The notes beneath the pieces were generated by a model. It was not told where the DNA came from, did not search any database, and saw only the letters and a program-made list of their open reading frames with translations. Below are positions 1 to 64,000 of a DNA stretch of 64,000 nucleotides, in pieces. The stretch spans positions 1-64,000 of the IMG/VR virus record IMGVR_UViG_3300032050_000024; one strand, 5' to 3'. A program made the translations under genes and the position numbers. The number at the start of each line of letters is the position of its first letter. Within the stretch, counting starts at the first letter, position 1. This DNA comes from a virus.

Positions 1-9
1 ATTATGATA

Positions 10-2073
10 TTATTCTGCTAATTCCAAGAACTTTGCATTTACCGATTTGGATACTTCATTCATATTGGTTGGATTAATAAATTGTGCATCTACGCCATAC
101 ATTGCTTTAAAACTACGTCGAGAGCTGTCAGGTAAATATCCGCTATCATAAATAAAATATGAAATGATGTTAATGCCTAATTCTCGATATGTATTAATAA
201 CTTTTCGTGTAAATTCAACTCCATTGTATCTATATGCACAACCAGATACCGTTGTTGGTTCGCCATCTGAATAATTTATAAAAATACATTCATCGCCTTT
301 TGCATCTTTACGTATATCTGATTCAATACTTTTAAATGATAATCCTTCCGGTGTACATCCAAATGTAGTCAAATATTTGAACATTGTTCTAATTTTACTC
401 ATTTTATCTCGAGCTGAATCATATGCATATACGGTTACACAACGTTCTTTATTAGAATTAATATTACTAGTTCCTCGCAATGATATTTGAACTCGTATAC
501 CTGTTGTCATTGATGCTGCTTGTGCAACTGCAACTGCTGATGTAATTGCATTTGCAAATTTAGTACCGCTCATTGAACCTGAGGCATCAATTGAAATATG
601 AATAAAATAATTCTTAAATCTATCCGTTACAATTCTATGAAATACATTTACATTGTCATAACCTAATTGTGAAATTAAACGTCTATCAATTTTACCAGAC
701 TGCAATCTAGTAGATTTAAGACTTCGTTCTGAATCTCGTATTTGCAATTTTCTACCTAATTGTTTACCTAGAATAATACCTTTAGTAACCGCTTCATCTG
801 TTTCTCTAACACCTCTTACATTGTAAGAGTTAGATTCTAAATCTCGTTGATAATTTCTAGAACCATCTACGTAAACAACGCCGGCGAACAATTGCGGCAA
901 TGATTGAATGATTCCTGGTGTTAATTTTTTAATAACAATGGTATCAATTATATCAGCTGTGCCGGCTTCATTAGTTGCAACAGAACGGATTTCTGTTCCA
1001 GATTCTCGCATTGCATTAATAATATGCGATTGTTGCTTGGTAACTCGACCGTTTTTCTTTGTTTCTCCGTTTAAGAAATCTTTTTGCTTTTCAATAACTT
1101 CGTTAAGCTTTTTTAATTCCTTATCAGTTAAAGATGATGTTGATTCACTATCTTCGCCGCCGTCAGTCTCTTCATCAGATTCACTTTCATCAGACTCACT
1201 TTCATCATCAGATTCTCCCGATCCAAACCCAACGCCTGAACCTGTTTGTTGTTGTGTATTGTTTGAATTTCCTGGTTGAGGCTGTGCCGTTGCAACGGCT
1301 TTTTTGATTTCTTTGTATACTTCTAATGCTACTAACAAACAATCCGTTGTAGATGTCAAACGAGCAATGTTTTTCAAATCAATCAAAGACCAAATTTTTC
1401 TCAATGCAACTAATTCATCTAATTGTCTGTTAGGATTAGTAAAATTAATAATATGAAACATGTAATCATCCCAAGTTTCTTCTGTCTTTTCATGTTGTTG
1501 CAATGCTTTATCAATAACTTTGTCATTGAAATATTTGTTATACATTGCTTCATAGTATGCACGATAACCTGGAGCTGTTGTATAAATATAATAATCAATT
1601 CTACGATCTTCAATCCAATTTAACAAATCTTTGATAATATTGAAATCTGAACGAGTCATTGTCATATCCGGATCGGCGCCATTCAAACGAATAATATTTG
1701 CAAACTCTGTATTTTCAATGAACCCCGTATAAGTTTTGTTTGAACTTTTAAATAAATCAAAATTAGTTAAAGCAATATGCGAGCCTTCATGAAGTGCTAA
1801 CCCAACTGCAGGATCAAAATTCTTATCTTCTAATTTAGTTCCAATAACAACACGTTCTCCGTCAGTATAACTATTATCACTACTTTGAAATACAACTGGT
1901 ATTTGTTTGCCAGTAACAATATTAACAAAGTTACCAATTGCTCTTTGTGCAGCAGCTAATTTAGTTAAATCAACTCCGCCATGCTCGGTTTTAAAGTTAG
2001 TATCAAACTCTCTATCTAACCAAAAGCTAGATGCATAATATGTTGTCTTAGTTGGATTTTGTTTTTGTGACAT
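10..2073 (-). CDS. vWA-domain protein with N-terminal HExxH putative metallopeptidase (CobT-like)
   Basis: A protein of about 687 residues. Near residues 95-99 it has HEGSH, an HExxH zinc-peptidase-like motif. Around residues 285-315 there is a very acidic Asp/Glu/Ser tract, and near residue 495 a von Willebrand A metal site (DASGSM). This architecture resembles CobT-like and 'putative metallopeptidase plus vWA' proteins that work with MoxR/CobS AAA+ ATPases, and the next gene upstream encodes exactly such an ATPase. I place the start at the MSQKQ methionine, because an upstream in-frame ATG (2127) would add a hydrophobic stretch and run over the promoter-like region. Role inferred: an ATPase-driven remodelling or proteolysis partner. 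The substrate is unknown. Confidence 0.8.
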   Translation of the reverse strand: MSQKQNPTKTTYYASSFWLDREFDTNFKTEHGGVDLTKLAAAQRAIGNFVNIVTGKQIPVVFQSSDNSYTDGERVVIGTKLEDKNFDPAVGLALHEGSHIALTNFDLFKSSNKTYTGFIENTEFANIIRLNGADPDMTMTRSDFNIIKDLLNWIEDRRIDYYIYTTAPGYRAYYEAMYNKYFNDKVIDKALQQHEKTEETWDDYMFHIINFTNPNRQLDELVALRKIWSLIDLKNIARLTSTTDCLLVALEVYKEIKKAVATAQPQPGNSNNTQQQTGSGVGFGSGESDDESESDESESDEETDGGEDSESTSSLTDKELKKLNEVIEKQKDFLNGETKKNGRVTKQQSHIINAMRESGTEIRSVATNEAGTADIIDTIVIKKLTPGIIQSLPQLFAGVVYVDGSRNYQRDLESNSYNVRGVRETDEAVTKGIILGKQLGRKLQIRDSERSLKSTRLQSGKIDRRLISQLGYDNVNVFHRIVTDRFKNYFIHISIDASGSMSGTKFANAITSAVAVAQAASMTTGIRVQISLRGTSNINSNKERCVTVYAYDSARDKMSKIRTMFKYLTTFGCTPEGLSFKSIESDIRKDAKGDECIFINYSDGEPTTVSGCAYRYNGVEFTRKVINTYRELGINIISYFIYDSGYLPDSSRRSFKAMYGVDAQFINPTNMNEVSKSVNAKFLELAE

Positions 2074-2088
2074 ATCTTTAATTTTTAT

Positions 2089-2096
2089 ATAAATAA
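2089..2096 (-). promoter_or_regulatory. Variant ATATTTAT-type promoter motif
   Basis: The minus strand reads TTATTTAT followed by ATAAAAA, 16 bases before the vWA gene start. It is one mismatch from the motif found upstream of many genes in this window. Confidence 0.35.
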
Positions 2097-2133
2097 TATA
2101 AGAAATTATTTGCCAGTTTCCAAGCAAAATAGA

Positions 2134-2196
2134 AAAAAAAGAAACAGATCACGCTGATTAACGAATGGTGATTTTTGCCGTAACTGTTTCCTTTTT
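2134..2196 (-). terminator. Structured terminator after the MoxR gene
   Basis: On the minus strand GGAAACAG pairs with CTGTTTCT (outer stem of about 12 bp with A/T extensions), enclosing an inner ATCAC/GTGAT stem, and a run of eight T follows. It lies between the MoxR stop and the vWA start, so it probably attenuates transcription between the pair. Confidence 0.6.
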
Positions 2197-2209
2197 GAGC
2201 TATGAAAAA

Positions 2210-3379
2210 TTAAAATGGAATACCGTTGCCATCTTCTTCGCCTGTATTGAAGATGTCTTTCATTTCGGTAGCCATATGCTTTTGTACAATTTGTTTAACA
2301 AAGGTTCTTTCTGAGTCAGCACCGCCTGATGCATCAAAGAAAGGAAAGATTGCAACCTCAGCGGCTTCTGATAAAGAAAATCCGTCTGCCAATAATTCAC
2401 ATATTCTAACGGTCATCCTAGTAGATACCATTGTGGATAATTTACCTTCTTCTGATCTCCACTCCTTACGAGTTGCATCTGCAATGTCTGCTACTGCTTC
2501 AATCATACCACCTTTCACTGCCGGAAAGCGTTTGCAAAGCAAATTAATTTCTTGTTCTTTAGATAAGATGTCTACTTCGATAATTTCAAAACGATCCATC
2601 AAAGCTCTATCCAATACTCGGGTTGAAGTATACTCTGTACCAATGTTTGCTGTAGCAATAAAGGATACATTTTGTGCAACTTGAATTGTAGGAGAATTAA
2701 CATCTTCATCCAATCTCAAATAGCGTTGGCCTTCATCCAATACAGTCATTAAGATGTTCCATGCTTCTGGATGTGCTCTTGATAACTCATCTAGCAATAT
2801 GATTGCATCTTTGGTTTGAATTGCTTTTACAAATGCAGATTCATCAAAGGTTGTCTGGCCGTCTTTGAAATGGGTATTACCAATAAGGGTTGCTCTTGGA
2901 TCTTGAGTTGCACCCAAGTTAAAATAAAAGAATGGACGATCTGTTGCCTTAGGTAATTCTTTAGCCGCTTGTGTCTTACCACAACCTGCAGGACCAACCA
3001 TCATGATGTTCTTACCTCTAACTGCCGATCTAACCAAATACTTCCATTTGATATCAGACATTTCTAAGTTAGCTGGTTTAATCTTATGTGCATTATGAAT
3101 CAATGCTAACGTTGCATCCATTTCTTGTTTAGGCATAGTTTGTTCTGATTGTTCTATTATTGCTTCTACTATCAAATGTTCAATTTCACTTCTAGAAATT
3201 CTTCTAGCACGACCCGTTTCATAATCATATTCTAAGGCTTCACCATTATCTACCGCATGTTTTACCATAATGGGGCGGAACAATGATGTAATGTCATTAC
3301 CTGTGCCTACTTCAGAAATGTAAGGATTAGAATTTTCTGGCGTAAACATTACAACGCCAATTGTTTTTGTTTTTTTCAT
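2210..3379 (-). CDS. MoxR/CobS-like AAA+ ATPase
   Basis: A 389-residue AAA+ ATPase. Walker A is GPAGCGKT (residues 129-136) and Walker B is IILLDE (about 193-198). An ATANIG sensor-1-like segment and a downstream arginine-rich region follow. The MoxR family couples ATP hydrolysis to remodelling of partner proteins, usually vWA proteins, and such a partner is encoded immediately downstream. Related CobS-like ATPases are common in T4-like phages. The C-terminus is acidic and ends in IPF, similar to the SSB tail. A hairpin overlaps the start region. Function in the phage is not established. Confidence 0.88.
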   Translation of the reverse strand: MKKTKTIGVVMFTPENSNPYISEVGTGNDITSLFRPIMVKHAVDNGEALEYDYETGRARRISRSEIEHLIVEAIIEQSEQTMPKQEMDATLALIHNAHKIKPANLEMSDIKWKYLVRSAVRGKNIMMVGPAGCGKTQAAKELPKATDRPFFYFNLGATQDPRATLIGNTHFKDGQTTFDESAFVKAIQTKDAIILLDELSRAHPEAWNILMTVLDEGQRYLRLDEDVNSPTIQVAQNVSFIATANIGTEYTSTRVLDRALMDRFEIIEVDILSKEQEINLLCKRFPAVKGGMIEAVADIADATRKEWRSEEGKLSTMVSTRMTVRICELLADGFSLSEAAEVAIFPFFDASGGADSERTFVKQIVQKHMATEMKDIFNTGEEDGNGIPF

Positions 3380-3418
3380 AGCTCTTTTATTTTTCTATAT
3401 TATATGAAATAAAGAGCT
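3380..3418 (-). repeat. Inverted repeat in the MoxR leader
   Basis: Arms AGCTCTTT(T)ATTT (3380-3392) and AAATAAAGAGCT (3407-3418) form a stem of about 12 bp with one bulge. It ends next to the MoxR start codon and overlaps the stop of the preceding gene. It could be a translational operator or a weak terminator. No T-run follows. Confidence 0.4.
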
Positions 3419-3893
3419 AACGTCCAACCAATTGTGCATGTTTTTTATGCCGATGTAACAACCAAAGTCTATATAACATTAAATGTAAGTGATATGCACA
3501 AAGCAATTCAACACATATAATTTCGCCTATTAAAAAATCATGATAAGCAACGATGCCTCCAATAATCATTAACGCAGTATACCACGTAAATCTGTGTCCT
3601 AATGCAACAAACAATGTAGATACTATAAAAAAAGTAACAGCTAATATATTATGAAATACAGGCCATTCATGAAAATTAAATGCCGTTAACAATAAAAGAA
3701 GTATTGCTGAGAATTGCCAACGTTCCATGGAGAATAAAAAATATGATGTAACTGCATTCATGATAATGAATAAGGGTTGTGCCGGAGTATTCCAATAAGC
3801 ACTTAATGATTGTTCGTCACCAAATTGAATGATTAGAAATGGAAATGTAACTGCAATTAAAATAGACATCAATCTGGCAACTAGTTCACTCAT
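3417..3893 (-). CDS. Small multi-pass membrane protein
   Basis: A 158-residue protein with about four or five hydrophobic segments separated by short loops, and a positively charged C-terminus (HRHKKHAQLVGR). I recognise no family. Its start overlaps the stop of the secreted CUB/T9SS-like protein by four bases (ATGA), so the two are probably translationally coupled and may act together at the envelope. Confidence 0.7.
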   Translation of the reverse strand: MSELVARLMSILIAVTFPFLIIQFGDEQSLSAYWNTPAQPLFIIMNAVTSYFLFSMERWQFSAILLLLLTAFNFHEWPVFHNILAVTFFIVSTLFVALGHRFTWYTALMIIGGIVAYHDFLIGEIICVELLCAYHLHLMLYRLWLLHRHKKHAQLVGR

Positions 3894-5173
3894 CGTAACA
3901 CCTTTCTTATAGTGCCATCGTCATAAACTTCAATAACTACACCTGGTGTATTGGCATCTACTTCTTGGCCTATTAAATTAATGTATCGTATAATTCTTTT
4001 CTGCGATAACCTATTATCCGATGCAATAGGACCGTAAATTTTATATGCACCATCTACATCATATTGCACTAATCGATAATAATTTATAACATGCTCTTTG
4101 TATATATGTAAATATGTATACGTTATTTTTTCTGCAGAATATCCCGCAGCAGGTTTAATTCCAATTGGTATCCAAGTTTCTCCATCCGTTGAGTGTTCAA
4201 CGACAAAGTTTAAAGAATTTGATTCAGAAGCGGTTGCCCAATTTAAAACGTTAAATAACGGATAATGTCGCGTTTCAAAATATAAAAGTTCTACCGGTAG
4301 TGGTGTTATCATGTTTGCTGTTGCTTGAAATCCCGTCCATGTTCCTATGTTTGATACATCTGTTTTTACTCGCAATGTTAATTCACCACCTGCAGATGTA
4401 GAAGTTATAGCTCCAGGAATAGTTGTGCCTGTATATGATCCGATCCTAGTTGATGAAGTAGTTGGCCCATCATATACAAACAATGTATCATATGCTGTTT
4501 CTAAACTAAATGCAGTAAATGTTAATTCTATTTTTTTAGTAGGATCCGAAGGTTGCAATACAAGAGTGTGATCCATACTGTTATTGTATGTTTCATTTGG
4601 CCCGCCCTGGTCAATGATTATGAATTGAGAACCAATTGTTTGTGTACAATTGCCAGTTAATGGAAAAGGTACCATATTGTTATCAGTTGAGTTAGTTGAC
4701 GTCCAAGTCATATCTTCAATATAACGTTCATGTGCACCGCTTGCTCTATTATCTCGCATTCTAACATATACATTAGTTAAACCCAATGCCCCTAAATTTA
4801 ATGTATATTGTTGATATGTTGCAGTAGCATTAGTTATAGTGCTTCGTGTAGTCCATGTTGCATTATCCGGAGATGTTTCTACAATTAAAGGCCAAGCCGT
4901 TGTGTTTGTGCTTCTTCTATACCAAAATGAAAATACGCTAGGAGATGCAAGTTGAGGTGTTCTTATCCAATCTCCAGCACCATTAAATGCAATAGCTCTA
5001 GCACCTATACGAGCACCATTTGTAGTAGATAACATGGAATTTGCAGCCCATGTTCCTCCTTGTGTTGGCAATGTAGTTGATCCAAAACTTTCAAATGCTT
5101 GATATGCATTACATTGACATAATGTAATATGTGTTGCTAGTAAAACCGTAATAAATAAAATAATTTTGTTCAT
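3890..5173 (-). CDS. Secreted CUB-domain protein with T9SS-like C-terminus
   Basis: A 427-residue protein. Residues 1-22 look like a signal peptide (MNKIILFITVLLATHITLC). The middle has a CUB-like domain (FTAFSLE, YDTLFVYDG, GGELTLRVKTD). Next comes a domain typical of flavobacterial secreted proteins (LPVELLYFE, NVLNWATASESN, VVEHSTDGETW, YYRLVQYDVDGAYK). The C-terminus (NLIGQEVD, then DDGTIRKVLR) resembles a type A sorting domain of the type IX secretion system. These features are known from Bacteroidota, which points to the host phylum and to acquisition of the gene from a host. The role is unknown; a surface-displayed product altering the infected cell is one possibility, and a virion adhesin is an alternative. 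Confidence 0.75.
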   Translation of the reverse strand: MNKIILFITVLLATHITLCQCNAYQAFESFGSTTLPTQGGTWAANSMLSTTNGARIGARAIAFNGAGDWIRTPQLASPSVFSFWYRRSTNTTAWPLIVETSPDNATWTTRSTITNATATYQQYTLNLGALGLTNVYVRMRDNRASGAHERYIEDMTWTSTNSTDNNMVPFPLTGNCTQTIGSQFIIIDQGGPNETYNNSMDHTLVLQPSDPTKKIELTFTAFSLETAYDTLFVYDGPTTSSTRIGSYTGTTIPGAITSTSAGGELTLRVKTDVSNIGTWTGFQATANMITPLPVELLYFETRHYPLFNVLNWATASESNSLNFVVEHSTDGETWIPIGIKPAAGYSAEKITYTYLHIYKEHVINYYRLVQYDVDGAYKIYGPIASDNRLSQKRIIRYINLIGQEVDANTPGVVIEVYDDGTIRKVLR

Positions 5174-5175
5174 GA

Positions 5176-5215
5176 TAGGTTGATTTATTAATAAATATAA
5201 AAATCATAACCTATT
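5176..5215 (-). repeat. Inverted repeat enclosing a promoter motif
   Basis: Arms ATAGGTTGATTT (5176-5187) and AAATCATAACCTAT (5202-5215) are complementary apart from a two-base bulge. The ATATTTAT motif sits in the loop, directly upstream of the CUB/T9SS-like gene, which would suit an operator. Confidence 0.4.
5192..5199 (-). promoter_or_regulatory. ATATTTAT promoter-like motif
   Basis: Exact motif on the minus strand (TATATTTATTAATAAA context), 18 bases upstream of the start of the secreted CUB protein gene. Confidence 0.45.
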
Positions 5216-5247
5216 TCATAAAAAACTTAATATAAATTAGTATTTAC

Positions 5248-5370
5248 TTATGCCGTTTTATTATCGGTGCCTTTATGCTTAGTTTTTCTAGTATATTTTT
5301 TCTTGTTCTTTTGAACTATCGGACGTGTTGCTTGCCAAATTTCTTGCAATGTGACTTGAATCTTTTCCAT
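5248..5370 (-). CDS. Small basic protein (40 aa)
   Basis: A short open frame encoding 40 residues, beginning MEKIQVTLQEIWQA and ending in a lysine-rich tail (KNKKKYTRKTKHKG). It fills an otherwise empty gap and begins five bases after an ATATTTAT motif, the same layout as several longer genes here. The basic tail suggests nucleic-acid binding, but I recognise no family. Confidence 0.55.
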   Translation of the reverse strand: MEKIQVTLQEIWQATRPIVQKNKKKYTRKTKHKGTDNKTA

Positions 5371-5374
5371 ACAA

Positions 5375-5382
5375 ATAAATAT
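5375..5382 (-). promoter_or_regulatory. ATATTTAT promoter-like motif
   Basis: Exact motif, with the start codon of the 40-residue gene only five bases downstream and no room for a ribosome binding site. Confidence 0.45.
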
Positions 5383-5406
5383 ATGAAAACGTTTTCAAAA
5401 TTCAAA

Positions 5407-5850
5407 TCACCATTTTCTACAAGACCAATATCTAGCTTTCCATCTTGGCCCTGGAGTTTCACAACGATGTCTTGCTCTAAATGAACGCCTACGTGCTGGA
5501 TTGCTTTTACGGATTCTCATATTGGGGTCGCCAAAGTTGACCTTTACAACGTTGCCTTTGTCATTTTTAACGTAAACTTTGAATTTCTTAACATCGCCGC
5601 GCATTGGTTTACCCAATTGCACTTTGCGACCTTGATATTCTGCTTCATTAAGTCCTGGTTGAACCATTTCAATGAATTCAGGTTTATCTGTAGCGTATGC
5701 TTCTTTAATATATTCTACTAAGCATTGTTCACAAAAACCTTCTGCTTCGTTAATAGGAACACAATTAGGAACTTTCTTTTTCCCTTTCTTTTTCATTCCA
5801 ATCATTTCATATCCAGACCAACATGGATCTGATTCATCAATATACTGCAT
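5407..5850 (-). CDS. Conserved phage protein with Cys motifs and basic C-terminal domain
   Basis: A 147-residue protein. The N-terminus (ESDPCWSGYEMIGMKKKG, then VPNC) is a segment I associate with many phage structural or accessory proteins. CEQC follows. The basic C-terminal domain carries FGDPNMRIRK, RARHRC and YWSCRKW, another recurrent phage domain (DUF5872-like by recollection). INEAE near residue 34 could be a prohead-protease-type (I-x-E) site. The start overlaps the stop of the neighbouring metallopeptidase by one base. It could be a virion-associated protein; the function is unknown. Confidence 0.7.
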   Translation of the reverse strand: MQYIDESDPCWSGYEMIGMKKKGKKKVPNCVPINEAEGFCEQCLVEYIKEAYATDKPEFIEMVQPGLNEAEYQGRKVQLGKPMRGDVKKFKVYVKNDKGNVVKVNFGDPNMRIRKSNPARRRSFRARHRCETPGPRWKARYWSCRKW

Positions 5851-6599
5851 TACAACTCCTGACGTATTGCTAATTTAGGGAGATATTCTCTCCATGTTTT
5901 TAATATATATTCTTTATCTTGATTTATCAATGTGCCGTTGTTAACCCATAAATCTAAATAATCATTTACTACTTGTTTAAACGGTTGTTTGCTTTTTTTA
6001 GCTTTGAAATATAAACCTTGTATCATTGCTGGGATTTCTTTTGGCAATGTAAAGTATCTTGCTGCCGGCATTTTACCAGATTCTATTTTTTTACGAAGAG
6101 CTTGATCTGATGCAATGTATTTTCCATCTATCGTATTCCAACCACTTTGCGTTGTATGTTCAATTTCATGACGAAGTATGTCTCGAAGATGCATTGCAAC
6201 ATCACTTAATATGCGAGGATAGTCTGCAGGATCCATTTCAAATCGTATTTCAATAAGCGGTGGTTCGGCTGAATCACGTGTTGTTGCATTGTATGCATCT
6301 CCACCGTATTTAAAATCATTGAGTCCTTCAACCCACATTACTTTGAATGCCAAATAAAATTCTACGGGAATAGTTGTATTTTCTACTTCTTCAAAATAGA
6401 TATGCGTAAATTCTGAATCATCATCAATATTAGGAACTGTTTCTCCTTGTTTGAAATAAATCTTTTGACCAGAGAAGATGCCAGTATAATCATCTACATT
6501 TTCATAACTATCTTTTATGATGCTTAGTAGTTTGTTTGATAGCGATGTTACTAAACTATCGTAACGACCTTCAACTATAAGATTCTTTAATGATATCAT
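5850..6599 (-). CDS. Putative zinc metallopeptidase with capsid-targeting-like leader
   Basis: A 249-residue protein. It opens with MISLKNLIVE, one of the shared leaders of this window, ending in I-V-E, which fits a T4-type prohead protease site. Near residue 140 it has HEIEHT, an HExxH zinc-binding motif, inside a helix-rich region. The ATATTTAT motif lies five bases before the start, with no ribosome binding site. I infer a head-packaged peptidase injected into the host. That it is a metallopeptidase rests on the single motif; the substrate is unknown. Confidence 0.72.
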   Translation of the reverse strand: MISLKNLIVEGRYDSLVTSLSNKLLSIIKDSYENVDDYTGIFSGQKIYFKQGETVPNIDDDSEFTHIYFEEVENTTIPVEFYLAFKVMWVEGLNDFKYGGDAYNATTRDSAEPPLIEIRFEMDPADYPRILSDVAMHLRDILRHEIEHTTQSGWNTIDGKYIASDQALRKKIESGKMPAARYFTLPKEIPAMIQGLYFKAKKSKQPFKQVVNDYLDLWVNNGTLINQDKEYILKTWREYLPKLAIRQEL

Positions 6600-6604
6600 C
6601 TATA

Positions 6605-6612
6605 ATAAATAT
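6605..6612 (-). promoter_or_regulatory. ATATTTAT promoter-like motif
   Basis: Exact motif overlapping the end of the HNH gene, five bases upstream of the metallopeptidase start. Confidence 0.45.
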
Positions 6613-7166
6613 CACTCAAGCAAATTGTAATTCCAATATTTTTCTTTTTCTTGATTAAATGGATTACCGGTTTGCTGATAAAAACAATTGAGACAAAGCA
6701 TTTGCAAATTATCAACTTGATGATTTGTTTCATCTCCGTCAATATGATCTAAGAGTAATGGCACCGTATCATCTGTTATCCTACGTTCTGCATAACCGCA
6801 ACTTGAACATTCTTCTTTGAATATTCCTAATGCTAATAATCTGTTACGTAGCTTCCATGTTGGATATTGCGGATGCTTACCTTCAAGTATATTTGTTATG
6901 CTATAAATTCCTTTTGCAGCTTTTTGTACGTCTTTTGGAATTCCAACACCAAATTGATTTTTATGCAATTCATATAGTGTCTTACCAGTTTCTCTGTCAG
7001 TATATAAACGAGCATACTTTTTATATGTTGTAAAAGAAACTTTTAGAAAACGTGCAGCTTCTGCATTAGACTTTGTATTTTCCATTGCATAACGAATTTC
7101 GCTTTCAGGAATATCTAATGCAGTTTTGCCTAAACCATAAATGTATTTATACTGTTTGTCTTCCAT
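6612..7166 (-). CDS. HNH endonuclease with N-terminal helix-turn-helix-like region
   Basis: A 184-residue protein. The first half resembles a helix-turn-helix (AMENTKSNAEAARFLKVSFTT). The second half has a zinc HNH nuclease core: CSSCGY, LLLDHIDGDETNH and LQMLCLNC. Such proteins are often free-standing mobile nucleases or recombination endonucleases in phages. It overlaps the next gene upstream by one base, so it is embedded in an operon rather than inserted on its own. Cleavage specificity cannot be read from the sequence. Confidence 0.85.
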   Translation of the reverse strand: MEDKQYKYIYGLGKTALDIPESEIRYAMENTKSNAEAARFLKVSFTTYKKYARLYTDRETGKTLYELHKNQFGVGIPKDVQKAAKGIYSITNILEGKHPQYPTWKLRNRLLALGIFKEECSSCGYAERRITDDTVPLLLDHIDGDETNHQVDNLQMLCLNCFYQQTGNPFNQEKEKYWNYNLLE

Positions 7167-7552
7167 TAATAAACACCGTGTTTTCTTAATTCTCGGGCAG
7201 CTGCTCTAGGAAATGTTTTTGATTCAAACAACCCTTTAACTGTTTCTTGTATTGGTTTTATGTATGAAGTAAATGTAGATGAATGCACTCCTGTATGTTG
7301 TTGTACTTCTAGTATCCATTTTGAATAGTGTGTATATTCTTCATCAAAGCGATCTGCATCTGTTCTTGATTCCCAATATTCCAATTGATCTTTCAAAGGC
7401 CATAAATCTATAGGAACGTTAGTATCTTTACGCCGTAATGGTAATAAAGCTTTATGAGCTTCTCGTTTATTGCTACGTGCAATAAATTTGTCCATGATGT
7501 TGATTGAACGATCCTTCGGAGATTCTCCGGTGTGAGCTGATTTTCTTCCCAT
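7166..7552 (-). CDS. Hypothetical protein (128 aa)
   Basis: A 128-residue, charged, mostly helical protein with a basic N-terminus and a C-terminal AARELRKHGVY. I recognise no family. It sits between the HNH nuclease gene (one-base overlap) and a small helical protein gene, so it is read in the same transcript. Confidence 0.6.
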   Translation of the reverse strand: MGRKSAHTGESPKDRSINIMDKFIARSNKREAHKALLPLRRKDTNVPIDLWPLKDQLEYWESRTDADRFDEEYTHYSKWILEVQQHTGVHSSTFTSYIKPIQETVKGLFESKTFPRAAARELRKHGVY

Positions 7553-7738
7553 TTATTTTGATTTTTCTGTTAATATAACTATTTTACGCCAAGCATCTTC
7601 TGCTCGATATATATGCTGTTTAAATTTACCAATGTCTCTGTTAGTTCTTGCTTGTTCAGCTCTTTTCATATTGCGATGAAATTCGGCATGCAACATTGAA
7701 ATTCTAATACGAGTAAACCAATTAAATACTTTTTTCAT
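7553..7738 (-). CDS. Small helical basic protein (61 aa)
   Basis: A 61-residue protein that looks like one or two amphipathic helices rich in Arg and Lys. Its start overlaps the end of the ClpS-like gene, and its stop abuts the next start with no gap. I recognise no family. Confidence 0.5.
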   Translation of the reverse strand: MKKVFNWFTRIRISMLHAEFHRNMKRAEQARTNRDIGKFKQHIYRAEDAWRKIVILTEKSK

Positions 7739-7997
7739 GTTTTTCGACTGTTACTTTTAGACCTTCACTCTTTAAAAGTTTACGTACATTTTCACACGCA
7801 TCCCAACGATCTTTATATACAACACATCGTTTACGATTATGAGTGATTAAAGCACACTGATGTGCTTGAAATTGGTTATGTCCGCAAATATCTATCAAAC
7901 AATCAATTACATGTTCAAAAGTGTTTACTGAATCATCATGTAATGTTACTTGCCAAGTACCTCGATTATTTTTTGCCTTGGACTTTTGTTTTGACAT
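7722..7997 (-). CDS. clpS: ClpS-like N-degron adaptor of Bacteroidota type
   Basis: About 91 residues from MSKQKSK; an upstream ATG at 8042 would add 15 residues. The core TWQVTLHDDSVNTFEHVIDCL, then the QAHQCALITH segment, matches ClpS, which delivers proteins with N-degrons to the ClpAP protease. Canonical NDD is HDD here. The NTFEHVID and QCALI.H wording is what I recall for Bacteroidota ClpS, supporting that host group. A phage copy could redirect host Clp proteolysis or block it by competition. I am confident of the fold; direction of effect is inference. Confidence 0.8.
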   Translation of the reverse strand: MSKQKSKAKNNRGTWQVTLHDDSVNTFEHVIDCLIDICGHNQFQAHQCALITHNRKRCVVYKDRWDACENVRKLLKSEGLKVTVEKHEKSI

Positions 7998-8172
7998 CTC
8001 TAATAATACTGCACTGTTCATACAATTCATTTTTTTCTCCATAACTTAATGCTTCATCTAAAAACATGATTTTTCTAGAATTATCCCAACTTTCTGGCCA
8101 TTTCCAATCTGTGCCGTTCATTGCATTGACTGAATCTATATATAATTTTATTATAAAATTTTCTGTAAACAT
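7966..8172 (-). CDS. Hypothetical protein (68 aa)
   Basis: A 68-residue protein with two aromatic-rich stretches (NGTDWKWPESWD). It overlaps the start of the ClpS-like gene, by 32 bases if ClpS starts at 7997, which suggests coupled translation. The start codon is preceded by AAGTT, as at several other genes here (37457, 43579). I recognise no family. Confidence 0.55.
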   Translation of the reverse strand: MFTENFIIKLYIDSVNAMNGTDWKWPESWDNSRKIMFLDEALSYGEKNELYEQCSIIRDVKTKVQGKK

Positions 8173-8207
8173 AACTTATAATATAAAATGATATGTAAAT
8201 ATCCAAA

Positions 8208-9038
8208 TCATTTGATTTTTAATTTCTGACCTGGCTTTATTACAGTTGATTTCAAGTTATTTAATTTTTTGATAACATCTACTTTAGTATCATATTTTGA
8301 TGCAATACCAGATAAAGTGTCTCCAGAAACAACTGTATGATATGATGTGGCAGTTGTTTTAGTAGTTGTTTTTGTCTTAGGTGGATCATATAAATCTAAA
8401 ACGGCGTTGATGTCAGTATCTTTCATTTGTTTAATGATATCGTCATCTGTAGTTTGTTTTTTTGGTGTTGATGTTTTAGATGTAGTAGATGCAATCGCAT
8501 TGTAAATTTCAGTTGCTTTTGCCGTACGATCTTTTAATTTAGGTGCACCAGCTCTTTCATAATATGTAACAACAGCTTTTGTTGCTCCCTCAACTGTTTT
8601 TTGAGCTTTTATTTTATCCCATGCTGTTTTTTCAGTTCCATCTAATTCAGAAATTATAAAATCTAGTTGATCATTTGTAGTTTCTGCACCAGCTGCTATT
8701 AATTTATTTTTTCGGCCTTCTGTCCATTGAGCTAAACCATATCCAGCCCATCCGGGTTGTTTTTTTGCTTGATCTGGCGTAGTTGGTTTAAATCCAAATC
8801 CTAATTTTAAACCTTTAGTTAAATTTTGACTAACATTTGGTCGAACGCCACTTTCTACTGCAAAATTTCCTATGAAAGCCGCTGCATGTACTTTGCTAAA
8901 TCCATTTTTAATTAAATAGTTTGCCGCAGCAATTCCTCGCTTCAACCAACCATCATATAATAATTCATATTCAGATTCCGGAATTTCTGTTTTTTTAGAT
9001 TTATCATCTTCAAATAATAATTGTTTTAAACGTATCAT
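8208..9038 (-). CDS. Phage tail-lysozyme-type muramidase with LysM and capsid-targeting-like leader
   Basis: A 276-residue protein. Residues 1-10 are MIRLKQLLFE, the shared leader ending L-F-E. Residues about 25-175 resemble the phage tail-lysozyme family (AAAFIGNFAVESG, then WAGYGLAQWTEGRK), with a likely catalytic Glu in AVESG. A Thr/Lys-rich linker follows, then a C-terminal LysM (YHTVVSGDTLSGIASKYD). It would bind and cut peptidoglycan. If the leader does target the capsid, this enzyme would be carried in the head and released on injection. The alternative is a tail-associated lysozyme. The start overlaps the previous stop by four bases. Confidence 0.83.
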   Translation of the reverse strand: MIRLKQLLFEDDKSKKTEIPESEYELLYDGWLKRGIAAANYLIKNGFSKVHAAAFIGNFAVESGVRPNVSQNLTKGLKLGFGFKPTTPDQAKKQPGWAGYGLAQWTEGRKNKLIAAGAETTNDQLDFIISELDGTEKTAWDKIKAQKTVEGATKAVVTYYERAGAPKLKDRTAKATEIYNAIASTTSKTSTPKKQTTDDDIIKQMKDTDINAVLDLYDPPKTKTTTKTTATSYHTVVSGDTLSGIASKYDTKVDVIKKLNNLKSTVIKPGQKLKIK

Positions 9039-9367
9039 CGTCCCTTTTCCTCTCGTATTATCAATTCACCTAATACTTCTAAACGACCTACTTCTCTTTG
9101 AAATTCAATTTGTGTCATTGAAGTAGATATGCGTTTATATGTAGCATCAAACTCTGCTTTTGCTTTTTCTAAATCAAAACGTCCGGCAGCTGCTCGTTTA
9201 TAATATGGTAATTTAACTTTGAAATGATGCCATGTAAGAAGAGCTAAGCCTCCTTTTTTATGAGCTGTATCGGCAATCTTTTCTGCACCCGCTTCTCGTG
9301 TATCTGCAAAGGTTTCAAAAGTTTCTGGTTTGTCTTTTGATTCAAAAAGTAAATTCATTAGTTTCAT
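9035..9367 (-). CDS. Hypothetical protein with capsid-targeting-like leader (110 aa)
   Basis: A 110-residue protein opening MKLMNLLFE (L-F-E at 7-9), the shared leader. The remainder is charged and helical (LEKAKAEFDATYKRIS) with no family I recognise. An exact ATATTTAT motif abuts the start with no ribosome binding site, and the gene overlaps the packaged-lysozyme candidate downstream by four bases. I infer a small head-internal protein. Confidence 0.65.
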   Translation of the reverse strand: MKLMNLLFESKDKPETFETFADTREAGAEKIADTAHKKGGLALLTWHHFKVKLPYYKRAAAGRFDLEKAKAEFDATYKRISTSMTQIEFQREVGRLEVLGELIIREEKGR

Positions 9368-9371
9368 ATTA

Positions 9372-9379
9372 ATAAATAT
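9372..9379 (-). promoter_or_regulatory. ATATTTAT promoter-like motif
   Basis: Exact motif followed by TAAT and then the ATG of the 110-residue leader protein. The same arrangement occurs at 44087. Confidence 0.5.
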
Positions 9380-9384
9380 ATCTT

Positions 9385-10017
9385 TTAAAGATTATCATAA
9401 AACATTCTATCAGAATCTTCAGTGTGCCATTTTTCTTTATCTTCTGCATTATAATATTCATTACATACTAGATAATCTGGTCTTTCTGGAAAAGGCTTAG
9501 TTACAAATGATGGTTCCGACCATTTAATTCGATTATTGGGTTGTAAAGCTATTTGTCCGTTAGATAAAAATATAATATGATGTGACTTATGTTCATCTGG
9601 GGTTTCAGACAATGTTAAATCTGTATTCATGTCATTTGCTCCCCAATTAATTGTTGCAAAATAATTGCCCGTATACCATTTTTTATCTTTCATATACACT
9701 TCAACAGGTGCATCTTTAAGATAATTTAGTTGTATTAATGTAAAATTATATGAAAAACAATTCCATAATTGTAAATAATGAAACGGAAGATCTGGATTTG
9801 GAATTTTTGGTTTGATTAATAATGCAGAACTAGGTAATTTATCTCTAACTACTCCATTATCTAATAAAACTTGAAATAAAACAACCTGGCCAGGCATACA
9901 TCTTATTGAAAGTATAACTGCATTACTAAATGTTCCATGGCCTTTTTTATGCTGATACATATATTCGTTCCTAACAAATACTTTGAGAGGAAAAAAATTG
10001 TGTTCTATATATGCCAT
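9385..10017 (-). CDS. Hypothetical phage protein (210 aa)
   Basis: A 210-residue protein rich in aromatic residues and predicted mostly beta (FHYLQLWNCFSYNFTLIQL, KKWYTGNYFATINWG). I recognise no family. It is the only long gene between two clusters of leader proteins and itself lacks the leader. Located three bases after the Cys-rich protein gene, so it belongs to the same transcript. Confidence 0.6.
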   Translation of the reverse strand: MAYIEHNFFPLKVFVRNEYMYQHKKGHGTFSNAVILSIRCMPGQVVLFQVLLDNGVVRDKLPSSALLIKPKIPNPDLPFHYLQLWNCFSYNFTLIQLNYLKDAPVEVYMKDKKWYTGNYFATINWGANDMNTDLTLSETPDEHKSHHIIFLSNGQIALQPNNRIKWSEPSFVTKPFPERPDYLVCNEYYNAEDKEKWHTEDSDRMFYDNL

Positions 10018-10020
10018 GAA

Positions 10021-10485
10021 TTATTTTCGATGTTTTGAAATTTCAATTGCTGCAAGTTGTTTTAAAGCGGCTTTTTTGGTAGGATGCGTTCCTAGGCGTT
10101 TGCCGCCTTTCTTTGGATATACCGCCCAACCATTTTCAACTTTGCGAATAGTTTCCGGAATAAGTTTGATGATATGTGATTTCATATCAGTGGCAGGAAC
10201 GAACTGTGGCTGTGATACGTTTCCACCCATACCAGGCATACCATGTGGATCTCGATTCATATGATGTGAAAGATAATCTTTAACTCGATTCATGTAATCT
10301 GCTGCAAGTGTTATTTTAGCTTCTAACCACTCTGGTAAGTTGTCTGCATCTTGAATCATGTCAGCAATTGCCTGAGCATCTGAGGCACATTCCATTGCAT
10401 CATGTTTTGCCATACTGCCTTCTGGTTTTTGGCAGCCGCCTTTAGCTCCGCCGCAACCACAACCGCATTCGTTAAGCCGTTTCAT
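10021..10485 (-). CDS. Cys-rich N-terminus protein, possible virion-internal protein
   Basis: A 154-residue protein. The N-terminus MKRLNECGCGCGG contains L-N-E followed by a Cys/Gly cluster that could bind metal. Residues about 35-75 form a helical segment (AQAIADMIQDADNLPEWLEAK) that I associate with phage proteins. The C-terminal GGKRLGTHPTKKAALKQLAAIE is a domain often found at the end of phage structural or scaffold-associated proteins. The leader is shorter than the others, so capsid targeting is a weaker call. The next start upstream is one base away. Confidence 0.65.
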   Translation of the reverse strand: MKRLNECGCGCGGAKGGCQKPEGSMAKHDAMECASDAQAIADMIQDADNLPEWLEAKITLAADYMNRVKDYLSHHMNRDPHGMPGMGGNVSQPQFVPATDMKSHIIKLIPETIRKVENGWAVYPKKGGKRLGTHPTKKAALKQLAAIEISKHRK

Positions 10486-10486
10486 G

Positions 10487-10657
10487 TTATGCTTTTTTTG
10501 CTACAATAGACCAAATTGCACCAGTAAGCGTAATAACACCACCAATGATTTCAGTTACGGTAGTTTCATCTACTAAACCTTTAGCAATGCAAATACCACC
10601 TACGAAAGTCAAGGTATGACGTACGATACCTAATACTTGTTCTTGTGTTAGTTTCAT
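10487..10657 (-). CDS. Putative holin, Pam3-gp28-like (56 aa)
   Basis: A 56-residue protein with two hydrophobic segments around a short polar turn (HTLTFVGGICIAKGLVDETT, IIGGVITLTGAIWSIVAKKA), close to what I recall for the Pam3-gp28 family of putative holins. A purine-rich ribosome binding site (AAAAGGA) sits between an ATATTTAT motif and the start. The endolysin gene lies 4.6 kb upstream in the same direction, and a second holin candidate is at 16730. Confidence 0.65.
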   Translation of the reverse strand: MKLTQEQVLGIVRHTLTFVGGICIAKGLVDETTVTEIIGGVITLTGAIWSIVAKKA

Positions 10658-10671
10658 AATTTTCCTTTTAT

Positions 10672-10679
10672 ATAAATAT
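10672..10679 (-). promoter_or_regulatory. ATATTTAT promoter-like motif
   Basis: Exact motif, then ATAAAAGGA (ribosome binding site), then the holin-like start. Confidence 0.5.
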
Positions 10680-10684
10680 GTTTA

Positions 10685-11191
10685 TCATGTACTTAGTGTT
10701 ACATATGTCCACTGTGTGCCATCGTGTATCCATAATTGTAATGATCCTGTATCAAAATACATAGTTCCTTTAGTCGCGCCGGCGCCAGGACTGACTAATG
10801 GTATTCTAAATCCCGAACCCTTTTCTATATTAGTTAAATCTAAACTAGAATTAGAATCTACAGTAACAGCAGATCCTGTTATACTGAGTGTGTCATATGC
10901 TAATGATAATGTGCCATTATTGTTAGAATTAATTAATACTCCAGACGCACCTCTCTGTTGAAAACTACCCGTTACAATTAAACTACCTGTAATTCTAGCA
11001 GATCCAGTAAATGGAAATCCTGCAGATATGCCTGATAATTGAGAGCCATCTCCTTTAAAAGATCCACTAAATGATCCAGTTGCTACTACGGTATCGGTTG
11101 ACCCGCCACTCAGTGCGTCGATAGCTCGAGTAACATGTTCTGCTTGAATCGTACCGCCCGATGTTATACCTGTTTTATTTATTATTGCCAT
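10685..11191 (-). CDS. Fibre-like structural protein
   Basis: A 168-residue protein with Ser/Thr/Gly-rich beta repeats (TGSFSGSFKGDGSQLSG, TGSARITGSLIVTGSF) and a C-terminal YFDTGSLQLWIHDGTQW. Such short repeats are typical of trimeric phage fibres and head decorations, so I infer a virion surface protein. It has a good ribosome binding site (AAAGGAAC) following a promoter-like motif. Its start overlaps the end of the 64-residue gene by 17 bases. Where on the virion it sits is unknown. Confidence 0.65.
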   Translation of the reverse strand: MAIINKTGITSGGTIQAEHVTRAIDALSGGSTDTVVATGSFSGSFKGDGSQLSGISAGFPFTGSARITGSLIVTGSFQQRGASGVLINSNNNGTLSLAYDTLSITGSAVTVDSNSSLDLTNIEKGSGFRIPLVSPGAGATKGTMYFDTGSLQLWIHDGTQWTYVTLST

Positions 11192-11369
11192 TCATGTTCC
11201 TTTTTTTATAAATAGGCCAATTTTTTGTTTTTTCATTCATCCATTCTTGTCGATCGTCACAACCGCAATCTTCATTAAGTATCTTTGCAATTTGTTTTGC
11301 AAGTTGATCTAACCCAGTAGCTCGAGTGATTTTTTTAATATCATCTCCTAAACCTCTACTTGTACTCAT
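11175..11369 (-). CDS. Small conserved phage protein with CGCD motif (64 aa)
   Basis: A 64-residue protein with GLGDDIKKITRATGLDQL and DCGCDDRQEW. I associate this pattern with small proteins in Bacteroidota phages, of unknown function. The Cys-Gly-Cys could bind metal. It overlaps the nucleotidyltransferase-like gene upstream by four bases. Confidence 0.65.
   Translation of the reverse strand: MSTSRGLGDDIKKITRATGLDQLAKQIAKILNEDCGCDDRQEWMNEKTKNWPIYKKRNMNGNNK
11207..11214 (-). promoter_or_regulatory. TATTTATA promoter-like motif
   Basis: The minus strand reads CCTATTTATAAAAAAAGGAAC before the fibre-like gene, one mismatch from the ATATTTAT consensus. Confidence 0.4.
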
Positions 11370-12424
11370 ACATTATTCCAATCTGTTAAAGCATTTCGTA
11401 GTTGCATAATCAATGTTTTTTGTTGTCCGTTTAGTGGTATTTCAAATACGCGTTTTCCGGGGTATGTATATCTCTGTTCTGGTTGCATTACAATACTATG
11501 ACCGGTATCATCTATTCCTAATACTGGATATGCAACGCGTTGCATTGTAATTGCATTTCCAGGTATCATAGTACATTTGCCAGGATGCCGCCATTGTCCC
11601 ATTGCATCTTCTACAGCATCCGTTTCATGCATTACGCGTTCCCAATCTTCTTCCGTCATTATGCGTTTTCCGTTCATATGATGTGCTAACATTTCTATAC
11701 ATGAACCCATTTTTCCTTCATTTAATGAAGTTTCTATTGCAAGTGATGTCATAGTACTTTTACGTAATAATTCCTTTAAACGATCTAAACGACCACTATT
11801 TCTAAGTTTTTTATAAGCTAAATTTTCTACTGAATATTCGCCTTCTGCTTCTAATCCTGTTTGTCGCAATGTGCGTAATCGCAATAAAATATTTTCTATT
11901 TTAACTCGTAGCTTTGGATCTGATTCTTTTAGTGAATCAATTTGATATTCAATTGGTTGAGCTTTTTGATCTATCACATCATCATCAATTGAAATGACAT
12001 CCGAAGATGGTTTTTTTATCCAACAACCTTTCATTAATGAATATTGACCAACAGAGGAATGCAATCGTTCATTCCAATCTTGTGCATATAATTCAATAGC
12101 CATTCCTTTGTATGTTAACGGATAATTAGTGTTCCATATGCTTTTCTTGGCCATCATGTAATTTTTAACTAGATGCAAATTTTCATTTACTGCTTGATAA
12201 TCTATTACAACATGTAAATCAATATCACTATGTTCTGTCCAATTGTAATTAGCATTGCTGCCAATAATTAAAATATCTAATACCGATGCATTTATTTCTA
12301 AAAAATCATAAAAATGTTCAGCAATGCGAATAAATTTTTCACGCAATCCTTTGTTGAGACGATTATCCGTCCAAAGCTTTGGATTAAGTGTACTTTGTGT
12401 TTCATATTCACGAATAATTTTCAT
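11366..12424 (-). CDS. Nucleotidyltransferase-like protein, possible packaged cargo
   Basis: A 352-residue protein. Near residues 53-68 it has IGSNANYNWTEHSDIDLHVV, the GS...DxD signature of pol-beta-type nucleotidyltransferases. This fold can transfer nucleotides to proteins, RNA or small molecules. The remainder is helical with no clear second domain. The N-terminus MKIIREYE has I-R-E and could be a short capsid-targeting leader, but this is the weakest member of the set. It overlaps the following 900-residue gene by one base, implying a joint role. Confidence 0.72.
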   Translation of the reverse strand: MKIIREYETQSTLNPKLWTDNRLNKGLREKFIRIAEHFYDFLEINASVLDILIIGSNANYNWTEHSDIDLHVVIDYQAVNENLHLVKNYMMAKKSIWNTNYPLTYKGMAIELYAQDWNERLHSSVGQYSLMKGCWIKKPSSDVISIDDDVIDQKAQPIEYQIDSLKESDPKLRVKIENILLRLRTLRQTGLEAEGEYSVENLAYKKLRNSGRLDRLKELLRKSTMTSLAIETSLNEGKMGSCIEMLAHHMNGKRIMTEEDWERVMHETDAVEDAMGQWRHPGKCTMIPGNAITMQRVAYPVLGIDDTGHSIVMQPEQRYTYPGKRVFEIPLNGQQKTLIMQLRNALTDWNNV

Positions 12425-15126
12425 TATTTAATTTGTTTTTGTGATTGTAATCTAGATAATGCTTTTTGTTTGTTATAAAATTCTTGATATGCTGCTGGTA
12501 ATTTACCAGATTTTTCTGGATCGTATGCATTAGTATACATTCTTTTTGTATCTGGATCTAACAACCAAATTGTTCCTTCTTTTAATCCTGTTTGTGTATC
12601 TTTAATAACTTTCCACATCGGCCAACCTGGTAATTTGAAATTATTACCAGTTCGTTTATCATTATATGACGTTGGTTTACCTACATATTCCATTGTTTTT
12701 TGGTTAACATTTTGTTCTAGAAATGCCATGTTATATCTGATACTTCCTGGATCTGTATAATAATATCCTTGAAATGATAGTGAATCTATTTCTCCTAGTT
12801 TTGTTGCATCAAGTTTTGTTGCTACATATGTTGCATAAGAAGCATCTACTGCTTGTAAACTTGCATCTATATCAAATTGACTATCTGTAAAATATTTACC
12901 TGTAACATCTTTCCATGTTTCATCAAATATATAATATATTAACGATTGTTGATTTAGATCTTTTCCATATTCTGCTGGATAATCATGCCGTTCATAATAT
13001 TCTTGAAGTTCGTTATAAATTATATCTAAACGTTTTAAAAAATCTTGTGTATTAAAAAAACCTTTAAACGCATCAAATAAATCAGATACAGTATTTTTTA
13101 ATGGTCGTAATACATTATCATTCCAAAAACTTCCGGAAGATGTACCGCCCTTTAAACCTCTAATGCGGGCAAATTTAATATTTTCATTAATAAATCTACG
13201 TACAGGATCTGTCCAAAATGCATACCACATTGCATTGATGTTATCGCCAATTGAAACGGATTTTGCAATTAAATCATCAATTAACTTATTATAAGCTTGT
13301 ACTCCAACTTTTTGATAATAAATTTTTAAACACCGAGCAGGTTGATTTGTTATATAATCAATTATTTGTGCTTTAGTTCTCTGCGATCCTCCAAATGTAA
13401 AAACTTTACCAGTTGAATCGGCAGGTAATACTTTAACTAAATCATCTGCTATTCGTTTAACGAATGATCTAGTAACAGATTTATCTGTAAATGATACTAG
13501 CAATATAGCTAATTTATCTGCTCCGCCGGCTCCACCTTTAGTAGCTAATCTAGAACCTTCTTGTACGAATACTTGTTTAAATTGTTTAACTGAAACAGCG
13601 TATGCATTTTTCCAATAATTTCTAGATTTCGTAAATAACCAATCCCAAACTAATTTACCAGTTCTACTAAGTAATTTATTAAACTTTTCTCGAGTTTGTT
13701 TTAGAACCGGTTCTGAACTTTTAGCTACGGTTACTCCAATTCTTCTTGATATTTGTCTTTGAGTAACTGGATCGCTTAATGCCTTTTTTGAAGAACGAAA
13801 ACTTAAAGATTTAAAATTTTCAAAACCTTTTAAAACATTATCAATTTCTCTAACCATAGCTTGAGAAGTTGCAGGAGATATAAGTTTTAAACGTCGGCAT
13901 AAAAAAACAAATTCTTTAGCATGTTTAACAGAACCGATTACTACATCTGCAGATAATCTAGTAGCTGCAGGTACAGTTTTAAACATCCTAGAAATTAATT
14001 CTGTAGTAAGTTTTCCTCCTTTTGACAAAACACGAAACAGCCATCGAAAACAAATTGCTAACGCATCACCAACACCAGGTATCAATGCTATTATACTAAT
14101 TAAAGCTTCAAAAGTACGACCTCTACCCATATACCACGCAGCATTTATAAGATCAATTGGCGGAACTAAAATTCCTATCCAATCAAATGCCATTTGTACT
14201 CGATCGGTTAATGCAGTTAAATTAACTTCCCGGCCAAACATATTTACTTTAGTTACTGCATTTTTTTCGGTAGATTTGAATAATGTTTCAATTTCATATT
14301 TATCTCTTAAAGATGCAATCCAATCAGATCTCATTACATCTTGAAACCCAGTATCGCCTTTATCAATAAAAATTACTTCGCCGGCGCCTCTATTTCCTAA
14401 CCAACCTTCAATTTGTCCGGATCTTAATAACACTATAGTATCACCCATAGTATTATTGCCGGTTTTTTTGGGTGGTTCATATTTCCAATCTAAGTGTACC
14501 CATTGAGTGTTTAAAGTATATGTAAAATACATTAAATTTGGATCTTCATAAAAGTATACAAATGTTCCAACAGGTACTTCTGGATTATTATACATTGCAA
14601 TTTGCAATCCAATTTGATAATTGTCAAATGCCGCTATTGGACTAGGATCATCTGTTAATATATATGTCTTAATATCTAGTTCAGAGATTGGTAAAAATTT
14701 TACTTGACTTGCTGTTGGATCATCTTTAAAAAGTACACCGGTGGGTTTTGTTGCTAAAAATGGGCGTGCACCGTATGACATTAATTTATTGTATGCTCCT
14801 TGATTTTTCCAAGCGCTAGCAAATTGAAATACATTAATGCCTGTTTGTTTATTCATTGTTGCATAATCACCACCTGGTGCCATTGCTGGACTAGTACTTC
14901 GATATGCCATATTATGTACTTGAGATGGTCCAGGAGACGGTGTACTAGTTGCATGAAACTTTTGTATTTCTTTAGAAAAATCACTTAAAGGAGCACCACC
15001 TATTGTTTTAACAGGGGCATAAGCGGCACCCATTGGATTAACTTGCACTTGTTGAGTTTTAGGATTTGTAAGTGGAGTAGTTTCCGATAATAATGTCTTT
15101 TTTATTATTCGCTCTAAATTATCCAT
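12424..15126 (-). CDS. Very large putative ejected protein with capsid-targeting-like leader (900 aa)
   Basis: A 900-residue protein. The leader MDNLERIIKKTLLSE ends in L-S-E, followed by a Pro/Thr-rich stretch. Residues about 305-350 contain hydrophobic helices with ALISIIALIPGVGDAL, a pattern seen in pre-toxin and membrane-translocating segments. The rest is mostly helical and basic. I recognise no enzymatic domain with certainty. Size, leader and position among other leader proteins suggest an internal protein ejected into the host, comparable in role only to the large ejection proteins of other phages. A promoter-like motif lies 36 bases upstream. Confidence 0.7.
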   Translation of the reverse strand: MDNLERIIKKTLLSETTPLTNPKTQQVQVNPMGAAYAPVKTIGGAPLSDFSKEIQKFHATSTPSPGPSQVHNMAYRSTSPAMAPGGDYATMNKQTGINVFQFASAWKNQGAYNKLMSYGARPFLATKPTGVLFKDDPTASQVKFLPISELDIKTYILTDDPSPIAAFDNYQIGLQIAMYNNPEVPVGTFVYFYEDPNLMYFTYTLNTQWVHLDWKYEPPKKTGNNTMGDTIVLLRSGQIEGWLGNRGAGEVIFIDKGDTGFQDVMRSDWIASLRDKYEIETLFKSTEKNAVTKVNMFGREVNLTALTDRVQMAFDWIGILVPPIDLINAAWYMGRGRTFEALISIIALIPGVGDALAICFRWLFRVLSKGGKLTTELISRMFKTVPAATRLSADVVIGSVKHAKEFVFLCRRLKLISPATSQAMVREIDNVLKGFENFKSLSFRSSKKALSDPVTQRQISRRIGVTVAKSSEPVLKQTREKFNKLLSRTGKLVWDWLFTKSRNYWKNAYAVSVKQFKQVFVQEGSRLATKGGAGGADKLAILLVSFTDKSVTRSFVKRIADDLVKVLPADSTGKVFTFGGSQRTKAQIIDYITNQPARCLKIYYQKVGVQAYNKLIDDLIAKSVSIGDNINAMWYAFWTDPVRRFINENIKFARIRGLKGGTSSGSFWNDNVLRPLKNTVSDLFDAFKGFFNTQDFLKRLDIIYNELQEYYERHDYPAEYGKDLNQQSLIYYIFDETWKDVTGKYFTDSQFDIDASLQAVDASYATYVATKLDATKLGEIDSLSFQGYYYTDPGSIRYNMAFLEQNVNQKTMEYVGKPTSYNDKRTGNNFKLPGWPMWKVIKDTQTGLKEGTIWLLDPDTKRMYTNAYDPEKSGKLPAAYQEFYNKQKALSRLQSQKQIK

Positions 15127-15161
15127 GTATGATGCCTTAAAATATATTTTTATTATTATAA

Positions 15162-15169
15162 ATAAATAT
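15162..15169 (-). promoter_or_regulatory. ATATTTAT promoter-like motif
   Basis: Exact motif (AACATATTTATTTATAATAA) in the 109-base gap upstream of the 900-residue protein. Nothing else is visible in that gap. Confidence 0.45.
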
Positions 15170-15235
15170 GTTTATCTTCAAAAGAGTTGAACTAGTATCT
15201 AGCAAACTACAAGAGCAATGTGTTTATAATTCATA

Positions 15236-16111
15236 TTAAATAGATAATAACATATCAATTAAATCCGGATGTGGATACATATCCACTTTCCCACGAATAA
15301 CATTTGTATGCGAATACATTCCAGGTGTTTTTTCTGCTCGAGCTACATCTAATACATCAAAACCATCTGCACCTTTAGCTCGTACATATTCTATTAGACC
15401 TATGCGCGGATCAATTGAATATTTATTTGCTAAGAAAAGAATCCAATTTTTAAGTGTAGTAATTTGTGCATCTGAATAGTTATGCCAATATTGATGTCCT
15501 CTAAATGGTTTAGCTAATTTTATAACTTGACTAGGATCTGCTGGAGTATTAACATATGTTTTACCATTAACAATTTGTCCCATACAACATACTTCGATTC
15601 CAACAGAATTTCTATGCATAACAGAATTACCAGTACCAGTATGCCATCCATATCCTCCGTCAGGAAAACATTGAATAAGTTCACCGTCAAATTTAGCAGA
15701 TTTGCCATCAACGGACTGCCCACCTAAAATATATTCTGTTGCAACATTGCCTCTATTATCTCTTGCCCACATATCAGCAACTTGATAAGGATTAGCTCCG
15801 CCGGCTGTATGATGTAAGAAAATCCAATCTTTTGGTACTGGGCCTTTAAAATAAGTTCCTTCTGGCATATAGTATTTCTTAATACTTAATGCATTTACCA
15901 CTTCAATGTTTTCTGCATTATCTGTATTTAAAATACCCATTGCGGCCCATGTTTTAGGTCCTACGATACCATCAGCTAATAAACCATGTGCTGTTTGCCA
16001 TGTTTTAACTGCAGCTTCTGTTTTAGGTCCGAAATCTCCATCTACTGTGATTTTTAAATATTCTTGCAAAGTTTTTACTGATTCGCCTTTGCTACCTTTT
16101 TTTAATAACAT
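15236..16111 (-). CDS. Endolysin: peptidoglycan-binding domain plus N-acetylmuramoyl-L-alanine amidase
   Basis: A 291-residue protein. Residues about 1-58 are a peptidoglycan-binding domain (KGSKGESVKTLQEYL, VDGDFGPKTEAAVKTWQ). Residues about 88-260 are an amidase_2 domain: the zinc-binding HHTAGG, then YGWHTG, and a later GHQYWH. It cuts the amide bond between muramic acid and the stem peptide at lysis. No signal peptide is seen, so release should depend on a holin; candidates lie immediately upstream and at 10487. A good ribosome binding site (AAAAGGAATAAT) precedes the start. Confidence 0.92.
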   Translation of the reverse strand: MLLKKGSKGESVKTLQEYLKITVDGDFGPKTEAAVKTWQTAHGLLADGIVGPKTWAAMGILNTDNAENIEVVNALSIKKYYMPEGTYFKGPVPKDWIFLHHTAGGANPYQVADMWARDNRGNVATEYILGGQSVDGKSAKFDGELIQCFPDGGYGWHTGTGNSVMHRNSVGIEVCCMGQIVNGKTYVNTPADPSQVIKLAKPFRGHQYWHNYSDAQITTLKNWILFLANKYSIDPRIGLIEYVRAKGADGFDVLDVARAEKTPGMYSHTNVIRGKVDMYPHPDLIDMLLSI

Positions 16112-16125
16112 ATTATTCCTTTTTT

Positions 16126-16737
16126 TTATTTAATTAAATAACCAGATATTTGGTTGGCTTTTTCTACAAATTCATTGTGCAAATATTCTCCGATCAAATC
16201 ACTTTCTTCGCCAATAACGTGACACGTTAAAAAACCTAAGATATCTCCTCGCAATCCTCGTATTGGAACTTTAACTGCTTGAACAATACCATTTGCAGTC
16301 ATTTCTCGTCGCATTGACGGATATTGTTCCATATCCGGAGTGATTATCATAAAATCTTTTTCTAGCATTGCTGCAAATAGTTTAGGAAATTCTGAAACTA
16401 ATACATTTTGATAACGTCTCTTAATTTTTTCAATACCAGGAGCTACTGTTTCGTATGTCATTGAAAACTTTTTCATTGAACGTCCATTTAAGAATTTGCC
16501 ACCATTATGAAATTGACATATTGAAACTCTATCAAATTTATAATCTTTTCGAAGCTGTTCAATGAATTCATGCACTGCAACCATTTCTCCTAAATCATCA
16601 GCAAAAATAGTTTCTTCTTGTTCTAATTTTTTTGCTGCAGCCCGGACATCGAGCCACGTTTTAACTACAACGGTAATAATTGCTACCACAATAGACGTTA
16701 CTGCGGATATGATTGAAATAATTATTGCATCACTCAT
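16126..16737 (-). CDS. Membrane-anchored GAF-like protein in the lysis region
   Basis: About 203 residues from MSDAIIIS; an upstream ATG at 16794 would run back through the preceding gene. The start overlaps the preceding gene by eight bases. One transmembrane helix (about residues 4-25) is followed by a short coiled segment and a GAF-like domain (RVSICQFHNGGKFLNG, KKFSMTYE, KVPIRGLRGDILGFLT). I associate this QFHNGG family with phages, with no assigned function. Lying between the holin candidate and endolysin genes, it may control lysis timing by sensing a small molecule, but that is inference. Confidence 0.7.
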   Translation of the reverse strand: MSDAIIISIISAVTSIVVAIITVVVKTWLDVRAAAKKLEQEETIFADDLGEMVAVHEFIEQLRKDYKFDRVSICQFHNGGKFLNGRSMKKFSMTYETVAPGIEKIKRRYQNVLVSEFPKLFAAMLEKDFMIITPDMEQYPSMRREMTANGIVQAVKVPIRGLRGDILGFLTCHVIGEESDLIGEYLHNEFVEKANQISGYLIK

Positions 16738-16990
16738 TTTCTGATTCTGTTGTTTGTTTTGGATTCTTAGAAAATTTATCAACAGTAGTTCCAAATATAC
16801 ATGCTATGATAATATATTCTAGTGCTGAAACTAAATGTTCATTGGGAGCAATTGTTTTCGGATACAACGAATTAACAAACATCATGATAACTAAAGAAAA
16901 GAAACCAACAACTCCTATAACGCGCCTTGATGAAACGTCGCCGGACTTTGAATCAGACAACATTCGATAAAAGAAATTTGATTGACGCAT
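16730..16990 (-). CDS. Small membrane protein, possible holin (86 aa)
   Basis: An 86-residue protein with two hydrophobic segments (VIGVVGFFSLVIMMFV, LEYIIIACIFGTTV) and a charged C-terminus (KNPKQTTESENE). Topology, size and position immediately upstream of the GAF-like protein and the endolysin genes suggest a holin or lysis regulator. It has a clear ribosome binding site (TGAGGAAC) and an upstream ATATTTAT motif. Confidence 0.65.
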   Translation of the reverse strand: MRQSNFFYRMLSDSKSGDVSSRRVIGVVGFFSLVIMMFVNSLYPKTIAPNEHLVSALEYIIIACIFGTTVDKFSKNPKQTTESENE

Positions 16991-17012
16991 ATGTTCCTCA
17001 TTTTTTATAACT

Positions 17013-17020
17013 ATAAATAT
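17013..17020 (-). promoter_or_regulatory. ATATTTAT promoter-like motif of the lysis genes
   Basis: Exact motif (ACATATTTATAGTTATAA), 22 bases upstream of the small membrane protein start and followed by GAGGA. Confidence 0.5.
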
Positions 17021-17021
17021 G

Positions 17022-18167
17022 TTATGTTTTTAAAACAATGAGTTTATCTTGTTGTTCTTCTAACGAATAGATTGAAATTTTGAATATATCTATTTCAAAT
17101 TCGCCTATAGCACCACTGTCTGCAATTATTGCTGTAAGTTGTTGAATGTACTGAAAATTTTGTTGTGTTAAACGGGTTGCATCAAATTCAACAACTATAT
17201 CATTTTCACCGTTTGGGTCGTTATGTCCTATATGTAATACTCGTTTCATTAAATCATATGCAGTTTTTGCCTGTTCTGAATAAATATATGAATCAATAAT
17301 AACGTGCATATCATCTTCGATATAAATTCTATCACACCATGGTTCTAATGTTTCAAGAATTTGTAAATTGCAATTACGTACTACAAATGCAACATTATAT
17401 TTAGGTGCGTCAATCCTACTACCCCATTTTCTAATGTAATTTCGATTGCTTTGCAATTCTATAGTTTGGGTTCTATGTTCATATTCTTCTGAGAAGCGTG
17501 ATGTTTTTGAAACAAAATGATAACATATTGCATCTAATGCAGTAATGCATTCCATTCCGTACATTTTCCATCTACGAATCAAATCATCATCTTCACAGAA
17601 CATTGGATTGTATAAAGGATCCAATCCTCCAATTTCTAACAATGCTTTGCGGGGCATACACATAAAAAATGTAATACCCGGCTCTGTTTGATCTGCATAA
17701 CGTGCATGTTCAATTTCACAATACTCTCGGAACGCATCTTTATCAAACGTTTCCAAAGACTGTCCAAAATCGAATATCAATTTTCCAGGACGCGTATGAT
17801 CTCCGAATATAGGTGGCTCTATTGTGGTATATGACACTACTCTATCAGGTGCAACATGTTTTTCTAAATTTTCTAAGAATCCCGGGCCTAATACAATGTC
17901 ATTATGTAGATATGCTACATAATCGCAACTAGCCAATTGTGCAGCTGCATTGAATGTATCCGAAAATGTTTTTGATTCGGTTGAATATTCAAATCTAACA
18001 TGATTATCTGATAATGACTGTAACCATTCATGGGTTCCGTCTGTTGATCCATAACTTACAAAACATATTTCTACGTCCGGATAGAGTTCTCGAGTTGTTT
18101 CATAAAAATGTTTGTTGTAGTCTAAATTGTTTCTTAAACCTACTAGGAGCGAAATATTATGTTTCAT
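17022..18167 (-). CDS. GT2-type glycosyltransferase
   Basis: A 381-residue protein. The N-terminal GT-A fold shows SYGSTDGTHEWL, YLHNDIVLG in the metal/sugar-nucleotide site, GGLDPLYNP and EDDDLIRRW (likely catalytic Asp region). This is the family 2 pattern, inverting transfer from a nucleotide sugar. About 120 C-terminal residues form a separate domain I do not recognise. It is the last gene of the ten-gene glycan operon and overlaps the next one by four bases. Confidence 0.85.
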   Translation of the reverse strand: MKHNISLLVGLRNNLDYNKHFYETTRELYPDVEICFVSYGSTDGTHEWLQSLSDNHVRFEYSTESKTFSDTFNAAAQLASCDYVAYLHNDIVLGPGFLENLEKHVAPDRVVSYTTIEPPIFGDHTRPGKLIFDFGQSLETFDKDAFREYCEIEHARYADQTEPGITFFMCMPRKALLEIGGLDPLYNPMFCEDDDLIRRWKMYGMECITALDAICYHFVSKTSRFSEEYEHRTQTIELQSNRNYIRKWGSRIDAPKYNVAFVVRNCNLQILETLEPWCDRIYIEDDMHVIIDSYIYSEQAKTAYDLMKRVLHIGHNDPNGENDIVVEFDATRLTQQNFQYIQQLTAIIADSGAIGEFEIDIFKISIYSLEEQQDKLIVLKT

Positions 18168-19045
18168 TTTAAATACTTATTTTGTAATTTGTGAACTTCT
18201 TCAATTAATTTAGTATCCGAATCTTCCCGGAATTTATTTCTATCATTGGTATTAACTAATAAATTAGTATATGAATTTACTCGATACTTGTGGTTTTCTG
18301 AAACAACTAAATTTTCAACTACCCATTGCTGAACATCATATCCAGATTGTTTTAAAATTTGAGCACCATACATTAAAAACGTATCATCTGGGCCGTATGA
18401 TCCAAATGATTCAGGTAAATCGATTAATCTTAATAAATTTGTAGATATTAAATTAAACCATCCGCCTCCTAGTTTAAAATTTGATATTGGTTTTAATAAA
18501 GGATTTCCATATACTGTAGTAATAACTGTGTATGGATCTATAAATGTTTTATTATCCCATGGAAAGTCTGCATATGTTGAATTCATCAAAACATTCCATG
18601 AATCATCCCAAAGCTTTGGTATTTGTGGAGAGATTATAAAGTATTCATTATTAACTAACTTTGATGAATCTAATAATAATTTTAATGTTAATGGTGAAAA
18701 AATTAAATCTGCGTCTAAATAAATAAATGCATCAACATCTTTATATGTTCGTATGCTAGTTCTGCGTTTATCTGCACAACCTAAGCATGTTTTATCTGTA
18801 TTAATATCTTTTATAACATGGCACCAATCAAAGCACGTATCGATGCAATGATTAAACTTTTCTATGAAAAACTCTTTTGGTATTTTTGAATCGTTCCAAT
18901 CTACGAAGTTTAAATTTAACGTAATATCCAATGTTATATTATCATCGGATTTTAGATAATGACTACTTACCTTAAGTTGTTTTGCTTGCCATTCAAACCA
19001 ATCAATTTCATATGGCATTAAATGAACTATAATTTGTGTTTTCAT
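18164..19045 (-). CDS. GT-A-like glycosyltransferase
   Basis: A 293-residue protein with a DxD-type motif in AFIYLDADLIFSPL and a later FGSYGPDDTFLMYG, which fits a GT-A glycosyltransferase. FKLGGGWFN lies between. The cluster CLGCADKRR near residue 95 is unusual for the family. It overlaps both neighbours by four bases, so it is part of the glycan operon. Donor and acceptor are unknown. Confidence 0.65.
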   Translation of the reverse strand: MKTQIIVHLMPYEIDWFEWQAKQLKVSSHYLKSDDNITLDITLNLNFVDWNDSKIPKEFFIEKFNHCIDTCFDWCHVIKDINTDKTCLGCADKRRTSIRTYKDVDAFIYLDADLIFSPLTLKLLLDSSKLVNNEYFIISPQIPKLWDDSWNVLMNSTYADFPWDNKTFIDPYTVITTVYGNPLLKPISNFKLGGGWFNLISTNLLRLIDLPESFGSYGPDDTFLMYGAQILKQSGYDVQQWVVENLVVSENHKYRVNSYTNLLVNTNDRNKFREDSDTKLIEEVHKLQNKYLK

Positions 19046-19902
19046 ATACGTGTTTTATATAATCGTGCATGTTGTTCGGCAACATATTTGCTATTGCAAA
19101 GTTCTTTAATGTAATCAGGAGCCGTTGTTTCGATTGTTTGAATGTTGCCATGAATATCAATAATATACATGTATCCAGGAACTCCGCAACTCCATCCTTC
19201 TAATGTAGTACGGCCTAATAAAATACCTGCAGTGAAATTCATCATTTGAACTAAATTTTCAGTATCCCATCGTTTATCTACATATTTGATATTAGGATGA
19301 TTAAAATCATAACGACTTTCACTCATTATGTATAAGTCCCAATCATTTTCTATGCATTGTTGAACTATATGTTGAACTGCCCTAAATCGAATTGGATCTA
19401 ACACCTCTCCAACAAATATCCCGGAATATCTTTCTAATTTTTCTGCTTCATTGCTATTAAATCTTGTTTGGTCAATTGGATTGTAAATCAATGAAACTTT
19501 AGATGCTGGAATTTTATAATCATTAATCAACATATCTGCAATTGGTTTACGTATTGCAATGTAATGTGATATCCTAGAATCCAACACCGGATTCTCCGAT
19601 CTAATTTCAGAATGTATAATACTAATAATTGGTGTTTCTTTAAAATGCTCTAATATAAACAAATTGACTTCAGGTTGACTTGCTATTATTATATTATATT
19701 TTTCTGACGTATCCAAATTTGTTAAATCTAATTGCCGTACATGTTGCAATTTCAATCTCGTTTGATCCATCCAATCTATTTGTCGCAATGTAAATAATGT
19801 TACATCATGTCCTGCTGCATCTAATTCGCGAGCTAATTCATAATGATAAAGTTCGCTACCACCCAATCCGTTAGCGTTTAAACATCCTAAAAGTATTTTC
19901 AT
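19042..19902 (-). CDS. GT4/GT-B-like glycosyltransferase
   Basis: A 286-residue protein. It begins with the GT-B N-terminal motif MKILLGCLNANGLGGSELYHYE, then SKVSLIYNPID and, near residue 230, GRTTLEGWSCGVPGYMYI, the C-terminal Glu-containing motif of family 4. It is shorter than most GT4 enzymes (about 350-400 residues), so the C-terminal half is compact. Located in the glycan operon, overlapping the next gene by four bases. Confidence 0.78.
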   Translation of the reverse strand: MKILLGCLNANGLGGSELYHYELARELDAAGHDVTLFTLRQIDWMDQTRLKLQHVRQLDLTNLDTSEKYNIIIASQPEVNLFILEHFKETPIISIIHSEIRSENPVLDSRISHYIAIRKPIADMLINDYKIPASKVSLIYNPIDQTRFNSNEAEKLERYSGIFVGEVLDPIRFRAVQHIVQQCIENDWDLYIMSESRYDFNHPNIKYVDKRWDTENLVQMMNFTAGILLGRTTLEGWSCGVPGYMYIIDIHGNIQTIETTAPDYIKELCNSKYVAEQHARLYKTRI

Positions 19903-19904
19903 AA

Positions 19905-20585
19905 TTATTTTGTTTTTAACATATTGATTTTTGCGATATCTAATGAAAATAATCCACTATTAATATATGATTGGTATGCTATTTGATCGTGGTTTACTAC
20001 ATTTGCTGCGTACGCATATTGGGCATCGCGGACAGCTTTTCCGTTGTCTGGATGTAAGTGTTCCCATATGATATCCGGGAAATACTGTATACATTCTGCT
20101 GTCTTACCTAAATCAACCCAAAAGTTATCAGCATACATATGAAGTAAACTAGTTGGAATCATATAACCCAATGTTTTGATAATGTTACTTGTCATACAAA
20201 CCGCGGTTGGTAATCGTTCTCCCTGTAACAAATCATTTCCATATGCAATACCTACTCCATGTTTTTCGAAGTATGTAATCATTTCAAATTCCCATGATGA
20301 TTTAATAACATGATCATCGCCAAAAAATGCAATGTATTTATATTCATCCGCAAATCGTTCGGCGGCTCGATTCAGTTTTGGAACTAAACGTTCATTTGGA
20401 TTAACTGTGTATATTACTCCTTGGTATCGATCATAATAATGTTCGTCATCTTCATCTAATGATACACATATATCTGAAAGCCCTTCTGTAAACAACATCC
20501 AATGTTGAATAAATCGTTCTACATTTCGTTCTCTGCCGGATCCTGCCGATCGACTTGGTACTATAACTAAAATTTTGTTTTTCAT
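19905..20585 (-). CDS. GT2-like glycosyltransferase (short)
   Basis: A 226-residue protein with a GT-A-like start (ILVIVPSRSAGSGRERN), CVSLDEDDEHYY and the metal-site-like FFGDDHVIKSSW. The following FWVDLGKTAEC region is conserved-looking. It lacks a membrane anchor. The start overlaps the TIM-barrel gene by four bases, and a promoter-like motif lies just upstream inside that gene. Confidence 0.65.
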   Translation of the reverse strand: MKNKILVIVPSRSAGSGRERNVERFIQHWMLFTEGLSDICVSLDEDDEHYYDRYQGVIYTVNPNERLVPKLNRAAERFADEYKYIAFFGDDHVIKSSWEFEMITYFEKHGVGIAYGNDLLQGERLPTAVCMTSNIIKTLGYMIPTSLLHMYADNFWVDLGKTAECIQYFPDIIWEHLHPDNGKAVRDAQYAYAANVVNHDQIAYQSYINSGLFSLDIAKINMLKTK

Positions 20586-21349
20586 ATAACTTTATTATAA
20601 ATATTTCCGAATAATTTAATATCATCAAATAGTGTTGCAGACTGATTGCATTCATATACTATCAAGCCATCGTAGTGGTGCATATGCAATGTTTCTGCTA
20701 ATTGATAATGGGTATCTGATTCTTTAAAACTTTGTAATCCTATTTCTGAAACATGCACATGATCTATGTATTGTTGATATTTTATAAACTCGTCTTTTGG
20801 ATTTTGATTTTCTAAAATGATGTTGTGAGTATCAATCATGGTTTTGATATTGTTAAAATTATTCCGATTTAGAAATTTAACAATTTCATCAAGTGTAAAA
20901 AAATATTCGCCGCCGTATCGTTGACTATTAGGTTCTAACAATAATGATATACTAGTTCCGGTGATTTTTTCATCTAATATATGTAATGCTTCTAGTTGCA
21001 TTGTATGATTGAAATTAATTCGTTGTTTCGGCGAACCTAATACAATTTTTTCAATTCCTATAGCAATACAAGCATCAATTAATTGATCCATGTGCCTTAA
21101 GAAACTAGCATCTCCTATTTCTGTAACATCTGAATTAAACAATACTGATTGCGTTGATTTAACTTCAATATCCGATGAATTAATCATATCACGCAATGTT
21201 GTTAATTTATCCACATCAATTGGATTCCATGGGCTATGTTTTGGTATTACCATTTCTATGCAAGATATGCCGTTTGAATTCAATGCATTCAATGTTTTAT
21301 CAAAATGGTCGATGCTTGGCCAGGCTAGTTCGCTAATTCCTAATTTCAT
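20582..21349 (-). CDS. TIM-barrel sugar isomerase/epimerase-like protein
   Basis: About 255 residues from MKLGISEL; an ATG three codons earlier is possible, but the TAATG overlap favours 21349. Features of the xylose-isomerase-like/AP-endonuclease-2 fold are visible: ISCIEMVIPKHSPW, KIVLGSPKQRI, LLLEPNSQRYGGEYF, TMIDTHNI and HVHVSEIG, with the metal-binding Glu, Asp/His and His residues. It probably isomerises or epimerises a sugar for the glycan operon. An endonuclease IV role is less likely given the context. Confidence 0.78.
   Translation of the reverse strand: MKLGISELAWPSIDHFDKTLNALNSNGISCIEMVIPKHSPWNPIDVDKLTTLRDMINSSDIEVKSTQSVLFNSDVTEIGDASFLRHMDQLIDACIAIGIEKIVLGSPKQRINFNHTMQLEALHILDEKITGTSISLLLEPNSQRYGGEYFFTLDEIVKFLNRNNFNNIKTMIDTHNIILENQNPKDEFIKYQQYIDHVHVSEIGLQSFKESDTHYQLAETLHMHHYDGLIVYECNQSATLFDDIKLFGNIYNKVI
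20597..20604 (-). promoter_or_regulatory. ATATTTAT promoter-like motif inside a coding region
   Basis: Exact motif with TAATAAAG following, 11 bases upstream of the GT2-like gene and within the 3' end of the TIM-barrel gene. Confidence 0.35.
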
Positions 21350-22947
21350 TATTTCCAAACTAGTTTATCATGGGTTGCACTTAATATCTTATCATCTTGA
21401 AACGAAACTCGCATTAGCTTTTCTGGATAAAAACAATGTACATCATTTTCAATTATTGACCAATTGCCTGTCGGTAACACAACCATTGTTTCATTGTCTT
21501 CCGGTTTATGTATGCATTGTAACTGATTTGAAATTTGTGGGTTTAATTTAGTTTTTTGTATGGAATGATAATTTTCTAAAACATTATCATAAAATGTATT
21601 CCATTTTGACATTACTTCAGGAGACCCCATACACCACCAATCACATATATCATTATAATGGAATTCTGCATCACATTTGGATTCGATACTACACTTTACA
21701 CATCCACCACCACCGCCGGCGTGTACATGAGTTCCGGAATTAACTACTAATAGATCTTTGAATTTTGATACATTTAAAATATCATTATATGATACAAAAA
21801 AGTTTGAAACATCGGATCTACATAACATTACTACATCATAGTTATTCATCTCAACCAATGATGTTGCTTTTTGTCGAATAAAACATTGAGATGTTATCCG
21901 GGAAAATGTAGCCTTATAATCTGCAGTATGAATCATAATTGGATCTGCTGCTTTATATTTCAATTCATTAAAATAACTTAAATCATTATCAGTAACATAA
22001 TAAGACTTCACTGCGAGTTCATTGGATATATGCGTAATGGTATCATGTATAGATTCATTAGAATAAAATGCTAAATAAAAATGTACATTAAAATTTAAAC
22101 TAAATCGTTTCCAATCATCAATTCTATTTAGTATATCGCGAGGTTCTCCAAACAAACAAACTGCTATATTAGTATTTTGTAAACTAAAACTATTAACGAA
22201 TTCTTGTATTTCATGTAGTATCCGAGTTTTTGTTCTTACATACCCATCTAGATTAGACGTTGTTTTAAAATTATATGAAATTGGCGGTGATTTTGTATCT
22301 ACTTGTTTTTTATTTATGTCAAACAGTTTTAAAATATCCGAAGTATGAATTGGCTCAGTAAATAAATTTATCGTTAATGCATGATACTTAAATAGATTTA
22401 GACAATGGGTTGTATCCGAATCTATGTCATTCAAATTGTACCATTGAAATTCTGAATTGTAATTTATTTTATCAATGTTATTATTATGCAGTAAATCATA
22501 TAATATGTTTTTCTTTATATGTTTTCCAAATAGCGCAGGTAATCTTAAAACTAATAATTTTTGATATGATAGTGTTGATGTAATTAGTTTCTCAAAAATT
22601 AAACGGTTTGACCCATATGCCGGAGCAGATATAGTTAGTTCATATGATTCGTCTGAATTAACCGGAGCATTGTAATAAACATCGATTGTAGAATATAATA
22701 CAATTGTTCCGTATTGTTTTTTTGATAAAATATTTAAAATGTTAAATATATTTTCTAAATCCTTTTGCGGCTCTAAATTAACTTTCCATTTGGTTGCGGG
22801 CAAACATGCTAAATATAATTCGGTTGTTGTATCTGTTTGTATGTTAATTAATTCATTAATGTTGCTGCTATTAAATTCGTAGTCAAATTTTACCGAATCT
22901 TTTAGAGTTGTCCCAATTAAACCTGTATTACCTATTAATATTTTCAT
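21349..22947 (-). CDS. SDR (sugar epimerase/dehydratase-like) fused to a C-terminal glycan-associated domain
   Basis: A 532-residue protein. The N-terminal half is an extended SDR: a Rossmann start (MKILIGNTGLIGTTL), YSTIDVYYNAP and an active-site-like Tyr in APAYGSNRLIFEK (YxxxK becomes YGSNR). The missing Lys at the usual position makes dehydrogenase activity uncertain. Residues about 255-532 begin VCLFGEPRD and contain MLCRSDVSNFF and a His/Gly-rich HVHAGGGGG next to a Cys pair. This half resembles sugar-associated proteins near capsule loci, which I cannot name. It overlaps both neighbours. Confidence 0.68.
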   Translation of the reverse strand: MKILIGNTGLIGTTLKDSVKFDYEFNSSNINELINIQTDTTTELYLACLPATKWKVNLEPQKDLENIFNILNILSKKQYGTIVLYSTIDVYYNAPVNSDESYELTISAPAYGSNRLIFEKLITSTLSYQKLLVLRLPALFGKHIKKNILYDLLHNNNIDKINYNSEFQWYNLNDIDSDTTHCLNLFKYHALTINLFTEPIHTSDILKLFDINKKQVDTKSPPISYNFKTTSNLDGYVRTKTRILHEIQEFVNSFSLQNTNIAVCLFGEPRDILNRIDDWKRFSLNFNVHFYLAFYSNESIHDTITHISNELAVKSYYVTDNDLSYFNELKYKAADPIMIHTADYKATFSRITSQCFIRQKATSLVEMNNYDVVMLCRSDVSNFFVSYNDILNVSKFKDLLVVNSGTHVHAGGGGGCVKCSIESKCDAEFHYNDICDWWCMGSPEVMSKWNTFYDNVLENYHSIQKTKLNPQISNQLQCIHKPEDNETMVVLPTGNWSIIENDVHCFYPEKLMRVSFQDDKILSATHDKLVWK

Positions 22948-23923
22948 TGATGTAATTTTCTAATGTGTATATTCCTTGAATTTTTCCAGTAATGCAGGTT
23001 ATAATGTTATCATGTTTTACAATCACCGGGGCTCGATCTGCAGATTCAGAATACCTCTTAACTTTTACCGAAGTATAATATGAATTATATGCAAAGTCTG
23101 TTAAAAAATTTTTATAATAAAATGCAATTTTTTGTTCAACGGCTTCTTTGTTACGTAATAAGTCACGTGATGATGTTTTTTCTGAGAATTCTTGAATATC
23201 AATAAATCGTTCACTAGTATACACCGGAGTATATTCAACATCAGTAACTGTGTATTGATTATCCATATATGGGTAAATTGAAAATAATGGGCCATCTACC
23301 ATAGTAACTGATCCAAATTTATTAGCAGAAATACGATCATATATCATCGTTAAACTTAATTCAAAAAAATGATCTGATAATGGTTTTAATTGATTATTTG
23401 TAACATTTATCACATAATCATATTGTTTAGCTAATAATTTTAACTCAGATTCATCAATTGATTTCATAATGAAAATATCTCGTAATTCATGTTGAAAAAA
23501 TGTCTTTGATTTTACCGGGTCAATATATTTTTCGTCAATAATTACACTTCCTTCGATATTATTGAAATCAGGTAATGGTTTTTCAGCAAAATTAATTTGT
23601 TCATGGGTGAATATGGTTTTAAATGTTCCATAATCAATTAATGAGTTATCTATAGGAACAACATAATAATTATCATCAATATCTGAAACTAGATCTGGAT
23701 AATCTTGTATAAATGTATTAAATGTATTTTGACATAAATTTCTAGTTTTTTGATTTCTACTATAATGAAATCCTTTATGCAATCTATTTTGATTAAAAAA
23801 CGAAGATCCAGAAAAAATACCAGATTTGTCAAACAATGTTACATCATGATGTTGTTTTAATTTGTATGCCATATGGCATCCTAACCAACCACCGCCAATT
23901 ATTGCAATTTTCTTTGAACTCAT
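22928..23923 (-). CDS. FAD-dependent oxidoreductase (DAO-like)
   Basis: A 331-residue protein opening with the dinucleotide-binding motif IAIIGGGWLGCHMAYKL and VTLFDKSG. The later TCITGKIQGIYTLENY is the usual C-terminal FAD contact region. It fits the D-amino-acid-oxidase/UDP-galactopyranose-mutase-like superfamily. In a glycan operon, a nucleotide-sugar oxidoreductase or mutase is plausible, but substrate residues are not clear. Overlaps both neighbouring genes. Confidence 0.75.
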   Translation of the reverse strand: MSSKKIAIIGGGWLGCHMAYKLKQHHDVTLFDKSGIFSGSSFFNQNRLHKGFHYSRNQKTRNLCQNTFNTFIQDYPDLVSDIDDNYYVVPIDNSLIDYGTFKTIFTHEQINFAEKPLPDFNNIEGSVIIDEKYIDPVKSKTFFQHELRDIFIMKSIDESELKLLAKQYDYVINVTNNQLKPLSDHFFELSLTMIYDRISANKFGSVTMVDGPLFSIYPYMDNQYTVTDVEYTPVYTSERFIDIQEFSEKTSSRDLLRNKEAVEQKIAFYYKNFLTDFAYNSYYTSVKVKRYSESADRAPVIVKHDNIITCITGKIQGIYTLENYINENINR

Positions 23924-24543
23924 AATGTATTGTAATAATTATTTTGTTTTACTTGTCGTTCAATTGTCTTTGGATGATAAAGTGAGTAATCTTCCTCCAT
24001 TGGAAGATGTGCATACTTTTTGTATCCATCTAACACTTCATGTACCTTATGTTTCCAACGAATCGAAGGAGTATTTTTAAAAATTCTCCACTGATAATCT
24101 GGCCAATTTATCCACCCTTCTGCATTTACATTCCATCCCCATTGTTGCATATGATCTTGTGTCATACCTTTAACTGTATTAACTCTTGGAACTAAGTAAA
24201 CTTCTGTTTCTGGATTTTGTTCTAAAATAAATGGCAAAGATTCTATAATCGAAGTGCATGGCATTTCGTCTGCATCTATTTGAAAGATATAGTCGCCATC
24301 ACATAATGATGTTAAATGATTTTTCCAATCTGCAAAATGTCCTTGAAATTCAGCTTTATGCCAGGCAAATGATTTATTAACAGACCGATTTCGTAAAAAT
24401 AATTCTATTTCTGGATCGCCATTCTTTGAATCATATAATACAACAACGCCATCTTGTGGTCTTTTGTGTGTTAATAAAAAATTCAATAAGCGCTGTATTT
24501 CTAAGAATTCGTTACATACAGTAACTGCATATGTTATTTTCAT
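23920..24543 (-). CDS. GT2 glycosyltransferase (short)
   Basis: A 207-residue protein with the family 2 signature: ITYAVTVCNEFLEIQRLL at the start, DGDYIFQIDADEMP (DxD metal site) near residue 90, and WRIFKNTPSIRWKHKVHE. It matches a short GT2 group frequent in large phages. The start is separated from the previous gene by 29 bases. No membrane segment, so it should act in the cytoplasm. Confidence 0.85.
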   Translation of the reverse strand: MKITYAVTVCNEFLEIQRLLNFLLTHKRPQDGVVVLYDSKNGDPEIELFLRNRSVNKSFAWHKAEFQGHFADWKNHLTSLCDGDYIFQIDADEMPCTSIIESLPFILEQNPETEVYLVPRVNTVKGMTQDHMQQWGWNVNAEGWINWPDYQWRIFKNTPSIRWKHKVHEVLDGYKKYAHLPMEEDYSLYHPKTIERQVKQNNYYNTL

Positions 24544-24572
24544 ACTATATTATATTAAAATTGTTGTTAATA

Positions 24573-25808
24573 TCAAACCTTTTGTAGTTTTGGTAATTTT
24601 AACTCAACAGCTTTTGGTAACTTATCAATACCAGAATCAATAATCTCTAATACTTGATCATATATGCTAGATACTGCCGTTTCAGTAAATGTTGAATTAA
24701 CGAAGTATCTTTGACGTTTTGCTAATTCTACCCATTTTTTATAATTCTTTAAAACATCTTTCATCATGGAGCTAGCATATCCATAATCCACAGTAAACCA
24801 TTTAGCATCGCCAATTAAAAATTCATTTTGAGCTGTTGGATGAATAGGAGTCAATTGGCCAGGTAATGCACATATAAAATCTTTCTTTAAGAAATCAGCT
24901 TGACCCGAATAATGTGGAGCTAATATGGGTTTACTTGTTGATGAAAATTCTAATAACGGTCTTCCAAACCCTTCTGCTTTTGTAAATGATATTAGAGCTT
25001 TTATTTTTGGATGATTGTACAATGCATTCATTTCGGCCGTAGTTAAATCACCATGTAACAAATATACTGACGGTAATCGTTCACCCGGGAATAATGATGC
25101 TACTTGATTGATACGATCTTGCATTTCAAATCGGTCAGTTACGGAATATGTTGCTCCACTTGTTTTAAGTATTAATGCGGGTGCATCTTTTTTATTTTTA
25201 AATGTATTAAAAAAACAATGTAGCATTCCGCTTATGTTTTTTCTGTCTTCGCCTACTTGACCTTGCAACCAATGTCCTACACTTAAAAATGCTTCAGATT
25301 CTCGTATTTCATTTAATCCTGCAACTTTAGTAGTTACTGATTTATTATTGTATTGTGTTTCATCAAAATATTCTGGAACAACTTGAATTTTTGTAAGAAT
25401 ATCTAAATTATGACGTTTTGCGGTTTCTTCAAATACTGTTTTAGTAAATTCACTAGGAACTATTACAACTTGCATTTGATTAATTTTTTCAATCCATTCT
25501 TTAGGACAAATATCGCCTTCGGTTCCTGCCGTAACTCCAATATTATATTTACCAATTGGTTGAAATTCATTTGGAACTGTTATCTGTACCCAAACATCTG
25601 GTTGAGAGGTTAATGGCAATGGAACTATTCGATTAGCCCAATCTACTGGTATTGGATATGTCATTGGAGTATGACCCCATGGCATTGATAACAATTTAAT
25701 ATCCCATTCTGCACTTTTTTTATTAATAAATTGTTTGATAACTTCGCGTGCATGATGTCCATAACCACTTTGCGTTGCTACTGGAGATGATATAACTACT
25801 TTATACAT
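24573..25808 (-). CDS. GT4-type glycosyltransferase
   Basis: A 411-residue GT-B protein. The N-terminal SGYGHHAREVIKQF precedes a hinge, and the C-terminal half carries FTKAEGFGRPLLEFSSTSKPILAP, the E-x7-E type motif of family 4 retaining glycosyltransferases. The C-terminus ends KLPKLQKV, almost the same peptide as the start of the next glycosyltransferase upstream (MELPKLQKI). The genes overlap by 13 bases, and the products may form a complex. Confidence 0.88.
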   Translation of the reverse strand: MYKVVISSPVATQSGYGHHAREVIKQFINKKSAEWDIKLLSMPWGHTPMTYPIPVDWANRIVPLPLTSQPDVWVQITVPNEFQPIGKYNIGVTAGTEGDICPKEWIEKINQMQVVIVPSEFTKTVFEETAKRHNLDILTKIQVVPEYFDETQYNNKSVTTKVAGLNEIRESEAFLSVGHWLQGQVGEDRKNISGMLHCFFNTFKNKKDAPALILKTSGATYSVTDRFEMQDRINQVASLFPGERLPSVYLLHGDLTTAEMNALYNHPKIKALISFTKAEGFGRPLLEFSSTSKPILAPHYSGQADFLKKDFICALPGQLTPIHPTAQNEFLIGDAKWFTVDYGYASSMMKDVLKNYKKWVELAKRQRYFVNSTFTETAVSSIYDQVLEIIDSGIDKLPKAVELKLPKLQKV

Positions 25809-27295
25809 TCTACTATTCCTGTTTTTTCGTATTTATGTTCTATAACTTTATTTAACGTATATCTTGAACGATTCATTGGTTTATGAGTGAATAAATAATC
25901 AATCATATGAATCATTTTTTGACCCATCTGTTCTCCCGTAAGTCCATTTTGTAACGCCCATTGTCTGCCGGCTTGACCCATTTCTTCTCGAAGCGTTTCT
26001 GGAGTATTATACCAATATTCAATTGCATTAGCTACATCTTCATAATTTACTCGATCATCAAAGATATATGGCGTTTGAGGCGAACCTTGAAGTGATCGGT
26101 TACTTGGAAACACCGGTTTGGCCCATACTCCATGTAATTTATATCGACCCATATGATTTGTTGCAAAATCGCCATTAAAACGTATCCATTCATCATTTTC
26201 GTCTACAAAACCGCATTGATCTTGTAATCCTCCGGTAACATTGTTAATAATTGGCGTTCCTGACAAAATTGCTTCAGTTGAACTCAAACCCCAACCTTCA
26301 TTTGAACCAATATTAACTACTACATCTGCAACATTATACATTGCATTTAAGTCTGCAGCTCCTATCTTTTGTTCTGAAAATATTATTTTACAATTTGGAG
26401 CTAATGCCTTCCATATGGCTCGTAAATCCGTTCCATTTCCATCAACAACTTGCGTATGCATAAGTAATGCAACTTTGTTTTGTTTATCTACTGGTAATTT
26501 ATCAACAAAATGTTTGAATGCTAGGATTAAATCACCAGGTTGTTTTCTTCGTATATTTCTATTATTCCAAAATACAATAAAATCTACTCCATTAGCTTGT
26601 TTTAAACGATCATATGCAGCTTGATATAAAGGATCTTCCGAATCTAATGGTTTAAATATGTTATGATTTAATCCGTGAGGCACAAATCCTGTAATGATTT
26701 GATTTGGTTCTACAGTGCCTGGAACTTCATCATGTTCGTCATAATCTACAACCTTAAATCCGTTCTGTGTAAGAACTTCTCTGTGAATATTATCAGATTG
26801 CTTACTAATTCCCATAATTAAATCACAACTTGCATAAAAAGGTGCATTCCACATTGGATACGGTAAATCATCCCAAATTGAATAATAAATTATAGGAACT
26901 TGATATGTTGTTTTAATTTCATGTTCTAATGCATATAACCAAGTCCAATAACGAGGATCAGTAAAATGAAATATTGCATCTGGTTGTTCTTGATTTAGAA
27001 GTGCAAATAAAATATTTTTATCGCCATATCCGTTCCATGGAATAAGTTTTACTGATGCATCTTGTACACCTGTTTCTCGCGCTACGTCTGCAGATAAATC
27101 GAATCCGCGGCCAGCTTCTGGGTGTTCTAATGCTGCACCTAGTTGCACCCAATCATAATGATGCACGGTGTTTAAAATAATTTCTTTACTAATAGTTCCA
27201 ATTCCCGAAGGCAATCGAAAATCATCTGCTAATAATAAAATTTTCTTTTTCTTTGTTTTGTTAAGGTCAATTTTTTGTAACTTTGGTAACTCCAT
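25796..27295 (-). CDS. GT4-type glycosyltransferase (large)
   Basis: A 499-residue GT-B protein and the first gene of the glycan operon. After the MELPKLQKI tag comes ILLLADDFRLPSGIGTISKE, the N-terminal glycine motif. FWNNRNIRRKQPGDLILAF and NIGSNEGWGLSSTEAILSGTPIIN are the family 4 C-terminal donor-binding motifs. A clear ribosome binding site (AAAGGACG) precedes the start, and the operon promoter motif lies 34 bases upstream. Confidence 0.9.
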   Translation of the reverse strand: MELPKLQKIDLNKTKKKKILLLADDFRLPSGIGTISKEIILNTVHHYDWVQLGAALEHPEAGRGFDLSADVARETGVQDASVKLIPWNGYGDKNILFALLNQEQPDAIFHFTDPRYWTWLYALEHEIKTTYQVPIIYYSIWDDLPYPMWNAPFYASCDLIMGISKQSDNIHREVLTQNGFKVVDYDEHDEVPGTVEPNQIITGFVPHGLNHNIFKPLDSEDPLYQAAYDRLKQANGVDFIVFWNNRNIRRKQPGDLILAFKHFVDKLPVDKQNKVALLMHTQVVDGNGTDLRAIWKALAPNCKIIFSEQKIGAADLNAMYNVADVVVNIGSNEGWGLSSTEAILSGTPIINNVTGGLQDQCGFVDENDEWIRFNGDFATNHMGRYKLHGVWAKPVFPSNRSLQGSPQTPYIFDDRVNYEDVANAIEYWYNTPETLREEMGQAGRQWALQNGLTGEQMGQKMIHMIDYLFTHKPMNRSRYTLNKVIEHKYEKTGIVECIK

Positions 27296-27328
27296 TCGCG
27301 TCCTTTATAACTTTTATATAACTTTAAT

Positions 27329-27336
27329 ATAAATAT
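27329..27336 (-). promoter_or_regulatory. ATATTTAT promoter-like motif of the glycan operon
   Basis: Exact motif (ATATATTTATATTAAAG) directly after the preceding stop, followed by two copies of AAGTTATA and a ribosome binding site. It implies the operon shares control with tail and lysis genes. Confidence 0.5.
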
Positions 27337-27337
27337 A

Positions 27338-27745
27338 TTATCCCAGTATAACAACCGGTTTATTTAATTTTTTTGATTTTGTCCATGCAGTTTGTAATAC
27401 TGGATCTAATTGCATTTCATTGGTTAGTATCATCATGTAATCACAACGTTCTGCAATAAGTTTCATGCGATGATGAAGTTGACTAAAATGATATGGTTTT
27501 CCATAATATGATTCTGGCATTGCTGAATAAATGTTATATCCAGAAAAGCTAGGATTATATTCTTCGTATTGTAATCCAAATTCTAATGTATATTTCCTAA
27601 CCATGCTATTGGCTCCTTCATTTCCACCAGCACCTACCACAATTAATTCTTCTCCAAATTTTGTTTTAAGCATTTGAAGTGTTTCTTGAACCTTTCTTCT
27701 ATTTTGCCAATTTGTATTTCCTATAACTGCTACCCGGGTACTCAT
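27338..27745 (-). CDS. SLOG-like protein (DUF2493/YspA type)
   Basis: A 135-residue Rossmann-like protein with VAVIGNTNW, VVGAGGNEGANSMVRKY and MMILTNEM. This layout, with the Gly-rich GAGG..GAN segment, resembles the YspA-type SLOG family, which binds nucleotide-derived ligands. Phage copies are common and usually unassigned. It overlaps the 80-residue gene by four bases. Confidence 0.6.
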   Translation of the reverse strand: MSTRVAVIGNTNWQNRRKVQETLQMLKTKFGEELIVVGAGGNEGANSMVRKYTLEFGLQYEEYNPSFSGYNIYSAMPESYYGKPYHFSQLHHRMKLIAERCDYMMILTNEMQLDPVLQTAWTKSKKLNKPVVILG

Positions 27746-27984
27746 ACGTTTTCTCTTAAGAATTTAACACCTTTTGGATAATGTCCATAAACTAATCGAA
27801 GCATTGATTCTAATAATTTTTTATTTTCTTTCGAATTGGGCCCAGTAATATTAGTGCATAATGTATATTCCATTGTAGTCCAACGTTTACCTGCCCACGT
27901 TTTATGATTTTCTATTTCAAAAGAATATACATAAACATGTTCATGCTTATATCTTATTCTCGTATTCTGTTCTCTTTCGGACAT
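27742..27984 (-). CDS. Hypothetical protein (80 aa)
   Basis: An 80-residue charged protein with beta-like HVYVYSFEIENH and a helical C-terminus (NKKLLESMLRLVYGHYP). I recognise no family. The start lies inside the end of the nuclease gene (31-base overlap), which suggests translation coupled to it. Confidence 0.5.
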   Translation of the reverse strand: MSEREQNTRIRYKHEHVYVYSFEIENHKTWAGKRWTTMEYTLCTNITGPNSKENKKLLESMLRLVYGHYPKGVKFLRENV

Positions 27985-28910
27985 CTTTCGTAATCTGTTT
28001 TAAATGGACAATACTTGCAATTTGCAGCACCTTTGCCGGCAACTGCTAAATAATTTTGCTCTGCGCGCTTATTACCTTCAGCATCAAAACAATATTCTAC
28101 AAATGCATCAATACTGCGTTGAACTCGCTTTTGTGTAACACTGCCAGCAGCAGGTTTGATACTTTGAATACGTTTTTGCGGAAACATTGATTCTTCCATT
28201 ATTTTGCGTTTAACTACAAAAAATTCAACATCAATATTCTCTTTAGGAACGCCATATTGTTTTGCAAAATAATTTTTATATGTTATAAGCTGTGCTAATT
28301 TAAGTGAATCTGATTTAGCATTTTTATTCCATCCACTACGACTTGTTTTAATGTCGTATATTTGAATCTTACCTGTTGGAATGTGTCGCATAACAACATC
28401 CATAAACCCATACCAATATACTGAAGAATTTGCGTCAGATGCTTGTACACATAGTTCCATTTCAATGCCTACCAATTCCCAATTCTTAGATGAAAAGTAT
28501 TGTGAACGTCGTTTCATAAACCATTCTAATATTGCAACGCCGTCTTCTAGATATTCTGCTAACTGTAAAGGATTAGAAAAATGTTCGCCGTTATTTTCTT
28601 GTACACAACGAACATATTCTGATTTCAATTTATTTGTAAGTATTTCTCGAAGATTGAGTGCTTCTGCCTTTTTAACAGATTCCGTATACATTACAGTTAA
28701 GAAATGTTGAAATGTTTCATGAAATGCTGTTCCGAAACATGTTTCTATAGAAGTTTGAAATGGAGATAACCCATCAATATAATTTAATTTCCATGAAAGT
28801 GGACATCGTTCAAAAAGTGACCATTGTGAATATGATATTCTTCTAGGTACCGTAGTTGCATCTACTTGAGATAAACGATATATAGGTGCTAAATAATTCC
28901 CGGATTTCAT
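27954..28910 (-). CDS. PD-(D/E)XK nuclease, Cas4/RecB-like with probable Fe-S cluster
   Basis: A 318-residue protein. RISYSQWSLFERCPLSWKL at the N-terminus, GFMDVV (catalytic Asp) and IQIYDIKTSRSGW (DxK) are the active-site elements of the PDDEXK_1 family. The C-terminal NCKYCPFKTDYERC, with the Cys in ERCPL, provides four Cys that could bind an Fe-S cluster, as in Cas4 and AddB. Cas4-like phage nucleases process DNA ends in recombination, and such a role is likely here. Substrate polarity is not readable. Confidence 0.85.
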   Translation of the reverse strand: MKSGNYLAPIYRLSQVDATTVPRRISYSQWSLFERCPLSWKLNYIDGLSPFQTSIETCFGTAFHETFQHFLTVMYTESVKKAEALNLREILTNKLKSEYVRCVQENNGEHFSNPLQLAEYLEDGVAILEWFMKRRSQYFSSKNWELVGIEMELCVQASDANSSVYWYGFMDVVMRHIPTGKIQIYDIKTSRSGWNKNAKSDSLKLAQLITYKNYFAKQYGVPKENIDVEFFVVKRKIMEESMFPQKRIQSIKPAAGSVTQKRVQRSIDAFVEYCFDAEGNKRAEQNYLAVAGKGAANCKYCPFKTDYERCPKENRIRE

Positions 28911-28948
28911 ATTATAATATATGAAATTATTTTACTTATTCCAATCTT

Positions 28949-30811
28949 TTATGTAATTTGTAGGTCGCCTGGTTTATAATTTAGTTTAATTTTTTGTTTT
29001 TGATTTTTTACTATTAATTCTTGATTCAACCAATCAATATACTGATTAATATCAGTCATACTATTTCTAGTCCAACATATTAATATATATTTCCAATATT
29101 GATAGTTTGCATTATTAATTAGATTATCTGGAGTTAATTTAATTGCAGTTAACATATGTTCTTTGGTAATCTTATCACTAGTATCTAAATTCATTGCATG
29201 TTTAAATTGCGTTAATCTAGATTGATGTTCATTAATGTCACATGCATAAAAATTCATGCTTGGGTCTGGATCTGGCTTTTTGGAATACTGTATCCATTGT
29301 TCTAGAGTGCCTATAGGTATAGAATACTTAGAGCTAATTGAATTCAGTTGTTTATTAGTTGGAAAAACTGCGTCAGTTGTTGCACCAAAAATACGATACC
29401 ACAGTCGATCCGACTCCGAACCTATATTCGTACTATATGGTTGTATTTGTTTCCATTTTTTCTTTGAATTCATAGGAAAATGATTCCAGCATGAATGTTG
29501 TAATTCATGAATCGTAGTACTAAGTACCTCTCGTAGTGCAGATTGATAATCTTCGCTAAATAAACCGCTAGCAACATTATCATATGTATATATACCTAAA
29601 GCAGCAAATCCTTTTAAGTTAGCTACATTTATGGCAACAGAATTAGTAGATGGCGAAAAATATCCGTTATAATTAGCTGAGATATCATGTACAGTTTCAA
29701 TTGGTACAGTTTTAATAATATCTTTGTATTTGTTAATTATTTGATTAACTTCTTGTTTAGTTTTTTTCCCATATTCAGAATTTGAAGAAAAATTTACTCG
29801 AGTAAAAATCTTTTTAAATTGCGGAGTACTTAATTTATCAATCCACCATTTTCTAGCTTCTGCATAGGTGGGTTGAAGAACTTTTGCAAAATGTTTTGTT
29901 ATAATATCAGCATATTCGTTATTTAAAAAATACGTATATGATTTATTAGTAACTATTTGTAGCCATATACTAAATTTTGCACCTAATTTTAAGTTTCCAG
30001 GACCGGAAATAGTATCAATTGCAACAGTTAATATCATGTTGTTTGGAGATAAAATAGTTGGATTATTTGATATATCTTTAAAATTTTTAATATTAAAAGT
30101 AATCATACCTATTTTTTGGTTTCCAAACGAAATCTTTTTTGAATTTCTTCGATATACCCAATTTCCGTAATACATGAACTCCGAATCTAAACTATTCCCA
30201 GGTGTTTGTAATTTCCAACCCATTGATTTAAAACTTTCATATAGTTGATCAAAAAATCCATATGAAAATTTTCCAACTTGATTTTGTAATGGTTTAATTA
30301 TATCTAAAATATCCTTCCAAGATATCGTATATTCTTCTTCTAACCATTGAAACAATGTTTGGCCATCATATACCCAATTTTTAATCAAAGCTGAAAGTTG
30401 AGTTTGCGTTTTTATCTTTTTTAATTGTTCTAAAAAATCTCCAGATCCGATTCCTGTTAATGCACTTCGCATTGCTTCGGCAATATGTTTAATTTGTTGC
30501 CAATCTTGTACTGTAGATGGCTTTGATCTAGAAGTATCAAATATTTTCTTAACTTGATCTTTATTTGCATTGGATTTACTAACTCCTAATTCAGCTGGTT
30601 TAAGTGGTTGAAATTCACCGGATTTTCCTAAACGATCCGAATTTCTAGTATTATATCGTTGCTGCTGGTATAGTGCATCTAAATTTGCTGCATCTTGTTT
30701 TGCCCAAAGTTTCTTAAGACTTTCCGGGGCGTTTTCTTCAGGATCTGTAACAGTTGGATCTAACGGATCTGTAACAGGTGCTTCTAAAATAATTTTTTTT
30801 AATTTAATCAT
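28949..30811 (-). CDS. Large putative metallopeptidase with capsid-targeting-like leader (620 aa)
   Basis: A 620-residue protein. Residues 1-10 are MIKLKKIILE (I-L-E), the shared leader, followed by an acidic Pro-rich linker. Near residue 437 is TIHELQHSCW, an HExxH zinc motif. No other domain is recognised. Start context: an ATATTTAT motif, seven bases, then ATG, with no ribosome binding site. I infer a head-packaged protease delivered with the DNA, analogous in delivery to T4 internal proteins. The peptidase call rests on the one motif. Confidence 0.7.
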   Translation of the reverse strand: MIKLKKIILEAPVTDPLDPTVTDPEENAPESLKKLWAKQDAANLDALYQQQRYNTRNSDRLGKSGEFQPLKPAELGVSKSNANKDQVKKIFDTSRSKPSTVQDWQQIKHIAEAMRSALTGIGSGDFLEQLKKIKTQTQLSALIKNWVYDGQTLFQWLEEEYTISWKDILDIIKPLQNQVGKFSYGFFDQLYESFKSMGWKLQTPGNSLDSEFMYYGNWVYRRNSKKISFGNQKIGMITFNIKNFKDISNNPTILSPNNMILTVAIDTISGPGNLKLGAKFSIWLQIVTNKSYTYFLNNEYADIITKHFAKVLQPTYAEARKWWIDKLSTPQFKKIFTRVNFSSNSEYGKKTKQEVNQIINKYKDIIKTVPIETVHDISANYNGYFSPSTNSVAINVANLKGFAALGIYTYDNVASGLFSEDYQSALREVLSTTIHELQHSCWNHFPMNSKKKWKQIQPYSTNIGSESDRLWYRIFGATTDAVFPTNKQLNSISSKYSIPIGTLEQWIQYSKKPDPDPSMNFYACDINEHQSRLTQFKHAMNLDTSDKITKEHMLTAIKLTPDNLINNANYQYWKYILICWTRNSMTDINQYIDWLNQELIVKNQKQKIKLNYKPGDLQIT

Positions 30812-30818
30812 TACATAA

Positions 30819-30826
30819 ATAAATAT
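30819..30826 (-). promoter_or_regulatory. ATATTTAT promoter-like motif
   Basis: Exact motif (ACATATTTATTTATGTA), with the 620-residue protein start seven bases downstream. Confidence 0.5.
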
Positions 30827-30844
30827 GTGTAAAAAAAATTAATA

Positions 30845-31066
30845 TTATTTCGTAATATCTAAATAATGATGTTCTTGTTCTCGAAGATAAATATCAATTA
30901 AATCTTTTGTCTTAACTAAGTCATGATGAAATGAACCTTTATGCCGGCATCTTACAATGCGTTTAATGATATCAAATTCATAGGAGTTCAAACCCCAATC
31001 TTCCGCAAATTTATAAAGGCTATCTTTACCTTTGTAATGTGATTGTGTGTGTATATTATTGCTCAT
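30845..31066 (-). CDS. DUF3310-like small protein (73 aa)
   Basis: From MSNNIHT (an ATG at 31075 would overlap the preceding gene). HYKGKDSLYKFAEDWGLNSYEFDIIKR, then LVKTKDLIDIYL, resembles phage DUF3310 proteins, which have the same HY...aiKYi.R..KG..DLkKa layout. No biochemical role is established for the family. It lies two bases after the preceding gene in a run of small genes following the clamp loader. Confidence 0.55.
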   Translation of the reverse strand: MSNNIHTQSHYKGKDSLYKFAEDWGLNSYEFDIIKRIVRCRHKGSFHHDLVKTKDLIDIYLREQEHHYLDITK

Positions 31067-31068
31067 AA

Positions 31069-31371
31069 TTAACATTTTAATTCGTTGAATTTGTTTCTTT
31101 TAGATTCTGTTGTAGTTATTGTAGTTGCACTACATACTGGGGTGGTCAATGGATCTGGAAAATTATTATTATCGTCACACGTAATTTGGTATGGCGTGAT
31201 TCTAAATCCGTCTCCGTGTTGTATTGAAGGTAAAGATACTTCTGGAGTCTGTTTATCAAATACCAATTTTAAATGATTTTTAATTTGAGTTGTTTGAGTT
31301 TTATTTAACTCATTTGGATCGGCTATTTCCATGAATCCTTGTAACCAATATACAAATTGTTCTGCTGTCAT
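31069..31371 (-). CDS. Hypothetical phage protein (100 aa)
   Basis: A 100-residue protein whose N-terminus (EQFVYWLQGFMEIAD) is a short segment I associate with many unrelated phages. The middle and C-terminus are low-complexity Thr/Asn-rich. The start overlaps the gp62-like gene by four bases. Function unknown. Confidence 0.65.
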   Translation of the reverse strand: MTAEQFVYWLQGFMEIADPNELNKTQTTQIKNHLKLVFDKQTPEVSLPSIQHGDGFRITPYQITCDDNNNFPDPLTTPVCSATTITTTESKRNKFNELKC

Positions 31372-31820
31372 TTTATTCCTTTTAATAGTTTCTTTTTTTC
31401 TCCGGCACTATAACCGTATAAGGTTAATATGCGTTCACATTGCATTTTATCCATTAAATCTAAATAATCCGTTGCTTCAGATTTGCTTACTTGATAATGT
31501 TCTGCCATTTGTGCAACTAAATCTTTTTCATACTTATCTTCAGATTTACCTTTTATGTATTTTGCAAATGCTTTGTTAGTTGGAAGTAAATCATGATATA
31601 AACGATATGTATCTCTAGGAGAAAGTTGTCCAACGGTATATGTTTGAAATTCATTGATCAATTCCGTTAATTCCATGCGCATTGATAAAAAACGATTAAC
31701 CATGAATGGACTAAATGCTTTTTGATCCATTTCAGACCATTTTGACCATTCTCGTTTTTTACTAGTTACTCCATCAATGAAATCAAACATTGTAGCCGCT
31801 TTCTTTTTTTCTTCTGCCAT
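31368..31820 (-). CDS. Clamp loader small subunit, gp62-like
   Basis: A 150-residue protein. AFSPFMVNRFLSMR and DLVAQMAEHYQVSKSEATDYLDLM align by eye with the corresponding segments of T4 gp62, and gp44-like and gp45-like genes lie close by in the usual order. gp62 joins four gp44 subunits to load the sliding clamp. It is shorter than T4 gp62 (187 residues). It abuts the next gene by one base. Confidence 0.75.
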   Translation of the reverse strand: MAEEKKKAATMFDFIDGVTSKKREWSKWSEMDQKAFSPFMVNRFLSMRMELTELINEFQTYTVGQLSPRDTYRLYHDLLPTNKAFAKYIKGKSEDKYEKDLVAQMAEHYQVSKSEATDYLDLMDKMQCERILTLYGYSAGEKKKLLKGIK

Positions 31821-32035
31821 TATAATTTGTATTTTTTACGATATTGTTCTTCCAACTGTTTACCCATTCCAATTTCAAGTATTACTGCATTATCAGGAAT
31901 TCCTACTATGCGTTTAGCATCAACTATATCATCAATTGACTTATTACGAAATGATTTCATCTTGATACGAGCATTACTTCTGTTTGAAGTTTTAAATACA
32001 ATTGTAATAGTATCCTTATGATAAGGTATTGACAT
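31820..32035 (-). CDS. Hypothetical protein (71 aa)
   Basis: A 71-residue basic protein (NRSNARIKMKSFRNKSIDD) with a beta-like core (PDNAVILEIGMG). I recognise no family. It sits between the clamp loader subunits, overlapping each neighbour by one base, so it may be a replication accessory protein. Confidence 0.6.
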   Translation of the reverse strand: MSIPYHKDTITIVFKTSNRSNARIKMKSFRNKSIDDIVDAKRIVGIPDNAVILEIGMGKQLEEQYRKKYKL

Positions 32036-32256
32036 TATTTTGTTTTTAATTTAACAGGTTGAAACTCTTCTGGAATTGCTCCACAATCATCGCATCTAAA
32101 TACCGGAATTGGTACCATGGAATCTTTATCAGCACCTGTTAAAAATTTTGATACTTTATTAATTGCCATTACTTGACGAAAATATATTCCATCACATTCT
32201 TTACAAATAATTGGTTGCATATCTTGCGGGCCAATATTAACATTTATCTTATTCAT
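32035..32256 (-). CDS. Zinc-ribbon protein (73 aa)
   Basis: A 73-residue protein with two CxxC knuckles (ICKECDG near residue 18, FRCDDCG near residue 55), which would form a zinc ribbon. It overlaps the gp44-like gene by four bases. Zinc ribbons of this size in phage replication operons can bind nucleic acid or polymerase; the role here is unknown. Confidence 0.65.
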   Translation of the reverse strand: MNKINVNIGPQDMQPIICKECDGIYFRQVMAINKVSKFLTGADKDSMVPIPVFRCDDCGAIPEEFQPVKLKTK

Positions 32257-33179
32257 ATTTCTCCTAATAAATTTACAAACATTGCCATTACGTTAATTTC
32301 TTTATCTACAACACTAGCATCTTTAAATTGCGATTCTGCTATGATTAAAATGCAAGGTGCAATATGACCATGAGCGAATTCATCTAAATTATCATATAAA
32401 AATGTATACAATGGCGTAAAGTCTTTTACTTTGCTATCAGCAATACATTGACGAATTTTTGTGAATGTTGCTTTTTTATCTTTTGCAGTTTTAAGCATTT
32501 CTAAAATTTCTGTCATGTAATTAGCTTGAATTGCACTTGCTTTATCTAATTGCAATTGTCCGTTAACTACCGATGCTTGTGCTGCATTTATTGCTCTGCG
32601 AATATCTGGATATGATGCATTAATGATTGCAGCAATATCTTTGATATCATATGCAACGCCCTTTTCATCTAGTACAGTTACCAAGCGTTGTGCTACATCT
32701 TTTTTGTTTGGAGGAGTAATAGCAAACGTTTGACAACGTGATTGTATTGGATCGATAATCTTTTCAACATAATTACATGTTAAAATAAAACGTGTTGTTT
32801 TGCTATATGTCTCCATTAAGTTACGAAGAGCTGCCTGGGCATTTGGCGTTAAATAATCTGCCTCATCTAATATGATTATTTTCCATCTTTTAAAACCAAC
32901 TGTTGATGCATAACGTTTAATCTTATCTCTAACCGCATCTACTGAGTTTTCATCTGATGCATTAATATACATTAAATCGGCATCTACAGAACCTGCAATT
33001 ATTTTTGCCAACGTTGTTTTACCCGTTCCAGCTGATCCATAAAATAATAGATGCGGAACATCACCATTAGCAATGAAAATTTTAACTTTTTCAATAATGT
33101 GTTCATTTCCTATATATCCTTCTAATGTATCGGGTCTAAATGATTCAACCCAAAGTGTATTTTCTTGTTGTCCAAACAT
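32253..33179 (-). CDS. Clamp loader ATPase, gp44/RFC-small-subunit-like
   Basis: A 308-residue AAA+ protein. Walker A is YGSAGTGKTTL (near residue 50), Walker B is ILDEADYL, and DPIQSRCQTF contains the SRC sensor motif of clamp loaders. With gp62 it loads the gp45 clamp at primer ends using ATP. T4 gp44 is 319 residues, so the length is normal. Neighbours (dUTPase, clamp, gp62) agree. Confidence 0.93.
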   Translation of the reverse strand: MFGQQENTLWVESFRPDTLEGYIGNEHIIEKVKIFIANGDVPHLLFYGSAGTGKTTLAKIIAGSVDADLMYINASDENSVDAVRDKIKRYASTVGFKRWKIIILDEADYLTPNAQAALRNLMETYSKTTRFILTCNYVEKIIDPIQSRCQTFAITPPNKKDVAQRLVTVLDEKGVAYDIKDIAAIINASYPDIRRAINAAQASVVNGQLQLDKASAIQANYMTEILEMLKTAKDKKATFTKIRQCIADSKVKDFTPLYTFLYDNLDEFAHGHIAPCILIIAESQFKDASVVDKEINVMAMFVNLLGEI

Positions 33180-33184
33180 ATTTC

Positions 33185-33613
33185 TTATTTACCTGTTGAT
33201 CCAAAACCGCCTTCTCCTCGTTCCGTATCTGATAATTCATCAGTTTCTACTAAGTATACGAGTGGATATGGCATTATTATTAATTGTCCTACTCTTTCCC
33301 CCGGACGATATATTTTTGCGTTGATTAAACTTGGATTAGCTCGAAATTTAAACATAATTTCACCTCTATATCCGCTATCTATAACACCAACATGATTTGT
33401 TAAGTATAAATCTGTTTTACTATTTGATGATCTAGGAAATAACAAACCAACATGTCCTTTTGGTATTTCAATTGCTAATCCTGTGCCATATACAACATTT
33501 CCATGATCATCTTTTTCCATCGAAATAGCAGTTAAATCCATTCCAGCATCTCCTGGTTTTGAATATTCTGGGACTACTGCATCAATATGAAGTTTTTTTA
33601 CTCGTACTAACAT
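33185..33613 (-). CDS. dut: dUTPase
   Basis: A 142-residue trimeric-type dUTPase. Motifs in order: AGMDLTA (motif 1), LFPRSSNSK (2), GVIDSGYRGEI (3, catalytic Asp), ERVGQLII (4) and the C-terminal RGEGGFGSTGK (5). It hydrolyses dUTP to dUMP, keeping uracil out of phage DNA and feeding dTMP synthesis. It has the strongest ribosome binding site in the window (AGGAGGTG). Confidence 0.95.
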   Translation of the reverse strand: MLVRVKKLHIDAVVPEYSKPGDAGMDLTAISMEKDDHGNVVYGTGLAIEIPKGHVGLLFPRSSNSKTDLYLTNHVGVIDSGYRGEIMFKFRANPSLINAKIYRPGERVGQLIIMPYPLVYLVETDELSDTERGEGGFGSTGK

Positions 33614-33620
33614 TCACCTC

Positions 33621-34331
33621 CTAGTTTTGTAACATTACCAACCAATATGTTGAATCAAAATCTGAACCTGTAAAATCGATTCGAGCTAATCCATCTGGAG
33701 AAATGTGTAATTGTCCATTATCTCCGCGATTTGCTACTAGTACTTCTTTTAATTTATCTGCAGAGAAACAAACCGGTGACATATCATTACTTGCTGCTTT
33801 TCCTACTTCAAAAGAAATATTATCTGCATTAACGGTTGAATAATTTATAATAAATTTAATTATACCACCTTTTACTTGAACTGCAAAATTCTTAGCATCG
33901 GGTAATGCATTTTTTGCTTTGATGAATCTGCTAACAAATTCTTCATTAACCGGAATTTGTATTTCATAATCAGGTTCTGCATTGATTGAAGGTACTGCTG
34001 GAATAACCGTTGTGTCAGCTAACATGAATGTTGCCTTGGTGCTACCTTCACAAATTTCCATTGCATAATTTTTACCTGCTGCATCTTTTACATTGATTGT
34101 GATATTTTCACCCAATGCACTTAACATTTTATTCAATGCTCCGGTATGATTGATACCTAATTCGCCTTTCATGAACGGAGTTGTTTTCCATTGAATTTTA
34201 CCTACTACGGTTTGATCAACATCAATCAATTCACATCCAACACCTGTTTCATTTTCGTTTAATTTTACTGCTTCGCAATTACCTGCTAAATAATAACGAT
34301 TAATAAATGATTGTAATTTGCTTTTTTCCAT
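33621..34331 (-). CDS. Sliding clamp, gp45-like
   Basis: A 236-residue protein of the size of T4 gp45 (228). The primary sequence is poorly conserved, as usual in this family, but KLQSFINRYYLAG at the start, a two-domain pattern, and the C-terminal STYWLVMLQN fit. It lies between the clamp loader genes and base-modification genes in the T4-like replication order. It tethers DNA polymerase, and in T4 it also activates late transcription. Confidence 0.82.
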   Translation of the reverse strand: MEKSKLQSFINRYYLAGNCEAVKLNENETGVGCELIDVDQTVVGKIQWKTTPFMKGELGINHTGALNKMLSALGENITINVKDAAGKNYAMEICEGSTKATFMLADTTVIPAVPSINAEPDYEIQIPVNEEFVSRFIKAKNALPDAKNFAVQVKGGIIKFIINYSTVNADNISFEVGKAASNDMSPVCFSADKLKEVLVANRGDNGQLHISPDGLARIDFTGSDFDSTYWLVMLQN

Positions 34332-34342
34332 GTTTATCCTGA

Positions 34343-35602
34343 TTAAAATTTAAAGAATTTATTAAAGTTTTCTGCATCGGTTGTTGAAATACTACTACCT
34401 CCGAATTTTTTATATGTTTTAATGTATTTTTGATATACAGTTGGTGCTGCATCTGGATCTGCAAACATTTCGTGTAAAGATAAAATAACATCATAAAGAT
34501 CTTTTGGAATTACCGTTTCTAGCAATTCAACGTGACTGTCAACCATTTGATTGATTTCTTGTGCTGCTTGTACATACAAATGCGTATTATGCACAACCAT
34601 TCTAGGCATTGCTTCTTGCGAAAATCTGTCTAAACCTTCTGGAGTCTTACCTCCTAGCAATTCATATGTGAAATCTTTACAAGCGGGGCAACCTAATGCA
34701 CAAGGAACATGTTGAGTTAAATCAATACCAACTTCACCCGTTTTACCTTGTTTGATGTGTGACTTTCTGCGATATTCTGCATTCTTTGGAAAATACAATT
34801 CTGAAAATGATTGTGTCTTGTAATTTGTTGAATGAAGATATGTTCCAAATACCGGATATTGTCCTGGAGATGAAGAATCTGTTGTAATATAAATTCTATT
34901 ATTGGTAAGTTGATTCATCAATTTTTGCAATGTTGCTAATATGAAGAAATCTGATATTTTTGAAATACCTAACAAATGCACATATTCTAAACGCTGATTT
35001 TCAAATTCTCTTTCTTTAAGCATCAAAGAAACCGCAAACATAAAATCAACTAGCTTTTGTGGACCTCCAATTGCCCAACCTTGAAAATCAAAATGCTTAA
35101 ACTTATGATACCACCAAGTATATTCATCAGCATTTGAACCTTGCAACATGTTTAAGAATTTAGTTTTACCACTTTGATGTTTTTCAAACCAAGCAAAGTT
35201 ATCAAAACTAATATCAGCACATAGTGCAAATTGATTTTTATATTTTGTTTTAGGCGGAATATCTAAATTTGCAGCAACATCGCTATTAGCTTCTAACCAA
35301 TGAAAAATCTTTTCACGTAATTCGTTGCTATAAGGTAATGCACCTGTTGCAATCTGATAACCTCCAGAATCTCCAAATACTAACACATCATCTTCTAATC
35401 CCATTTGTTTTCTGAAATCCATTTTTTTGTAATGATGTCCTGCTGTTACTAGAAAATATGGATGTCTCCAATCTTTAGGATAGCGGGAATCAAAGAATTT
35501 TACTGGATCTCCACTTTCGAACTTCATATCCTTTTTAAATGCAGATACCATAGATCCCGCAGATAAAGATGGAAAGTATATGAATCTTTTATTTTCGCTC
35601 AT
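34343..35602 (-). CDS. dpdA: DpdA-like DNA 7-deazaguanine transglycosylase (TGT superfamily)
   Basis: A 419-residue protein. VFGDSGGYQIATG matches the tRNA-guanine transglycosylase motif with the catalytic-pocket Asp and Gly-Gly. QGWAIGG fits the TGT GxAIGG loop, HLLGI follows, and CALGCPACKD supplies zinc-type Cys ligands. Phage DpdA proteins exchange guanine in DNA for a 7-deazaguanine. FolE, QueD and QueE genes in the same window supply precursors. It shares a TAATG overlap with the glycosyltransferase gene upstream. Confidence 0.85.
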   Translation of the reverse strand: MSENKRFIYFPSLSAGSMVSAFKKDMKFESGDPVKFFDSRYPKDWRHPYFLVTAGHHYKKMDFRKQMGLEDDVLVFGDSGGYQIATGALPYSNELREKIFHWLEANSDVAANLDIPPKTKYKNQFALCADISFDNFAWFEKHQSGKTKFLNMLQGSNADEYTWWYHKFKHFDFQGWAIGGPQKLVDFMFAVSLMLKEREFENQRLEYVHLLGISKISDFFILATLQKLMNQLTNNRIYITTDSSSPGQYPVFGTYLHSTNYKTQSFSELYFPKNAEYRRKSHIKQGKTGEVGIDLTQHVPCALGCPACKDFTYELLGGKTPEGLDRFSQEAMPRMVVHNTHLYVQAAQEINQMVDSHVELLETVIPKDLYDVILSLHEMFADPDAAPTVYQKYIKTYKKFGGSSISTTDAENFNKFFKF

Positions 35603-36666
35603 TATATTCCTTTTGCTTCGTTTAATTTATTAATAAGTCCCATTGTTGTTTTATGTTGTTTCAAGCAATCGATTAAACGAGTTGCTGAAAAAAAGTTATG
35701 ATGTAATTTTGCAACTAATTGTGCAATACGTTCAGACATTTCTTCGTCTTCATATTCCAATATTGCATTTACTGCCGAATCAACTGAATCGGCTCGTTTA
35801 AACATTGGATCATACATTTCCGTATATGATAATCGGTTTGGTACCAATGGACATGCTCCTGCGCAAGCAGCTTCATACATTGATATTCCTAATGTTTCTT
35901 GTTCTGCAAATGATACTGCAAATTTTGCTCGTTGCAGTAATTCATGATATTCTGTTTTAGATAAATTCATTTCCATTGCAACACAAAATTGATATTTCCA
36001 CAGTTCTGGTCTTGAAGCTAACATATGAAATAAATCTAATCGTTTCTCGGGAGCAATACGATGCGGAAACACAATAATATTTTCTTTTTTAGCCCAAAGT
36101 TTAGGAGCAATCATTGATTCGGTATATTCCATTGGCCAACCCGTTCTATCAAAAGATCTGTCGTGCATAATGTCATATGTTTCCTTCATTAAATTAAAAT
36201 GTGCTGCTGTTGCTAACCAATTGTGCGTAAATGCTCCAATAAAGGCTTGCTCAGCGTGTCTAATCCATGGTTTATCTCCTACGAGTCGACCTAAAAAATC
36301 ATTTGGGTCATATGAACCCGCGTGCCAAAGTCCGTGCGTTATAACAGGAATATTTAAAAGTTCACTCATATACTTAACATTGATAATTCCTGGGTGCCAA
36401 GCATCTGTAAATATGATTTGATCTCCTGCTTTAATTTCACCGCGAGTAAACAATTCTGCTAATCGATGTGTTTGTGTAGCTTTATACATGTTAGTGCCAC
36501 CAAAGTTTAAAAAGGCACCTGGAGTAACAGCTGTCGGAATATCTAAATCGCCTTCAATAACTTCTACATCAAATCCATTATCTCGAAGTAAAGCTGGAAC
36601 GTGCCATTTCCATTCACAAGTATAACGGGTTGGAACTGATTCTAAATCTACTAAAAATATTTTCAT
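35602..36666 (-). CDS. GT-B glycosyltransferase, possible DNA-base glycosyltransferase
   Basis: A 354-residue GT4-like protein: FPHRIAPEKRLDLFHML (donor-binding Arg/Lys) and SFAEQETLGISMYEAACAGACPLVP (the E-x7-E motif). It is encoded apart from the glycan operon, inside the replication/modification region, and overlaps dpdA by one base. I therefore infer it acts on the modified base in DNA, as the T4 glucosyltransferases do on hydroxymethylcytosine. A protein or lipid acceptor is the alternative. Confidence 0.82.
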   Translation of the reverse strand: MKIFLVDLESVPTRYTCEWKWHVPALLRDNGFDVEVIEGDLDIPTAVTPGAFLNFGGTNMYKATQTHRLAELFTRGEIKAGDQIIFTDAWHPGIINVKYMSELLNIPVITHGLWHAGSYDPNDFLGRLVGDKPWIRHAEQAFIGAFTHNWLATAAHFNLMKETYDIMHDRSFDRTGWPMEYTESMIAPKLWAKKENIIVFPHRIAPEKRLDLFHMLASRPELWKYQFCVAMEMNLSKTEYHELLQRAKFAVSFAEQETLGISMYEAACAGACPLVPNRLSYTEMYDPMFKRADSVDSAVNAILEYEDEEMSERIAQLVAKLHHNFFSATRLIDCLKQHKTTMGLINKLNEAKGI

Positions 36667-36667
36667 A

Positions 36668-37018
36668 TTACCTTTCTATGATTGCACCATTTTCAAAATC
36701 TTCCCAAACTTCAACTTTGTAAAGTGCAGGAAATTCATTTAATAACCATTCTCCGATCATTTCACACGACATCGAGCCAAACTCTAATACATTTGTTTCA
36801 GATCTTGTAAATACGATTCGCAATGCTTTTTGTATTTTACGATTTAACAAAATGAATTCTTCATCTCGATCCGTATGCGTTACGTGTGCATAACACCGAA
36901 AACCAAACATATGTCGGTGTCTATCTGATAAGAATGCTACTTCTGGAAATACATCTTTAGCATCAGGCCAACAATGAAATCCTTCAATGCTAAATGTTAC
37001 TACTACACTATACTTCAT
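36668..37018 (-). CDS. PTPS/QueD-like protein
   Basis: About 116 residues from MKYSVVVTFSIEGFHCW; an ATG at 37039 is less likely because 37018 already overlaps the preceding gene. FLSDRHRHMFGFRCYAHVTH and a C-terminal SCEMIGEWL...VEVWEDFENGA resemble the small T-fold of 6-pyruvoyl-tetrahydropterin synthase and QueD. I associate this HRHMF family with phages. It sits next to the DpdA and glycosyltransferase genes, so a role in base modification is plausible. Catalytic residues differ from the QueD at 42448. Confidence 0.6.
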   Translation of the reverse strand: MKYSVVVTFSIEGFHCWPDAKDVFPEVAFLSDRHRHMFGFRCYAHVTHTDRDEEFILLNRKIQKALRIVFTRSETNVLEFGSMSCEMIGEWLLNEFPALYKVEVWEDFENGAIIER

Positions 37019-37457
37019 GGCGGTCAAATTTATAATCATCTGGATTCACTGATTGCATATTATGCACTGTAGTGCAATACAATTTGTAATCTCCATAAAC
37101 TACTTTAATACTATCTGTTTGTTTAAGCAATCCGGCATCTTTGCAATCTATCATTAACAATATATGTGCTCGAATTCTAATCATTGGTGGAATATGTTCT
37201 AACATACCAGGTGTTGCTTCAATTGAAACAAACTGAGTATCTGATATCATATTGAATATATTATGCCAATTGAAATTTATATCTTTATCATCAACTAATT
37301 GTTTAGTTGCAGTTGAGCAAATATAAATGTGCGGAGTAGGTTTTATCTTTTCCGTGCCATAAACTATAGGATAAAAATCTGCAATAAAACATGTTTCGAT
37401 ATCCGTAAAGCGTCCTTCAACTTCTTTACCATACCATATACTTTTATAACCAATCAT
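37008..37457 (-). CDS. Hypothetical protein (149 aa)
   Basis: A 149-residue protein with alternating beta-like segments (HIYICSTATKQLV, IRIRAHILLMIDC). I recognise no family. It overlaps the PTPS-like gene by 11 bases and follows the polymerase gene closely, so the two probably work together. The start is preceded by ATATTAAGTT, a context shared with 43579. Confidence 0.55.
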   Translation of the reverse strand: MIGYKSIWYGKEVEGRFTDIETCFIADFYPIVYGTEKIKPTPHIYICSTATKQLVDDKDINFNWHNIFNMISDTQFVSIEATPGMLEHIPPMIRIRAHILLMIDCKDAGLLKQTDSIKVVYGDYKLYCTTVHNMQSVNPDDYKFDRHEV

Positions 37458-37480
37458 AACTTAATATAATGAATTTATTC

Positions 37481-39997
37481 TTATTTTCCAAATGAAAAGA
37501 ATTTTGCAACTGAATTATTTTCTGGAAATGCTCCCCAATTCATTGCTGCATAGAAATCATCAAGTTTATTTTTCAATTCTTTTGCAAATATCTTGTTACG
37601 ATCTATGTATTGTTCTACAAAATCCGTAATAACTTTTGGATCTTGATAACCTCGAAGTGCCATTGTATCAAACCCAAATGGATTATCTGACAAATATGCC
37701 CATTTTACCTTTTCGCCATCTGTGATAGGTTCTATGTCTCGAATTCCGTTTGATACTAATAAATCATTAAAATTAATTGCAGATTTAACGTGTGCTGGAG
37801 TTCCTGATAAATATCCAGTAAATGGTTTTCTTTTCTTAGTATATTTTGATATTTCTTTAACTCCGGAATTCTTCATTACATTGAGCACTGGAGATGATTT
37901 TAATCCAGATTTGAATTTATGAATCATATCTGTTGTAGCTGTTTTATCGCGTTGCTTAAGAATATGCCAAAGTGTTTCTTTCATTATCTTTTTGAAATCT
38001 TCTGGAAAACTAGATCTTACAACATCTAATCCTTTGATATCAAGTTTATCGGTAGGTTTTCCTTCTTTGAATATAACCCATTGTGCATATCTTTTCTTTG
38101 CAATCCATAAACCAGATTTAGCAACATATTCTTGTTTGATTGTCCATCGATGCGTTTCTGTATTGTGAAATACAACTGCATATCGATCATACATTGTGTT
38201 TACTAAACTTTGAACTTCGGATGCAATTGCATTGGTTTGTGCAATCATGAATTCTTCGTCTGTTTCATCATAATCCGGGAAACGTTTTGCAATCAAAGGC
38301 AATGAACTAACAAAGGTTGAATCCGTATCCGTATAAAATGCAAATTCTGCTTTGCCATTAGTTGCATTAATGAAATGATCTTGCCCTATTTCTTTTGCAT
38401 AATGATTGTTAATAACCTTTGCAGAAAATTTAATTACACTTTGACCTGTTGCTGTGATTGCACCTGCATTATCTAAATCATGGAAACGAAATGTTTTAAG
38501 CCCTAATACTCCATAAAATGAATTAAGCAATACTTTTTGTGTATTTTGTAATGCATCATAGAATTTATATTCTTCTGTTCCAACTTCATATTCATCACGT
38601 TTGTCTTTGTATTCAACACGTTCATCAAACCATTTTGCTAATATTGTTGGTAAAAATCCTTTTATGTCTGTTCGATAAACAGCTCCGTTACTTGCAACAG
38701 TATATGCATTGTCTTGCAACCATGTTTTAACATCTTGAACAAAGGTACCATCTATAAACGTAACTTGCTGTGGATCGGATTTCATTAATAAGTCTTGATT
38801 CCAATTTTTTATTACTGCAACTTTAGTTTCTGGAGAAATATTCAAACTCATGATGATGCTTGGATAAAGTGACGTTAAATCTAAGTCATATATCCATTTG
38901 TATAATCCTGGTATTGGATCTTTTACATATGCTCCAGCGAGTGCGTCTGCTTCTGTTTCTTCTTCAATAAATCGGAATTGTTTGTTAGGTGCAACTAATC
39001 CGTTACGCTTTAAATCTACTATTGCAGCACCGTCTAAGTATTTAGATGCATAATATACATCTTCATATGCAACATGACCTTTATGACATATAGTTCTTGC
39101 TAAATTTAGAAGTTGAGTTTTTTCATCTAATTCATAAACCAAATTAACGTCAACCATGTTATATTCAACAAACTTTTTGATGTCTGTTGCAAATAATTGA
39201 TTCAAGTCACCTTCATATTCTATTTTACCTTTACCTAATTCTGTTTTTGCTACAGTATCTAAACGGTAATTTGGTAATTCTGTATATGTAAATTTCTTGT
39301 ATAATGTTAAATAATCTAAACTCGATACACCGAATATTTTGTATCGTTCTCTGTTTTTATTCCATTCAACAATACCGGCAGGTGAAAGTTTCTTGATTGC
39401 TTGTGCACCTAATACTTTTTTGATTCGATTAACAAGATATGGAACGTCATAATTGTCAATGTTCCAACCAGTAATTACTGTGGGTTGAACTTCTGCAAAT
39501 ATGTTTATAAAACGTGTTAACATATCAGCTTCAGAACGAAATATTTCTACTTCATAATCCGTTTCTTTGAATCCTTGTGTTGTAACTCGCTTTTCTTCAT
39601 CTAATACTAATACTCGACGATCTTGTCCGGCTTTATCATAATATGCAATAGATGTAATTCTTAAACGTGCATCTTGCGGAGTTGAATATCCATTTTCATC
39701 ACGTTCTGACTCAATATCAAAAAAGAAATCTTTATGACCTCGAGATGGAGTATCGGATTCATAATACAAATCAATCAGCGTTCTAACTTCTTCATTTAAG
39801 TCAGATTCATATGCCGTTCTATTATCTTTATGGTTACCAGACATTTTATGTAATCTAGTTCCATCTAGTGACATGTAATCGCCGTTGTCTGCAGGTAAAT
39901 ATGCATATGGTTGAAAAGGAAATCTTTGATGTCCTAATTCATCATCCCATACGTGCATTATGTTATTTTTCTTGTCGTAGCCTATTGCTTGATACAT
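37481..39997 (-). CDS. Family B DNA polymerase, gp43-like
   Basis: An 838-residue replicative polymerase. The exonuclease motifs are FFFDIESERD (Exo I) and GWNIDNYDVPYL (Exo II). The polymerase motifs are DLDLTSLYPSIIMSL (A), KVLLNSFYGVLG (B) and FYTDTDSTF (C). The C-terminus AKFFSFGK resembles a clamp-binding peptide. Close in length to T4 gp43 (898). It copies the genome with the gp45 clamp, and both 3'-5' proofreading and polymerase residues are intact. A second, family A polymerase is encoded at 52882. Confidence 0.97.
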   Translation of the reverse strand: MYQAIGYDKKNNIMHVWDDELGHQRFPFQPYAYLPADNGDYMSLDGTRLHKMSGNHKDNRTAYESDLNEEVRTLIDLYYESDTPSRGHKDFFFDIESERDENGYSTPQDARLRITSIAYYDKAGQDRRVLVLDEEKRVTTQGFKETDYEVEIFRSEADMLTRFINIFAEVQPTVITGWNIDNYDVPYLVNRIKKVLGAQAIKKLSPAGIVEWNKNRERYKIFGVSSLDYLTLYKKFTYTELPNYRLDTVAKTELGKGKIEYEGDLNQLFATDIKKFVEYNMVDVNLVYELDEKTQLLNLARTICHKGHVAYEDVYYASKYLDGAAIVDLKRNGLVAPNKQFRFIEEETEADALAGAYVKDPIPGLYKWIYDLDLTSLYPSIIMSLNISPETKVAVIKNWNQDLLMKSDPQQVTFIDGTFVQDVKTWLQDNAYTVASNGAVYRTDIKGFLPTILAKWFDERVEYKDKRDEYEVGTEEYKFYDALQNTQKVLLNSFYGVLGLKTFRFHDLDNAGAITATGQSVIKFSAKVINNHYAKEIGQDHFINATNGKAEFAFYTDTDSTFVSSLPLIAKRFPDYDETDEEFMIAQTNAIASEVQSLVNTMYDRYAVVFHNTETHRWTIKQEYVAKSGLWIAKKRYAQWVIFKEGKPTDKLDIKGLDVVRSSFPEDFKKIMKETLWHILKQRDKTATTDMIHKFKSGLKSSPVLNVMKNSGVKEISKYTKKRKPFTGYLSGTPAHVKSAINFNDLLVSNGIRDIEPITDGEKVKWAYLSDNPFGFDTMALRGYQDPKVITDFVEQYIDRNKIFAKELKNKLDDFYAAMNWGAFPENNSVAKFFSFGK

Positions 39998-40000
39998 TAA

Positions 40001-40504
40001 TTAAACCTTGTATAAATCTTCTAAATTTCTTCCTACCCCGTTGTTGTCAAGCCCATAGCCTGCAATCCATTCATCACCAATAACAAATCCACAAAAATCA
40101 GTTAAATCAACTTTACCGCCGCGTTTTGTTAAGGTAACTACTTTAACTTGTTTTGGTAAGTGACTATTAACCATAAGCAATGCTTCTAAAAGTGTTGCAC
40201 CTGTATCGCAAATATCATCTACTATGTATACATTGCGACCCTTAAGATCTATTTCCAATCCTTTAATTATATCAATGCCTTCTGAATTATCTCGACCCGT
40301 ATATGACTTTAATCTAATAAAATCTGATTGGACATCAATTGGCATATTTCTAAGTAAATCCGTATAAAACATATATGCACCATTAAGTATGCATATCATT
40401 ACAGGTGGCAACGCATCGCCTGTTTTTATATGATCATTAGCAATATCTAATGCCAATTGTTTTATCCTCAATTGGATGTCTTTGCTTTCGATAAAAAGTT
40501 CCAT
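40001..40504 (-). CDS. Phosphoribosyltransferase (hypoxanthine-type)
   Basis: A 167-residue protein with the PRPP-binding signature VYIVDDICDTGATLLEA and VKVVTLTKRGGK nearby. Length and the ILNGAYMFYTDLLRN segment fit hypoxanthine/xanthine phosphoribosyltransferases, which salvage purine bases into nucleotides. In this setting it could recycle the guanine displaced by base exchange, but that is inference. It overlaps the membrane protein gene by 37 bases. Confidence 0.88.
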   Translation of the reverse strand: MELFIESKDIQLRIKQLALDIANDHIKTGDALPPVMICILNGAYMFYTDLLRNMPIDVQSDFIRLKSYTGRDNSEGIDIIKGLEIDLKGRNVYIVDDICDTGATLLEALLMVNSHLPKQVKVVTLTKRGGKVDLTDFCGFVIGDEWIAGYGLDNNGVGRNLEDLYKV

Positions 40505-40701
40505 ATTCCGTATAAATTTATAATAATAATAATTAAACTAAGTACCAAGTGGCTGAAATTATCAATATAAAAATCATATGTAATCCAACCGATATCTCCA
40601 ATGATCCATGCAATCATTGCTGTCTTTGAAAGTTGACGTGCATTTAAAATATAACCTACAAGTACTAATGCTGTACTAATCCATCCTAATGCTTCTATCA
40701 T
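40468..40701 (-). CDS. Small three-helix membrane protein (77 aa)
   Basis: A 77-residue protein with three hydrophobic segments (WISTALVLVGYILNA, MIAWIIGDIGWITYDF, LVLSLIIIIINLYGIW). The topology and Trp/Tyr placement recall PnuC/SemiSWEET-type small transporters, but this is only a resemblance. Overlaps the GroES-like gene by four bases and the phosphoribosyltransferase gene by 37. Confidence 0.6.
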   Translation of the reverse strand: MIEALGWISTALVLVGYILNARQLSKTAMIAWIIGDIGWITYDFYIDNFSHLVLSLIIIIINLYGIWNFLSKAKTSN

Positions 40702-40997
40702 TTTGTAGATTTTACTAATCCTACTTCCGATTCGCGAATTAAATAATATTCTTCGTCGTCAATCATTATGCTTTTGTTTTCACCTAAATTAGATTTGTAA
40801 ATTAATACAGAATCACCTTCTTTAACTGTCATAGGAATTCTATCTCCGGTCATTGTAAATATACCAGGACCTACTTTTATTACTTCCCCTGCTGTGAATT
40901 GCATATCTCTATCTACCAAGATAATTCCACTTTTTGTTTTTTCTGAAACTTTTTCTACTTTTAAAAGTATTTGATCACCAATTGGATTCCATTCCAT
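40698..40997 (-). CDS. GroES-like co-chaperonin (gp31-type role)
   Basis: A 99-residue GroES-fold protein: NPIGDQILLKVEK at the N-terminus, KSGIILVD (mobile-loop region), GEVIKVGPG, VKEGDSVLIYK and DDEEYYLIRESEVG. Unlike T4 gp31 it is visibly similar to host GroES. Such proteins cap host GroEL so that it can fold the phage capsid protein. A ribosome binding site (AAAGGAAC) precedes the start. Confidence 0.88.
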   Translation of the reverse strand: MEWNPIGDQILLKVEKVSEKTKSGIILVDRDMQFTAGEVIKVGPGIFTMTGDRIPMTVKEGDSVLIYKSNLGENKSIMIDDEEYYLIRESEVGLVKSTK

Positions 40998-41010
40998 AAC
41001 TTGTTCCTTT

Positions 41011-41262
41011 TTAACGATTATATAAATTAATAACTGATTGTTTTGTTACATTGTTGCCTACTAATCTTCCTAATTCTGTGCCTGTTCCATCTATTAAAAT
41101 AGCACATGGAATATTCTTTACATTGTATTTTGCAACAGTGTCAGTACTTATATCAACATCGATAAATGATATTGATACTTGATTAGAAGCTTCTTGCAAT
41201 TGCGGTTTTACATATGTACATGGGCCGCACCATGTTGCTGTGAAATATAAGATTCTTTTCAT
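41011..41262 (-). CDS. Thioredoxin
   Basis: An 83-residue thioredoxin with the active site WCGPC near residue 11 and the cis-Pro NIPCAIL. It is shorter than bacterial thioredoxins (about 105). It probably reduces the ribonucleotide reductase encoded at 44809, whose C-terminus carries a Cys pair. The start overlaps a 20-codon ORF through ATGA. Confidence 0.9.
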   Translation of the reverse strand: MKRILYFTATWCGPCTYVKPQLQEASNQVSISFIDVDISTDTVAKYNVKNIPCAILIDGTGTELGRLVGNNVTKQSVINLYNR

Positions 41263-41321
41263 CGTATTTCGTAATTTATTTTAACGTCACCAAACGTTGT
41301 TGTTACTACCCAATTCATCAT
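41259..41321 (-). CDS. Candidate 20-residue microprotein
   Basis: A 20-codon frame (MMNWVVTTTFGDVKINYEIR) whose start overlaps the queE stop and whose stop overlaps the thioredoxin start, both by ATGA-type four-base overlaps. It fills the gap exactly. It may be a real peptide or merely a coupling ORF that carries ribosomes to thioredoxin. Confidence 0.35.
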   Translation of the reverse strand: MMNWVVTTTFGDVKINYEIR

Positions 41322-42106
41322 ACTCCTCTTTTTGTATCATATGCAATAATATGGTCTCTTCCGGTCATGTTATACCCATGTTCGGCACACATTTCAAATA
41401 CAATAGGATACATTTTAATAAGTTCTTCTCTAGTGTCGCCAGCTGGCATAATGTATGTCTTTTCTTTTGGAATAAGTAATTCTACACGTAACTCTTCAAT
41501 TTCGTCAAGATTCTTTTCCGTGCCATCCCATACTGGTTTGTAATGATAATCTTTGTGATACATTATCATTTCTTTCATTGCCGTTTTATTGAGTCTAAAT
41601 TTATTGTGTTGTGTAATCATTTTTTCATCGACCACTGCTTTCTGAGGTGTTTCAGTCCCCAAAACGGGAATACTATTACTAAACTTAGGACTGAGGCTAA
41701 TGACATCAATTGGAAAATCAGTAGCAATAAAATGAGATCCTTCAGTTTCGATAGTAATGATAATATTTCTTTCATGTGCAAAGTGTGTTAATTCGTTAAC
41801 TAATGCGGGATGCATTGTAGGAGATCCACCCGTTAACATCATTTCTGTAATGTGAGGATTCTCGTCATATATCTTTATGATATCATTAAATGTAAACGTT
41901 CCTTTCTCCGGATGTATTGAAGTATACCAGCTATCGCACCAACCTCCTTCTCCAAACCAACATCGATGCGTGCAACCCGTAGTTCTTACGGCAATAGTCG
42001 GTCTACCAAAACGAGAACCTTCACTTTGTACACATCTATATAATTCAACAATTGGTAAGACTTTGTCATAGTCTGCGATTCTTTTAGAATGGGAGGTCAT
42101 AGTCAT
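41318..42106 (-). CDS. queE: QueE-like 7-carboxy-7-deazaguanine synthase (radical SAM)
   Basis: A 262-residue radical SAM protein. AVRTTGCTHRC begins the Fe-S motif, but the third Cys comes in GGWCDSWY after seven residues rather than two (CX3CX7C). MMLTGGSPTMH is the SAM-binding GG motif and ITIETEGSH follows. QueE converts carboxy-tetrahydropterin to 7-carboxy-7-deazaguanine. FolE and QueD genes lie just upstream. The likely start is one of two nearby ATGs (42106 or 42100). Confidence 0.87.
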   Translation of the reverse strand: MTMTSHSKRIADYDKVLPIVELYRCVQSEGSRFGRPTIAVRTTGCTHRCWFGEGGWCDSWYTSIHPEKGTFTFNDIIKIYDENPHITEMMLTGGSPTMHPALVNELTHFAHERNIIITIETEGSHFIATDFPIDVISLSPKFSNSIPVLGTETPQKAVVDEKMITQHNKFRLNKTAMKEMIMYHKDYHYKPVWDGTEKNLDEIEELRVELLIPKEKTYIMPAGDTREELIKMYPIVFEMCAEHGYNMTGRDHIIAYDTKRGV

Positions 42107-42485
42107 CTTCTAGTTTAGTTGGTATTTCTAATTTTTTAATTACTTCAGCAAATTTAGCTTCTAAGTCTTCTAATCGTTTCTGTATTTTAATTAATTCAGA
42201 ACGTCTTACAAATGGAGTTCGATCTACTTCAATGTTATTGGCATTGTCCACATTACCAAAATACTCATCTAGAAATGTTAGTGGATATATTTGTACCTGA
42301 GTATATTCTGGCTTTTGAGCTTCTTTAGGAAGAGTTCTCCATTTAATGTCAATACCTCGTTTAATGGCTTCTGCTGTAACTTCTCGGCCGATATTAGTAC
42401 CGCCAGAACCTTTACCTAAATACTCATAAAGTGATATGTATTGTTCTTCACTCTTCATAACTTGCTGAATTTCTTTCGTGTTCAT
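42084..42485 (-). CDS. Hypothetical protein with coiled coil and SSB-like tail
   Basis: A 133-residue protein. An N-terminal region contains EYLGKGSGGTNIGREV. A short coiled coil (QKRLEDLEAKFAEVIKKL) follows, then an acidic tail ending DDYDLPF, much like the protein-binding tail of bacterial SSB (DDDIPF). It overlaps queD (38 bases) and queE (23 bases). Unassigned; the tail suggests it might attract SSB-binding partners or mimic SSB. Confidence 0.6.
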   Translation of the reverse strand: MNTKEIQQVMKSEEQYISLYEYLGKGSGGTNIGREVTAEAIKRGIDIKWRTLPKEAQKPEYTQVQIYPLTFLDEYFGNVDNANNIEVDRTPFVRRSELIKIQKRLEDLEAKFAEVIKKLEIPTKLEDDYDLPF

Positions 42486-42912
42486 AAACTTCTACTTTAA
42501 CGGCTCGTACTCTGCCTTCGGTTTCTTCTCGTAAAAAATCATTTATTGTTTTGTAAAGATATTCGGCAAATCGTTCGCAACCTGTAGCTTCCAGGATTCT
42601 GAGTTGGATTATGCCATCTTTATCCATTTGTTTGAAATTTTCTAAGTAAGGGTCATCTTGTGCTACAATTGTAGTATGATCTAATAAAAATGCAAAATAA
42701 TCTTTTGGTGACATACCAGAAATTGATGTTTTTGCACGTTTCATGCCACCAAAGTCAAATACCCAATTACGTTGATCTAAATCACCTTCAAACCATACTC
42801 GGAATGATACTGCATATCCGTGTAAGAATTTGCAATGAGTACCATCTGCTCGCCATTGACGAAAGCATGTTGAATATCCGTCGAATAGTTTAGTTGATTT
42901 AAACTTTGCCAT
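42448..42912 (-). CDS. queD: QueD-like 6-carboxytetrahydropterin synthase
   Basis: A 154-residue T-fold enzyme. CKFLHGYAVSFRVWFEG carries zinc-ligand His, WVFDFGGMK the substrate loop, LLDHTTI and ATGCERFAEYL the rest of the active site (Cys and Glu). It converts dihydroneopterin triphosphate, the FolE product, to carboxy-tetrahydropterin. It lies one base from folE and overlaps the following gene. Confidence 0.9.
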   Translation of the reverse strand: MAKFKSTKLFDGYSTCFRQWRADGTHCKFLHGYAVSFRVWFEGDLDQRNWVFDFGGMKRAKTSISGMSPKDYFAFLLDHTTIVAQDDPYLENFKQMDKDGIIQLRILEATGCERFAEYLYKTINDFLREETEGRVRAVKVEVYEHERNSASYEE

Positions 42913-42913
42913 A

Positions 42914-43579
42914 TCAATAACCTTTTACAAATTCATAAAATTCTGCTCGGGTAGCATCATCATCTCTAAATGCACCAGTTAATTTGGATGTCTTCATTGA
43001 AGCTCCGCCATGTTTAACTCCGCGACATTGAACACAATTATGAGTTGCTTCAATCATAACAGCTACACCTTTATTGTCATTGATAATAGTATTAATAGCA
43101 TTATGAATTGCTACTGTCAATTGTTCTTGTATTGCACCTCTTCTACCAAAATGCTCTACTAATCGATTCAATTTTGATAAACCAATTACTTTGCTGTCAG
43201 TACCTGGAATATATGCAACATGAACTCGACCCATAATAGTTTGATGATGATGTGAACACATTGAAGTTAACGGAATACCTCCTTCAAATACCATACCATC
43301 ATATCCATCAGATGGAAATGCAGTAATGTCTGGAGTGCCATCATATCGACCAGCCCATAAATCATTTACATATGCTTTTGCAACTCTTCTAGGAGTATCT
43401 GAACTATTAGGGTCATTCCTCCAATCACACTTTAACGCATCAAGAAACTCACCAAATGCCTTGGCAGCTTCTTCAATCATTTTATCTTTTTCTTGTCGGG
43501 TAAATGGTGCACCTGGTGCAGAACCATTTGCGTAACCTAATTTAACTAATTCTAAATTTTGCTTTTGTTTTTCTGTCAT
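42914..43579 (-). CDS. folE: GTP cyclohydrolase I
   Basis: A 221-residue enzyme of normal family length. TSMCSHHHQTIMGRVHVAYIP contains zinc-binding Cys and His, followed by GLSKLNRLVEHFGRR, QEQLT and the second zinc Cys in ATHNCVQCRG. It opens GTP to dihydroneopterin triphosphate, the first step towards 7-deazaguanine as well as folate. With QueD and QueE downstream, the base-modification route is the likely one. Confidence 0.95.
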   Translation of the reverse strand: MTEKQKQNLELVKLGYANGSAPGAPFTRQEKDKMIEEAAKAFGEFLDALKCDWRNDPNSSDTPRRVAKAYVNDLWAGRYDGTPDITAFPSDGYDGMVFEGGIPLTSMCSHHHQTIMGRVHVAYIPGTDSKVIGLSKLNRLVEHFGRRGAIQEQLTVAIHNAINTIINDNKGVAVMIEATHNCVQCRGVKHGGASMKTSKLTGAFRDDDATRAEFYEFVKGY

Positions 43580-43641
43580 AACTTAATATTAATTTTAATA
43601 TAATAAAATTTATTGGGGTTTCAAAGTTTTTATGTAAACTT

Positions 43642-44082
43642 TTACATGTTCGGATCACCTGGGGTATCAATACCGGATGCATCGTATTTTGTTTGATTTA
43701 ATTTAACTAAATTTACGTTAATTGTTTGTTTACCTAAGGCCCAATTGGCAACAAGTCTATGATGTCCATCATAAATTGCCATTTCTCCATCTACAAACTG
43801 AACTGCATTAATTGGCGTTGTTGCATTTATATTTGCAATAATTTGCTTTACTTTATTGCTTTGAATGTTTGGTTGAGTTATTCGAATGTCTGAAATATTA
43901 ACAGTTTCTGGGGTTGCTGTTTTTTGATTTGTTTCAAATGCTTGTATCACCTCGTTCCAGGTATGACGACTCATTTTAAATACATCTTTTATATTTTTTG
44001 CGTCATCAAATAATTTACCTGCAGGTAGTTTATCAATTCGAGTATGATTTGTTTCATTTAATAAATTACGTAATCGTATCAT
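43642..44082 (-). CDS. ParB-like protein with capsid-targeting-like leader and shared C-terminal tail
   Basis: A 146-residue protein. Residues 1-10 are MIRLRNLLNE (L-N-E). Residues about 60-125 resemble the ParB/Srx N-terminal fold: VNISDIRITQPN, then VQFVDGEMAIYDGHHRLVAN with the DGHHR motif that in ParB-like proteins binds nucleotide or cleaves DNA. The last 16 residues (TKYDASGIDTPGDPNM) are identical to those of the neighbouring, otherwise different protein. An ATATTTAT motif abuts the start. Inferred to be packaged and injected. Confidence 0.75.
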   Translation of the reverse strand: MIRLRNLLNETNHTRIDKLPAGKLFDDAKNIKDVFKMSRHTWNEVIQAFETNQKTATPETVNISDIRITQPNIQSNKVKQIIANINATTPINAVQFVDGEMAIYDGHHRLVANWALGKQTINVNLVKLNQTKYDASGIDTPGDPNM

Positions 44083-44086
44083 ATTA

Positions 44087-44094
44087 ATAAATAT
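44087..44094 (-). promoter_or_regulatory. ATATTTAT promoter-like motif abutting an ATG
   Basis: Exact motif with TAAT and then the ATG of the ParB-like gene. The 17 bases TTAATATGATACGATTA are identical at the next gene upstream. Confidence 0.5.
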
Positions 44095-44097
44095 TCT

Positions 44098-44589
44098 TTA
44101 CATGTTCGGATCACCGGGCGTGTCGATGCCCGATGCATCATATTTTGTATTAATTACTCTAATTAGTTTACTATTAACTAAACATTTTTTTATGTTAACA
44201 ACAAAAACTGAAAGATTATTTGGATCTTCAGAATATCCTTCTACGGTATTATGATAAATAAATTCATTGTAATTGCCGTATTTTATAAAATCCTCAGTTG
44301 TATGACCAGCACCTTCGTCTACATCCATCATGATTTTTGGATATGGATTTACTAATCTGATATTAATTTTATATTCATAAAAAACTGAGTAATGATTCCA
44401 TAACGAATCAATCCTAGTATCTACTTGCTCACTAGTACCTAAATGTATTGGTTGATTAGATGTTACAAAATCTATTTTATTTGAAGATCCATGATATGTA
44501 GTTAACATCAAGCCAGGTTTAATTCCTTGACTGTGAATAGTGTCCGGCCAAAATGAATTTTCCATTAATAAATTTTTTAATCGTATCAT
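44098..44589 (-). CDS. ADP-ribosyltransferase-like protein with capsid-targeting-like leader and shared C-terminal tail
   Basis: A 163-residue protein. MIRLKNLLME is the leader (L-M-E). LTTYHGSSNKIDFV, IHLGTSEQ, then EFIYHNTVEG with a following beta strand SVFVVN, resemble ADP-ribosyltransferase folds of the H-Y-E class (His in HGS). The C-terminal 16 residues are identical to those of the ParB-like neighbour. T4 packages an ADP-ribosyltransferase (Alt) with the same kind of leader, so an analogous injected enzyme is an attractive inference. Activity is unproven. Confidence 0.62.
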   Translation of the reverse strand: MIRLKNLLMENSFWPDTIHSQGIKPGLMLTTYHGSSNKIDFVTSNQPIHLGTSEQVDTRIDSLWNHYSVFYEYKINIRLVNPYPKIMMDVDEGAGHTTEDFIKYGNYNEFIYHNTVEGYSEDPNNLSVFVVNIKKCLVNSKLIRVINTKYDASGIDTPGDPNM

Positions 44590-44590
44590 A

Positions 44591-44809
44591 TTAATATATA
44601 TCTTTTAGGGTAGTATTACCTTTTATATGATGCGGTTCATAAGGACAATGTCGGCATCTATTTCCACAACATGTACCTCGTTTAATGTGATATGATTCTG
44701 TAAAAACACGATATCCATTTTCATAATAAAAGTCAGTTGGAAGGAGCTTGTTTCCAAACTCCCTCACAAATGCTTGTTGTATCCAATCTTTTGACGCAGA
44801 CACTATCAT
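44591..44809 (-). CDS. DUF5522-like Cys-rich small protein (72 aa)
   Basis: A 72-residue protein with RGTCCGNRCRHCPYEP, a Cys cluster I associate with the DUF5522 family of bacteria and eukaryotes. It could bind metal. It overlaps the ribonucleotide reductase stop by one base, so it may be an accessory of that enzyme; no function is established. Confidence 0.7.
   Translation of the reverse strand: MIVSASKDWIQQAFVREFGNKLLPTDFYYENGYRVFTESYHIKRGTCCGNRCRHCPYEPHHIKGNTTLKDIY
44594..44601 (-). promoter_or_regulatory. Variant ATATATAT promoter-like motif
   Basis: The minus strand reads AGATATATATTAATATG, one substitution from the 44087 copy and in the same position relative to the ART-like start. 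Confidence 0.4.
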
Positions 44810-46665
44810 TATTTAACCTCACACGCTCCGCCTGCACAAGCTAATTCTCCTGATAAGTCAGTGTTATCATCAAGTTCAATTACTTGGCTCAAATCAATAT
44901 TAGTTAATGATTTTAACATAGATTCATATTGTTCTTTGGTAATATCCTCGAAGGGCGCTTGAGTATATGTTCCTCCATCATATGGTAATACTGATAATCC
45001 GTTGTAATGATCTCTGTTATTCCACATCCATTCTCCTGCTAATTCCCATTCATCTGCCTTAAGTGATACTGTTGCAGATACATTGTGAGTATTGTTTCCC
45101 GTTCTATGTCCTGGTTTAACCCATTCTAAATGTACTTTCTTAATGCGATCTAATAATTGGAATGGGGATTCTGTTCTTAGGATTGCACCTTCTGGAGCTT
45201 TTTGTGGTATTGAAATAACTGCAGTGTCATGTGGTCGGAAATATTCATCTTCAACTAGCTCTGGATGATTAATTGCTAGGTATGTATAAATTGCTTCATT
45301 TTTTCCTACACGTATTCTTCTTACATAGTAATCGTTGTGCCAAGCATGAATGCCCGATGATGTTCCTAAAGTAAGTGATGTTGTTCCTGCAGGTTTAACG
45401 GTTGTTGTACGAGCTGAGCGATTAATACCAATAATGCTAGCAACTCTTTCATTTTCTGTTTTTACAGCTTTTGCTGCAGCTTTCATATCATAACCTAAAA
45501 CTGTTCCAGATCCGATACCTGTCATCGATACGCCAATAAGTGCATCTTTCTCAGTTGTACGTTTCCAAATTGGACGAAGGTAATGAAAATCAGTATAACC
45601 TGCTTGAAGTGTTCCAATAAATGCTGCTGCTTTTACTCGTTCTTCTAAATCTTCTTGTGATTCAATATCCGATGCATTTACTTCACAAAGATTACAGAAT
45701 TGAAACGGACGAAGTGCAATTTCGCAACATGGGTTAGTTCCCCAATCTTTATCATTAGAAAGATATATTCCGGGTTCTCCAGCATTTGATAATTCAACAC
45801 GTTTCCACAAATCCATAAAGAAATCTCTTGTTACTTTGTGACGTATTAATACTGCTGAATTATTTGCCCGGCCTCTTTGTGGATTATTTTCCCACCAGTT
45901 GCCTGACTTACATGAAATCATTTCTTCATCATCTGCTGAAAATAAAGATATAAGTGCAGCTCTACGAATTCCTCCTGCTAGTACCGCATCTGCAACGTGA
46001 CAAACCATATCATGTACTTCAATTGGAGAAAGTTTGTCGCCATCTTCTTTTGCATCTAAAATACCTGCTAGTTTAATCAAACATTCTTTAAGTGGTTGTG
46101 GACCTGGAGCTTTTCCTCCTGATGTAACCAATCTAGCACCTTTAGGACGGATATCACTAAAATCAAACACAAATGTTGATCCGCCTTCAAAATAAGATTT
46201 AACAACAGCTTTAACTGCATCTGCCCATCCCTCAATTGAATCTGCAATAAGGAATCTACGCGTTTTCTTTGGATTTGGTTTTCTAATTTCTGGTAATTTT
46301 TCTACATGATGTGATTGAACTGAATATCCAACACCTGTACCGCCTAAAAGTAAAAACATTGCTTCACCAAAAGCTCTGTAATCATCAATTGGTAAATATG
46401 CACAATTGTAAATTCGGTTAGGGGAGATTTCAATTGGTTTTCCTCCGAATTGCAAACTTCTCATTGAAGGCAATACTTTTTTGTCATATACAAAGCGATA
46501 TGCAGCTTCTATTTCATCCCGTAATGCAGGATATTTTTTTTGATGCATTTCTTTGTTTCTTGTAACTAATTCTTCCCAAGTCTCTCGGCGGTTGAGCTCA
46601 GGAATATACTTGGCATACTTCATGTATACCGTAATTTCACTCAAAATTTTGTTTGAAATCTCCAT
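44809..46665 (-). CDS. nrdJ: Adenosylcobalamin-dependent (class II) ribonucleotide reductase
   Basis: A 618-residue single-chain reductase. YNCAYLPIDD contains the first active-site Cys, LLLGGTGVGYSV the allosteric/substrate loop, NPCCEIALRPFQFCNLCEVNASD the radical Cys region with adjacent Asn/Glu, and VKPAGTTSLTLG the substrate loop. The C-terminal ACAGGACEVK holds the redox Cys pair. The CNLCEVN pattern and single-gene form are class II, requiring B12. It supplies dNTPs for replication; thioredoxin at 41011 is the probable reductant. Confidence 0.9.
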   Translation of the reverse strand: MEISNKILSEITVYMKYAKYIPELNRRETWEELVTRNKEMHQKKYPALRDEIEAAYRFVYDKKVLPSMRSLQFGGKPIEISPNRIYNCAYLPIDDYRAFGEAMFLLLGGTGVGYSVQSHHVEKLPEIRKPNPKKTRRFLIADSIEGWADAVKAVVKSYFEGGSTFVFDFSDIRPKGARLVTSGGKAPGPQPLKECLIKLAGILDAKEDGDKLSPIEVHDMVCHVADAVLAGGIRRAALISLFSADDEEMISCKSGNWWENNPQRGRANNSAVLIRHKVTRDFFMDLWKRVELSNAGEPGIYLSNDKDWGTNPCCEIALRPFQFCNLCEVNASDIESQEDLEERVKAAAFIGTLQAGYTDFHYLRPIWKRTTEKDALIGVSMTGIGSGTVLGYDMKAAAKAVKTENERVASIIGINRSARTTTVKPAGTTSLTLGTSSGIHAWHNDYYVRRIRVGKNEAIYTYLAINHPELVEDEYFRPHDTAVISIPQKAPEGAILRTESPFQLLDRIKKVHLEWVKPGHRTGNNTHNVSATVSLKADEWELAGEWMWNNRDHYNGLSVLPYDGGTYTQAPFEDITKEQYESMLKSLTNIDLSQVIELDDNTDLSGELACAGGACEVK

Positions 46666-46715
46666 TGCGTAAATCCTTTTAAATGTTATTAACTTAATTT
46701 GTTTTTAGATAAAAA

Positions 46716-46742
46716 AAGGCCGGAGTATTATATCCGTGCCTT
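46716..46742 (-). terminator. Hairpin with T-run between helicase and reductase genes
   Basis: On the minus strand AAGGC(A)CGGA pairs with TCCGGCCTT (9 bp with one bulge) and a run of T follows, typical of an intrinsic terminator. Oddly, an ATATTTAT motif lies upstream of it rather than downstream. Confidence 0.7.
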
Positions 46743-46749
46743 ATTTCAT

Positions 46750-46757
46750 ATAAATAT
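46750..46757 (-). promoter_or_regulatory. ATATTTAT promoter-like motif before a terminator
   Basis: Exact motif (ACATATTTATATGAAA) just after the helicase stop but before the hairpin, unlike other copies, which follow the hairpin. Confidence 0.3.
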
Positions 46758-46761
46758 GTTT

Positions 46762-48117
46762 TTAGCCCAAAGTTCCTCCGAGATCTTTGAATTTTTGTGC
46801 CAAATTTTTCTTCATCATATTCTCGCCAGTTTTCATAACTTGCGTAGTTTGTTTACCTTGAGTTGTTTGCGGTTCAAAGAATTGGAACTGGCCATTGTTT
46901 GTGTTAATTTTACTAGGCAATGTAATACCATCGGGGCCGAATCTATTTTTAATAACATGGCCTCTACCGGTACCTGACATCTTATCTTCAACCTTTCTAG
47001 AAAGTGACATTAAAAAGTCAGCAACCATTACTTTTCCATATGATGATGCAATTTTATCTGCTTCAATAACATCTTCTTCTAAGGCGCTTCTTCCTGCTTG
47101 TGATGCAGTCCAAACTGGTATTCCATATTCCCCTGCCATTCCCCTTAACTCTTCGTATAACTCCTCTAAGGCTTCGTGCTTGTCCTTTTTTACGTTGATT
47201 TTCAACAAGTCACCATAATCTACAATAACTAATGCAGGTGTTTTACCTAGCATCATAGTCTTTTCTAAATGAGCTTTGATACCCATTACTCCTACTGATT
47301 TAGTTGGAAAGTATTTAACAATTAAATCTCCTGATAATCCATTCATTTTTTCTTGAACTGTATCCTGATGATGTTTAAGTGTTTGTGCATTGATTCCTGT
47401 TAATACTGAATCATAGCGTTGACCTACATAATTTTCATTAAGTTCCAACGTATAATGTATAACACAGTGTCCAGCTCGCATTGCATTTGCACCTATATTG
47501 ATAAGCATCCAAGATTTACCAATACCTGCGGGAGCCATTACTACTCCTAATTCTCCGGGGGCTAATCCACCATCCATTAAATCATCAATAACATCCCAAC
47601 CCGTTGTGATTGTATGACGTGAAGCTTCTGCATAACGTGCTGCAATATTTTGTTTGTATTCTAAACCAATATTGGTATCAGCACCTGCTTTCATTGCTCC
47701 GTCAATTTTGCTTTTTATTTCATCATAATTACCCATTTTGAGTAATCCTACTGAATCCATAATAGCTCTTTTGATTTCTTGATTCTTACAAAATCTTAAT
47801 ATCTCATCTTTTACGAAAGTAAGATCATCGGACTCCATATATCGAAAAACTTCTTTAAGCTGTTCTAATACAGCTGTTTTCAATATATCATTATCAATCT
47901 CAGTTATTTTTACTTTAAGTACATCTTTTGACGGAGGACATTTGTATTCTGCAAAATGCTGTAGTGTTACTTCTAACAACCAACTGTTTGCGTCTGATTC
48001 AAAATAATCCGGACTTATTATATCGGCAATTTGTTGTAAAAATGTTCTATCCGTAAATAATGCTGCTATTGTTTTTACTTGAAATCCGTATCCGTATTCC
48101 GATAATTTATCTGTCAT
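46762..48117 (-). CDS. Replicative DNA helicase, DnaB/gp41-like
   Basis: A 451-residue RecA-fold helicase. Walker A is APAGIGKSWML (near residue 190), followed by HYTLELNENYVGQR and Walker B ALVIVDYGDLL. A C-terminal arginine/Thr loop (SLSRKVEDKMSGTGRG) and an N-terminal helical domain complete the DnaB pattern. The hexamer unwinds DNA ahead of the polymerase. No primase gene is seen in the window. A terminator follows the stop. Confidence 0.93.
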   Translation of the reverse strand: MTDKLSEYGYGFQVKTIAALFTDRTFLQQIADIISPDYFESDANSWLLEVTLQHFAEYKCPPSKDVLKVKITEIDNDILKTAVLEQLKEVFRYMESDDLTFVKDEILRFCKNQEIKRAIMDSVGLLKMGNYDEIKSKIDGAMKAGADTNIGLEYKQNIAARYAEASRHTITTGWDVIDDLMDGGLAPGELGVVMAPAGIGKSWMLINIGANAMRAGHCVIHYTLELNENYVGQRYDSVLTGINAQTLKHHQDTVQEKMNGLSGDLIVKYFPTKSVGVMGIKAHLEKTMMLGKTPALVIVDYGDLLKINVKKDKHEALEELYEELRGMAGEYGIPVWTASQAGRSALEEDVIEADKIASSYGKVMVADFLMSLSRKVEDKMSGTGRGHVIKNRFGPDGITLPSKINTNNGQFQFFEPQTTQGKQTTQVMKTGENMMKKNLAQKFKDLGGTLG

Positions 48118-48152
48118 ATAACCATTATAATAAAAATGATGTTAAAATCAAA

Positions 48153-49208
48153 TTATTTTTGTGTTTGTTTTGCAAAAGCATTTAATGATAACCAAGTATT
48201 GTTTAACCAATCTGGTAAATTTTTCATAACAGCCCACATCTTATCTTGATAAAATAATCTTTGAAATTCTGCTCGATTTAATTCGGTAATGGGTTGTTCC
48301 ATAATACCTCGTATCTTTGTTGCAGTTTGAGCTGGTATATCTAAAAGTTTAATATTCATAAGACGATAATTTTTATCTATCGTTTCATAATTATTAAGAA
48401 CTTTTTGATGACTTTTTGATTCGGTTAGCATTTTACATTTACTTTGCAAATCATCCAATGTAAACTCTTTACTACTTGCTAATTCCGGAAATGTTTTTAA
48501 TATAGTTTTTGGGCCAAAGCCATCTACTCCAGGAATGTTATCTGAAGCATCGCCTGTAAATGTACGATATACAACATAATTTTTAGGATGAACTCCAAAT
48601 TCTTCAATCAATGTATTTTCATCATACATTTTCTTTTTAATTGGAGACCAAACTTGCAATGTAGGACTAATTAATTGATAGAAATCTCTATCCGTAGAAA
48701 CTACTGTAATTTTTTTACTAATGTCTTCATACATTTGTGTTATGTATGCAATTGTATCATCTGCTTCAATTCCATCCATTGAAATAAATGTAACTGGCAA
48801 ATTATCTAAATATGAAACCAATCTAGAAAATTGGTGACGCATTGATTCTTGTTCTTCTTCTAGTGTAGATTCATGATGATCGTGACGACGCAATTTTGTT
48901 TTATTAGCTCGATTACCTTTATAATCACTGTATATTCGTCTTCGTTTTGCAGAGCCACCTCTTCCATCGAAAACAATAATACATCTACTAGGACGTAAAT
49001 CTCTAACCGTTTTTCCTATTGAATACAAAAAACCAGTAATTCCGCCAATATGATCGCCATCTTCATTATATGCAGGAGTTGCACCAAAGCTACGAATGAA
49101 AGTATTCAAACCGTCGAATACCATGAGATGATCATTGACATTCGACGGACTTGAATCCTTTTCTTGTTGTAACTGTTTGAATAATTCTTGATACCTATTC
49201 TTCATCAT
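48153..49208 (-). CDS. 5'-3' exonuclease / RNase H, FEN-like
   Basis: A 351-residue PIN/FEN nuclease with the acidic metal-site residues in LMVFDGLNTF, IVFDGRGGSAKR, MDGIEADDTIAY, TDRDFYQL and TGDASDNIPGVDGFGPKT (helix-hairpin-helix). The T4 counterpart removes RNA primers from lagging-strand fragments. It overlaps the recombinase gene by 14 bases. Confidence 0.93.
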   Translation of the reverse strand: MMKNRYQELFKQLQQEKDSSPSNVNDHLMVFDGLNTFIRSFGATPAYNEDGDHIGGITGFLYSIGKTVRDLRPSRCIIVFDGRGGSAKRRRIYSDYKGNRANKTKLRRHDHHESTLEEEQESMRHQFSRLVSYLDNLPVTFISMDGIEADDTIAYITQMYEDISKKITVVSTDRDFYQLISPTLQVWSPIKKKMYDENTLIEEFGVHPKNYVVYRTFTGDASDNIPGVDGFGPKTILKTFPELASSKEFTLDDLQSKCKMLTESKSHQKVLNNYETIDKNYRLMNIKLLDIPAQTATKIRGIMEQPITELNRAEFQRLFYQDKMWAVMKNLPDWLNNTWLSLNAFAKQTQK

Positions 49209-50355
49209 AAACTTCGTCAGTGATTATTACATCATCAATTCCGCCATCAATACCTGCTTGGTATTTGAAAATATAAGCATCGCAAATTCTTTGATATAAC
49301 CTTTCTTTTACTTCTGGTTTAGAAATTACTTTATCAATAAAATTCTTTGATTGGAATTTGATTTCGCCATATGTTTCACCCGTTGCAATGTCAACATCTT
49401 CTAATGTATAATGTGCTCCAGATTGTTTAACTAAGTCAAACTTTTTCATTGTTTCTAACCAACCGCCATAATTGTCAATTCCGCTATCATAATAGATTTC
49501 GTAATTTACTTTTCTATGAGGAGGCCCCATACGATTCTTAACAACTTGAACTTCTGTTTTGCTTCCAACTACTTGTTCAACTCCATTAATCTTTGCTTTG
49601 ATCATACCTGTATTTTTCAAACGCAATCTTACCGAAGCGTGAAATGGAATTGCCTTACCACCTGCAGTAGTCCATTGATCTCCAAAAGATACTCCCATTT
49701 TAGTTCTAAGCTGATTGGTAAATATCAAACAAATCCTTTCGCGGGCAATCCAATTGGTAACTTTACGCATTGCTTTTGATAGAATAATTGATTTAGAAGT
49801 TGCATAACCATCTTTGTCATATTCAGCTGACATTTCAATCTTTGTAGATGCACCCATAATTGAGTCTACAATAATTGTAACCAAACGATCTTTATCTGAT
49901 TTACGAACTTGTTCAACAATTGTTTCAATAGTTTCAAATATTTCTTCAACTGTTTCTAATGGAACATACAACATTGTTTTTAAATCAACCCCAATTGCTT
50001 GAAGAAATTCACTACTAGTTGCTGCCTCTGTATCAATATAAACTGCCAATCCACCTTTCTTTTGCGTTTCTGCTAAAGTATGTGAAGCTAATAATGATTT
50101 ACCAGAAGCTTCTAACCCTGTAATTTCAGTAATACGACCTACAGGAAAGCCTCCGTGTGGACGGTTTGATATTGCTAAATCTAATGAATCACAACCGGAG
50201 GAAATCCATTCGGTAACATTGCTTGGAGCATCTTCATCGCCGGCTAAAAAGAAAGCGGTTTTAAGCGACTGCCCTTTGAATTGTTTGTTGATAGATTCCG
50301 CAAGGGTATTTGCCAAACTGTCTTCTATTTCCAGTTTACTTTTACTTTTTGCCAT
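49195..50355 (-). CDS. UvsX/RecA-like recombinase
   Basis: A 386-residue strand-exchange protein. Walker A is GLEASGKSLLA (near residue 65), Walker B in VTIIVDSIMG, and FTNQLRTKMGVSFGDQW covers loop L1/L2. It forms filaments on ssDNA, drives strand exchange, and in T4 starts recombination-dependent replication. The neighbouring gp32-like and RNase H genes fit this role. Confidence 0.94.
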   Translation of the reverse strand: MAKSKSKLEIEDSLANTLAESINKQFKGQSLKTAFFLAGDEDAPSNVTEWISSGCDSLDLAISNRPHGGFPVGRITEITGLEASGKSLLASHTLAETQKKGGLAVYIDTEAATSSEFLQAIGVDLKTMLYVPLETVEEIFETIETIVEQVRKSDKDRLVTIIVDSIMGASTKIEMSAEYDKDGYATSKSIILSKAMRKVTNWIARERICLIFTNQLRTKMGVSFGDQWTTAGGKAIPFHASVRLRLKNTGMIKAKINGVEQVVGSKTEVQVVKNRMGPPHRKVNYEIYYDSGIDNYGGWLETMKKFDLVKQSGAHYTLEDVDIATGETYGEIKFQSKNFIDKVISKPEVKERLYQRICDAYIFKYQAGIDGGIDDVIITDEVYDEE

Positions 50356-50369
50356 TTATAACTCCTTAA

Positions 50370-51146
50370 TTAAGCATTGAATAAATCATCAAATGCTGAT
50401 GCAATGTCTGTTTGTTTTGCTGGTGCTGATTTTGCTGCAGCTTTTGTAGGTGCAGGTGCTACTGCTTCTTCTTCCTCTTCTTCAACATCTGAATCTGCAT
50501 TTTCTGGATTCATCCATTCTGCTAATGCTTTTTCTAGTTCTTCATAAGTTGGCTCAGGAAACAAATCAGTAATTTCAGGTTGATTCATGATTTTTTGAGC
50601 AATCTCTTTGTCCTCAGTTGCAGCTTGAGTATTTGGTTTAACTCGGATTGCTGTCTTAGGATATGCTCCGCCTTCTGCTGGAGTAAATTCTACGTCAATA
50701 TCACGACCGTTAATTAAGTCTGTAATATCACCATAATCTGGATCTGAAATGATTGACAATAGTTCCGTATAAATTGTTTTACCAAATCCCCAAAACTTAA
50801 CTCCTTCAGATTCTTTTCCTCGGATAATTACGGGAACATAAGTACGCATTTTAGGTTCAATTTTACGACCCATTAGCCATTCATCTTTATCTCCGGTTTT
50901 CTTAAGTTTGTCTGCAAACTCAACAATTGGATCTGCATTACCGAATGTAATTGGAGATAACATTGATTTCTTTCCAATGTCATAATGAAAATACAATTCT
51001 AAGAATGGATTCTCTTTGCGATGTACGTACGGTACAATTCGGATACGTGTCTTACCTGCTTCAGGTTTCCACAAATTTTGTTTTTTGTCATCTTGCTTGT
51101 TAAGCTGATTGAGTTTCGCTTTGATAGCGTCTAAATTTAAAGCCAT
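50370..51146 (-). CDS. Single-stranded DNA-binding protein, gp32-like
   Basis: A 258-residue protein with the gp32 plan: a basic N-terminus (AIKAKLNQLNKQDDKK), a core beginning WKPEAGKTRIRIVPY with KFWGFGKTIYTELL, and an acidic region (DSDVEEEEEE) leading to a C-terminal AFDDLFNA that would contact partners. It coats ssDNA and coordinates polymerase and recombinase. The usual Cys zinc ligands of T4 gp32 are not evident. An untranslated leader of about 100 bases precedes it and may allow autoregulation. Confidence 0.9.
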   Translation of the reverse strand: MALNLDAIKAKLNQLNKQDDKKQNLWKPEAGKTRIRIVPYVHRKENPFLELYFHYDIGKKSMLSPITFGNADPIVEFADKLKKTGDKDEWLMGRKIEPKMRTYVPVIIRGKESEGVKFWGFGKTIYTELLSIISDPDYGDITDLINGRDIDVEFTPAEGGAYPKTAIRVKPNTQAATEDKEIAQKIMNQPEITDLFPEPTYEELEKALAEWMNPENADSDVEEEEEEAVAPAPTKAAAKSAPAKQTDIASAFDDLFNA

Positions 51147-51250
51147 TGTTTAAATCCTTTTTTTAAGTGGTTAATAAAATATAAAAATATAATTACAATA
51201 TAAGTAATTAATGTGTTAAGTCCAAGTTAATTAAGTAATTTTTTATATAA

Positions 51251-51258
51251 ATAAATAT
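51251..51258 (-). promoter_or_regulatory. ATATTTAT promoter-like motif of the SSB gene
   Basis: Exact motif (TGATATTTATTTATATAA) overlapping the stop of the preceding gene. The AT-rich interval 51147-51250 to the SSB start shows no ORF and no strong hairpin. Confidence 0.45.
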
Positions 51259-51647
51259 CAACGCCAAGCAATTTTCTTGAAGAAAACCAATGGAATAATG
51301 CGATATCCTGTTTCATCTGTAAGTATAAAAGAATTTTCATACATGGTCCAATCCAATTGGTATGTTTTATCTAATACGCCATTGTTTACCGCTCGAATTA
51401 TTTCATTCAAAGCATTTACAGTATACAAAGTATTGGTTTCTTTTTTGCGATGAATACTTATTGTGTTTTGACCTCGTTGAGTTCCGGCATCTGCATTGTA
51501 TGTACAATATAAATTTTCTGCAGCTTCTGCATTTGAAAATACAAATATTCGTTGTTCTGGTATTGTGTAACTGTGTTGTATGTAATCTACTACAATGTTT
51601 AAATCTGACTTATGTGCAAAGGTGCAAAGTAATTGCGTTCTTACCAT
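51258..51647 (-). CDS. Hypothetical protein (129 aa)
   Basis: A 129-residue protein with a beta-alpha pattern (RTQLLCTFAHKSDLN, RIFVFSNAEAAENLY). I recognise no family. Located between SSB and nuclease genes and overlapping the latter by seven bases, so a replication or recombination accessory role is possible. Confidence 0.6.
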   Translation of the reverse strand: MVRTQLLCTFAHKSDLNIVVDYIQHSYTIPEQRIFVFSNAEAAENLYCTYNADAGTQRGQNTISIHRKKETNTLYTVNALNEIIRAVNNGVLDKTYQLDWTMYENSFILTDETGYRIIPLVFFKKIAWR

Positions 51648-52885
51648 TCATTTTCCTCGTTTATTTCTACATCACTCAAATCAATTTTATCTGCACCAAT
51701 TGCTTTTTCAATTATTCTTATCTTTCCGGCATCTATTACAACATATCGGAAATCTCTTGTTACTCGTATTCTGTCTTTTCTAAAAACAATGAATTGTAAA
51801 TCGCCGGCTACGATAGAATCAACGGCTTCTTGTAAATCCGTATCTAATTCGTCTGGATTTCTAACATATTTTAAACGACGTAATTCTGCATTAATATATG
51901 TTATGTCCTGGCTTCCGTCTTCTATTGGTTTAATTACTAATGATCCATCTGGCGTTTTTGTTATTGGCTCAATTGATAATTCTACAGGAGTTGCATTTGG
52001 CCCTCGTAAAATAACATTGGTAAAGCCTTGTATGTCAGAATTCAATGCATTTGCTTCTCGATAAAATTGCATTAAATATCCTTTATCTTTCATGTTCAAG
52101 TTACCTGCTAAAATAAATGAACGTCGTTCGTCTAAGTATGCAATTGCACTAAGTAATTGTTCATTAAAATATTTGTGAAAATCAAATTTAGGATTTTCTA
52201 CAGTTCCTCGTAGTTGGTCAATTCGTTTCAAAGTGGTTACAATTTCATCCCAAAATTTGAATCGGGTAACACTACCTTTAGTTCCTAATCTAATTGATTT
52301 TGCATTGCCTTTTCCGCCGGTATAATCTTTAATTTCATATGGTTGGCCGTTTGCAGTCATATCAAATGAAGAACCCCCTCCATTTATTTGTGCTCCATCA
52401 ATCAATGTTGCTAAAAAGATTTCGCCTTTTCCTAAACCTTTTGGTTCAATTCTAAATAAATCATAAGCTAATCCGCTACGGAAATTTACTTGATTTAGTG
52501 CTTCTTCTGATACGCCTGTTTGTGAATACAACATACTAGCAAACTGATTGCATTGTTCTTGTTGTAGATTGTTTAAAAATTGTAATGTAACAGCATCTGC
52601 TTCTGTTGGAAGCAAACTTAAAAACTTGCGAAATTGTTCTGATTTACCAGCTGTTGTTATAGCATCTACTAGTAATTGATTTTCTATAGAATCAAATTGA
52701 ATTGCTTCTGCAATAATTTGTTTTGCACTACCTTTGGCTCTTTCTACAATTTGTCGAGCTTCATCTGTTGAAATGTTTGCTACTTCTAAAAGAACATGAT
52801 AAAGTACTTCATAGTCTTTTGCGGTTGAAGGATAACCTTTTGGTAGTCTGTAACACCACTCCGTTAAAATTAAATCTATGTTCAT
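51641..52885 (-). CDS. PD-(D/E)XK-like putative nuclease
   Basis: A 414-residue protein. The N-terminus LTEWCYRLPKGYPSTAKDY is followed by a helical region. Near residues 175-205 GKGEIFLATL, SFDMTANGQPYEIKDY forms a PD-(D/E)XK-type active site (Glu, Asp, ExK), with KSIRLG downstream. I infer a nuclease; restriction-type or Holliday-junction enzymes share the fold. It overlaps the family A polymerase gene by four bases, suggesting a joint repair role. Confidence 0.65.
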   Translation of the reverse strand: MNIDLILTEWCYRLPKGYPSTAKDYEVLYHVLLEVANISTDEARQIVERAKGSAKQIIAEAIQFDSIENQLLVDAITTAGKSEQFRKFLSLLPTEADAVTLQFLNNLQQEQCNQFASMLYSQTGVSEEALNQVNFRSGLAYDLFRIEPKGLGKGEIFLATLIDGAQINGGGSSFDMTANGQPYEIKDYTGGKGNAKSIRLGTKGSVTRFKFWDEIVTTLKRIDQLRGTVENPKFDFHKYFNEQLLSAIAYLDERRSFILAGNLNMKDKGYLMQFYREANALNSDIQGFTNVILRGPNATPVELSIEPITKTPDGSLVIKPIEDGSQDITYINAELRRLKYVRNPDELDTDLQEAVDSIVAGDLQFIVFRKDRIRVTRDFRYVVIDAGKIRIIEKAIGADKIDLSDVEINEENEW

Positions 52886-54231
52886 ATTGTGATAGTTTTC
52901 ATTTTATCATAAATATTGCCAACTTTACATTTAATCGGGAAATTTCCTTGTTCTAACATGTTCTTAATTTGTGGCAATATGTTTTTTGCTTCTGAAAATT
53001 CAACATCAAAAAGTACTGAATCATATGTATAAAGTATCATACTGCTTTGATGTGATTTTAATATGCCTTGTACTTGTTGCAATTTCTGTACGGATACTTC
53101 CGTTTCTGTTGCTTGTAAATAGTAATTAAACAACTTATTTGCAGTCATATTCTTCAATGCATCTGCAGTTAGGCGCCGTTTAAGCACAGGCGTTTCTACA
53201 TAATGCTTTGATTTCCATTTAGCCCATAACTCATATATAAATGCGTTTACTTGCCGGAAAAATGGTATTGATAAAAACTCTGAATCAATGCCACCATAAA
53301 GTAATCGAAATGTAATCTGTTTGCTTTCTGCACGTTGTTCTTCAGTTAATTCCGTTACATCAAAATAAAATTGTCCTAAGTAATCATGTATTGATGCTGT
53401 TGGAAATTCATAACCAATAAGTTTTGCAATCAATCTAACATGATAAGAATCAAAGTCCATTTCTACAAGTGCACCATTTTCAAATCGGCTACAAAATGCA
53501 GATCTTGTTCCATCTTCTTTATTCATTGCAGCAAAATTGAATCCTCGATATGCATTACTTGGTCGACCTGTTACGGTATGATAATTGTATTGTGAATAAA
53601 CTCGACTTTCTTTTACAATTTCTGGCATACGAAATGTTTCCGTAACTTGTAATCCTGCAGATTCAATATTGGCAAATACACGCGGATATGTTGCATTAAA
53701 TTTAACGTATGAATCAGACATTTCTGCATTTGCACACATTGGCCAAGCATAGTGCCGAATCTTTTGACACATTTCAAAATGTTTTTGTAACGGTACTATT
53801 GCATTAACATGGGGCATTGCATTGTGCCTGCGCCAATAAAATTGATGGGCGGCAGTTGGATAATGTCCTTCTTCATATGCCTCGCCATATGTATACCACC
53901 ACAATGTTTTTACATCCCATACAGCATCATTACCTCCGATTTGAAGCCACTGCTTCTTATCATGAACAAAGATATTCTCTAATTGCAAAAATGCAGTTAC
54001 ATGTTGTGAAAAGCCCCTTAGTTGTTCAGTATGCCGTAACGGAATAATGCATTCATCATTTGCAGCAGTATATATGTATATTGCAACTAATGGATTTTGT
54101 GAAACATGTATTACGGGACTAGAAAATATAGGAACAAGCAAAGTTTTATTAGAAACACATTGATCTAATATGTTTAGTACATCTTGTTCATGATCTAGTA
54201 TCATACTAGTATAATATGAAAAAAATTGCAA
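52882..54231 (-). CDS. Divergent family A DNA polymerase (palm/fingers)
   Basis: A 449-residue protein. Motif A is VEMDFDSYHVRLIAKL, with His where most family A enzymes have the steric-gate Glu. Motif B is RAESKQITFRLLYGG, an exact RxxxKxxxFxxxYG. Motif C is MILYTYDSVLFDV, keeping the catalytic Asp but with Y-D-S for H-D-E. NYHTVTGRPSN precedes them as in Pol I. No exonuclease signature is seen in the first 200 residues. It is the second DNA polymerase of this phage; repair, gap filling or translesion synthesis is plausible. Confidence 0.85.
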   Translation of the reverse strand: MQFFSYYTSMILDHEQDVLNILDQCVSNKTLLVPIFSSPVIHVSQNPLVAIYIYTAANDECIIPLRHTEQLRGFSQHVTAFLQLENIFVHDKKQWLQIGGNDAVWDVKTLWWYTYGEAYEEGHYPTAAHQFYWRRHNAMPHVNAIVPLQKHFEMCQKIRHYAWPMCANAEMSDSYVKFNATYPRVFANIESAGLQVTETFRMPEIVKESRVYSQYNYHTVTGRPSNAYRGFNFAAMNKEDGTRSAFCSRFENGALVEMDFDSYHVRLIAKLIGYEFPTASIHDYLGQFYFDVTELTEEQRAESKQITFRLLYGGIDSEFLSIPFFRQVNAFIYELWAKWKSKHYVETPVLKRRLTADALKNMTANKLFNYYLQATETEVSVQKLQQVQGILKSHQSSMILYTYDSVLFDVEFSEAKNILPQIKNMLEQGNFPIKCKVGNIYDKMKTITI

Positions 54232-54852
54232 TTATCCAATATTGATATCACGCGGGACTACAAAATCAGTGTCTGTATAAAGTTCTAATAAATTATTTAA
54301 TTTTTTACTAAGCCCTGGTAAAAATTTTTCAGCAGTTGTCAATGAATTTCTATTTTTACTAATAACACCTAATTGTTTTATATTATCATTAATAATATCA
54401 TTTATTGGACCTGAAATATACCATGTTAATTGTATAGAATTATATAAATTTTGATCTATCTTATTTGTTAAAAACAATTCATATTGTTTTGAATCAATTT
54501 CTATAATGTTGTTAGATTCATTCTTTTTTTGTAAAAAATATCTTTGTATTTGTTCTTGAGTTGTAATCAAGTTTTCTGGTTGGTATTGTACGGGCGTTAT
54601 AGAAACGACATTAATATTCTTAAGATTTTTATACTTGGTTTTTAATAAATCTTCAGTTTCATATTTAACTAACTGTTTTGATTTATTAGAATCCCATACA
54701 CCTTCTGTGTATACTTCACCCGTTGTATATTTATGATATAAACCTTTATATTCAACAGAATCCGTTGTCATCCATTCTTTACCATATGTATATAAATTAT
54801 TGGTAATTTCTTGTGGCAAATAAAATAGTTTGATTCTCATAACATTATCCAT
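54232..54852 (-). CDS. Hypothetical tail-module protein (206 aa)
   Basis: A 206-residue protein with YKGLYHKYTTGEVYTEGVW near residue 35 and a C-terminus of charged helices. It abuts the baseplate hub gene by one base and is the last gene before the polymerase gene, so it is probably a baseplate or tail component. I recognise no family. Confidence 0.6.
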   Translation of the reverse strand: MDNVMRIKLFYLPQEITNNLYTYGKEWMTTDSVEYKGLYHKYTTGEVYTEGVWDSNKSKQLVKYETEDLLKTKYKNLKNINVVSITPVQYQPENLITTQEQIQRYFLQKKNESNNIIEIDSKQYELFLTNKIDQNLYNSIQLTWYISGPINDIINDNIKQLGVISKNRNSLTTAEKFLPGLSKKLNNLLELYTDTDFVVPRDINIG

Positions 54853-57242
54853 TATTCAATTCTAGGTCGCATTATGCAACGTATTTCTGTAGTCCAAGTA
54901 CTGTCTTGAGAAATTTGATGATTTATTGATATGACGCTAAATACCGTATTTACTTTGTATTTATATGGCAAAACATCAAATGTCACTACATCCCCATATC
55001 GAAATCCTTGTATTCCTTCGAGTGTAAATGATATTTCAAATGGAATAATCGGAGCAATTTGTTGAATTGCCTCTTTTGGTTTAGGAGATGGAAATTGTAA
55101 ATAAAGTTTTTGTGCTTTATCTAAAGACTCTTGTAAAGTTTTATCTGTAAATGAGAAACTAAATTTTCTTTTTGTTTCATTTAATGAGTTTAAATTTTCA
55201 TAAAATTTTTCAGCAGCTTGTTGTTCCGCTAATTTAACATTCTCCGGATCATTACTATTATACATGTAATTTATATATGGTGCAATATCTTCAGATGATA
55301 TATTTTCCGGATTTTGATTTAATACATATGATAATGATGAAACATTATCTGGTAGTTGAGCTTTTAATTGAAAATCTGAAACAACGCTAAATCCAGCTGT
55401 CATTGGTACTGTATACGGTTGTACTGATTTTTTATCGTCAATTGTTCCGAGATATTTTTCATCATACCATGCTAATACGTTTTGATCTTCAGGATGTGTA
55501 ATAAGTTTTAAAATTATTGCATCAGATGTTGCACGTGCAACTTGTTTGCTTACTGCACTTAAAAAATCAGAAACTTTAAAATTTTTACCCAATGAAACTA
55601 AAATGTCATCTATTAATTCTAAGTTAATCATTATTCTAGACGGATATGATCGATTCGTTTTTCCTTCTAAATTACCAGTAAAACCTTTCCAATCTCCATC
55701 AGCTGATAACGTATTTTTAAAAAATGTTTTTGAATCTCTAAGAGCATATGCAGATGGATTATTTTCATTACTTTGTAGTTTATAGTAATTTTCAGTTGTT
55801 CCTCGATTATTATCTGCAGGTAATAATAAAATATTTTCTGGGTCAATTGAACATAATTCTGAATAATAATTACTAAAACAAAATGTGTCAGAAAATATAA
55901 TTTGTGGATATTTTGATGCTACAAATTTTTCTTTTTTTTGCGAAACGTTTTTTAATAAACCTGCTGTTGTTAATTGTTGTGATATATTTATATTTTGTAA
56001 TGTTACAGCATTTTCTTCTTGTATTTGTTTTGCTATAACTGTACGATTAATAAAATCAACTAAATATCCTAAAGTAATATATCGTTGAAATGCAGAAACT
56101 GTATTACTTGAAGTTTTATTTTCTTCTGTTTCTTGTGCCCAAGCATTTCCAAATAAAAAATAATGATCACTATGTTTCGTATTTGCAGGTTTATCTAATC
56201 GATTTAATTGATATTTTACTTCAATAGGTGCAGTTCCATTTTCTTTATTAGTTATTTTTGTGATAAAACATTGTTGATTTTTTCTAGTAAAAGAATTTAT
56301 ATAATGTTTTTCAACTTCTTCATATAATTGTAGAAAAAATGAAGTACGCCCCCCAGTAGCATTAGTTGATTGTGCTATCGATGCTTTATATTCTTCCGGA
56401 TTAGCATTTGGTTCTAGAGTAACTTTTGATGGAGTATTACCTTGAGTATCAATAAACATGGAAACATCCGTAAATACGTTGCTAGTACCTCGCAATGTAA
56501 TAGTTAACTGTACACTGAAATCTTTTTGGTATGAAAAACTAAAATTTGTTATTAATCCTTCAAATGAAATTTTATTCATACTTCGAATTTCATTTTTTTT
56601 ACTGTTTAAATCAATGCCAGGATACAAACTTTTTAATTTTTCATCTGACGGAATAACATCTGTAGTTAGTTGTCCATTTGTTATAGATTTACTTGCAATC
56701 GAAGAATCATCATGTATAACTGATAATTTTACATAGCGGCCCGGGCGCATATATATTTCTTCCATTAAATCTAAATCTCGTTCAGAATTTGGAATTTCAA
56801 TTACAACAGTTGCAGTATTCAATAAACCCATTGAATTATCACCAATTTGAATATCTGCACTAGAAATATATGGCGGAATTCTTAATTGTGGATTTTTTGC
56901 ATTAACTTCATTTCTTCTAGGATGAACTTTTTTTGTTGTAGGATTATAGTCCCATAACAAACTTACATCATCTGGATTTGGACGTACTTTGGTTTTATCT
57001 TCATTTAAAAAACCAGTTAAACCAGCAGCTGTATATTCTTTTCCTAAGTTTTCGTTTAAAACATGTATAGCATTATTTTCATCAATTATAGGTCCAGGTC
57101 CATCAAAAGCTCGTAATTCTACATTTACATATTGTGATAACATGTAATTTAAAGAATCAGTATTTCTTTGAAATGAAGCACTAGCACGTGCGTTTAATTC
57201 AATTTGTAAATTTTTATCAACTTGTGTGTAAAATATATTCAT
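54852..57242 (-). CDS. Baseplate hub protein, gp27/gpD-like
   Basis: A 796-residue protein. The C-terminal GFRYGDVVTFDVLPYKYKV and ISINHQISQDSTWTTEIR are the usual end of the gpD/gp27/VgrG hub fold. Residues about 120-270 contain paired beta segments (NTATVVIEIPNS, PGRYVKLSVI, KDFSVQLTITLRG) seen in hub tube-like domains. It would form the trimeric centre of the baseplate under the tube. It overlaps the LysM baseplate gene by four bases. T4 gp27 is 391 residues, so this one is much longer. Confidence 0.78.
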   Translation of the reverse strand: MNIFYTQVDKNLQIELNARASASFQRNTDSLNYMLSQYVNVELRAFDGPGPIIDENNAIHVLNENLGKEYTAAGLTGFLNEDKTKVRPNPDDVSLLWDYNPTTKKVHPRRNEVNAKNPQLRIPPYISSADIQIGDNSMGLLNTATVVIEIPNSERDLDLMEEIYMRPGRYVKLSVIHDDSSIASKSITNGQLTTDVIPSDEKLKSLYPGIDLNSKKNEIRSMNKISFEGLITNFSFSYQKDFSVQLTITLRGTSNVFTDVSMFIDTQGNTPSKVTLEPNANPEEYKASIAQSTNATGGRTSFFLQLYEEVEKHYINSFTRKNQQCFITKITNKENGTAPIEVKYQLNRLDKPANTKHSDHYFLFGNAWAQETEENKTSSNTVSAFQRYITLGYLVDFINRTVIAKQIQEENAVTLQNINISQQLTTAGLLKNVSQKKEKFVASKYPQIIFSDTFCFSNYYSELCSIDPENILLLPADNNRGTTENYYKLQSNENNPSAYALRDSKTFFKNTLSADGDWKGFTGNLEGKTNRSYPSRIMINLELIDDILVSLGKNFKVSDFLSAVSKQVARATSDAIILKLITHPEDQNVLAWYDEKYLGTIDDKKSVQPYTVPMTAGFSVVSDFQLKAQLPDNVSSLSYVLNQNPENISSEDIAPYINYMYNSNDPENVKLAEQQAAEKFYENLNSLNETKRKFSFSFTDKTLQESLDKAQKLYLQFPSPKPKEAIQQIAPIIPFEISFTLEGIQGFRYGDVVTFDVLPYKYKVNTVFSVISINHQISQDSTWTTEIRCIMRPRIE

Positions 57243-57529
57243 CTTGTTTTATTTAATTGTTCAATAAAATCAAATACTCTATCTCGTTGTGGTATTCGTA
57301 TTATAGTATTCGATGAAACTACATATGATCCTTTAATTTGATTCAATGTTGCAATAACCCACCATAGATCTGGAGTTCCGTAGAATTCTTGAGATAATTT
57401 ATCTAAACGGTCAGCTGATGTTATTTGTATAACAGTATCCGTTGTTGAAGGAGTTAATGCTAATATTTCTGTTTTATAGCGACGAATTCCTTGTTCGTTT
57501 TTTATTTCAATTTTTTGGTTTCTACTCAT
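57239..57529 (-). CDS. LysM baseplate protein, gp53-like
   Basis: A 96-residue protein with a LysM-like domain: ITSADRLDKLSQEFYGTPDLWWVIATLNQIKGS, then IRIPQRD. gp53 of T4 has such a domain and joins baseplate wedges; LysM proteins also occur near the hub of other contractile phages. Position between hub and tape measure genes supports a baseplate role. Confidence 0.78.
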   Translation of the reverse strand: MSRNQKIEIKNEQGIRRYKTEILALTPSTTDTVIQITSADRLDKLSQEFYGTPDLWWVIATLNQIKGSYVVSSNTIIRIPQRDRVFDFIEQLNKTR

Positions 57530-57538
57530 ACTATTATT

Positions 57539-59344
57539 TTATTTTTCTACTTCCCGATTAGATATATCTTCAGCAATAAATACTCCTTGAGCTCGAGCAG
57601 CTCGTTTACTTGTTTTAGAATCATGCAACCAATTTACTGCAGAATCTTCTGAATTAGGAATTCCATCTTTATTAAACTTTTTAGTTAATGAATATGCACT
57701 TCCATCTTTTTCTGGTAATTGATTTCCAACTAAATGCAATCCTAAACTAATATCTACTTTATGTGGAACTTGCATCATTTCCGGATCATCTTCAAAGTTA
57801 ATTTCCCAAGTTGTATCTGCATCAACAAATGTATATGATAAACTATTAATAACAACTGCTTGAGATACAAGTAAATCACCAACTGTTATACGAAGCCATG
57901 GTGCTACAACTGATTTTGATGATTGTTTATATTCTGGCATTGTCATTCCAGCTAAATAATTTAATTTACGATATATAAATTTTAATTCATCTCTATCTGA
58001 CGCATATACTGAAAATCCTAGATCTATGTCTCGACTAAAACCACCATATTGATAATTTGGATCTGCTCTACCAACCATGTTAAGTTGAGTCCAACTTGGT
58101 GAAAATTGATCAGAAAAACTAGTTAATAATGCTCTAAAAACCAATACCCAATCTGTTGCATTAGGATCTCCGCCGGCATATAATTTAGGACCTGTAAAAA
58201 AGAAATTAATTAAATCTTTCGTTGTTCCTAACGGACTTAAACCTATAGCATCAAATGCATTAGCAGTCCAGTTACGCAAAGATTTTAATTTTTCTGATTT
58301 AAAATCGATATCGGTTTCTTGCCATTGATACACATTATTCCATGTACGTTTTTTATAATCAACTACATTTACTCTATCTCCACGGAATGGTATTACTGAT
58401 TCTACATATGTTAATGCTTTTCTATATGTATTTTTTGTAGATGCAGCAGAATTACCAATACTAGATCGCAATGTATAATCATTTCGTATTGCATATGGAT
58501 CATCTTGTTGACCAAATCCGTATAAAGTATCTAAATTAAATACCGTATATGGACCGGTAGTAGTATTTGTTGCGGCTATAGCTATAGCTCGTCCCGATCC
58601 TCGTAATCCAGCAGATGCTCCATCATATCGCCTATCAATTAAATTTACTACATCTATTTTTGCATTAGGCGTATTAGGAGGATTAATTCCAAAACCCGCA
58701 GTTTGTCCGTATACAGAACCAATTGCAATTGATTCTAATCCTTGCCCTATAAATCTAAATATTGTAGTTTTTCTAGCTCGAAAATCTAAATATGGCAACG
58801 GAGTACCTAAATATTTATTGTTTCTTTGACTTAAAGGCGTAGTTGAATAATCACCTAAATTATCTATAGTATCGTAAACTTGATTAACATATGAAATACT
58901 TGATGGAAAACCTAAAAATGTTAAACTGCTTCTGATTGCTTGATTTGCTATTCCACCGGTGGTTTTTAACGCTGTTTTATTAGTATATAAAGTTCCAGCT
59001 TGTGTTGATATTGCAGCCTCGCCATATGTTTCAGCTCCGGCAGGTGTATAATATACAGCTTCTATTTTTTCAGAATCCCATTGTTGTTTCCATGACGCAT
59101 CATAAACACCTGTAAATATTGGACCTAAAACGGATTGATATGATGTAGAACGATTCAATGTTCTAGGGTTAGCAACAGTTGGATTTTGATTTATTTCAGG
59201 AATATTCCATTCTGCACTAGTTAATGGAAATGTTAAATAATCACCATATTCTCGAGTTTGTTGAAATTGATTTGGAAGGCCTTTACTGCGATCAGGTGCA
59301 AGACTTGCTCGTAAACTGTCTTCAAAATTAAATCTAATAGCCAT
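57539..59344 (-). CDS. Large baseplate or tube-initiator-like protein
   Basis: A 601-residue protein. The C-terminal part has PSWTQLNMVGRADPNYQYGG, SRDIDLGFSVYASDRDELKFIYRKLNYL and SYTFVDADTTWEINFEDDPEMMQVPHKVDISLG, a pattern like tail-tube and tube-initiator folds (T4 gp48/gp54 role). It directly follows the tape measure gene. I infer a baseplate protein that starts the tube; family membership is not certain. Confidence 0.65.
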   Translation of the reverse strand: MAIRFNFEDSLRASLAPDRSKGLPNQFQQTREYGDYLTFPLTSAEWNIPEINQNPTVANPRTLNRSTSYQSVLGPIFTGVYDASWKQQWDSEKIEAVYYTPAGAETYGEAAISTQAGTLYTNKTALKTTGGIANQAIRSSLTFLGFPSSISYVNQVYDTIDNLGDYSTTPLSQRNNKYLGTPLPYLDFRARKTTIFRFIGQGLESIAIGSVYGQTAGFGINPPNTPNAKIDVVNLIDRRYDGASAGLRGSGRAIAIAATNTTTGPYTVFNLDTLYGFGQQDDPYAIRNDYTLRSSIGNSAASTKNTYRKALTYVESVIPFRGDRVNVVDYKKRTWNNVYQWQETDIDFKSEKLKSLRNWTANAFDAIGLSPLGTTKDLINFFFTGPKLYAGGDPNATDWVLVFRALLTSFSDQFSPSWTQLNMVGRADPNYQYGGFSRDIDLGFSVYASDRDELKFIYRKLNYLAGMTMPEYKQSSKSVVAPWLRITVGDLLVSQAVVINSLSYTFVDADTTWEINFEDDPEMMQVPHKVDISLGLHLVGNQLPEKDGSAYSLTKKFNKDGIPNSEDSAVNWLHDSKTSKRAARAQGVFIAEDISNREVEK

Positions 59345-59346
59345 GA

Positions 59347-61275
59347 TTATCCTCCATATCTAGGTGTTGGGTTAAGTGATGTTGAACCGAAGGTATTATC
59401 TGTTTTAACTATTAAATTAGCAGATTCTACAGCTGTTTTTATTTGAGCGACAAACGTTGTAAATAGCGAATGCATTGATTGTTGAAAATTTCTATCTCGT
59501 TTTTCCATTTGAGCTGCATATCGATCTAAACCACCTACGTTAGTTCCTGCTAATGTCATTCCATCATTGATTCTTCGAAATTTATCTCTAGGATTAAATG
59601 ATACCATCCCATCATTAACCATAACAGCATCATTTGCAGGTACTGCAGTATTAAATGATGCATTTTCTACTGTCATTGTTTGAACTTCTTGACCGTTTAT
59701 AATCAAATTTGCAGTTCCGGTGTTACCTAACAGCTGATCTACTGTTGTTGTTATGACTGCGGTAAGTCCACCAACTCCATTTAATAAATCCGTAAACGCT
59801 GTTTTAAATTCATTATCAGCAGCTCTCGTTTTACGTTGAATTTGTGTTTCTCCTAAAGTCGTTAAAGAGTTTGTAAATGTTAAAAATTCTGCATTTGAAA
59901 CTAGTCCAAATTCTTTAATTGCATCATTCATAGCTGTTTGAGCGTCTTTAATCATCTTAACTGCTTCATCTTCGGTTCCGGCGCGTAATTTAATTCCTTT
60001 TGCTTCTATAGAACCTAAATATTCTGCAGTTCTAGTTGCAGGATCACGTAAATCTCTATTTTCATTTTCCATGATCTTAGCAATATCTTGAGTATCTACT
60101 TTTGCATCTTTTAATGCTTGTTCTAGTTTTTCTCCAGATAAATTAAGATCAATGTTGATATTTTTATCTTTTTGTATTTGACTTAATAATTTTCGTTTTT
60201 CTATCAATTGATCTAATTTTCCAGCCTCAACTCCTAATGTTTTTTGTAATTGATCTCGAGCTAATTTGTTATTTTCTAATATATCACCTTCTTGCATGAT
60301 GATTTGATTTAATGTTTCAGCTGCATCATTTGCCTGTCCTCGTAAATATTGTTCTCGATATAAATTTGTTAAACTTTTACCTTTCATTTTTGCACTAGAC
60401 TGTTCATTTCCTACCAATCTACGTCCAGTTAAAAGTTGATAATTTAATTCTTCACCAACACTAGATTCTATATTTAATAACGTTTCGCCAACTGCTTCTA
60501 AATCTGCTAATTCTAAACCCATTTGTTTTAATTTTATAACAGCTAAACCTAATTGACCTGGATATTTTTTAAATGTTAAACGAGTTCCTGCAGCTGCCTC
60601 TCCTATTCCTTTTTGTACTTCATATGCAGCTCCAGATATTTGTGTTTGTTCTTCTATTTTTTGAGCAATATAATCAAACATTACAGCTTGTTTTTCAACT
60701 TCTGCAGTAGTCCCTTTTTTTGTCATGGATGCATTAAATGCCATTAAGCCTTGAGTTGCTTCTTCACTTAAGCGTCTAGTAGTACCATAGTATTGAGCTA
60801 CTTGTTGTAAAGATTCATCTAATGAATTAACGCCATATGCTAAACCTTTTATAGCTTTACTATTTTTTTCAATTTGTTCTCGGCTAGTTTTCATGGATAT
60901 GGCTAAATCATCCATTTTATAACCCATTTTGCCGGCTTGTTCTATAGTTAATCCAAATTCTTTTTGTAAATTTTTATTTCTCTGAGCTAAAACATTGACA
61001 TCTTCTGACAAATCTTGCATTTCTTTTGCCATTTTTTGCCATTCACCCATGGCTCCGGCAATAGCCATAGTCGTTTTGGCAGTTGTTTTAGCTAATGTTG
61101 TTAAATTAGCATCAAACTCTGCATATGCTATGGCAGCTTTCTTTATGTCCGAGCTCGCTGCGGCTATGGAGTTTTTGGCATTTTCTTGTCGGCGTTGCCT
61201 TTCTTCTTCATCAAATTGACCAATTCTTGGATATTTCTTTAAAAGACTGATGATATGTTTTGAAATGGGATTCAT
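59347..61275 (-). CDS. Tail tape measure protein
   Basis: A 642-residue protein, almost entirely helical with coiled-coil stretches (EMQDLSEDVNVLAQRNKNLQ) and a hydrophobic segment near residues 65-75. Its place between the tube/chaperone genes and the baseplate genes is the usual place for the tape measure gene. Its length sets tail length: about 640 residues suggests a tail near 95 nm at 0.15 nm per residue, in the T4 range. An ATATTTAT motif lies four bases before its start. Confidence 0.85.
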   Translation of the reverse strand: MNPISKHIISLLKKYPRIGQFDEEERQRRQENAKNSIAAASSDIKKAAIAYAEFDANLTTLAKTTAKTTMAIAGAMGEWQKMAKEMQDLSEDVNVLAQRNKNLQKEFGLTIEQAGKMGYKMDDLAISMKTSREQIEKNSKAIKGLAYGVNSLDESLQQVAQYYGTTRRLSEEATQGLMAFNASMTKKGTTAEVEKQAVMFDYIAQKIEEQTQISGAAYEVQKGIGEAAAGTRLTFKKYPGQLGLAVIKLKQMGLELADLEAVGETLLNIESSVGEELNYQLLTGRRLVGNEQSSAKMKGKSLTNLYREQYLRGQANDAAETLNQIIMQEGDILENNKLARDQLQKTLGVEAGKLDQLIEKRKLLSQIQKDKNINIDLNLSGEKLEQALKDAKVDTQDIAKIMENENRDLRDPATRTAEYLGSIEAKGIKLRAGTEDEAVKMIKDAQTAMNDAIKEFGLVSNAEFLTFTNSLTTLGETQIQRKTRAADNEFKTAFTDLLNGVGGLTAVITTTVDQLLGNTGTANLIINGQEVQTMTVENASFNTAVPANDAVMVNDGMVSFNPRDKFRRINDGMTLAGTNVGGLDRYAAQMEKRDRNFQQSMHSLFTTFVAQIKTAVESANLIVKTDNTFGSTSLNPTPRYGG

Positions 61276-61279
61276 ACTT

Positions 61280-61287
61280 ATAAATAT
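61280..61287 (-). promoter_or_regulatory. ATATTTAT promoter-like motif abutting the tape measure start
   Basis: Exact motif (TAATATTTATAAGT then ATG), with no ribosome binding site between motif and start. Confidence 0.45.
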
Positions 61288-61293
61288 TATGAT

Positions 61294-61572
61294 TTATAAT
61301 TTTAAGTTGGCTGGCGGTGTTGCTATTTCTGTTTTTGATTTGGTTGCAGTTTTTGGTTGATTTTTTTCGTTTAAATTATCAATCCAAAAATTACGTAAAA
61401 ATATTGGCATATTATATATAGTTTGCCAGTCCCATCTACCATTGCCAGCCCATATCAAATCAAATAATACTTTGTGAAGCAGAATACGATCTGCGGGTTT
61501 AAAACCAAAAAAGGTCTGGTCCAAGTTGAAACCCGGCCGTGAAGGTGCCTCCATCTTCACCTTCAAATTCAT
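61294..61572 (-). CDS. Overlapping ORF between gp26-like and tape measure genes, possible frameshift product
   Basis: A 92-residue frame overlapping the end of the gp26-like gene by 74 bases. It contains FGFKPADRILLHKVLFDLIW and NMPIFLRNFWIDNL. In T4, genes 26 and 51 adjoin and both serve hub/tape measure assembly; in many phages this spot holds a frameshifted tail chaperone. Near the gp26-like stop the sequence CTTTTTTGG allows a slip (+1 or -2) into this frame. Independent start at 61572 is also possible, but no ribosome binding site is visible. Confidence 0.6.
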   Translation of the reverse strand: MNLKVKMEAPSRPGFNLDQTFFGFKPADRILLHKVLFDLIWAGNGRWDWQTIYNMPIFLRNFWIDNLNEKNQPKTATKSKTEIATPPANLKL

Positions 61573-62284
61573 ATTGTAAATCTATGCCAGGCATATTTGC
61601 GTATACAAATGTACGGAATTCTTTTGCTGGTTTAGCTAAGAATTTATAACGAATAAACGACTCAATAATATTAGGCTCTCTAGAGCCATCTACTTCTCGA
61701 ATCATTTGTTTTAATAAATCAGATATAGCCGTATTATCTGATATTTTTTTTATTTGATCTATAGATAAAAATGCAAATTTAATTTCATGAGTTTCATTTA
61801 AAATGTTTAAACGATATGAAAATTCTCCATTTTCATCAGACTGTAAATCAAATTTTTTATATTTAATTTTAGTCAAATTAATAGTTCTATTCAACTCTTT
61901 TTTAGTTGTTGGATCTATTACTAGTACTGGATAATCGGCTCCATATGATAAAATACGTGCTTGTATTAATAAAGCATCTTTATCTACTTGTGCTACATCC
62001 GAAATTGTTATTCCTGGAGTGACAATAAGACTATCTAATAGTTTGTCTAATACTATTCCTTCTTTAATGTAAGATGAATTAGTTAAAATATCTTCATCAT
62101 ATGCTGTCATGTAACGCATTTCAATTTGTCCGCTTCGAAGTGGACTAGAACTTGGATATATCAATCCTAAACTAGGTAAATTAACAATTTCAGAAGGCAA
62201 TGTTTTTCTTTGAGATTCTTCATATTGTTGTTTTGCAATATTAACGATGTCTTTGTTAGTTAAGCGTGTTGTTACTTGTGCCAT
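61499..62284 (-). CDS. gp26-like baseplate hub / tape measure chaperone protein
   Basis: A 261-residue protein. LPSEIVNLPSLGLIYPSSSPL, IEMRYMTAYDEDILTN and LDKLLDSLIVTPGITISDV match what I recall of the T4 gp26-type family (T4_baseplate), needed for hub assembly, probably as a tape measure chaperone. The ribosome binding site AAAAGGA and a promoter motif precede it, after a terminator. Its end overlaps another frame, so a longer fusion may be made by frameshifting. Confidence 0.75.
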   Translation of the reverse strand: MAQVTTRLTNKDIVNIAKQQYEESQRKTLPSEIVNLPSLGLIYPSSSPLRSGQIEMRYMTAYDEDILTNSSYIKEGIVLDKLLDSLIVTPGITISDVAQVDKDALLIQARILSYGADYPVLVIDPTTKKELNRTINLTKIKYKKFDLQSDENGEFSYRLNILNETHEIKFAFLSIDQIKKISDNTAISDLLKQMIREVDGSREPNIIESFIRYKFLAKPAKEFRTFVYANMPGIDLQYEFEGEDGGTFTAGFQLGPDLFWF

Positions 62285-62309
62285 AGATTCCTTTTATAAC
62301 TTCTTTATT

Positions 62310-62317
62310 ATAAATAT
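62310..62317 (-). promoter_or_regulatory. ATATTTAT promoter-like motif of the gp26-like gene
   Basis: Exact motif (ACATATTTATAATAAAG), after the tube terminator and 25 bases before the gp26-like start. Confidence 0.55.
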
Positions 62318-62331
62318 GTATAAACATGAAA

Positions 62332-62353
62332 AATGGGGGCATTTACCCCCATT
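62332..62353 (-). terminator. Intrinsic terminator of the tube gene
   Basis: A perfect 8 bp stem AATGGGGG/CCCCCATT around a six-base loop, followed on the minus strand by a short T-run. It separates the tube gene from the next promoter motif. Confidence 0.85.
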
Positions 62354-62372
62354 AATTAATTAATTAAAATTT

Positions 62373-62897
62373 TTAGAAACTTAAGAAAGCCCAATCGTAA
62401 CGAAGTGTTAATTCAATGTTAACAACATCTTCAGTTGACCAATCTAAACTTCCGAAGTTTGCATCAACAATATAAGTTCCTTTTAAAATCCATTCTTGAA
62501 TAACTTCGCCCAATGGTGAAAGTTGACGCAATTTAATTTCTTTTTTATAATATGATGAATAACCATCTCTACCTGTTGCAGATTCATGATGTAAACGAAT
62601 CCATTCCATAACAGCTTGTGCTCCTGATGGAATAATTGCATCATAAAGTGTTATACTTATGTTATTCCAAACTGATTTGCCTTTAACATATCGCTGAACG
62701 TTGATATGATCTAAAGTTACTTCTCCATTTGCAATACTTGGTTTAGCTGACGCTTTAATTAAATATGCAGGAATTCCTCCTATAGACATAATAAACTGAT
62801 GTTGTTTAATTGGTTCCCACGAAAACGCATTATCATAAAATTCTGGTTGAATACCAACGTCTATAAGTCCTGGACTTACTTGATCCTTTAATGCCAT
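62373..62897 (-). CDS. Tail tube protein, gp19-like
   Basis: A 174-residue protein, close to T4 gp19 (163). SWEPIKQHQFIMSIGGIPAYLIKASAKPS at the start and YIVDANFGSLDWSTEDVVNIELTLRYDWAFLSF at the end are the typical tube pattern (FxxxIxGIpxyLIK, DYS.....i.lt.ryd.a). It forms the inner tube that crosses the envelope. Own promoter motif and terminator suggest separate, high-level expression. Confidence 0.9.
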   Translation of the reverse strand: MALKDQVSPGLIDVGIQPEFYDNAFSWEPIKQHQFIMSIGGIPAYLIKASAKPSIANGEVTLDHINVQRYVKGKSVWNNISITLYDAIIPSGAQAVMEWIRLHHESATGRDGYSSYYKKEIKLRQLSPLGEVIQEWILKGTYIVDANFGSLDWSTEDVVNIELTLRYDWAFLSF

Positions 62898-62920
62898 TTT
62901 TTTTCCTCAATAATTTTATT

Positions 62921-62928
62921 ATAAATAT
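62921..62928 (-). promoter_or_regulatory. ATATTTAT promoter-like motif of the tube gene
   Basis: Exact motif (TTATATTTATAATAAAA), followed by GAGGAA and the tube start. Confidence 0.55.
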
Positions 62929-62939
62929 AAGAACAGTAA

Positions 62940-62969
62940 AAAAAGGTAGAACTAAAATCCTACCTTTTT
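62940..62969 (-). terminator. Intrinsic terminator of the sheath gene
   Basis: A 10 bp stem AAAAAGGTAG/CTACCTTTTT with a ten-base loop and a continuing T-run on the minus strand, immediately after the sheath stop. Confidence 0.8.
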
Positions 62970-62984
62970 CTAAATCTTTTTTTA

Positions 62985-64000
62985 CTATTCTGGGAATGCT
63001 GCTCCCGTTGCTTGAATAGTGAAATCTAAAACGATAAATTCAGCCGTTCTAGTTGGTTGTAAAAATAATTGACCATTTAAAATTCCAGCGTCAATATCAG
63101 CAGATGTATTATTTGTATTATCCATTCTAACTTGGAATGCAGTTAAACCTCTTTCAGCTCTAACTTGTTCTAGATATGGATTAACAATTCCTAGGAATCT
63201 ATCTCTAATAGCTTGATCATTTGGTTCGAATACTAAGAAACGAGACACAGAAGCAATAAATTTCTTAACTGTGATTAATAAACGACGCACATTTACTCGA
63301 TTTAACGCAGATATATTAGATTGTAAAGTCTTTTGACCCCAAATCACAACTCCGCCAACAGGAAAGTTTGCAATAGGATTAATACGAGCTTGATACAAAT
63401 CATCTCTATCACTTTGAGATAAATTTTGATATGTTCCCGTTACGGTAGTTAAACCACCTCTATTTAAACCTGCCGGTGCATACCATGGCCTTGCAGTTTG
63501 ATCATTAAATGTTAATGCTCCTGGAATAACTACAGATGGTGGTACCCATGTTGGGATATTATTTGATGGATTATTGATTCTTACCCATGGCCAATATGTT
63601 GCAGTATAACTATTGTCAATTGGAGTAACTTGACTTATTACAGTTTCAATGCTATCTGTTAATACATTTGAATCCATTATATAAAATGTATCAAGTCTTG
63701 TTTGTGCACATAATGCTCTTGCTTCAGAAGAAACGGCAGAATGCAAACTATCAATAATACCTGGCGTTATTAACATGTTGATGTCATATTGATCTGTATT
63801 TCCTAATAATCCGAAAGCTTTTCGGTATGCAACTGTTCCTGTTGTACTTGTTCCGCTACAATCAAATCCAAATGTATTTGCCGAAGTAATATTTGCTCCA
63901 GAAAATTTAGGTAAATTAGGACGCGTTCCGTCAAAACCTCCTTGGAATGGTACAATAAATTTTCTAGTAGTTGATTTTATTTTAGTAAATTGATTAGATG
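62985..64000 (-). CDS. Tail sheath protein, N-terminal part beyond window (partial)
   Basis: The frame stays open to the window edge, so the ATG at 63776 is internal. Reading upstream gives KFIVPFQGGFDGTRP, then VAYRKAFGLLGNTDQYDINMLITPGII, typical of contractile sheaths. The C-terminal part has GGVVIWGQKTLQ, NVRRLLITVKKFIA and the conserved end TAEFIVLDFTIQATG. About 338 residues are visible. The sheath contracts to drive the tube through the envelope. Confidence 0.92.
   Translation of the reverse strand, partial: SNQFTKIKSTTRKFIVPFQGGFDGTRPNLPKFSGANITSANTFGFDCSGTSTTGTVAYRKAFGLLGNTDQYDINMLITPGIIDSLHSAVSSEARALCAQTRLDTFYIMDSNVLTDSIETVISQVTPIDNSYTATYWPWVRINNPSNNIPTWVPPSVVIPGALTFNDQTARPWYAPAGLNRGGLTTVTGTYQNLSQSDRDDLYQARINPIANFPVGGVVIWGQKTLQSNISALNRVNVRRLLITVKKFIASVSRFLVFEPNDQAIRDRFLGIVNPYLEQVRAERGLTAFQVRMDNTNNTSADIDAGILNGQLFLQPTRTAEFIVLDFTIQATGAAFPE

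What the first reader, a model, noticed from the sequence alone, without database searches (positions are those of the whole stretch)
3890..5173. Phage gene for a T9SS-type secreted CUB protein
It has a signal peptide, a CUB domain, the LPVELL..F / ErS.DG / YYRL..vD.DG domain usual in flavobacterial exported proteins, and a sorting-like end. Known: type IX secretion places such proteins on the Bacteroidota surface and T9SS also powers gliding. A phage using it would display a protein on the infected cell, for example to block superinfection or change attachment.
Basis: partly seen in the sequence, partly recalled or inferred. Interest (0 to 1): 0.62.

Follow-up and report, generated by a model that had tools for sequence, protein, structure and literature searches.

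The report
Phage surface protein with short sorting tail
A T4-like phage of Bacteroidota bacteria carries a gene for a secreted, CUB-containing protein that ends in a short tail also found on the exported proteins of these bacteria, so the phage probably borrows its host's type IX secretion system to put its own protein on the infected cell's surface.

Summary
The gene is real: 427 aa, under purifying selection, in a T4-like phage. Its order is signal peptide, jelly-roll-like domain, CUB domain, fibronectin-III-fold 'LPVEL' domain and a 36-residue tail.

The tail is not the curated type A (or B) T9SS sorting domain. It is a shorter module ('K+IV+YINLMGQEV…G+VIEIYDDGT.RK+IR').

Three results indicate that this tail works as a sorting tail:
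- It sits at or within a few residues of the C-terminus of unrelated, mostly signal-peptide-bearing proteins, up to about 40 per genome, in Bacteroidota that encode SprA.
- Of 95 distinct phage proteins with this FnIII domain, 91 end in the short tail and 4 in a type A-like tail.
- One natural swap keeps the body 94–96% identical while its C-terminal part, tail included, is exchanged.

In more than 20 phage loci the gene is followed directly by a gene for a small membrane protein that was not found in the probable host order.

Phage-encoded T9SS cargo has been reported once before (Cryophage). New here are the short-tail class, the breadth of the phage family, the linked membrane protein and a candidate late promoter. 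Secretion and function (superinfection exclusion, adhesion) are untested.

The parts
3890..5173 (-). cargo gene, 427 aa: signal peptide, jelly-roll-like domain, CUB, FnIII-like 'LPVEL' domain, short C-terminal tail
5117..5173 (-). signal peptide (residues 1-19), then Gln20 (Bacteroidetes Q-rule; the motif is present in 47 of 53 distinct phage cargos, about 16% in random control 12-mers)
   Evidence: Q-rule PMC5837995
4694..5065 (-). jelly-roll / galactose-binding-like domain, about residues 37-160
   Evidence: searches (choice_anch_J, below cut-off; PF22633, below cut-off), AF2 model (low confidence at its start)
4325..4591 (-). CUB domain, residues 195-283
   Evidence: (17 of 17 family members)
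4007..4300 (-). 'LPVEL' domain, FnIII fold, residues 292-389
   Evidence: AF2 pLDDT 91, VIA-align Z up to 11.7
3893..4000 (-). short C-terminal tail ('mini-CTD'), residues 392-427, three predicted strands
3417..3893 (-). partner gene: 158-aa polytopic membrane protein overlapping the cargo stop by 4 bases; a linked partner is found in more than 20 other phage loci
5190..5197 (-). TATTTATT, one mismatch from the phage's candidate late-promoter word TATTTATA, 17-24 bases before the start codon
5248..5370 (-). small basic ORF (40 aa, MEKIQVTLQEIWQATRPIVQKNKKKYTRKTKHKGTDNKTA) just upstream; similar basic ORF ends precede several other cargo genes
   Evidence: sequence; upstream sequences of L095, L099, L105, L110, L115, L116
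2210..3379 (-). neighbour: MoxR/CobS-like AAA ATPase; with the vWA protein at 10-2073 it keeps its place beside the cargo gene in L001 and L021

Best explanation
The gene encodes a phage cargo protein for the host's own export route. The Sec signal peptide takes it into the periplasm, the C-terminal FnIII + short-tail unit is read by the host type IX secretion system, and the jelly-roll + CUB body ends up displayed on, or released from, the outer surface of the infected cell. The phage probably took the FnIII + short-tail unit from its hosts, an order of Bacteroidota in which that same unit is common, and joins it to exchangeable bodies. Candidate late promoters suggest late transcription. The small membrane protein encoded directly downstream probably acts with the cargo. 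Most likely purpose: changing the infected cell's surface so that related phages do not adsorb (superinfection exclusion) or so that the cell sticks to something. Shown here: the anatomy, conservation, C-terminal position of the tail, its presence on unrelated proteins of SprA-bearing genomes, tail exchange and gene linkage. Inferred: T9SS dependence, surface display, late timing, purpose.
For: Phage context: T4-type gp23 in the same record; T4-like DNA polymerase, clamp loader, UvsX, helicase and baseplate hub in the window. Tail in bacteria: up to 42 copies per genome in small Bacteroidota genomes. All of the ~50 proteins checked in two such genomes and a few regions of others have it 0-7 residues from the C-terminus; 40 of 52 table rows pass a crude signal-peptide test, several of the rest being cut off at their 5' end. 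SprA found in 9 of 9 genomes. 12 of 12 genomes of one family and 217 of 399 of another order, but 0 of 394 others in an even Bacteroidota draw. Exact FnIII + tail unit in 230 of 399 genomes of that order, best E 1e-46. Phage side: 117 confirmed viral stretches against 10 in 257 Gb of bacterial contigs (patterns differ slightly). 95 distinct phage proteins with the FnIII: 91 short tail, 4 type A-like tail. L011 body 94-96% identical to L008/L012/L014, FnIII only ~50-52%, tail replaced by a PNP...GVYY...KQIIR tail. L011 lies next to a subtilase with an above-cut-off type A tail and a gene with an above-cut-off type B tail. Q-rule. Purifying selection. Literature: conserved Gly of motif Lb3b4 and the C-terminal end with its Lys are needed for T9SS secretion in P. 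gingivalis, and the last 22 residues of HBP35 suffice to secrete GFP; the short tail has an invariant Gly and a terminal Lys-rich end.
Against: No curated T9SS model hits the window protein. Profile-profile comparison of the short tail with type A tails aligns only the G-containing motif, probability 3-6%, so homology to type A is not shown. T9SS is common in Bacteroidota, so SprA in 9 of 9 genomes is weak evidence. The four type A-like phage tails score below curated cut-offs (18-22 bits against 27 for the three). The phage's host is not known. Nothing here tests secretion.
Confidence: 0.75

Rival explanations
1. The protein is a virion component (decoration or fibre) whose CUB and jelly-roll domains bind carbohydrate; the signal peptide and tail are relics of a captured host gene.
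For: Phage structural proteins often carry Ig/FnIII/CUB-like beta domains; a weak PHROG hit to a major tail protein (E 6e-4) covers only about 50 residues.
Against: Signal peptide and C-terminal tail are kept in the diverse homologues under purifying selection. T4-like virions are assembled in the cytoplasm, where a Sec signal would remove the protein (established knowledge).
Confidence: 0.1
2. The short tail is a sorting signal for another outer-membrane export or retention route of these hosts, not T9SS.
For: No profile homology to type A; tail restricted to some lineages while T9SS is phylum-wide.
Against: Either/or exchange with type A-like tails on the same FnIII domain and coexistence with many type A tails in the same genomes; SprA present in 9 of 9 genomes.
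Confidence: 0.12
3. The tail is only the last part of the FnIII-type domain, a folding element without sorting function.
For: In phages it always follows the FnIII domain and AF2 models it next to that domain with high confidence.
Against: In bacteria it occurs on proteins without the FnIII domain, such as a beta-propeller, a PHB-depolymerase-like esterase and a metalloprotease-like protein, always at the extreme C-terminus.
Confidence: 0.05
4. Same export as in the best explanation, but the purpose is not superinfection exclusion: the protein is released or displayed to bind polysaccharide or particles, or is a general fitness factor.
For: CUB and jelly-roll domains are generic binding folds; bodies vary between phages.
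Against: No direct evidence either way; the genome is of a T4-like type that is usually lytic, which makes long-term benefits less likely.
Confidence: 0.35

Closest known systems
Cryophage T9SS type A cargo proteins (Bellas et al. 2020, PMC7468147)
   Same: Phage genes encoding exported proteins with a T9SS-type C-terminus; cargos variable between phage variants; authors also suggest superinfection roles
   Different: Cryophage uses the curated type A domain on endoglucanase, GH39 and PA14 proteins and was called a unique occurrence; here the tail is a short class not covered by those models, in a T4-like phage, in many contigs, with a linked membrane protein gene
T9SS type A CTD (TIGR04183 / PF18962)
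   Same: Extreme C-terminal position on signal-peptide proteins; a Gly-containing G(Q/K)xV motif and a terminal Lys-rich strand; interchangeable with it in the phage proteins
   Different: 36-40 residues instead of 70-100; three predicted strands instead of seven; no PNP motif; no profile match
T9SS type B CTD with downstream PorP/SprF shuttle gene (PMC12618676)
   Same: A membrane protein gene directly downstream of the cargo gene
   Different: No TIGR04131 match; the partner here is a ~155-aa hydrophobic, helix-type protein, not a PorP/SprF beta-barrel, and also occurs without the cargo
T9SS type C CTD (F. johnsoniae ChiA)
   Same: A non-A, non-B sorting tail
   Different: About 100 aa; no NCBIfam hit of that kind on the window protein, though it is not known whether a type C model is in the library

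Membership tests
T9SS type A sorting domain | match to TIGR04183 / PF18962 over the curated cut-off | tested here: not met
   no hit on the window protein at E<=10 (NCBIfam) or E<=1 (Pfam); of 17 relatives only L011 matches PF18962
T9SS type A sorting domain | seven-strand Ig-like sandwich of 70-100 residues | tested here: not met
   tail is 36 residues with about three strands in the AF2 models
T9SS type A sorting domain | motif Lb3b4 glycine and C-terminal lysine motif | tested here: inconclusive
   invariant Gly and a Lys/Arg-rich end are present, but hhalign aligns only the Gly motif at 3-6% probability
T9SS type B sorting domain | match to TIGR04131 | tested here: not met
   no hit on the window protein
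T9SS type C CTD | similarity to the ChiA C-terminal 100 aa | tested here: inconclusive
   no NCBIfam hit; whether a type C model is in the library is not known
T9SS cargo in the broad sense | N-terminal Sec signal peptide | tested here: met
   hydrophobic N-terminus with Gln at the predicted +1, as in 47 of 53 distinct phage cargos
T9SS cargo in the broad sense | C-terminal tail shared with other exported proteins of T9SS-bearing species | tested here: met
T9SS cargo in the broad sense | tail-type exchange on the same protein body or domain | tested here: met
   L011 and L299-L301; those tails are below the curated cut-offs
T9SS cargo in the broad sense | secretion depends on SprA/PorV | not testable with these tools
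   needs a host and mutants
CUB domain | Pfam PF00431 over its cut-off and CUB fold | tested here: met
   34.3 bits against 21.4; TM 0.82-0.84 to single CUB chains
T4-like phage | gp23-type major capsid protein and T4-type replication genes in the same record | tested here: met
   PF07068 207 bits; phrog_262, 168, 97
virion fibre or decoration protein | present in purified virions | not testable with these tools
   needs virion proteomics
PorP/SprF-type shuttle (partner gene) | match to a curated PorP/SprF family or outer-membrane beta-barrel features | tested here: not met
   no NCBIfam hit on the partner; strongly hydrophobic, helix-type segments; weak Frag1/DRAM/Sfk1 similarity in 5 of 20 members

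The most novel reading that the evidence does not exclude
The 36-40-residue tail is a separate, compact class of T9SS sorting signal, distinct from types A, B and C. It is used by certain Bacteroidota lineages on many proteins and has been taken over as the default by a large set of their phages, which pair it with a phage membrane protein and a late promoter to remodel the infected cell's surface.
Probability: 0.5. Interest if true: 0.75.

Novelty: new variant of a known kind. Interest (0 to 1): 0.6.

Why it matters
If true, a family of T4-like and other phages routinely uses the host's own outer-membrane secretion machine to display proteins during infection, rather than this being an oddity of one phage. 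It would also give a very small sorting signal that asks directly how little the T9SS needs to recognise a cargo, and a simple sequence marker linking phages to T9SS-bearing hosts. Standard annotation misses it, because neither the window protein nor the bacterial counterparts tested match a curated T9SS tail model.

Tried and rejected
Curated T9SS models on the window protein: no match. Profile-profile link between the short tail and type A tails: only the Gly motif aligns, not significant. Solved-structure sequence search finds essentially only animal CUB proteins. VIA-align on the FnIII + tail model matches FnIII domains over residues 1-98 only; the tail is not covered, so its fold relation to known CTDs is undecided. 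Partner protein: no PDB sequence relative, no host-order homologue in 364 genomes, with no positive control available. The partner is not always with the cargo: 28 of 59 distinct partner proteins have no cargo within 4 kb, so 'obligate two-gene system' was rejected. The T4 late promoter in its own orientation (TATAAATA on the gene strand) is rare between genes (1 intergenic against 23 for TATTTATA). Direct and inverted repeats around the gene are not remarkable. Chimeric assembly as an explanation for L011's tail was considered; three further contigs with the same kind of tail on the FnIII domain (L299-L301) make it unlikely.

Full report
What was checked. The ORF at 3890-5173 (minus strand, ATG, 427 aa) exists as described. 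Pfam gives a CUB domain at E=3.2e-8, above its cut-off, at residues 195-283. The AF2 model (mean pLDDT 74) is matched by Foldseek to single CUB chains with TM 0.82-0.84 and rmsd 2.1. All 17 aligned family members carry CUB, and 11 carry an inserted GEVED domain. The N-terminus is a signal peptide followed by Gln, as the Bacteroidetes 'Q-rule' expects (PMC5837995); the same motif appears in 47 of 53 distinct phage relatives, against about 16% in random windows. The 'LPVEL...YYRL...DxDG' stretch is a separate domain. An AF2 model of it with the tail has mean pLDDT 91 and an FnIII fold (Z up to 11.7, rmsd 2.4, 86 residues). Pairwise dN/dS of the gene is 0.11-0.25.

The genome. The window belongs to a 130,639-base virus record. 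It has a T4-type gp23 capsid gene at 79837-81267 and, in the window, T4-like DNA polymerase, clamp loader, UvsX, DnaB-like helicase and a baseplate hub. It is therefore a T4-like phage. The cargo gene is the only one in the record with this kind of tail.

The tail. The last 36 residues (window 3893-4000) match no curated T9SS model. They are nonetheless strongly conserved, with invariant N, G, Q, V, G and D. A scan with this tail found 187 pattern matches and 117 confirmed relatives in viral contigs, and 28 and 10 in 257 Gb of bacterial and archaeal contigs; the two patterns differ by one position. In phages the tail reaches the C-terminus or stops 1-2 residues short of it.

The tail in bacteria. 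The ten bacterial loci are Bacteroidota or related metagenome genomes. Their proteins share little else: a PHB-depolymerase-like esterase, a metalloprotease-like protein and SBBP/beta-propeller-type proteins. Small genomes carry many copies: 39 in a 1.0 Mb genome, 42 in a 1.5 Mb genome. Of the proteins read in fetched regions (about 50), all have the tail 0-7 residues from the end; 40 of 52 table rows pass a crude signal-peptide test, and several of the others are cut off at their 5' end. All nine genomes encode SprA, the T9SS translocon, and also many type A tails. At E<=1e-6 the tail is in 12 of 12 genomes of one family, in 217 of 399 genomes of the order of G001 (titled 'uncultured Flavobacteriales bacterium'), and in none of 394 others drawn evenly from the phylum. 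The profile therefore does not simply pick up type A tails. The complete phage-type unit, FnIII + tail, is in 230 of 399 genomes of that order at E<=1e-15 (best 1e-46), and in 1 of 395 of the order of G004 at E<=1e-12. This points to that order as the source of the unit and the probable host group; the host itself is not shown.

Natural tail exchange. Among phage loci, 95 distinct proteins carry the FnIII domain: 91 continue into the short tail and four (L011, L299, L300, L301) into a type A-like tail with the PNP motif. The three tested match PF18962 at 18-22 bits, below its cut-off of 27; L011 matches it at 8.6e-4. L011 is the clearest case. Its first 528 residues are 94-96% identical to L008, L012 and L014, its FnIII domain is only 50-52% identical, and its tail is unrelated to theirs. 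On the same contig a subtilase has an above-cut-off type A tail and another gene an above-cut-off type B tail. One huge-phage record has a type A tail above its cut-off (LR756500, L028) and another ends in a short tail (LR745206, L026). Terminase was found in 4 of 7 large contigs of the family tested; L011's own contig gave none and may be a fragment.

Link to known requirements. In P. gingivalis, the glycine of motif Lb3b4 and the C-terminal end with its conserved lysine matter for T9SS secretion (PMC11285876), and the last 22 residues of HBP35 suffice to secrete GFP (PMC10202324). The short tail has an invariant Gly in a GQxV motif and ends in a Lys/Arg-rich strand. This resemblance is a lead: profile-profile comparison does not reach significance.

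The linked membrane protein. The next gene (3417-3893) overlaps the cargo stop by four bases. Relatives lie directly after a short-tail cargo gene in more than 20 phage loci, with different cargo bodies, and divergently in L002 and L015/L020. Seen from the partner's side, 27 of 59 distinct partner proteins follow such a cargo within 50 bases, 4 have one elsewhere within 4 kb and 28 have none. It was not found in 364 genomes of the probable host order, a negative without a positive control. It has weak Frag1/DRAM/Sfk1 similarity and is not a PorP/SprF shuttle. A functional pair is likely, but it is not obligate.

Expression. TATTTATA on the gene strand falls between genes 23 of 33 times although only 7.7% of the genome is intergenic; where a start codon follows closely it is mostly 10-40 bases downstream. 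A core TATTTAT lies within 70 bases upstream of 40 of 57 distinct cargo genes, against 9% in shuffles. In the window the word is TATTTATT at 5190-5197. This suggests phage late transcription; it is a candidate only.

Interpretation. The most economical reading is Sec export followed by T9SS translocation, with the body displayed on or released from the infected cell. Surface remodelling, for example superinfection exclusion, is the favoured purpose but rests on inference alone. Phage-encoded T9SS cargo was reported for Cryophage (PMC7468147). The literature held here describes types A, B and C, and the searches made here found no report of a tail like this one; most subscription papers are not held. 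So: a new variant of a known kind.

Noticed in passing
whole record G000, e.g. window 2088-2095, 15157-15164, 27328-27335, 61279-61286, 62309-62316, 62920-62927: TATTTATA on the gene strand is about ninefold enriched between genes and often sits 10-40 bases before start codons: a candidate late promoter of this T4-like phage.
   Followed up: partly
window 3417-3893 and relatives in L218-L297: The small membrane protein family also occurs in many phage contigs without a short-tail cargo, so it has a role of its own.
   Followed up: partly
window 5248-5370: A 40-aa basic ORF precedes the cargo gene; similar basic ORF ends precede several other cargo genes (L095, L099, L105, L110, L115, L116).
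   Followed up: no
L011 3167-4726 and 9415-9804: A phage contig encodes a subtilase with a type A T9SS tail and a protein with a type B tail, both above curated cut-offs, close to the cargo gene, plus a DnaK homologue.
   Followed up: partly
L025-L028 (LR756502, LR745206, LR756504, LR756500): Huge phage records of 462-642 kb encode proteins with this FnIII domain; L026 ends in a short tail and L028 in an above-cut-off type A tail.
   Followed up: partly
window 10-3379: A MoxR/CobS-like ATPase and a vWA CobT-like protein lie downstream and keep that place in related phages.
   Followed up: no
window 17022-18167, 24573-27295, 35602-36666: Several glycosyltransferase-like genes, possibly for DNA or surface modification.
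   Followed up: no
window 37481-39997: The closest DNA polymerase among named phages is that of Microcystis phage Mel-JY01 at 44% identity, well ahead of marine cyanophages; the true host of that phage may deserve a look.
   Followed up: no
G000:C1:89674-90054 and 123245-123745 (outside the window): Two further small proteins of the same phage have Bacteroidota-type signal peptides with Gln at the predicted +1 but no short tail.
   Followed up: no

What the first reader, a model, noticed from the sequence alone, without database searches (positions are those of the whole stretch)
43642..44589. Two adjacent unrelated proteins end in the same 16 residues, kept by purifying selection
The ParB-like and ART-like proteins both end TKYDASGIDTPGDPNM. 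Comparing the codons, I count seven differences, all synonymous, and none that changes an amino acid. The bodies between leader and tail are different. So the tail is an old duplication or exchange maintained for its protein sequence. Together with the common leader, this makes a two-ended tag: leader for packaging, tail perhaps for recognition by a scaffold, an unfoldase or the ejection channel.
Basis: seen in the sequence. Interest (0 to 1): 0.78.

Follow-up and report, generated by a model that had tools for sequence, protein, structure and literature searches.

The report
Shared end-tag on phage cargo proteins
A family of uncultured T4-like viruses of bacteria puts the same short peptide at the very end of many unrelated proteins that also carry a T4-type 'pack me into the head' leader, so these proteins look like interchangeable virion cargo with a tag at both ends, and the end tag has not been described before as far as I could find.

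Summary
In detail: both window proteins end TKYDASGIDTPGDPNM, and the seven codon differences are all synonymous. It is no two-gene coincidence. Scans of IMG/VR found 49 distinct proteins in at least 15 unrelated body families (ParB/Srx, GNAT, ART-PolyVal-like, kinase-like and others) ending mostly [KR][YF]D[AWFT][ST]GIDTP..[PS].M. The tail is always the last residues, on proteins with a T4-style leader (MI[RK]L..[LI]LxE, with L/I-x-E ending at residue 10, the T4 capsid-targeting rule).

A scan made with the ParB body alone, blind to the tail, found the tail on 13/13 complete leader-type copies and 0/10 complete copies in other architectures. In that unbiased set the tail is more constrained (pN/pS 0.15) than the body (0.35), although its synonymous sites have diverged. 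AlphaFold leaves it disordered. Most carriers occupy one islet, nrdJ–DUF5522–folE, inserted in the 3' end of DUF5522.

Leader-only relatives without the tail are common, including at the same locus in the cultured Microcystis phage Mel-JY01, so the tail is a lineage-specific addition, not required for packaging as such. I read it as a linear docking motif on injected T4-type cargo. Its partner is unknown.

The parts
43642..44082 (-). Cargo gene 1: leader + ParB/sulfiredoxin-fold body + tail (146 aa)
44098..44589 (-). Cargo gene 2: leader + body of unconfirmed fold ('ART-like') + tail (163 aa)
   Evidence: fold not confirmed
43645..43692 (-). Tail of gene 1, TKYDASGIDTPGDPNM
44101..44148 (-). 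Tail of gene 2, TKYDASGIDTPGDPNM
44053..44082 (-). Leader of gene 1, MIRLRNLLNE, L-x-E ending at residue 10
   Evidence: T4 CTS rule in PMC9026906
44560..44589 (-). Leader of gene 2, MIRLKNLLME, L-x-E ending at residue 10
44083..44094 (-). Conserved 5' block ATATTTATTAAT directly before the start codon (exact in 27 of 32 tail genes of this locus)
44590..44601 (-). 5' block of gene 2 (ATATATATTAAT); overlaps the last codons of the DUF5522 gene (..NTTLKDIY)
43610..43629 (-). Displaced original 3' end of DUF5522 (AAACTTTGAAACCCCAATAA), left behind 12 nt after the tail's stop codon: right edge of the inserted islet
   Evidence: in frame in 11 of 11 empty sites
44591..44809 (-). DUF5522 gene, site of the insertion
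44809..46665 (-). Class II (B12-dependent) ribonucleotide reductase, border of the locus upstream of the cargo genes
42914..43579 (-). GTP cyclohydrolase I (folE), border of the locus downstream of the cargo genes
5850..6599 (-). Leader-only protein (MISLKNLIVE), no tail
8208..9038 (-). Leader-only protein (MIRLKQLLFE), phage lysozyme + LysM domains, no tail
9035..9367 (-). Leader-only protein (MKLMNLLFE), no tail
28949..30811 (-). Leader-only protein (MIKLKKIILE), no tail

Best explanation
The two genes are members of an exchangeable cargo islet of a T4-like phage. Each protein is built as leader + effector body + C-terminal tag. Inferred from the T4 rule: the 10-residue leader takes the protein into the prohead core and is cut off by the prohead protease after Glu10. 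The body, still carrying the tag because the tag holds no L/I-x-E site, stays in the head and is ejected with the DNA. The tag (GIDTP..P.M at the free C-terminus, on a flexible linker) is a short linear docking motif that a shared partner recognises after the leader has gone. I think that partner most likely belongs to the virion (core, capsid lining, portal or ejection path), where it would retain, order or feed out this subset of cargo. Shown: modular architecture, terminal position, protein-level selection, predicted disorder, leader co-occurrence, locus. Inferred: packaging, cleavage, ejection. Guessed: the identity of the partner.
For: 49 tail proteins in 13 blastp clusters (at least 15 bodies, because gene fusions merge three), all with a leader except those cut by a contig end or a frameshift. 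Tail exactly C-terminal in 51 of 54 matches. A ParB-body scan blind to the tail: 13/13 complete leader-type copies with tail, 0/10 complete copies in other architectures. Tail pN/pS 0.154 against body 0.350 and leader 0.346. Synonymous sites of the tail diverged (pS 0.61) while the 5' end of the same genes is kept at the DNA level (codons 2-4 pS 0.38; ATATTTATTAAT exact in 27/32), so recent exchange does not explain the tail. Tail disordered, body folded. Leader Glu at residue 10 or 9 after L/I-x in nearly all carriers and no L/I-x-E in any tail. In fused proteins (L006, L041, L049) the inner junction keeps only KYDAS and the full GIDTP..M occurs once, at the free end. Bodies recur as modules of polyvalent proteins and match polyvalent-protein domains (ART-PolyVal, GNAT).
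Against: No virion proteomics was found for these phages, so packaging is inferred. Leader-carrying homologues without the tail are common at other loci (L259, L262, L274, L283 and others) and at the same locus in Mel-JY01, so the tail is not generally needed for packaging. One decayed tail (G004 98116..YDWTGIKDK) and one tailless relative (G001 138912) exist. No partner is identified. I recognise no known sorting signal in the motif.
Confidence: 0.45

Rival explanations
1. The tag works after injection, in the host: it docks the effectors to a common host factor, or shields them from (or hands them to) a host C-end-reading protease or chaperone. Packaging relies on the leader alone.
For: T4 packs foreign proteins with the 10-residue leader alone (PMC9026906). 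Leader-only relatives are common. The tag should survive maturation because it has no L/I-x-E site. Free C-terminal position and disorder suit a terminal recognition motif.
Against: The bodies are so different (nuclease-like, acetyltransferase, kinase-like) that a single host target is not obvious. Other cargo of the same phages, injected into the same host, lacks the tag.
Confidence: 0.25
2. The tail is only the constant 3' end of a mobile cargo cassette: bodies are swapped between a shared 5' block and a shared 3' end, and the peptide is a passenger.
For: The islet is a discrete insertion in the 3' end of DUF5522 whose right edge lies 0-12 nt after the tail's stop codon. Empty sites exist in sister phages with 95-100% identical folE. 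Fusion and deletion forms show shuffling at the tail (L006, L041, L001). A GIY-YIG endonuclease gene sits in the locus in several contigs.
Against: A recombination handle should keep DNA, not protein: tail pS is about 0.6 with pN about 0.1, and pN/pS is lower than in the body. The tail also occurs in other loci and phages (L003, L131, L141, L157, L172, L180).
Confidence: 0.15
3. The tail is a translation signal (a nascent peptide or the terminal AUG-UAA) that controls termination or coupling to the next gene.
For: Always ends Met-stop; genes are tightly packed.
Against: The following sequence differs widely: next cargo gene, folE, DUF5522, terminator. Conservation continues 13-15 residues upstream at protein level. 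No fixed codons besides the Met.
Confidence: 0.05
4. The tail belongs to one conserved domain shared by the proteins.
For: None found beyond the shared residues.
Against: Bodies unrelated; 13 clusters; tail outside the folded domain in the ParB model; same ParB body without tail elsewhere.
Confidence: 0.02

Closest known systems
T4 internal proteins IPI-III / Ip1-3 with the capsid targeting sequence (CTS)
   Same: Diverse, accessory, unrelated proteins in hot-spot loci that share a 10-residue N-terminal leader cut at L/I-x-E; packaged and injected (PMC9026906, PMC3012670, PMC12373910).
   Different: T4 Ips share nothing but the N-terminal leader (stated in PMC12373910 and PMC3012670). Here a second, C-terminal tag is shared. 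Leader letters differ (MIRLKNLLKE type).
T4 Alt with propeptides at both ends
   Same: Injected head protein (ADP-ribosyltransferase) with processing at both termini (PMC9026906).
   Different: Alt's C-terminal piece is cut by gp21; the tail here has no L/I-x-E site and is shared by many unrelated families.
Polyvalent proteins of phages and plasmids (Iyer et al. 2017, PMC5512222)
   Same: Same kind of effector bodies: ParB-like, ART, GNAT, kinase. The ParB and family-4 bodies occur inside polyvalent proteins of other phages.
   Different: Here the bodies are mostly single-domain proteins with a leader and a tail.
Encapsulin cargo-loading peptide
   Same: Short conserved peptide, often at the C-terminus of unrelated cargo, that docks to the inside of an HK97-fold shell (PMC7355545).
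   Different: Analogy only: different sequence, no docking shown, phage head instead of encapsulin.
Microcystis phage Mel-JY01 cargo genes after nrdJ
   Same: Same locus, same leader, body homologous to tail family 3 (E 7e-10).
   Different: No tail.

Membership tests
T4-type CTS internal proteins | N-terminal leader of about 10 residues with L/I-x-E at its end | tested here: met
   rule in PMC9026906
T4-type CTS internal proteins | Encoded by a phage with T4-like head genes | tested here: met
   major head protein, portal and terminase matches in the same 130,639-base record
T4-type CTS internal proteins | Unrelated accessory bodies, variable between close relatives | tested here: met
T4-type CTS internal proteins | Present in the virion, leader cleaved, injected | not testable with these tools
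   needs virion proteomics
T4-type CTS internal proteins | Share nothing except the leader (a description of the T4 Ips, not strictly a requirement) | tested here: not met
   shared C-terminal tail: a difference, hence 'variant'
Alt-like C-terminal propeptide | L/I-x-E site before the C-terminal piece | tested here: not met
   no L/I-x-E within any tail; only two proteins have one even in the last 40 residues, both in the body
Polyvalent-protein effectors | Domains of the polyvalent repertoire | tested here: met
   ART-PolyVal 2.5e-6, just below its cut-off, and GNAT; ParB/Srx fold; modules in large fusions
Polyvalent-protein effectors | Several disparate domains in one chain | tested here: inconclusive
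   most tail proteins are single-body; three are two-body fusions
Encapsulin-type cargo-loading peptide | Peptide docks to the inner shell surface and is sufficient for loading | not testable with these tools
   no binding assay; used as analogy only

The most novel reading that the evidence does not exclude
The tail is a C-terminal sorting signal of T4-like heads, a second address read after the N-terminal leader has been cut off, which decides where in the head a cargo sits or in what order it leaves. It would be the first C-terminal cargo-handling motif shared by unrelated injected phage effectors that I know of.
Probability: 0.35. Interest if true: 0.78.

Novelty: new variant of a known kind. 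Interest (0 to 1): 0.62.

Why it matters
Short tags are how hidden virion cargo can be recognised. The T4 leader revealed the injected anti-restriction proteins; this tail marks a further set of probable injected effectors in uncultured phages, many with no recognisable domain. If the tail handles cargo inside the head or during ejection, it makes a poorly understood step (how folded proteins are stored and fed through the tail) testable with a 13-16 residue handle, and may offer a second way to load proteins into phage heads.

Tried and rejected
Tail as part of one domain: rejected. Tail as recent gene conversion between the two neighbours: rejected as the whole story, because window gene 1's tail is closer in DNA to the orthologous tail in L235 (4 differences) than to its neighbour's (7), and synonymous sites are diverged. 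Tail bound to one locus: rejected, since the locus occurs with leader cargo but no tail (Mel-JY01) and the tail occurs without the locus. dN/dS on all tails was discarded as biased, because those contigs were fetched with a protein-level tail pattern; replaced by the ParB-body set. Ribosome-binding reading of GGTGATCC...ATG: rejected, since the codons vary and the Gly is often Asn, Asp or Ala. Structure of gene 2 from a single sequence: useless (pLDDT 30). Stenotrophomonas phage DLP_3 'ParB' hit: ParB body only, no tail.

Full report
WHAT IS THERE. The window is bases 1-64000 of a 130,639-base virus record, G000. Its head genes match T4-type families: major head protein (phrog_138, E 4e-68), portal (phrog_213) and large terminase. 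The nearest named relatives by capsid protein are Microcystis phage Mel-JY01 and Flavobacterium phages 'immuto', about 55% identical. Genes 43642-44082 and 44098-44589 (both minus strand) start MIRLRNLLNE and MIRLKNLLME and end in the same 16 residues, with seven codon differences, all synonymous.

HOW FAR THE TAIL GOES. Scans of IMG/VR with DTPGDPNM-stop, with GIDTPGDP and GIDTPGNP at any position, and with a loose GIDTP...M-stop pattern gave 49 distinct tailed proteins in 13 blastp clusters. Fusions merge three bodies into the largest cluster, so there are at least 15 body families. Where the pattern did not fix them, the residues stay narrow: mostly [KR][YF]D[AWFT][ST]-GIDTP-[GNDAC][DN][PS][NTSHDI]-M. 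Among matches of the two patterns that did not require a stop, 51 of 54 are followed by exactly x-M-stop; the other three lie inside unrelated proteins. In the loose scan the chance hits were short nonsense frames without a leader, and the real ones carried the leader: a built-in control. Every tailed protein whose start is on the contig has a leader, counting L014, where a frameshift separates the two, and the atypical leaders of L033 and L196.

UNBIASED TEST. A scan with only the ParB body (no leader, no tail) found 25 contigs. All 13 complete leader-type copies (11 distinct sequences) end in the tail. The 10 complete copies in other settings do not: a standalone protein with a different leader, an 865-residue polyvalent protein, and fusions ending in a different basic C-terminal module. 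On ten aligned leader-type genes (uncorrected distances) the tail has pN/pS 0.154, the ParB body 0.350 and the leader 0.346. The AlphaFold model from 13 sequences folds residues about 25-130 (ParB/sulfiredoxin fold, Foldseek best E 8.6e-5) and leaves leader and tail at low confidence.

THE TAIL IS NOT UNIVERSAL. A second body scan (family 4) shows many leader-carrying copies without a tail (L259, L262, L274, L279, L280, L283, L289, L290). The same body also sits inside large fusions, directly after an L-N-E or similar site, which suggests that these fusions are cut by the prohead protease (inference). Main-clade tail genes lie in one locus, nrdJ - DUF5522 - folE, and none of the 17 tail-free relatives checked shows that locus in its flanks. 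The cultured phage Mel-JY01 has leader cargo directly after nrdJ, homologous to tail family 3 (E 7e-10), without the tail. Other phages carry the tail elsewhere (L003/G006, L131, L141, L157, L172, L180). The tail is therefore probably a later, lineage-specific addition that follows certain leader cargo.

THE ISLET IS AN INSERTION. In 11 of 11 empty sites the last codons of DUF5522 read AAA-ACT-TTG-AAA-NNN-CAA-TAA or close variants (..KTLKxQ). At 17 tail genes that sequence lies orphaned 0-12 nt after the tail's stop codon, while DUF5522, where it lies upstream of the cargo, typically ends instead in ..NTxLKDIY, supplied by the incoming 5' block. The 5' block (ATATTTATTAAT-ATGATACGATTA) is conserved as DNA (exact upstream 12-mer in 27/32; codons 2-4 pS 0.38) whereas the tail is conserved as protein (pS 0.61, pN 0.11; the pN of this set is biased by the search pattern, the pS is not). 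This contrast inside the same genes is the main argument against a passive cassette end. A GIY-YIG endonuclease gene in the locus of several contigs (Pfam GIY-YIG 7e-8 in L057) may drive exchange (inference). Fusions (ParB-TTKYDAS-NINK body-tail in L006; L041, L049) and a 58-residue deletion product that keeps the tail (L001) show shuffling.

MECHANISM. In T4 the first 10 residues are sufficient for head targeting and gp21 cuts after L/I-x-E (PMC9026906). Here the L/I-x-E ends at residue 10 in most carriers and 9 in a few, so the leader is very probably a capsid targeting sequence; this was not shown directly. No tail holds L/I-x-E, so the tail should stay on the mature protein. A flexible, strictly terminal, strongly selected 13-16 residue peptide on many bodies is what a docking motif looks like. 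Whether the partner is in the virion (my choice, 0.45) or in the host (0.25) cannot be decided from sequence. T4 Ips are reported to share only the leader (PMC3012670, PMC12373910), so the tail is a real departure from the known type.

LIMITS. IMG/VR contigs are mostly fragments; several tailed proteins are cut at contig starts. Counts depend on patterns that fixed GIDTP and, in some scans, the final M and TAA; only the two body scans are free of that bias. The fold of gene 2 is unknown. Distances are uncorrected. tblastn with a 23-residue query may miss weak relatives among named phages. The literature search covered only open-licence papers, so an earlier description of the tail elsewhere cannot be excluded.

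Noticed in passing
window 44591-44809 and 43610-43629; empty sites L052, L053, L054, L056, L057, L058, L062, L075, L101, L109, L114: The cargo islet is inserted in the 3' end of the DUF5522 gene, which gets a substitute C-terminus while its original last codons are left after the islet: a recurrent, precise insertion hot spot.
   Followed up: yes
L006, L020, L038, L040, L042, L057, gap between nrdJ and DUF5522: GIY-YIG (SegE/NUMOD3-like) endonuclease genes sit in the same hot spot and may drive homing of the locus; Pfam-tested on the L057 copy only.
   Followed up: partly
G000 119023-126541 (outside the window): A run of at least five plus-strand genes (and 121068-122657) with an N-terminus like MKNILAENM.RFGTKNLSE: a second leader class with L/I-x-E-like sites and differing bodies, probably a second cargo array.
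   Followed up: no
L238, L288, L297-L336 (family-4 scan): Large polyvalent proteins of phages whose family-4 modules begin directly after L-N-E type sites, suggesting polyproteins cut into separate effectors inside the head.
   Followed up: partly
L247-L254, L317, L321: Other cargo-like fusions share a different C-terminal module ending ..KYP[AS]CRPT.A.CK..GKGK.WGKTK on different bodies: possibly another cargo end-module.
   Followed up: no
window 41318-43579: folE, a 6-pyruvoyl-tetrahydropterin synthase (QueD-like) and a radical SAM (QueE-like) gene directly beside the islet: a 7-deazaguanine pathway, possibly DNA modification, next to possible anti-restriction cargo.
   Followed up: partly
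G000 and G001, about -7 to -40 of many genes, e.g. window 43642-44082, 59347-61275 and G000 86213-88051: TATTTAT(A/T) on the coding strand lies before many head and tail genes and right at the start codon of the cargo genes; a likely late promoter motif, perhaps giving leaderless mRNAs.
   Followed up: partly
L001 9732-9908: A 58-residue deletion remnant of an effector keeps leader and tail in frame although the body is nearly gone.
   Followed up: no
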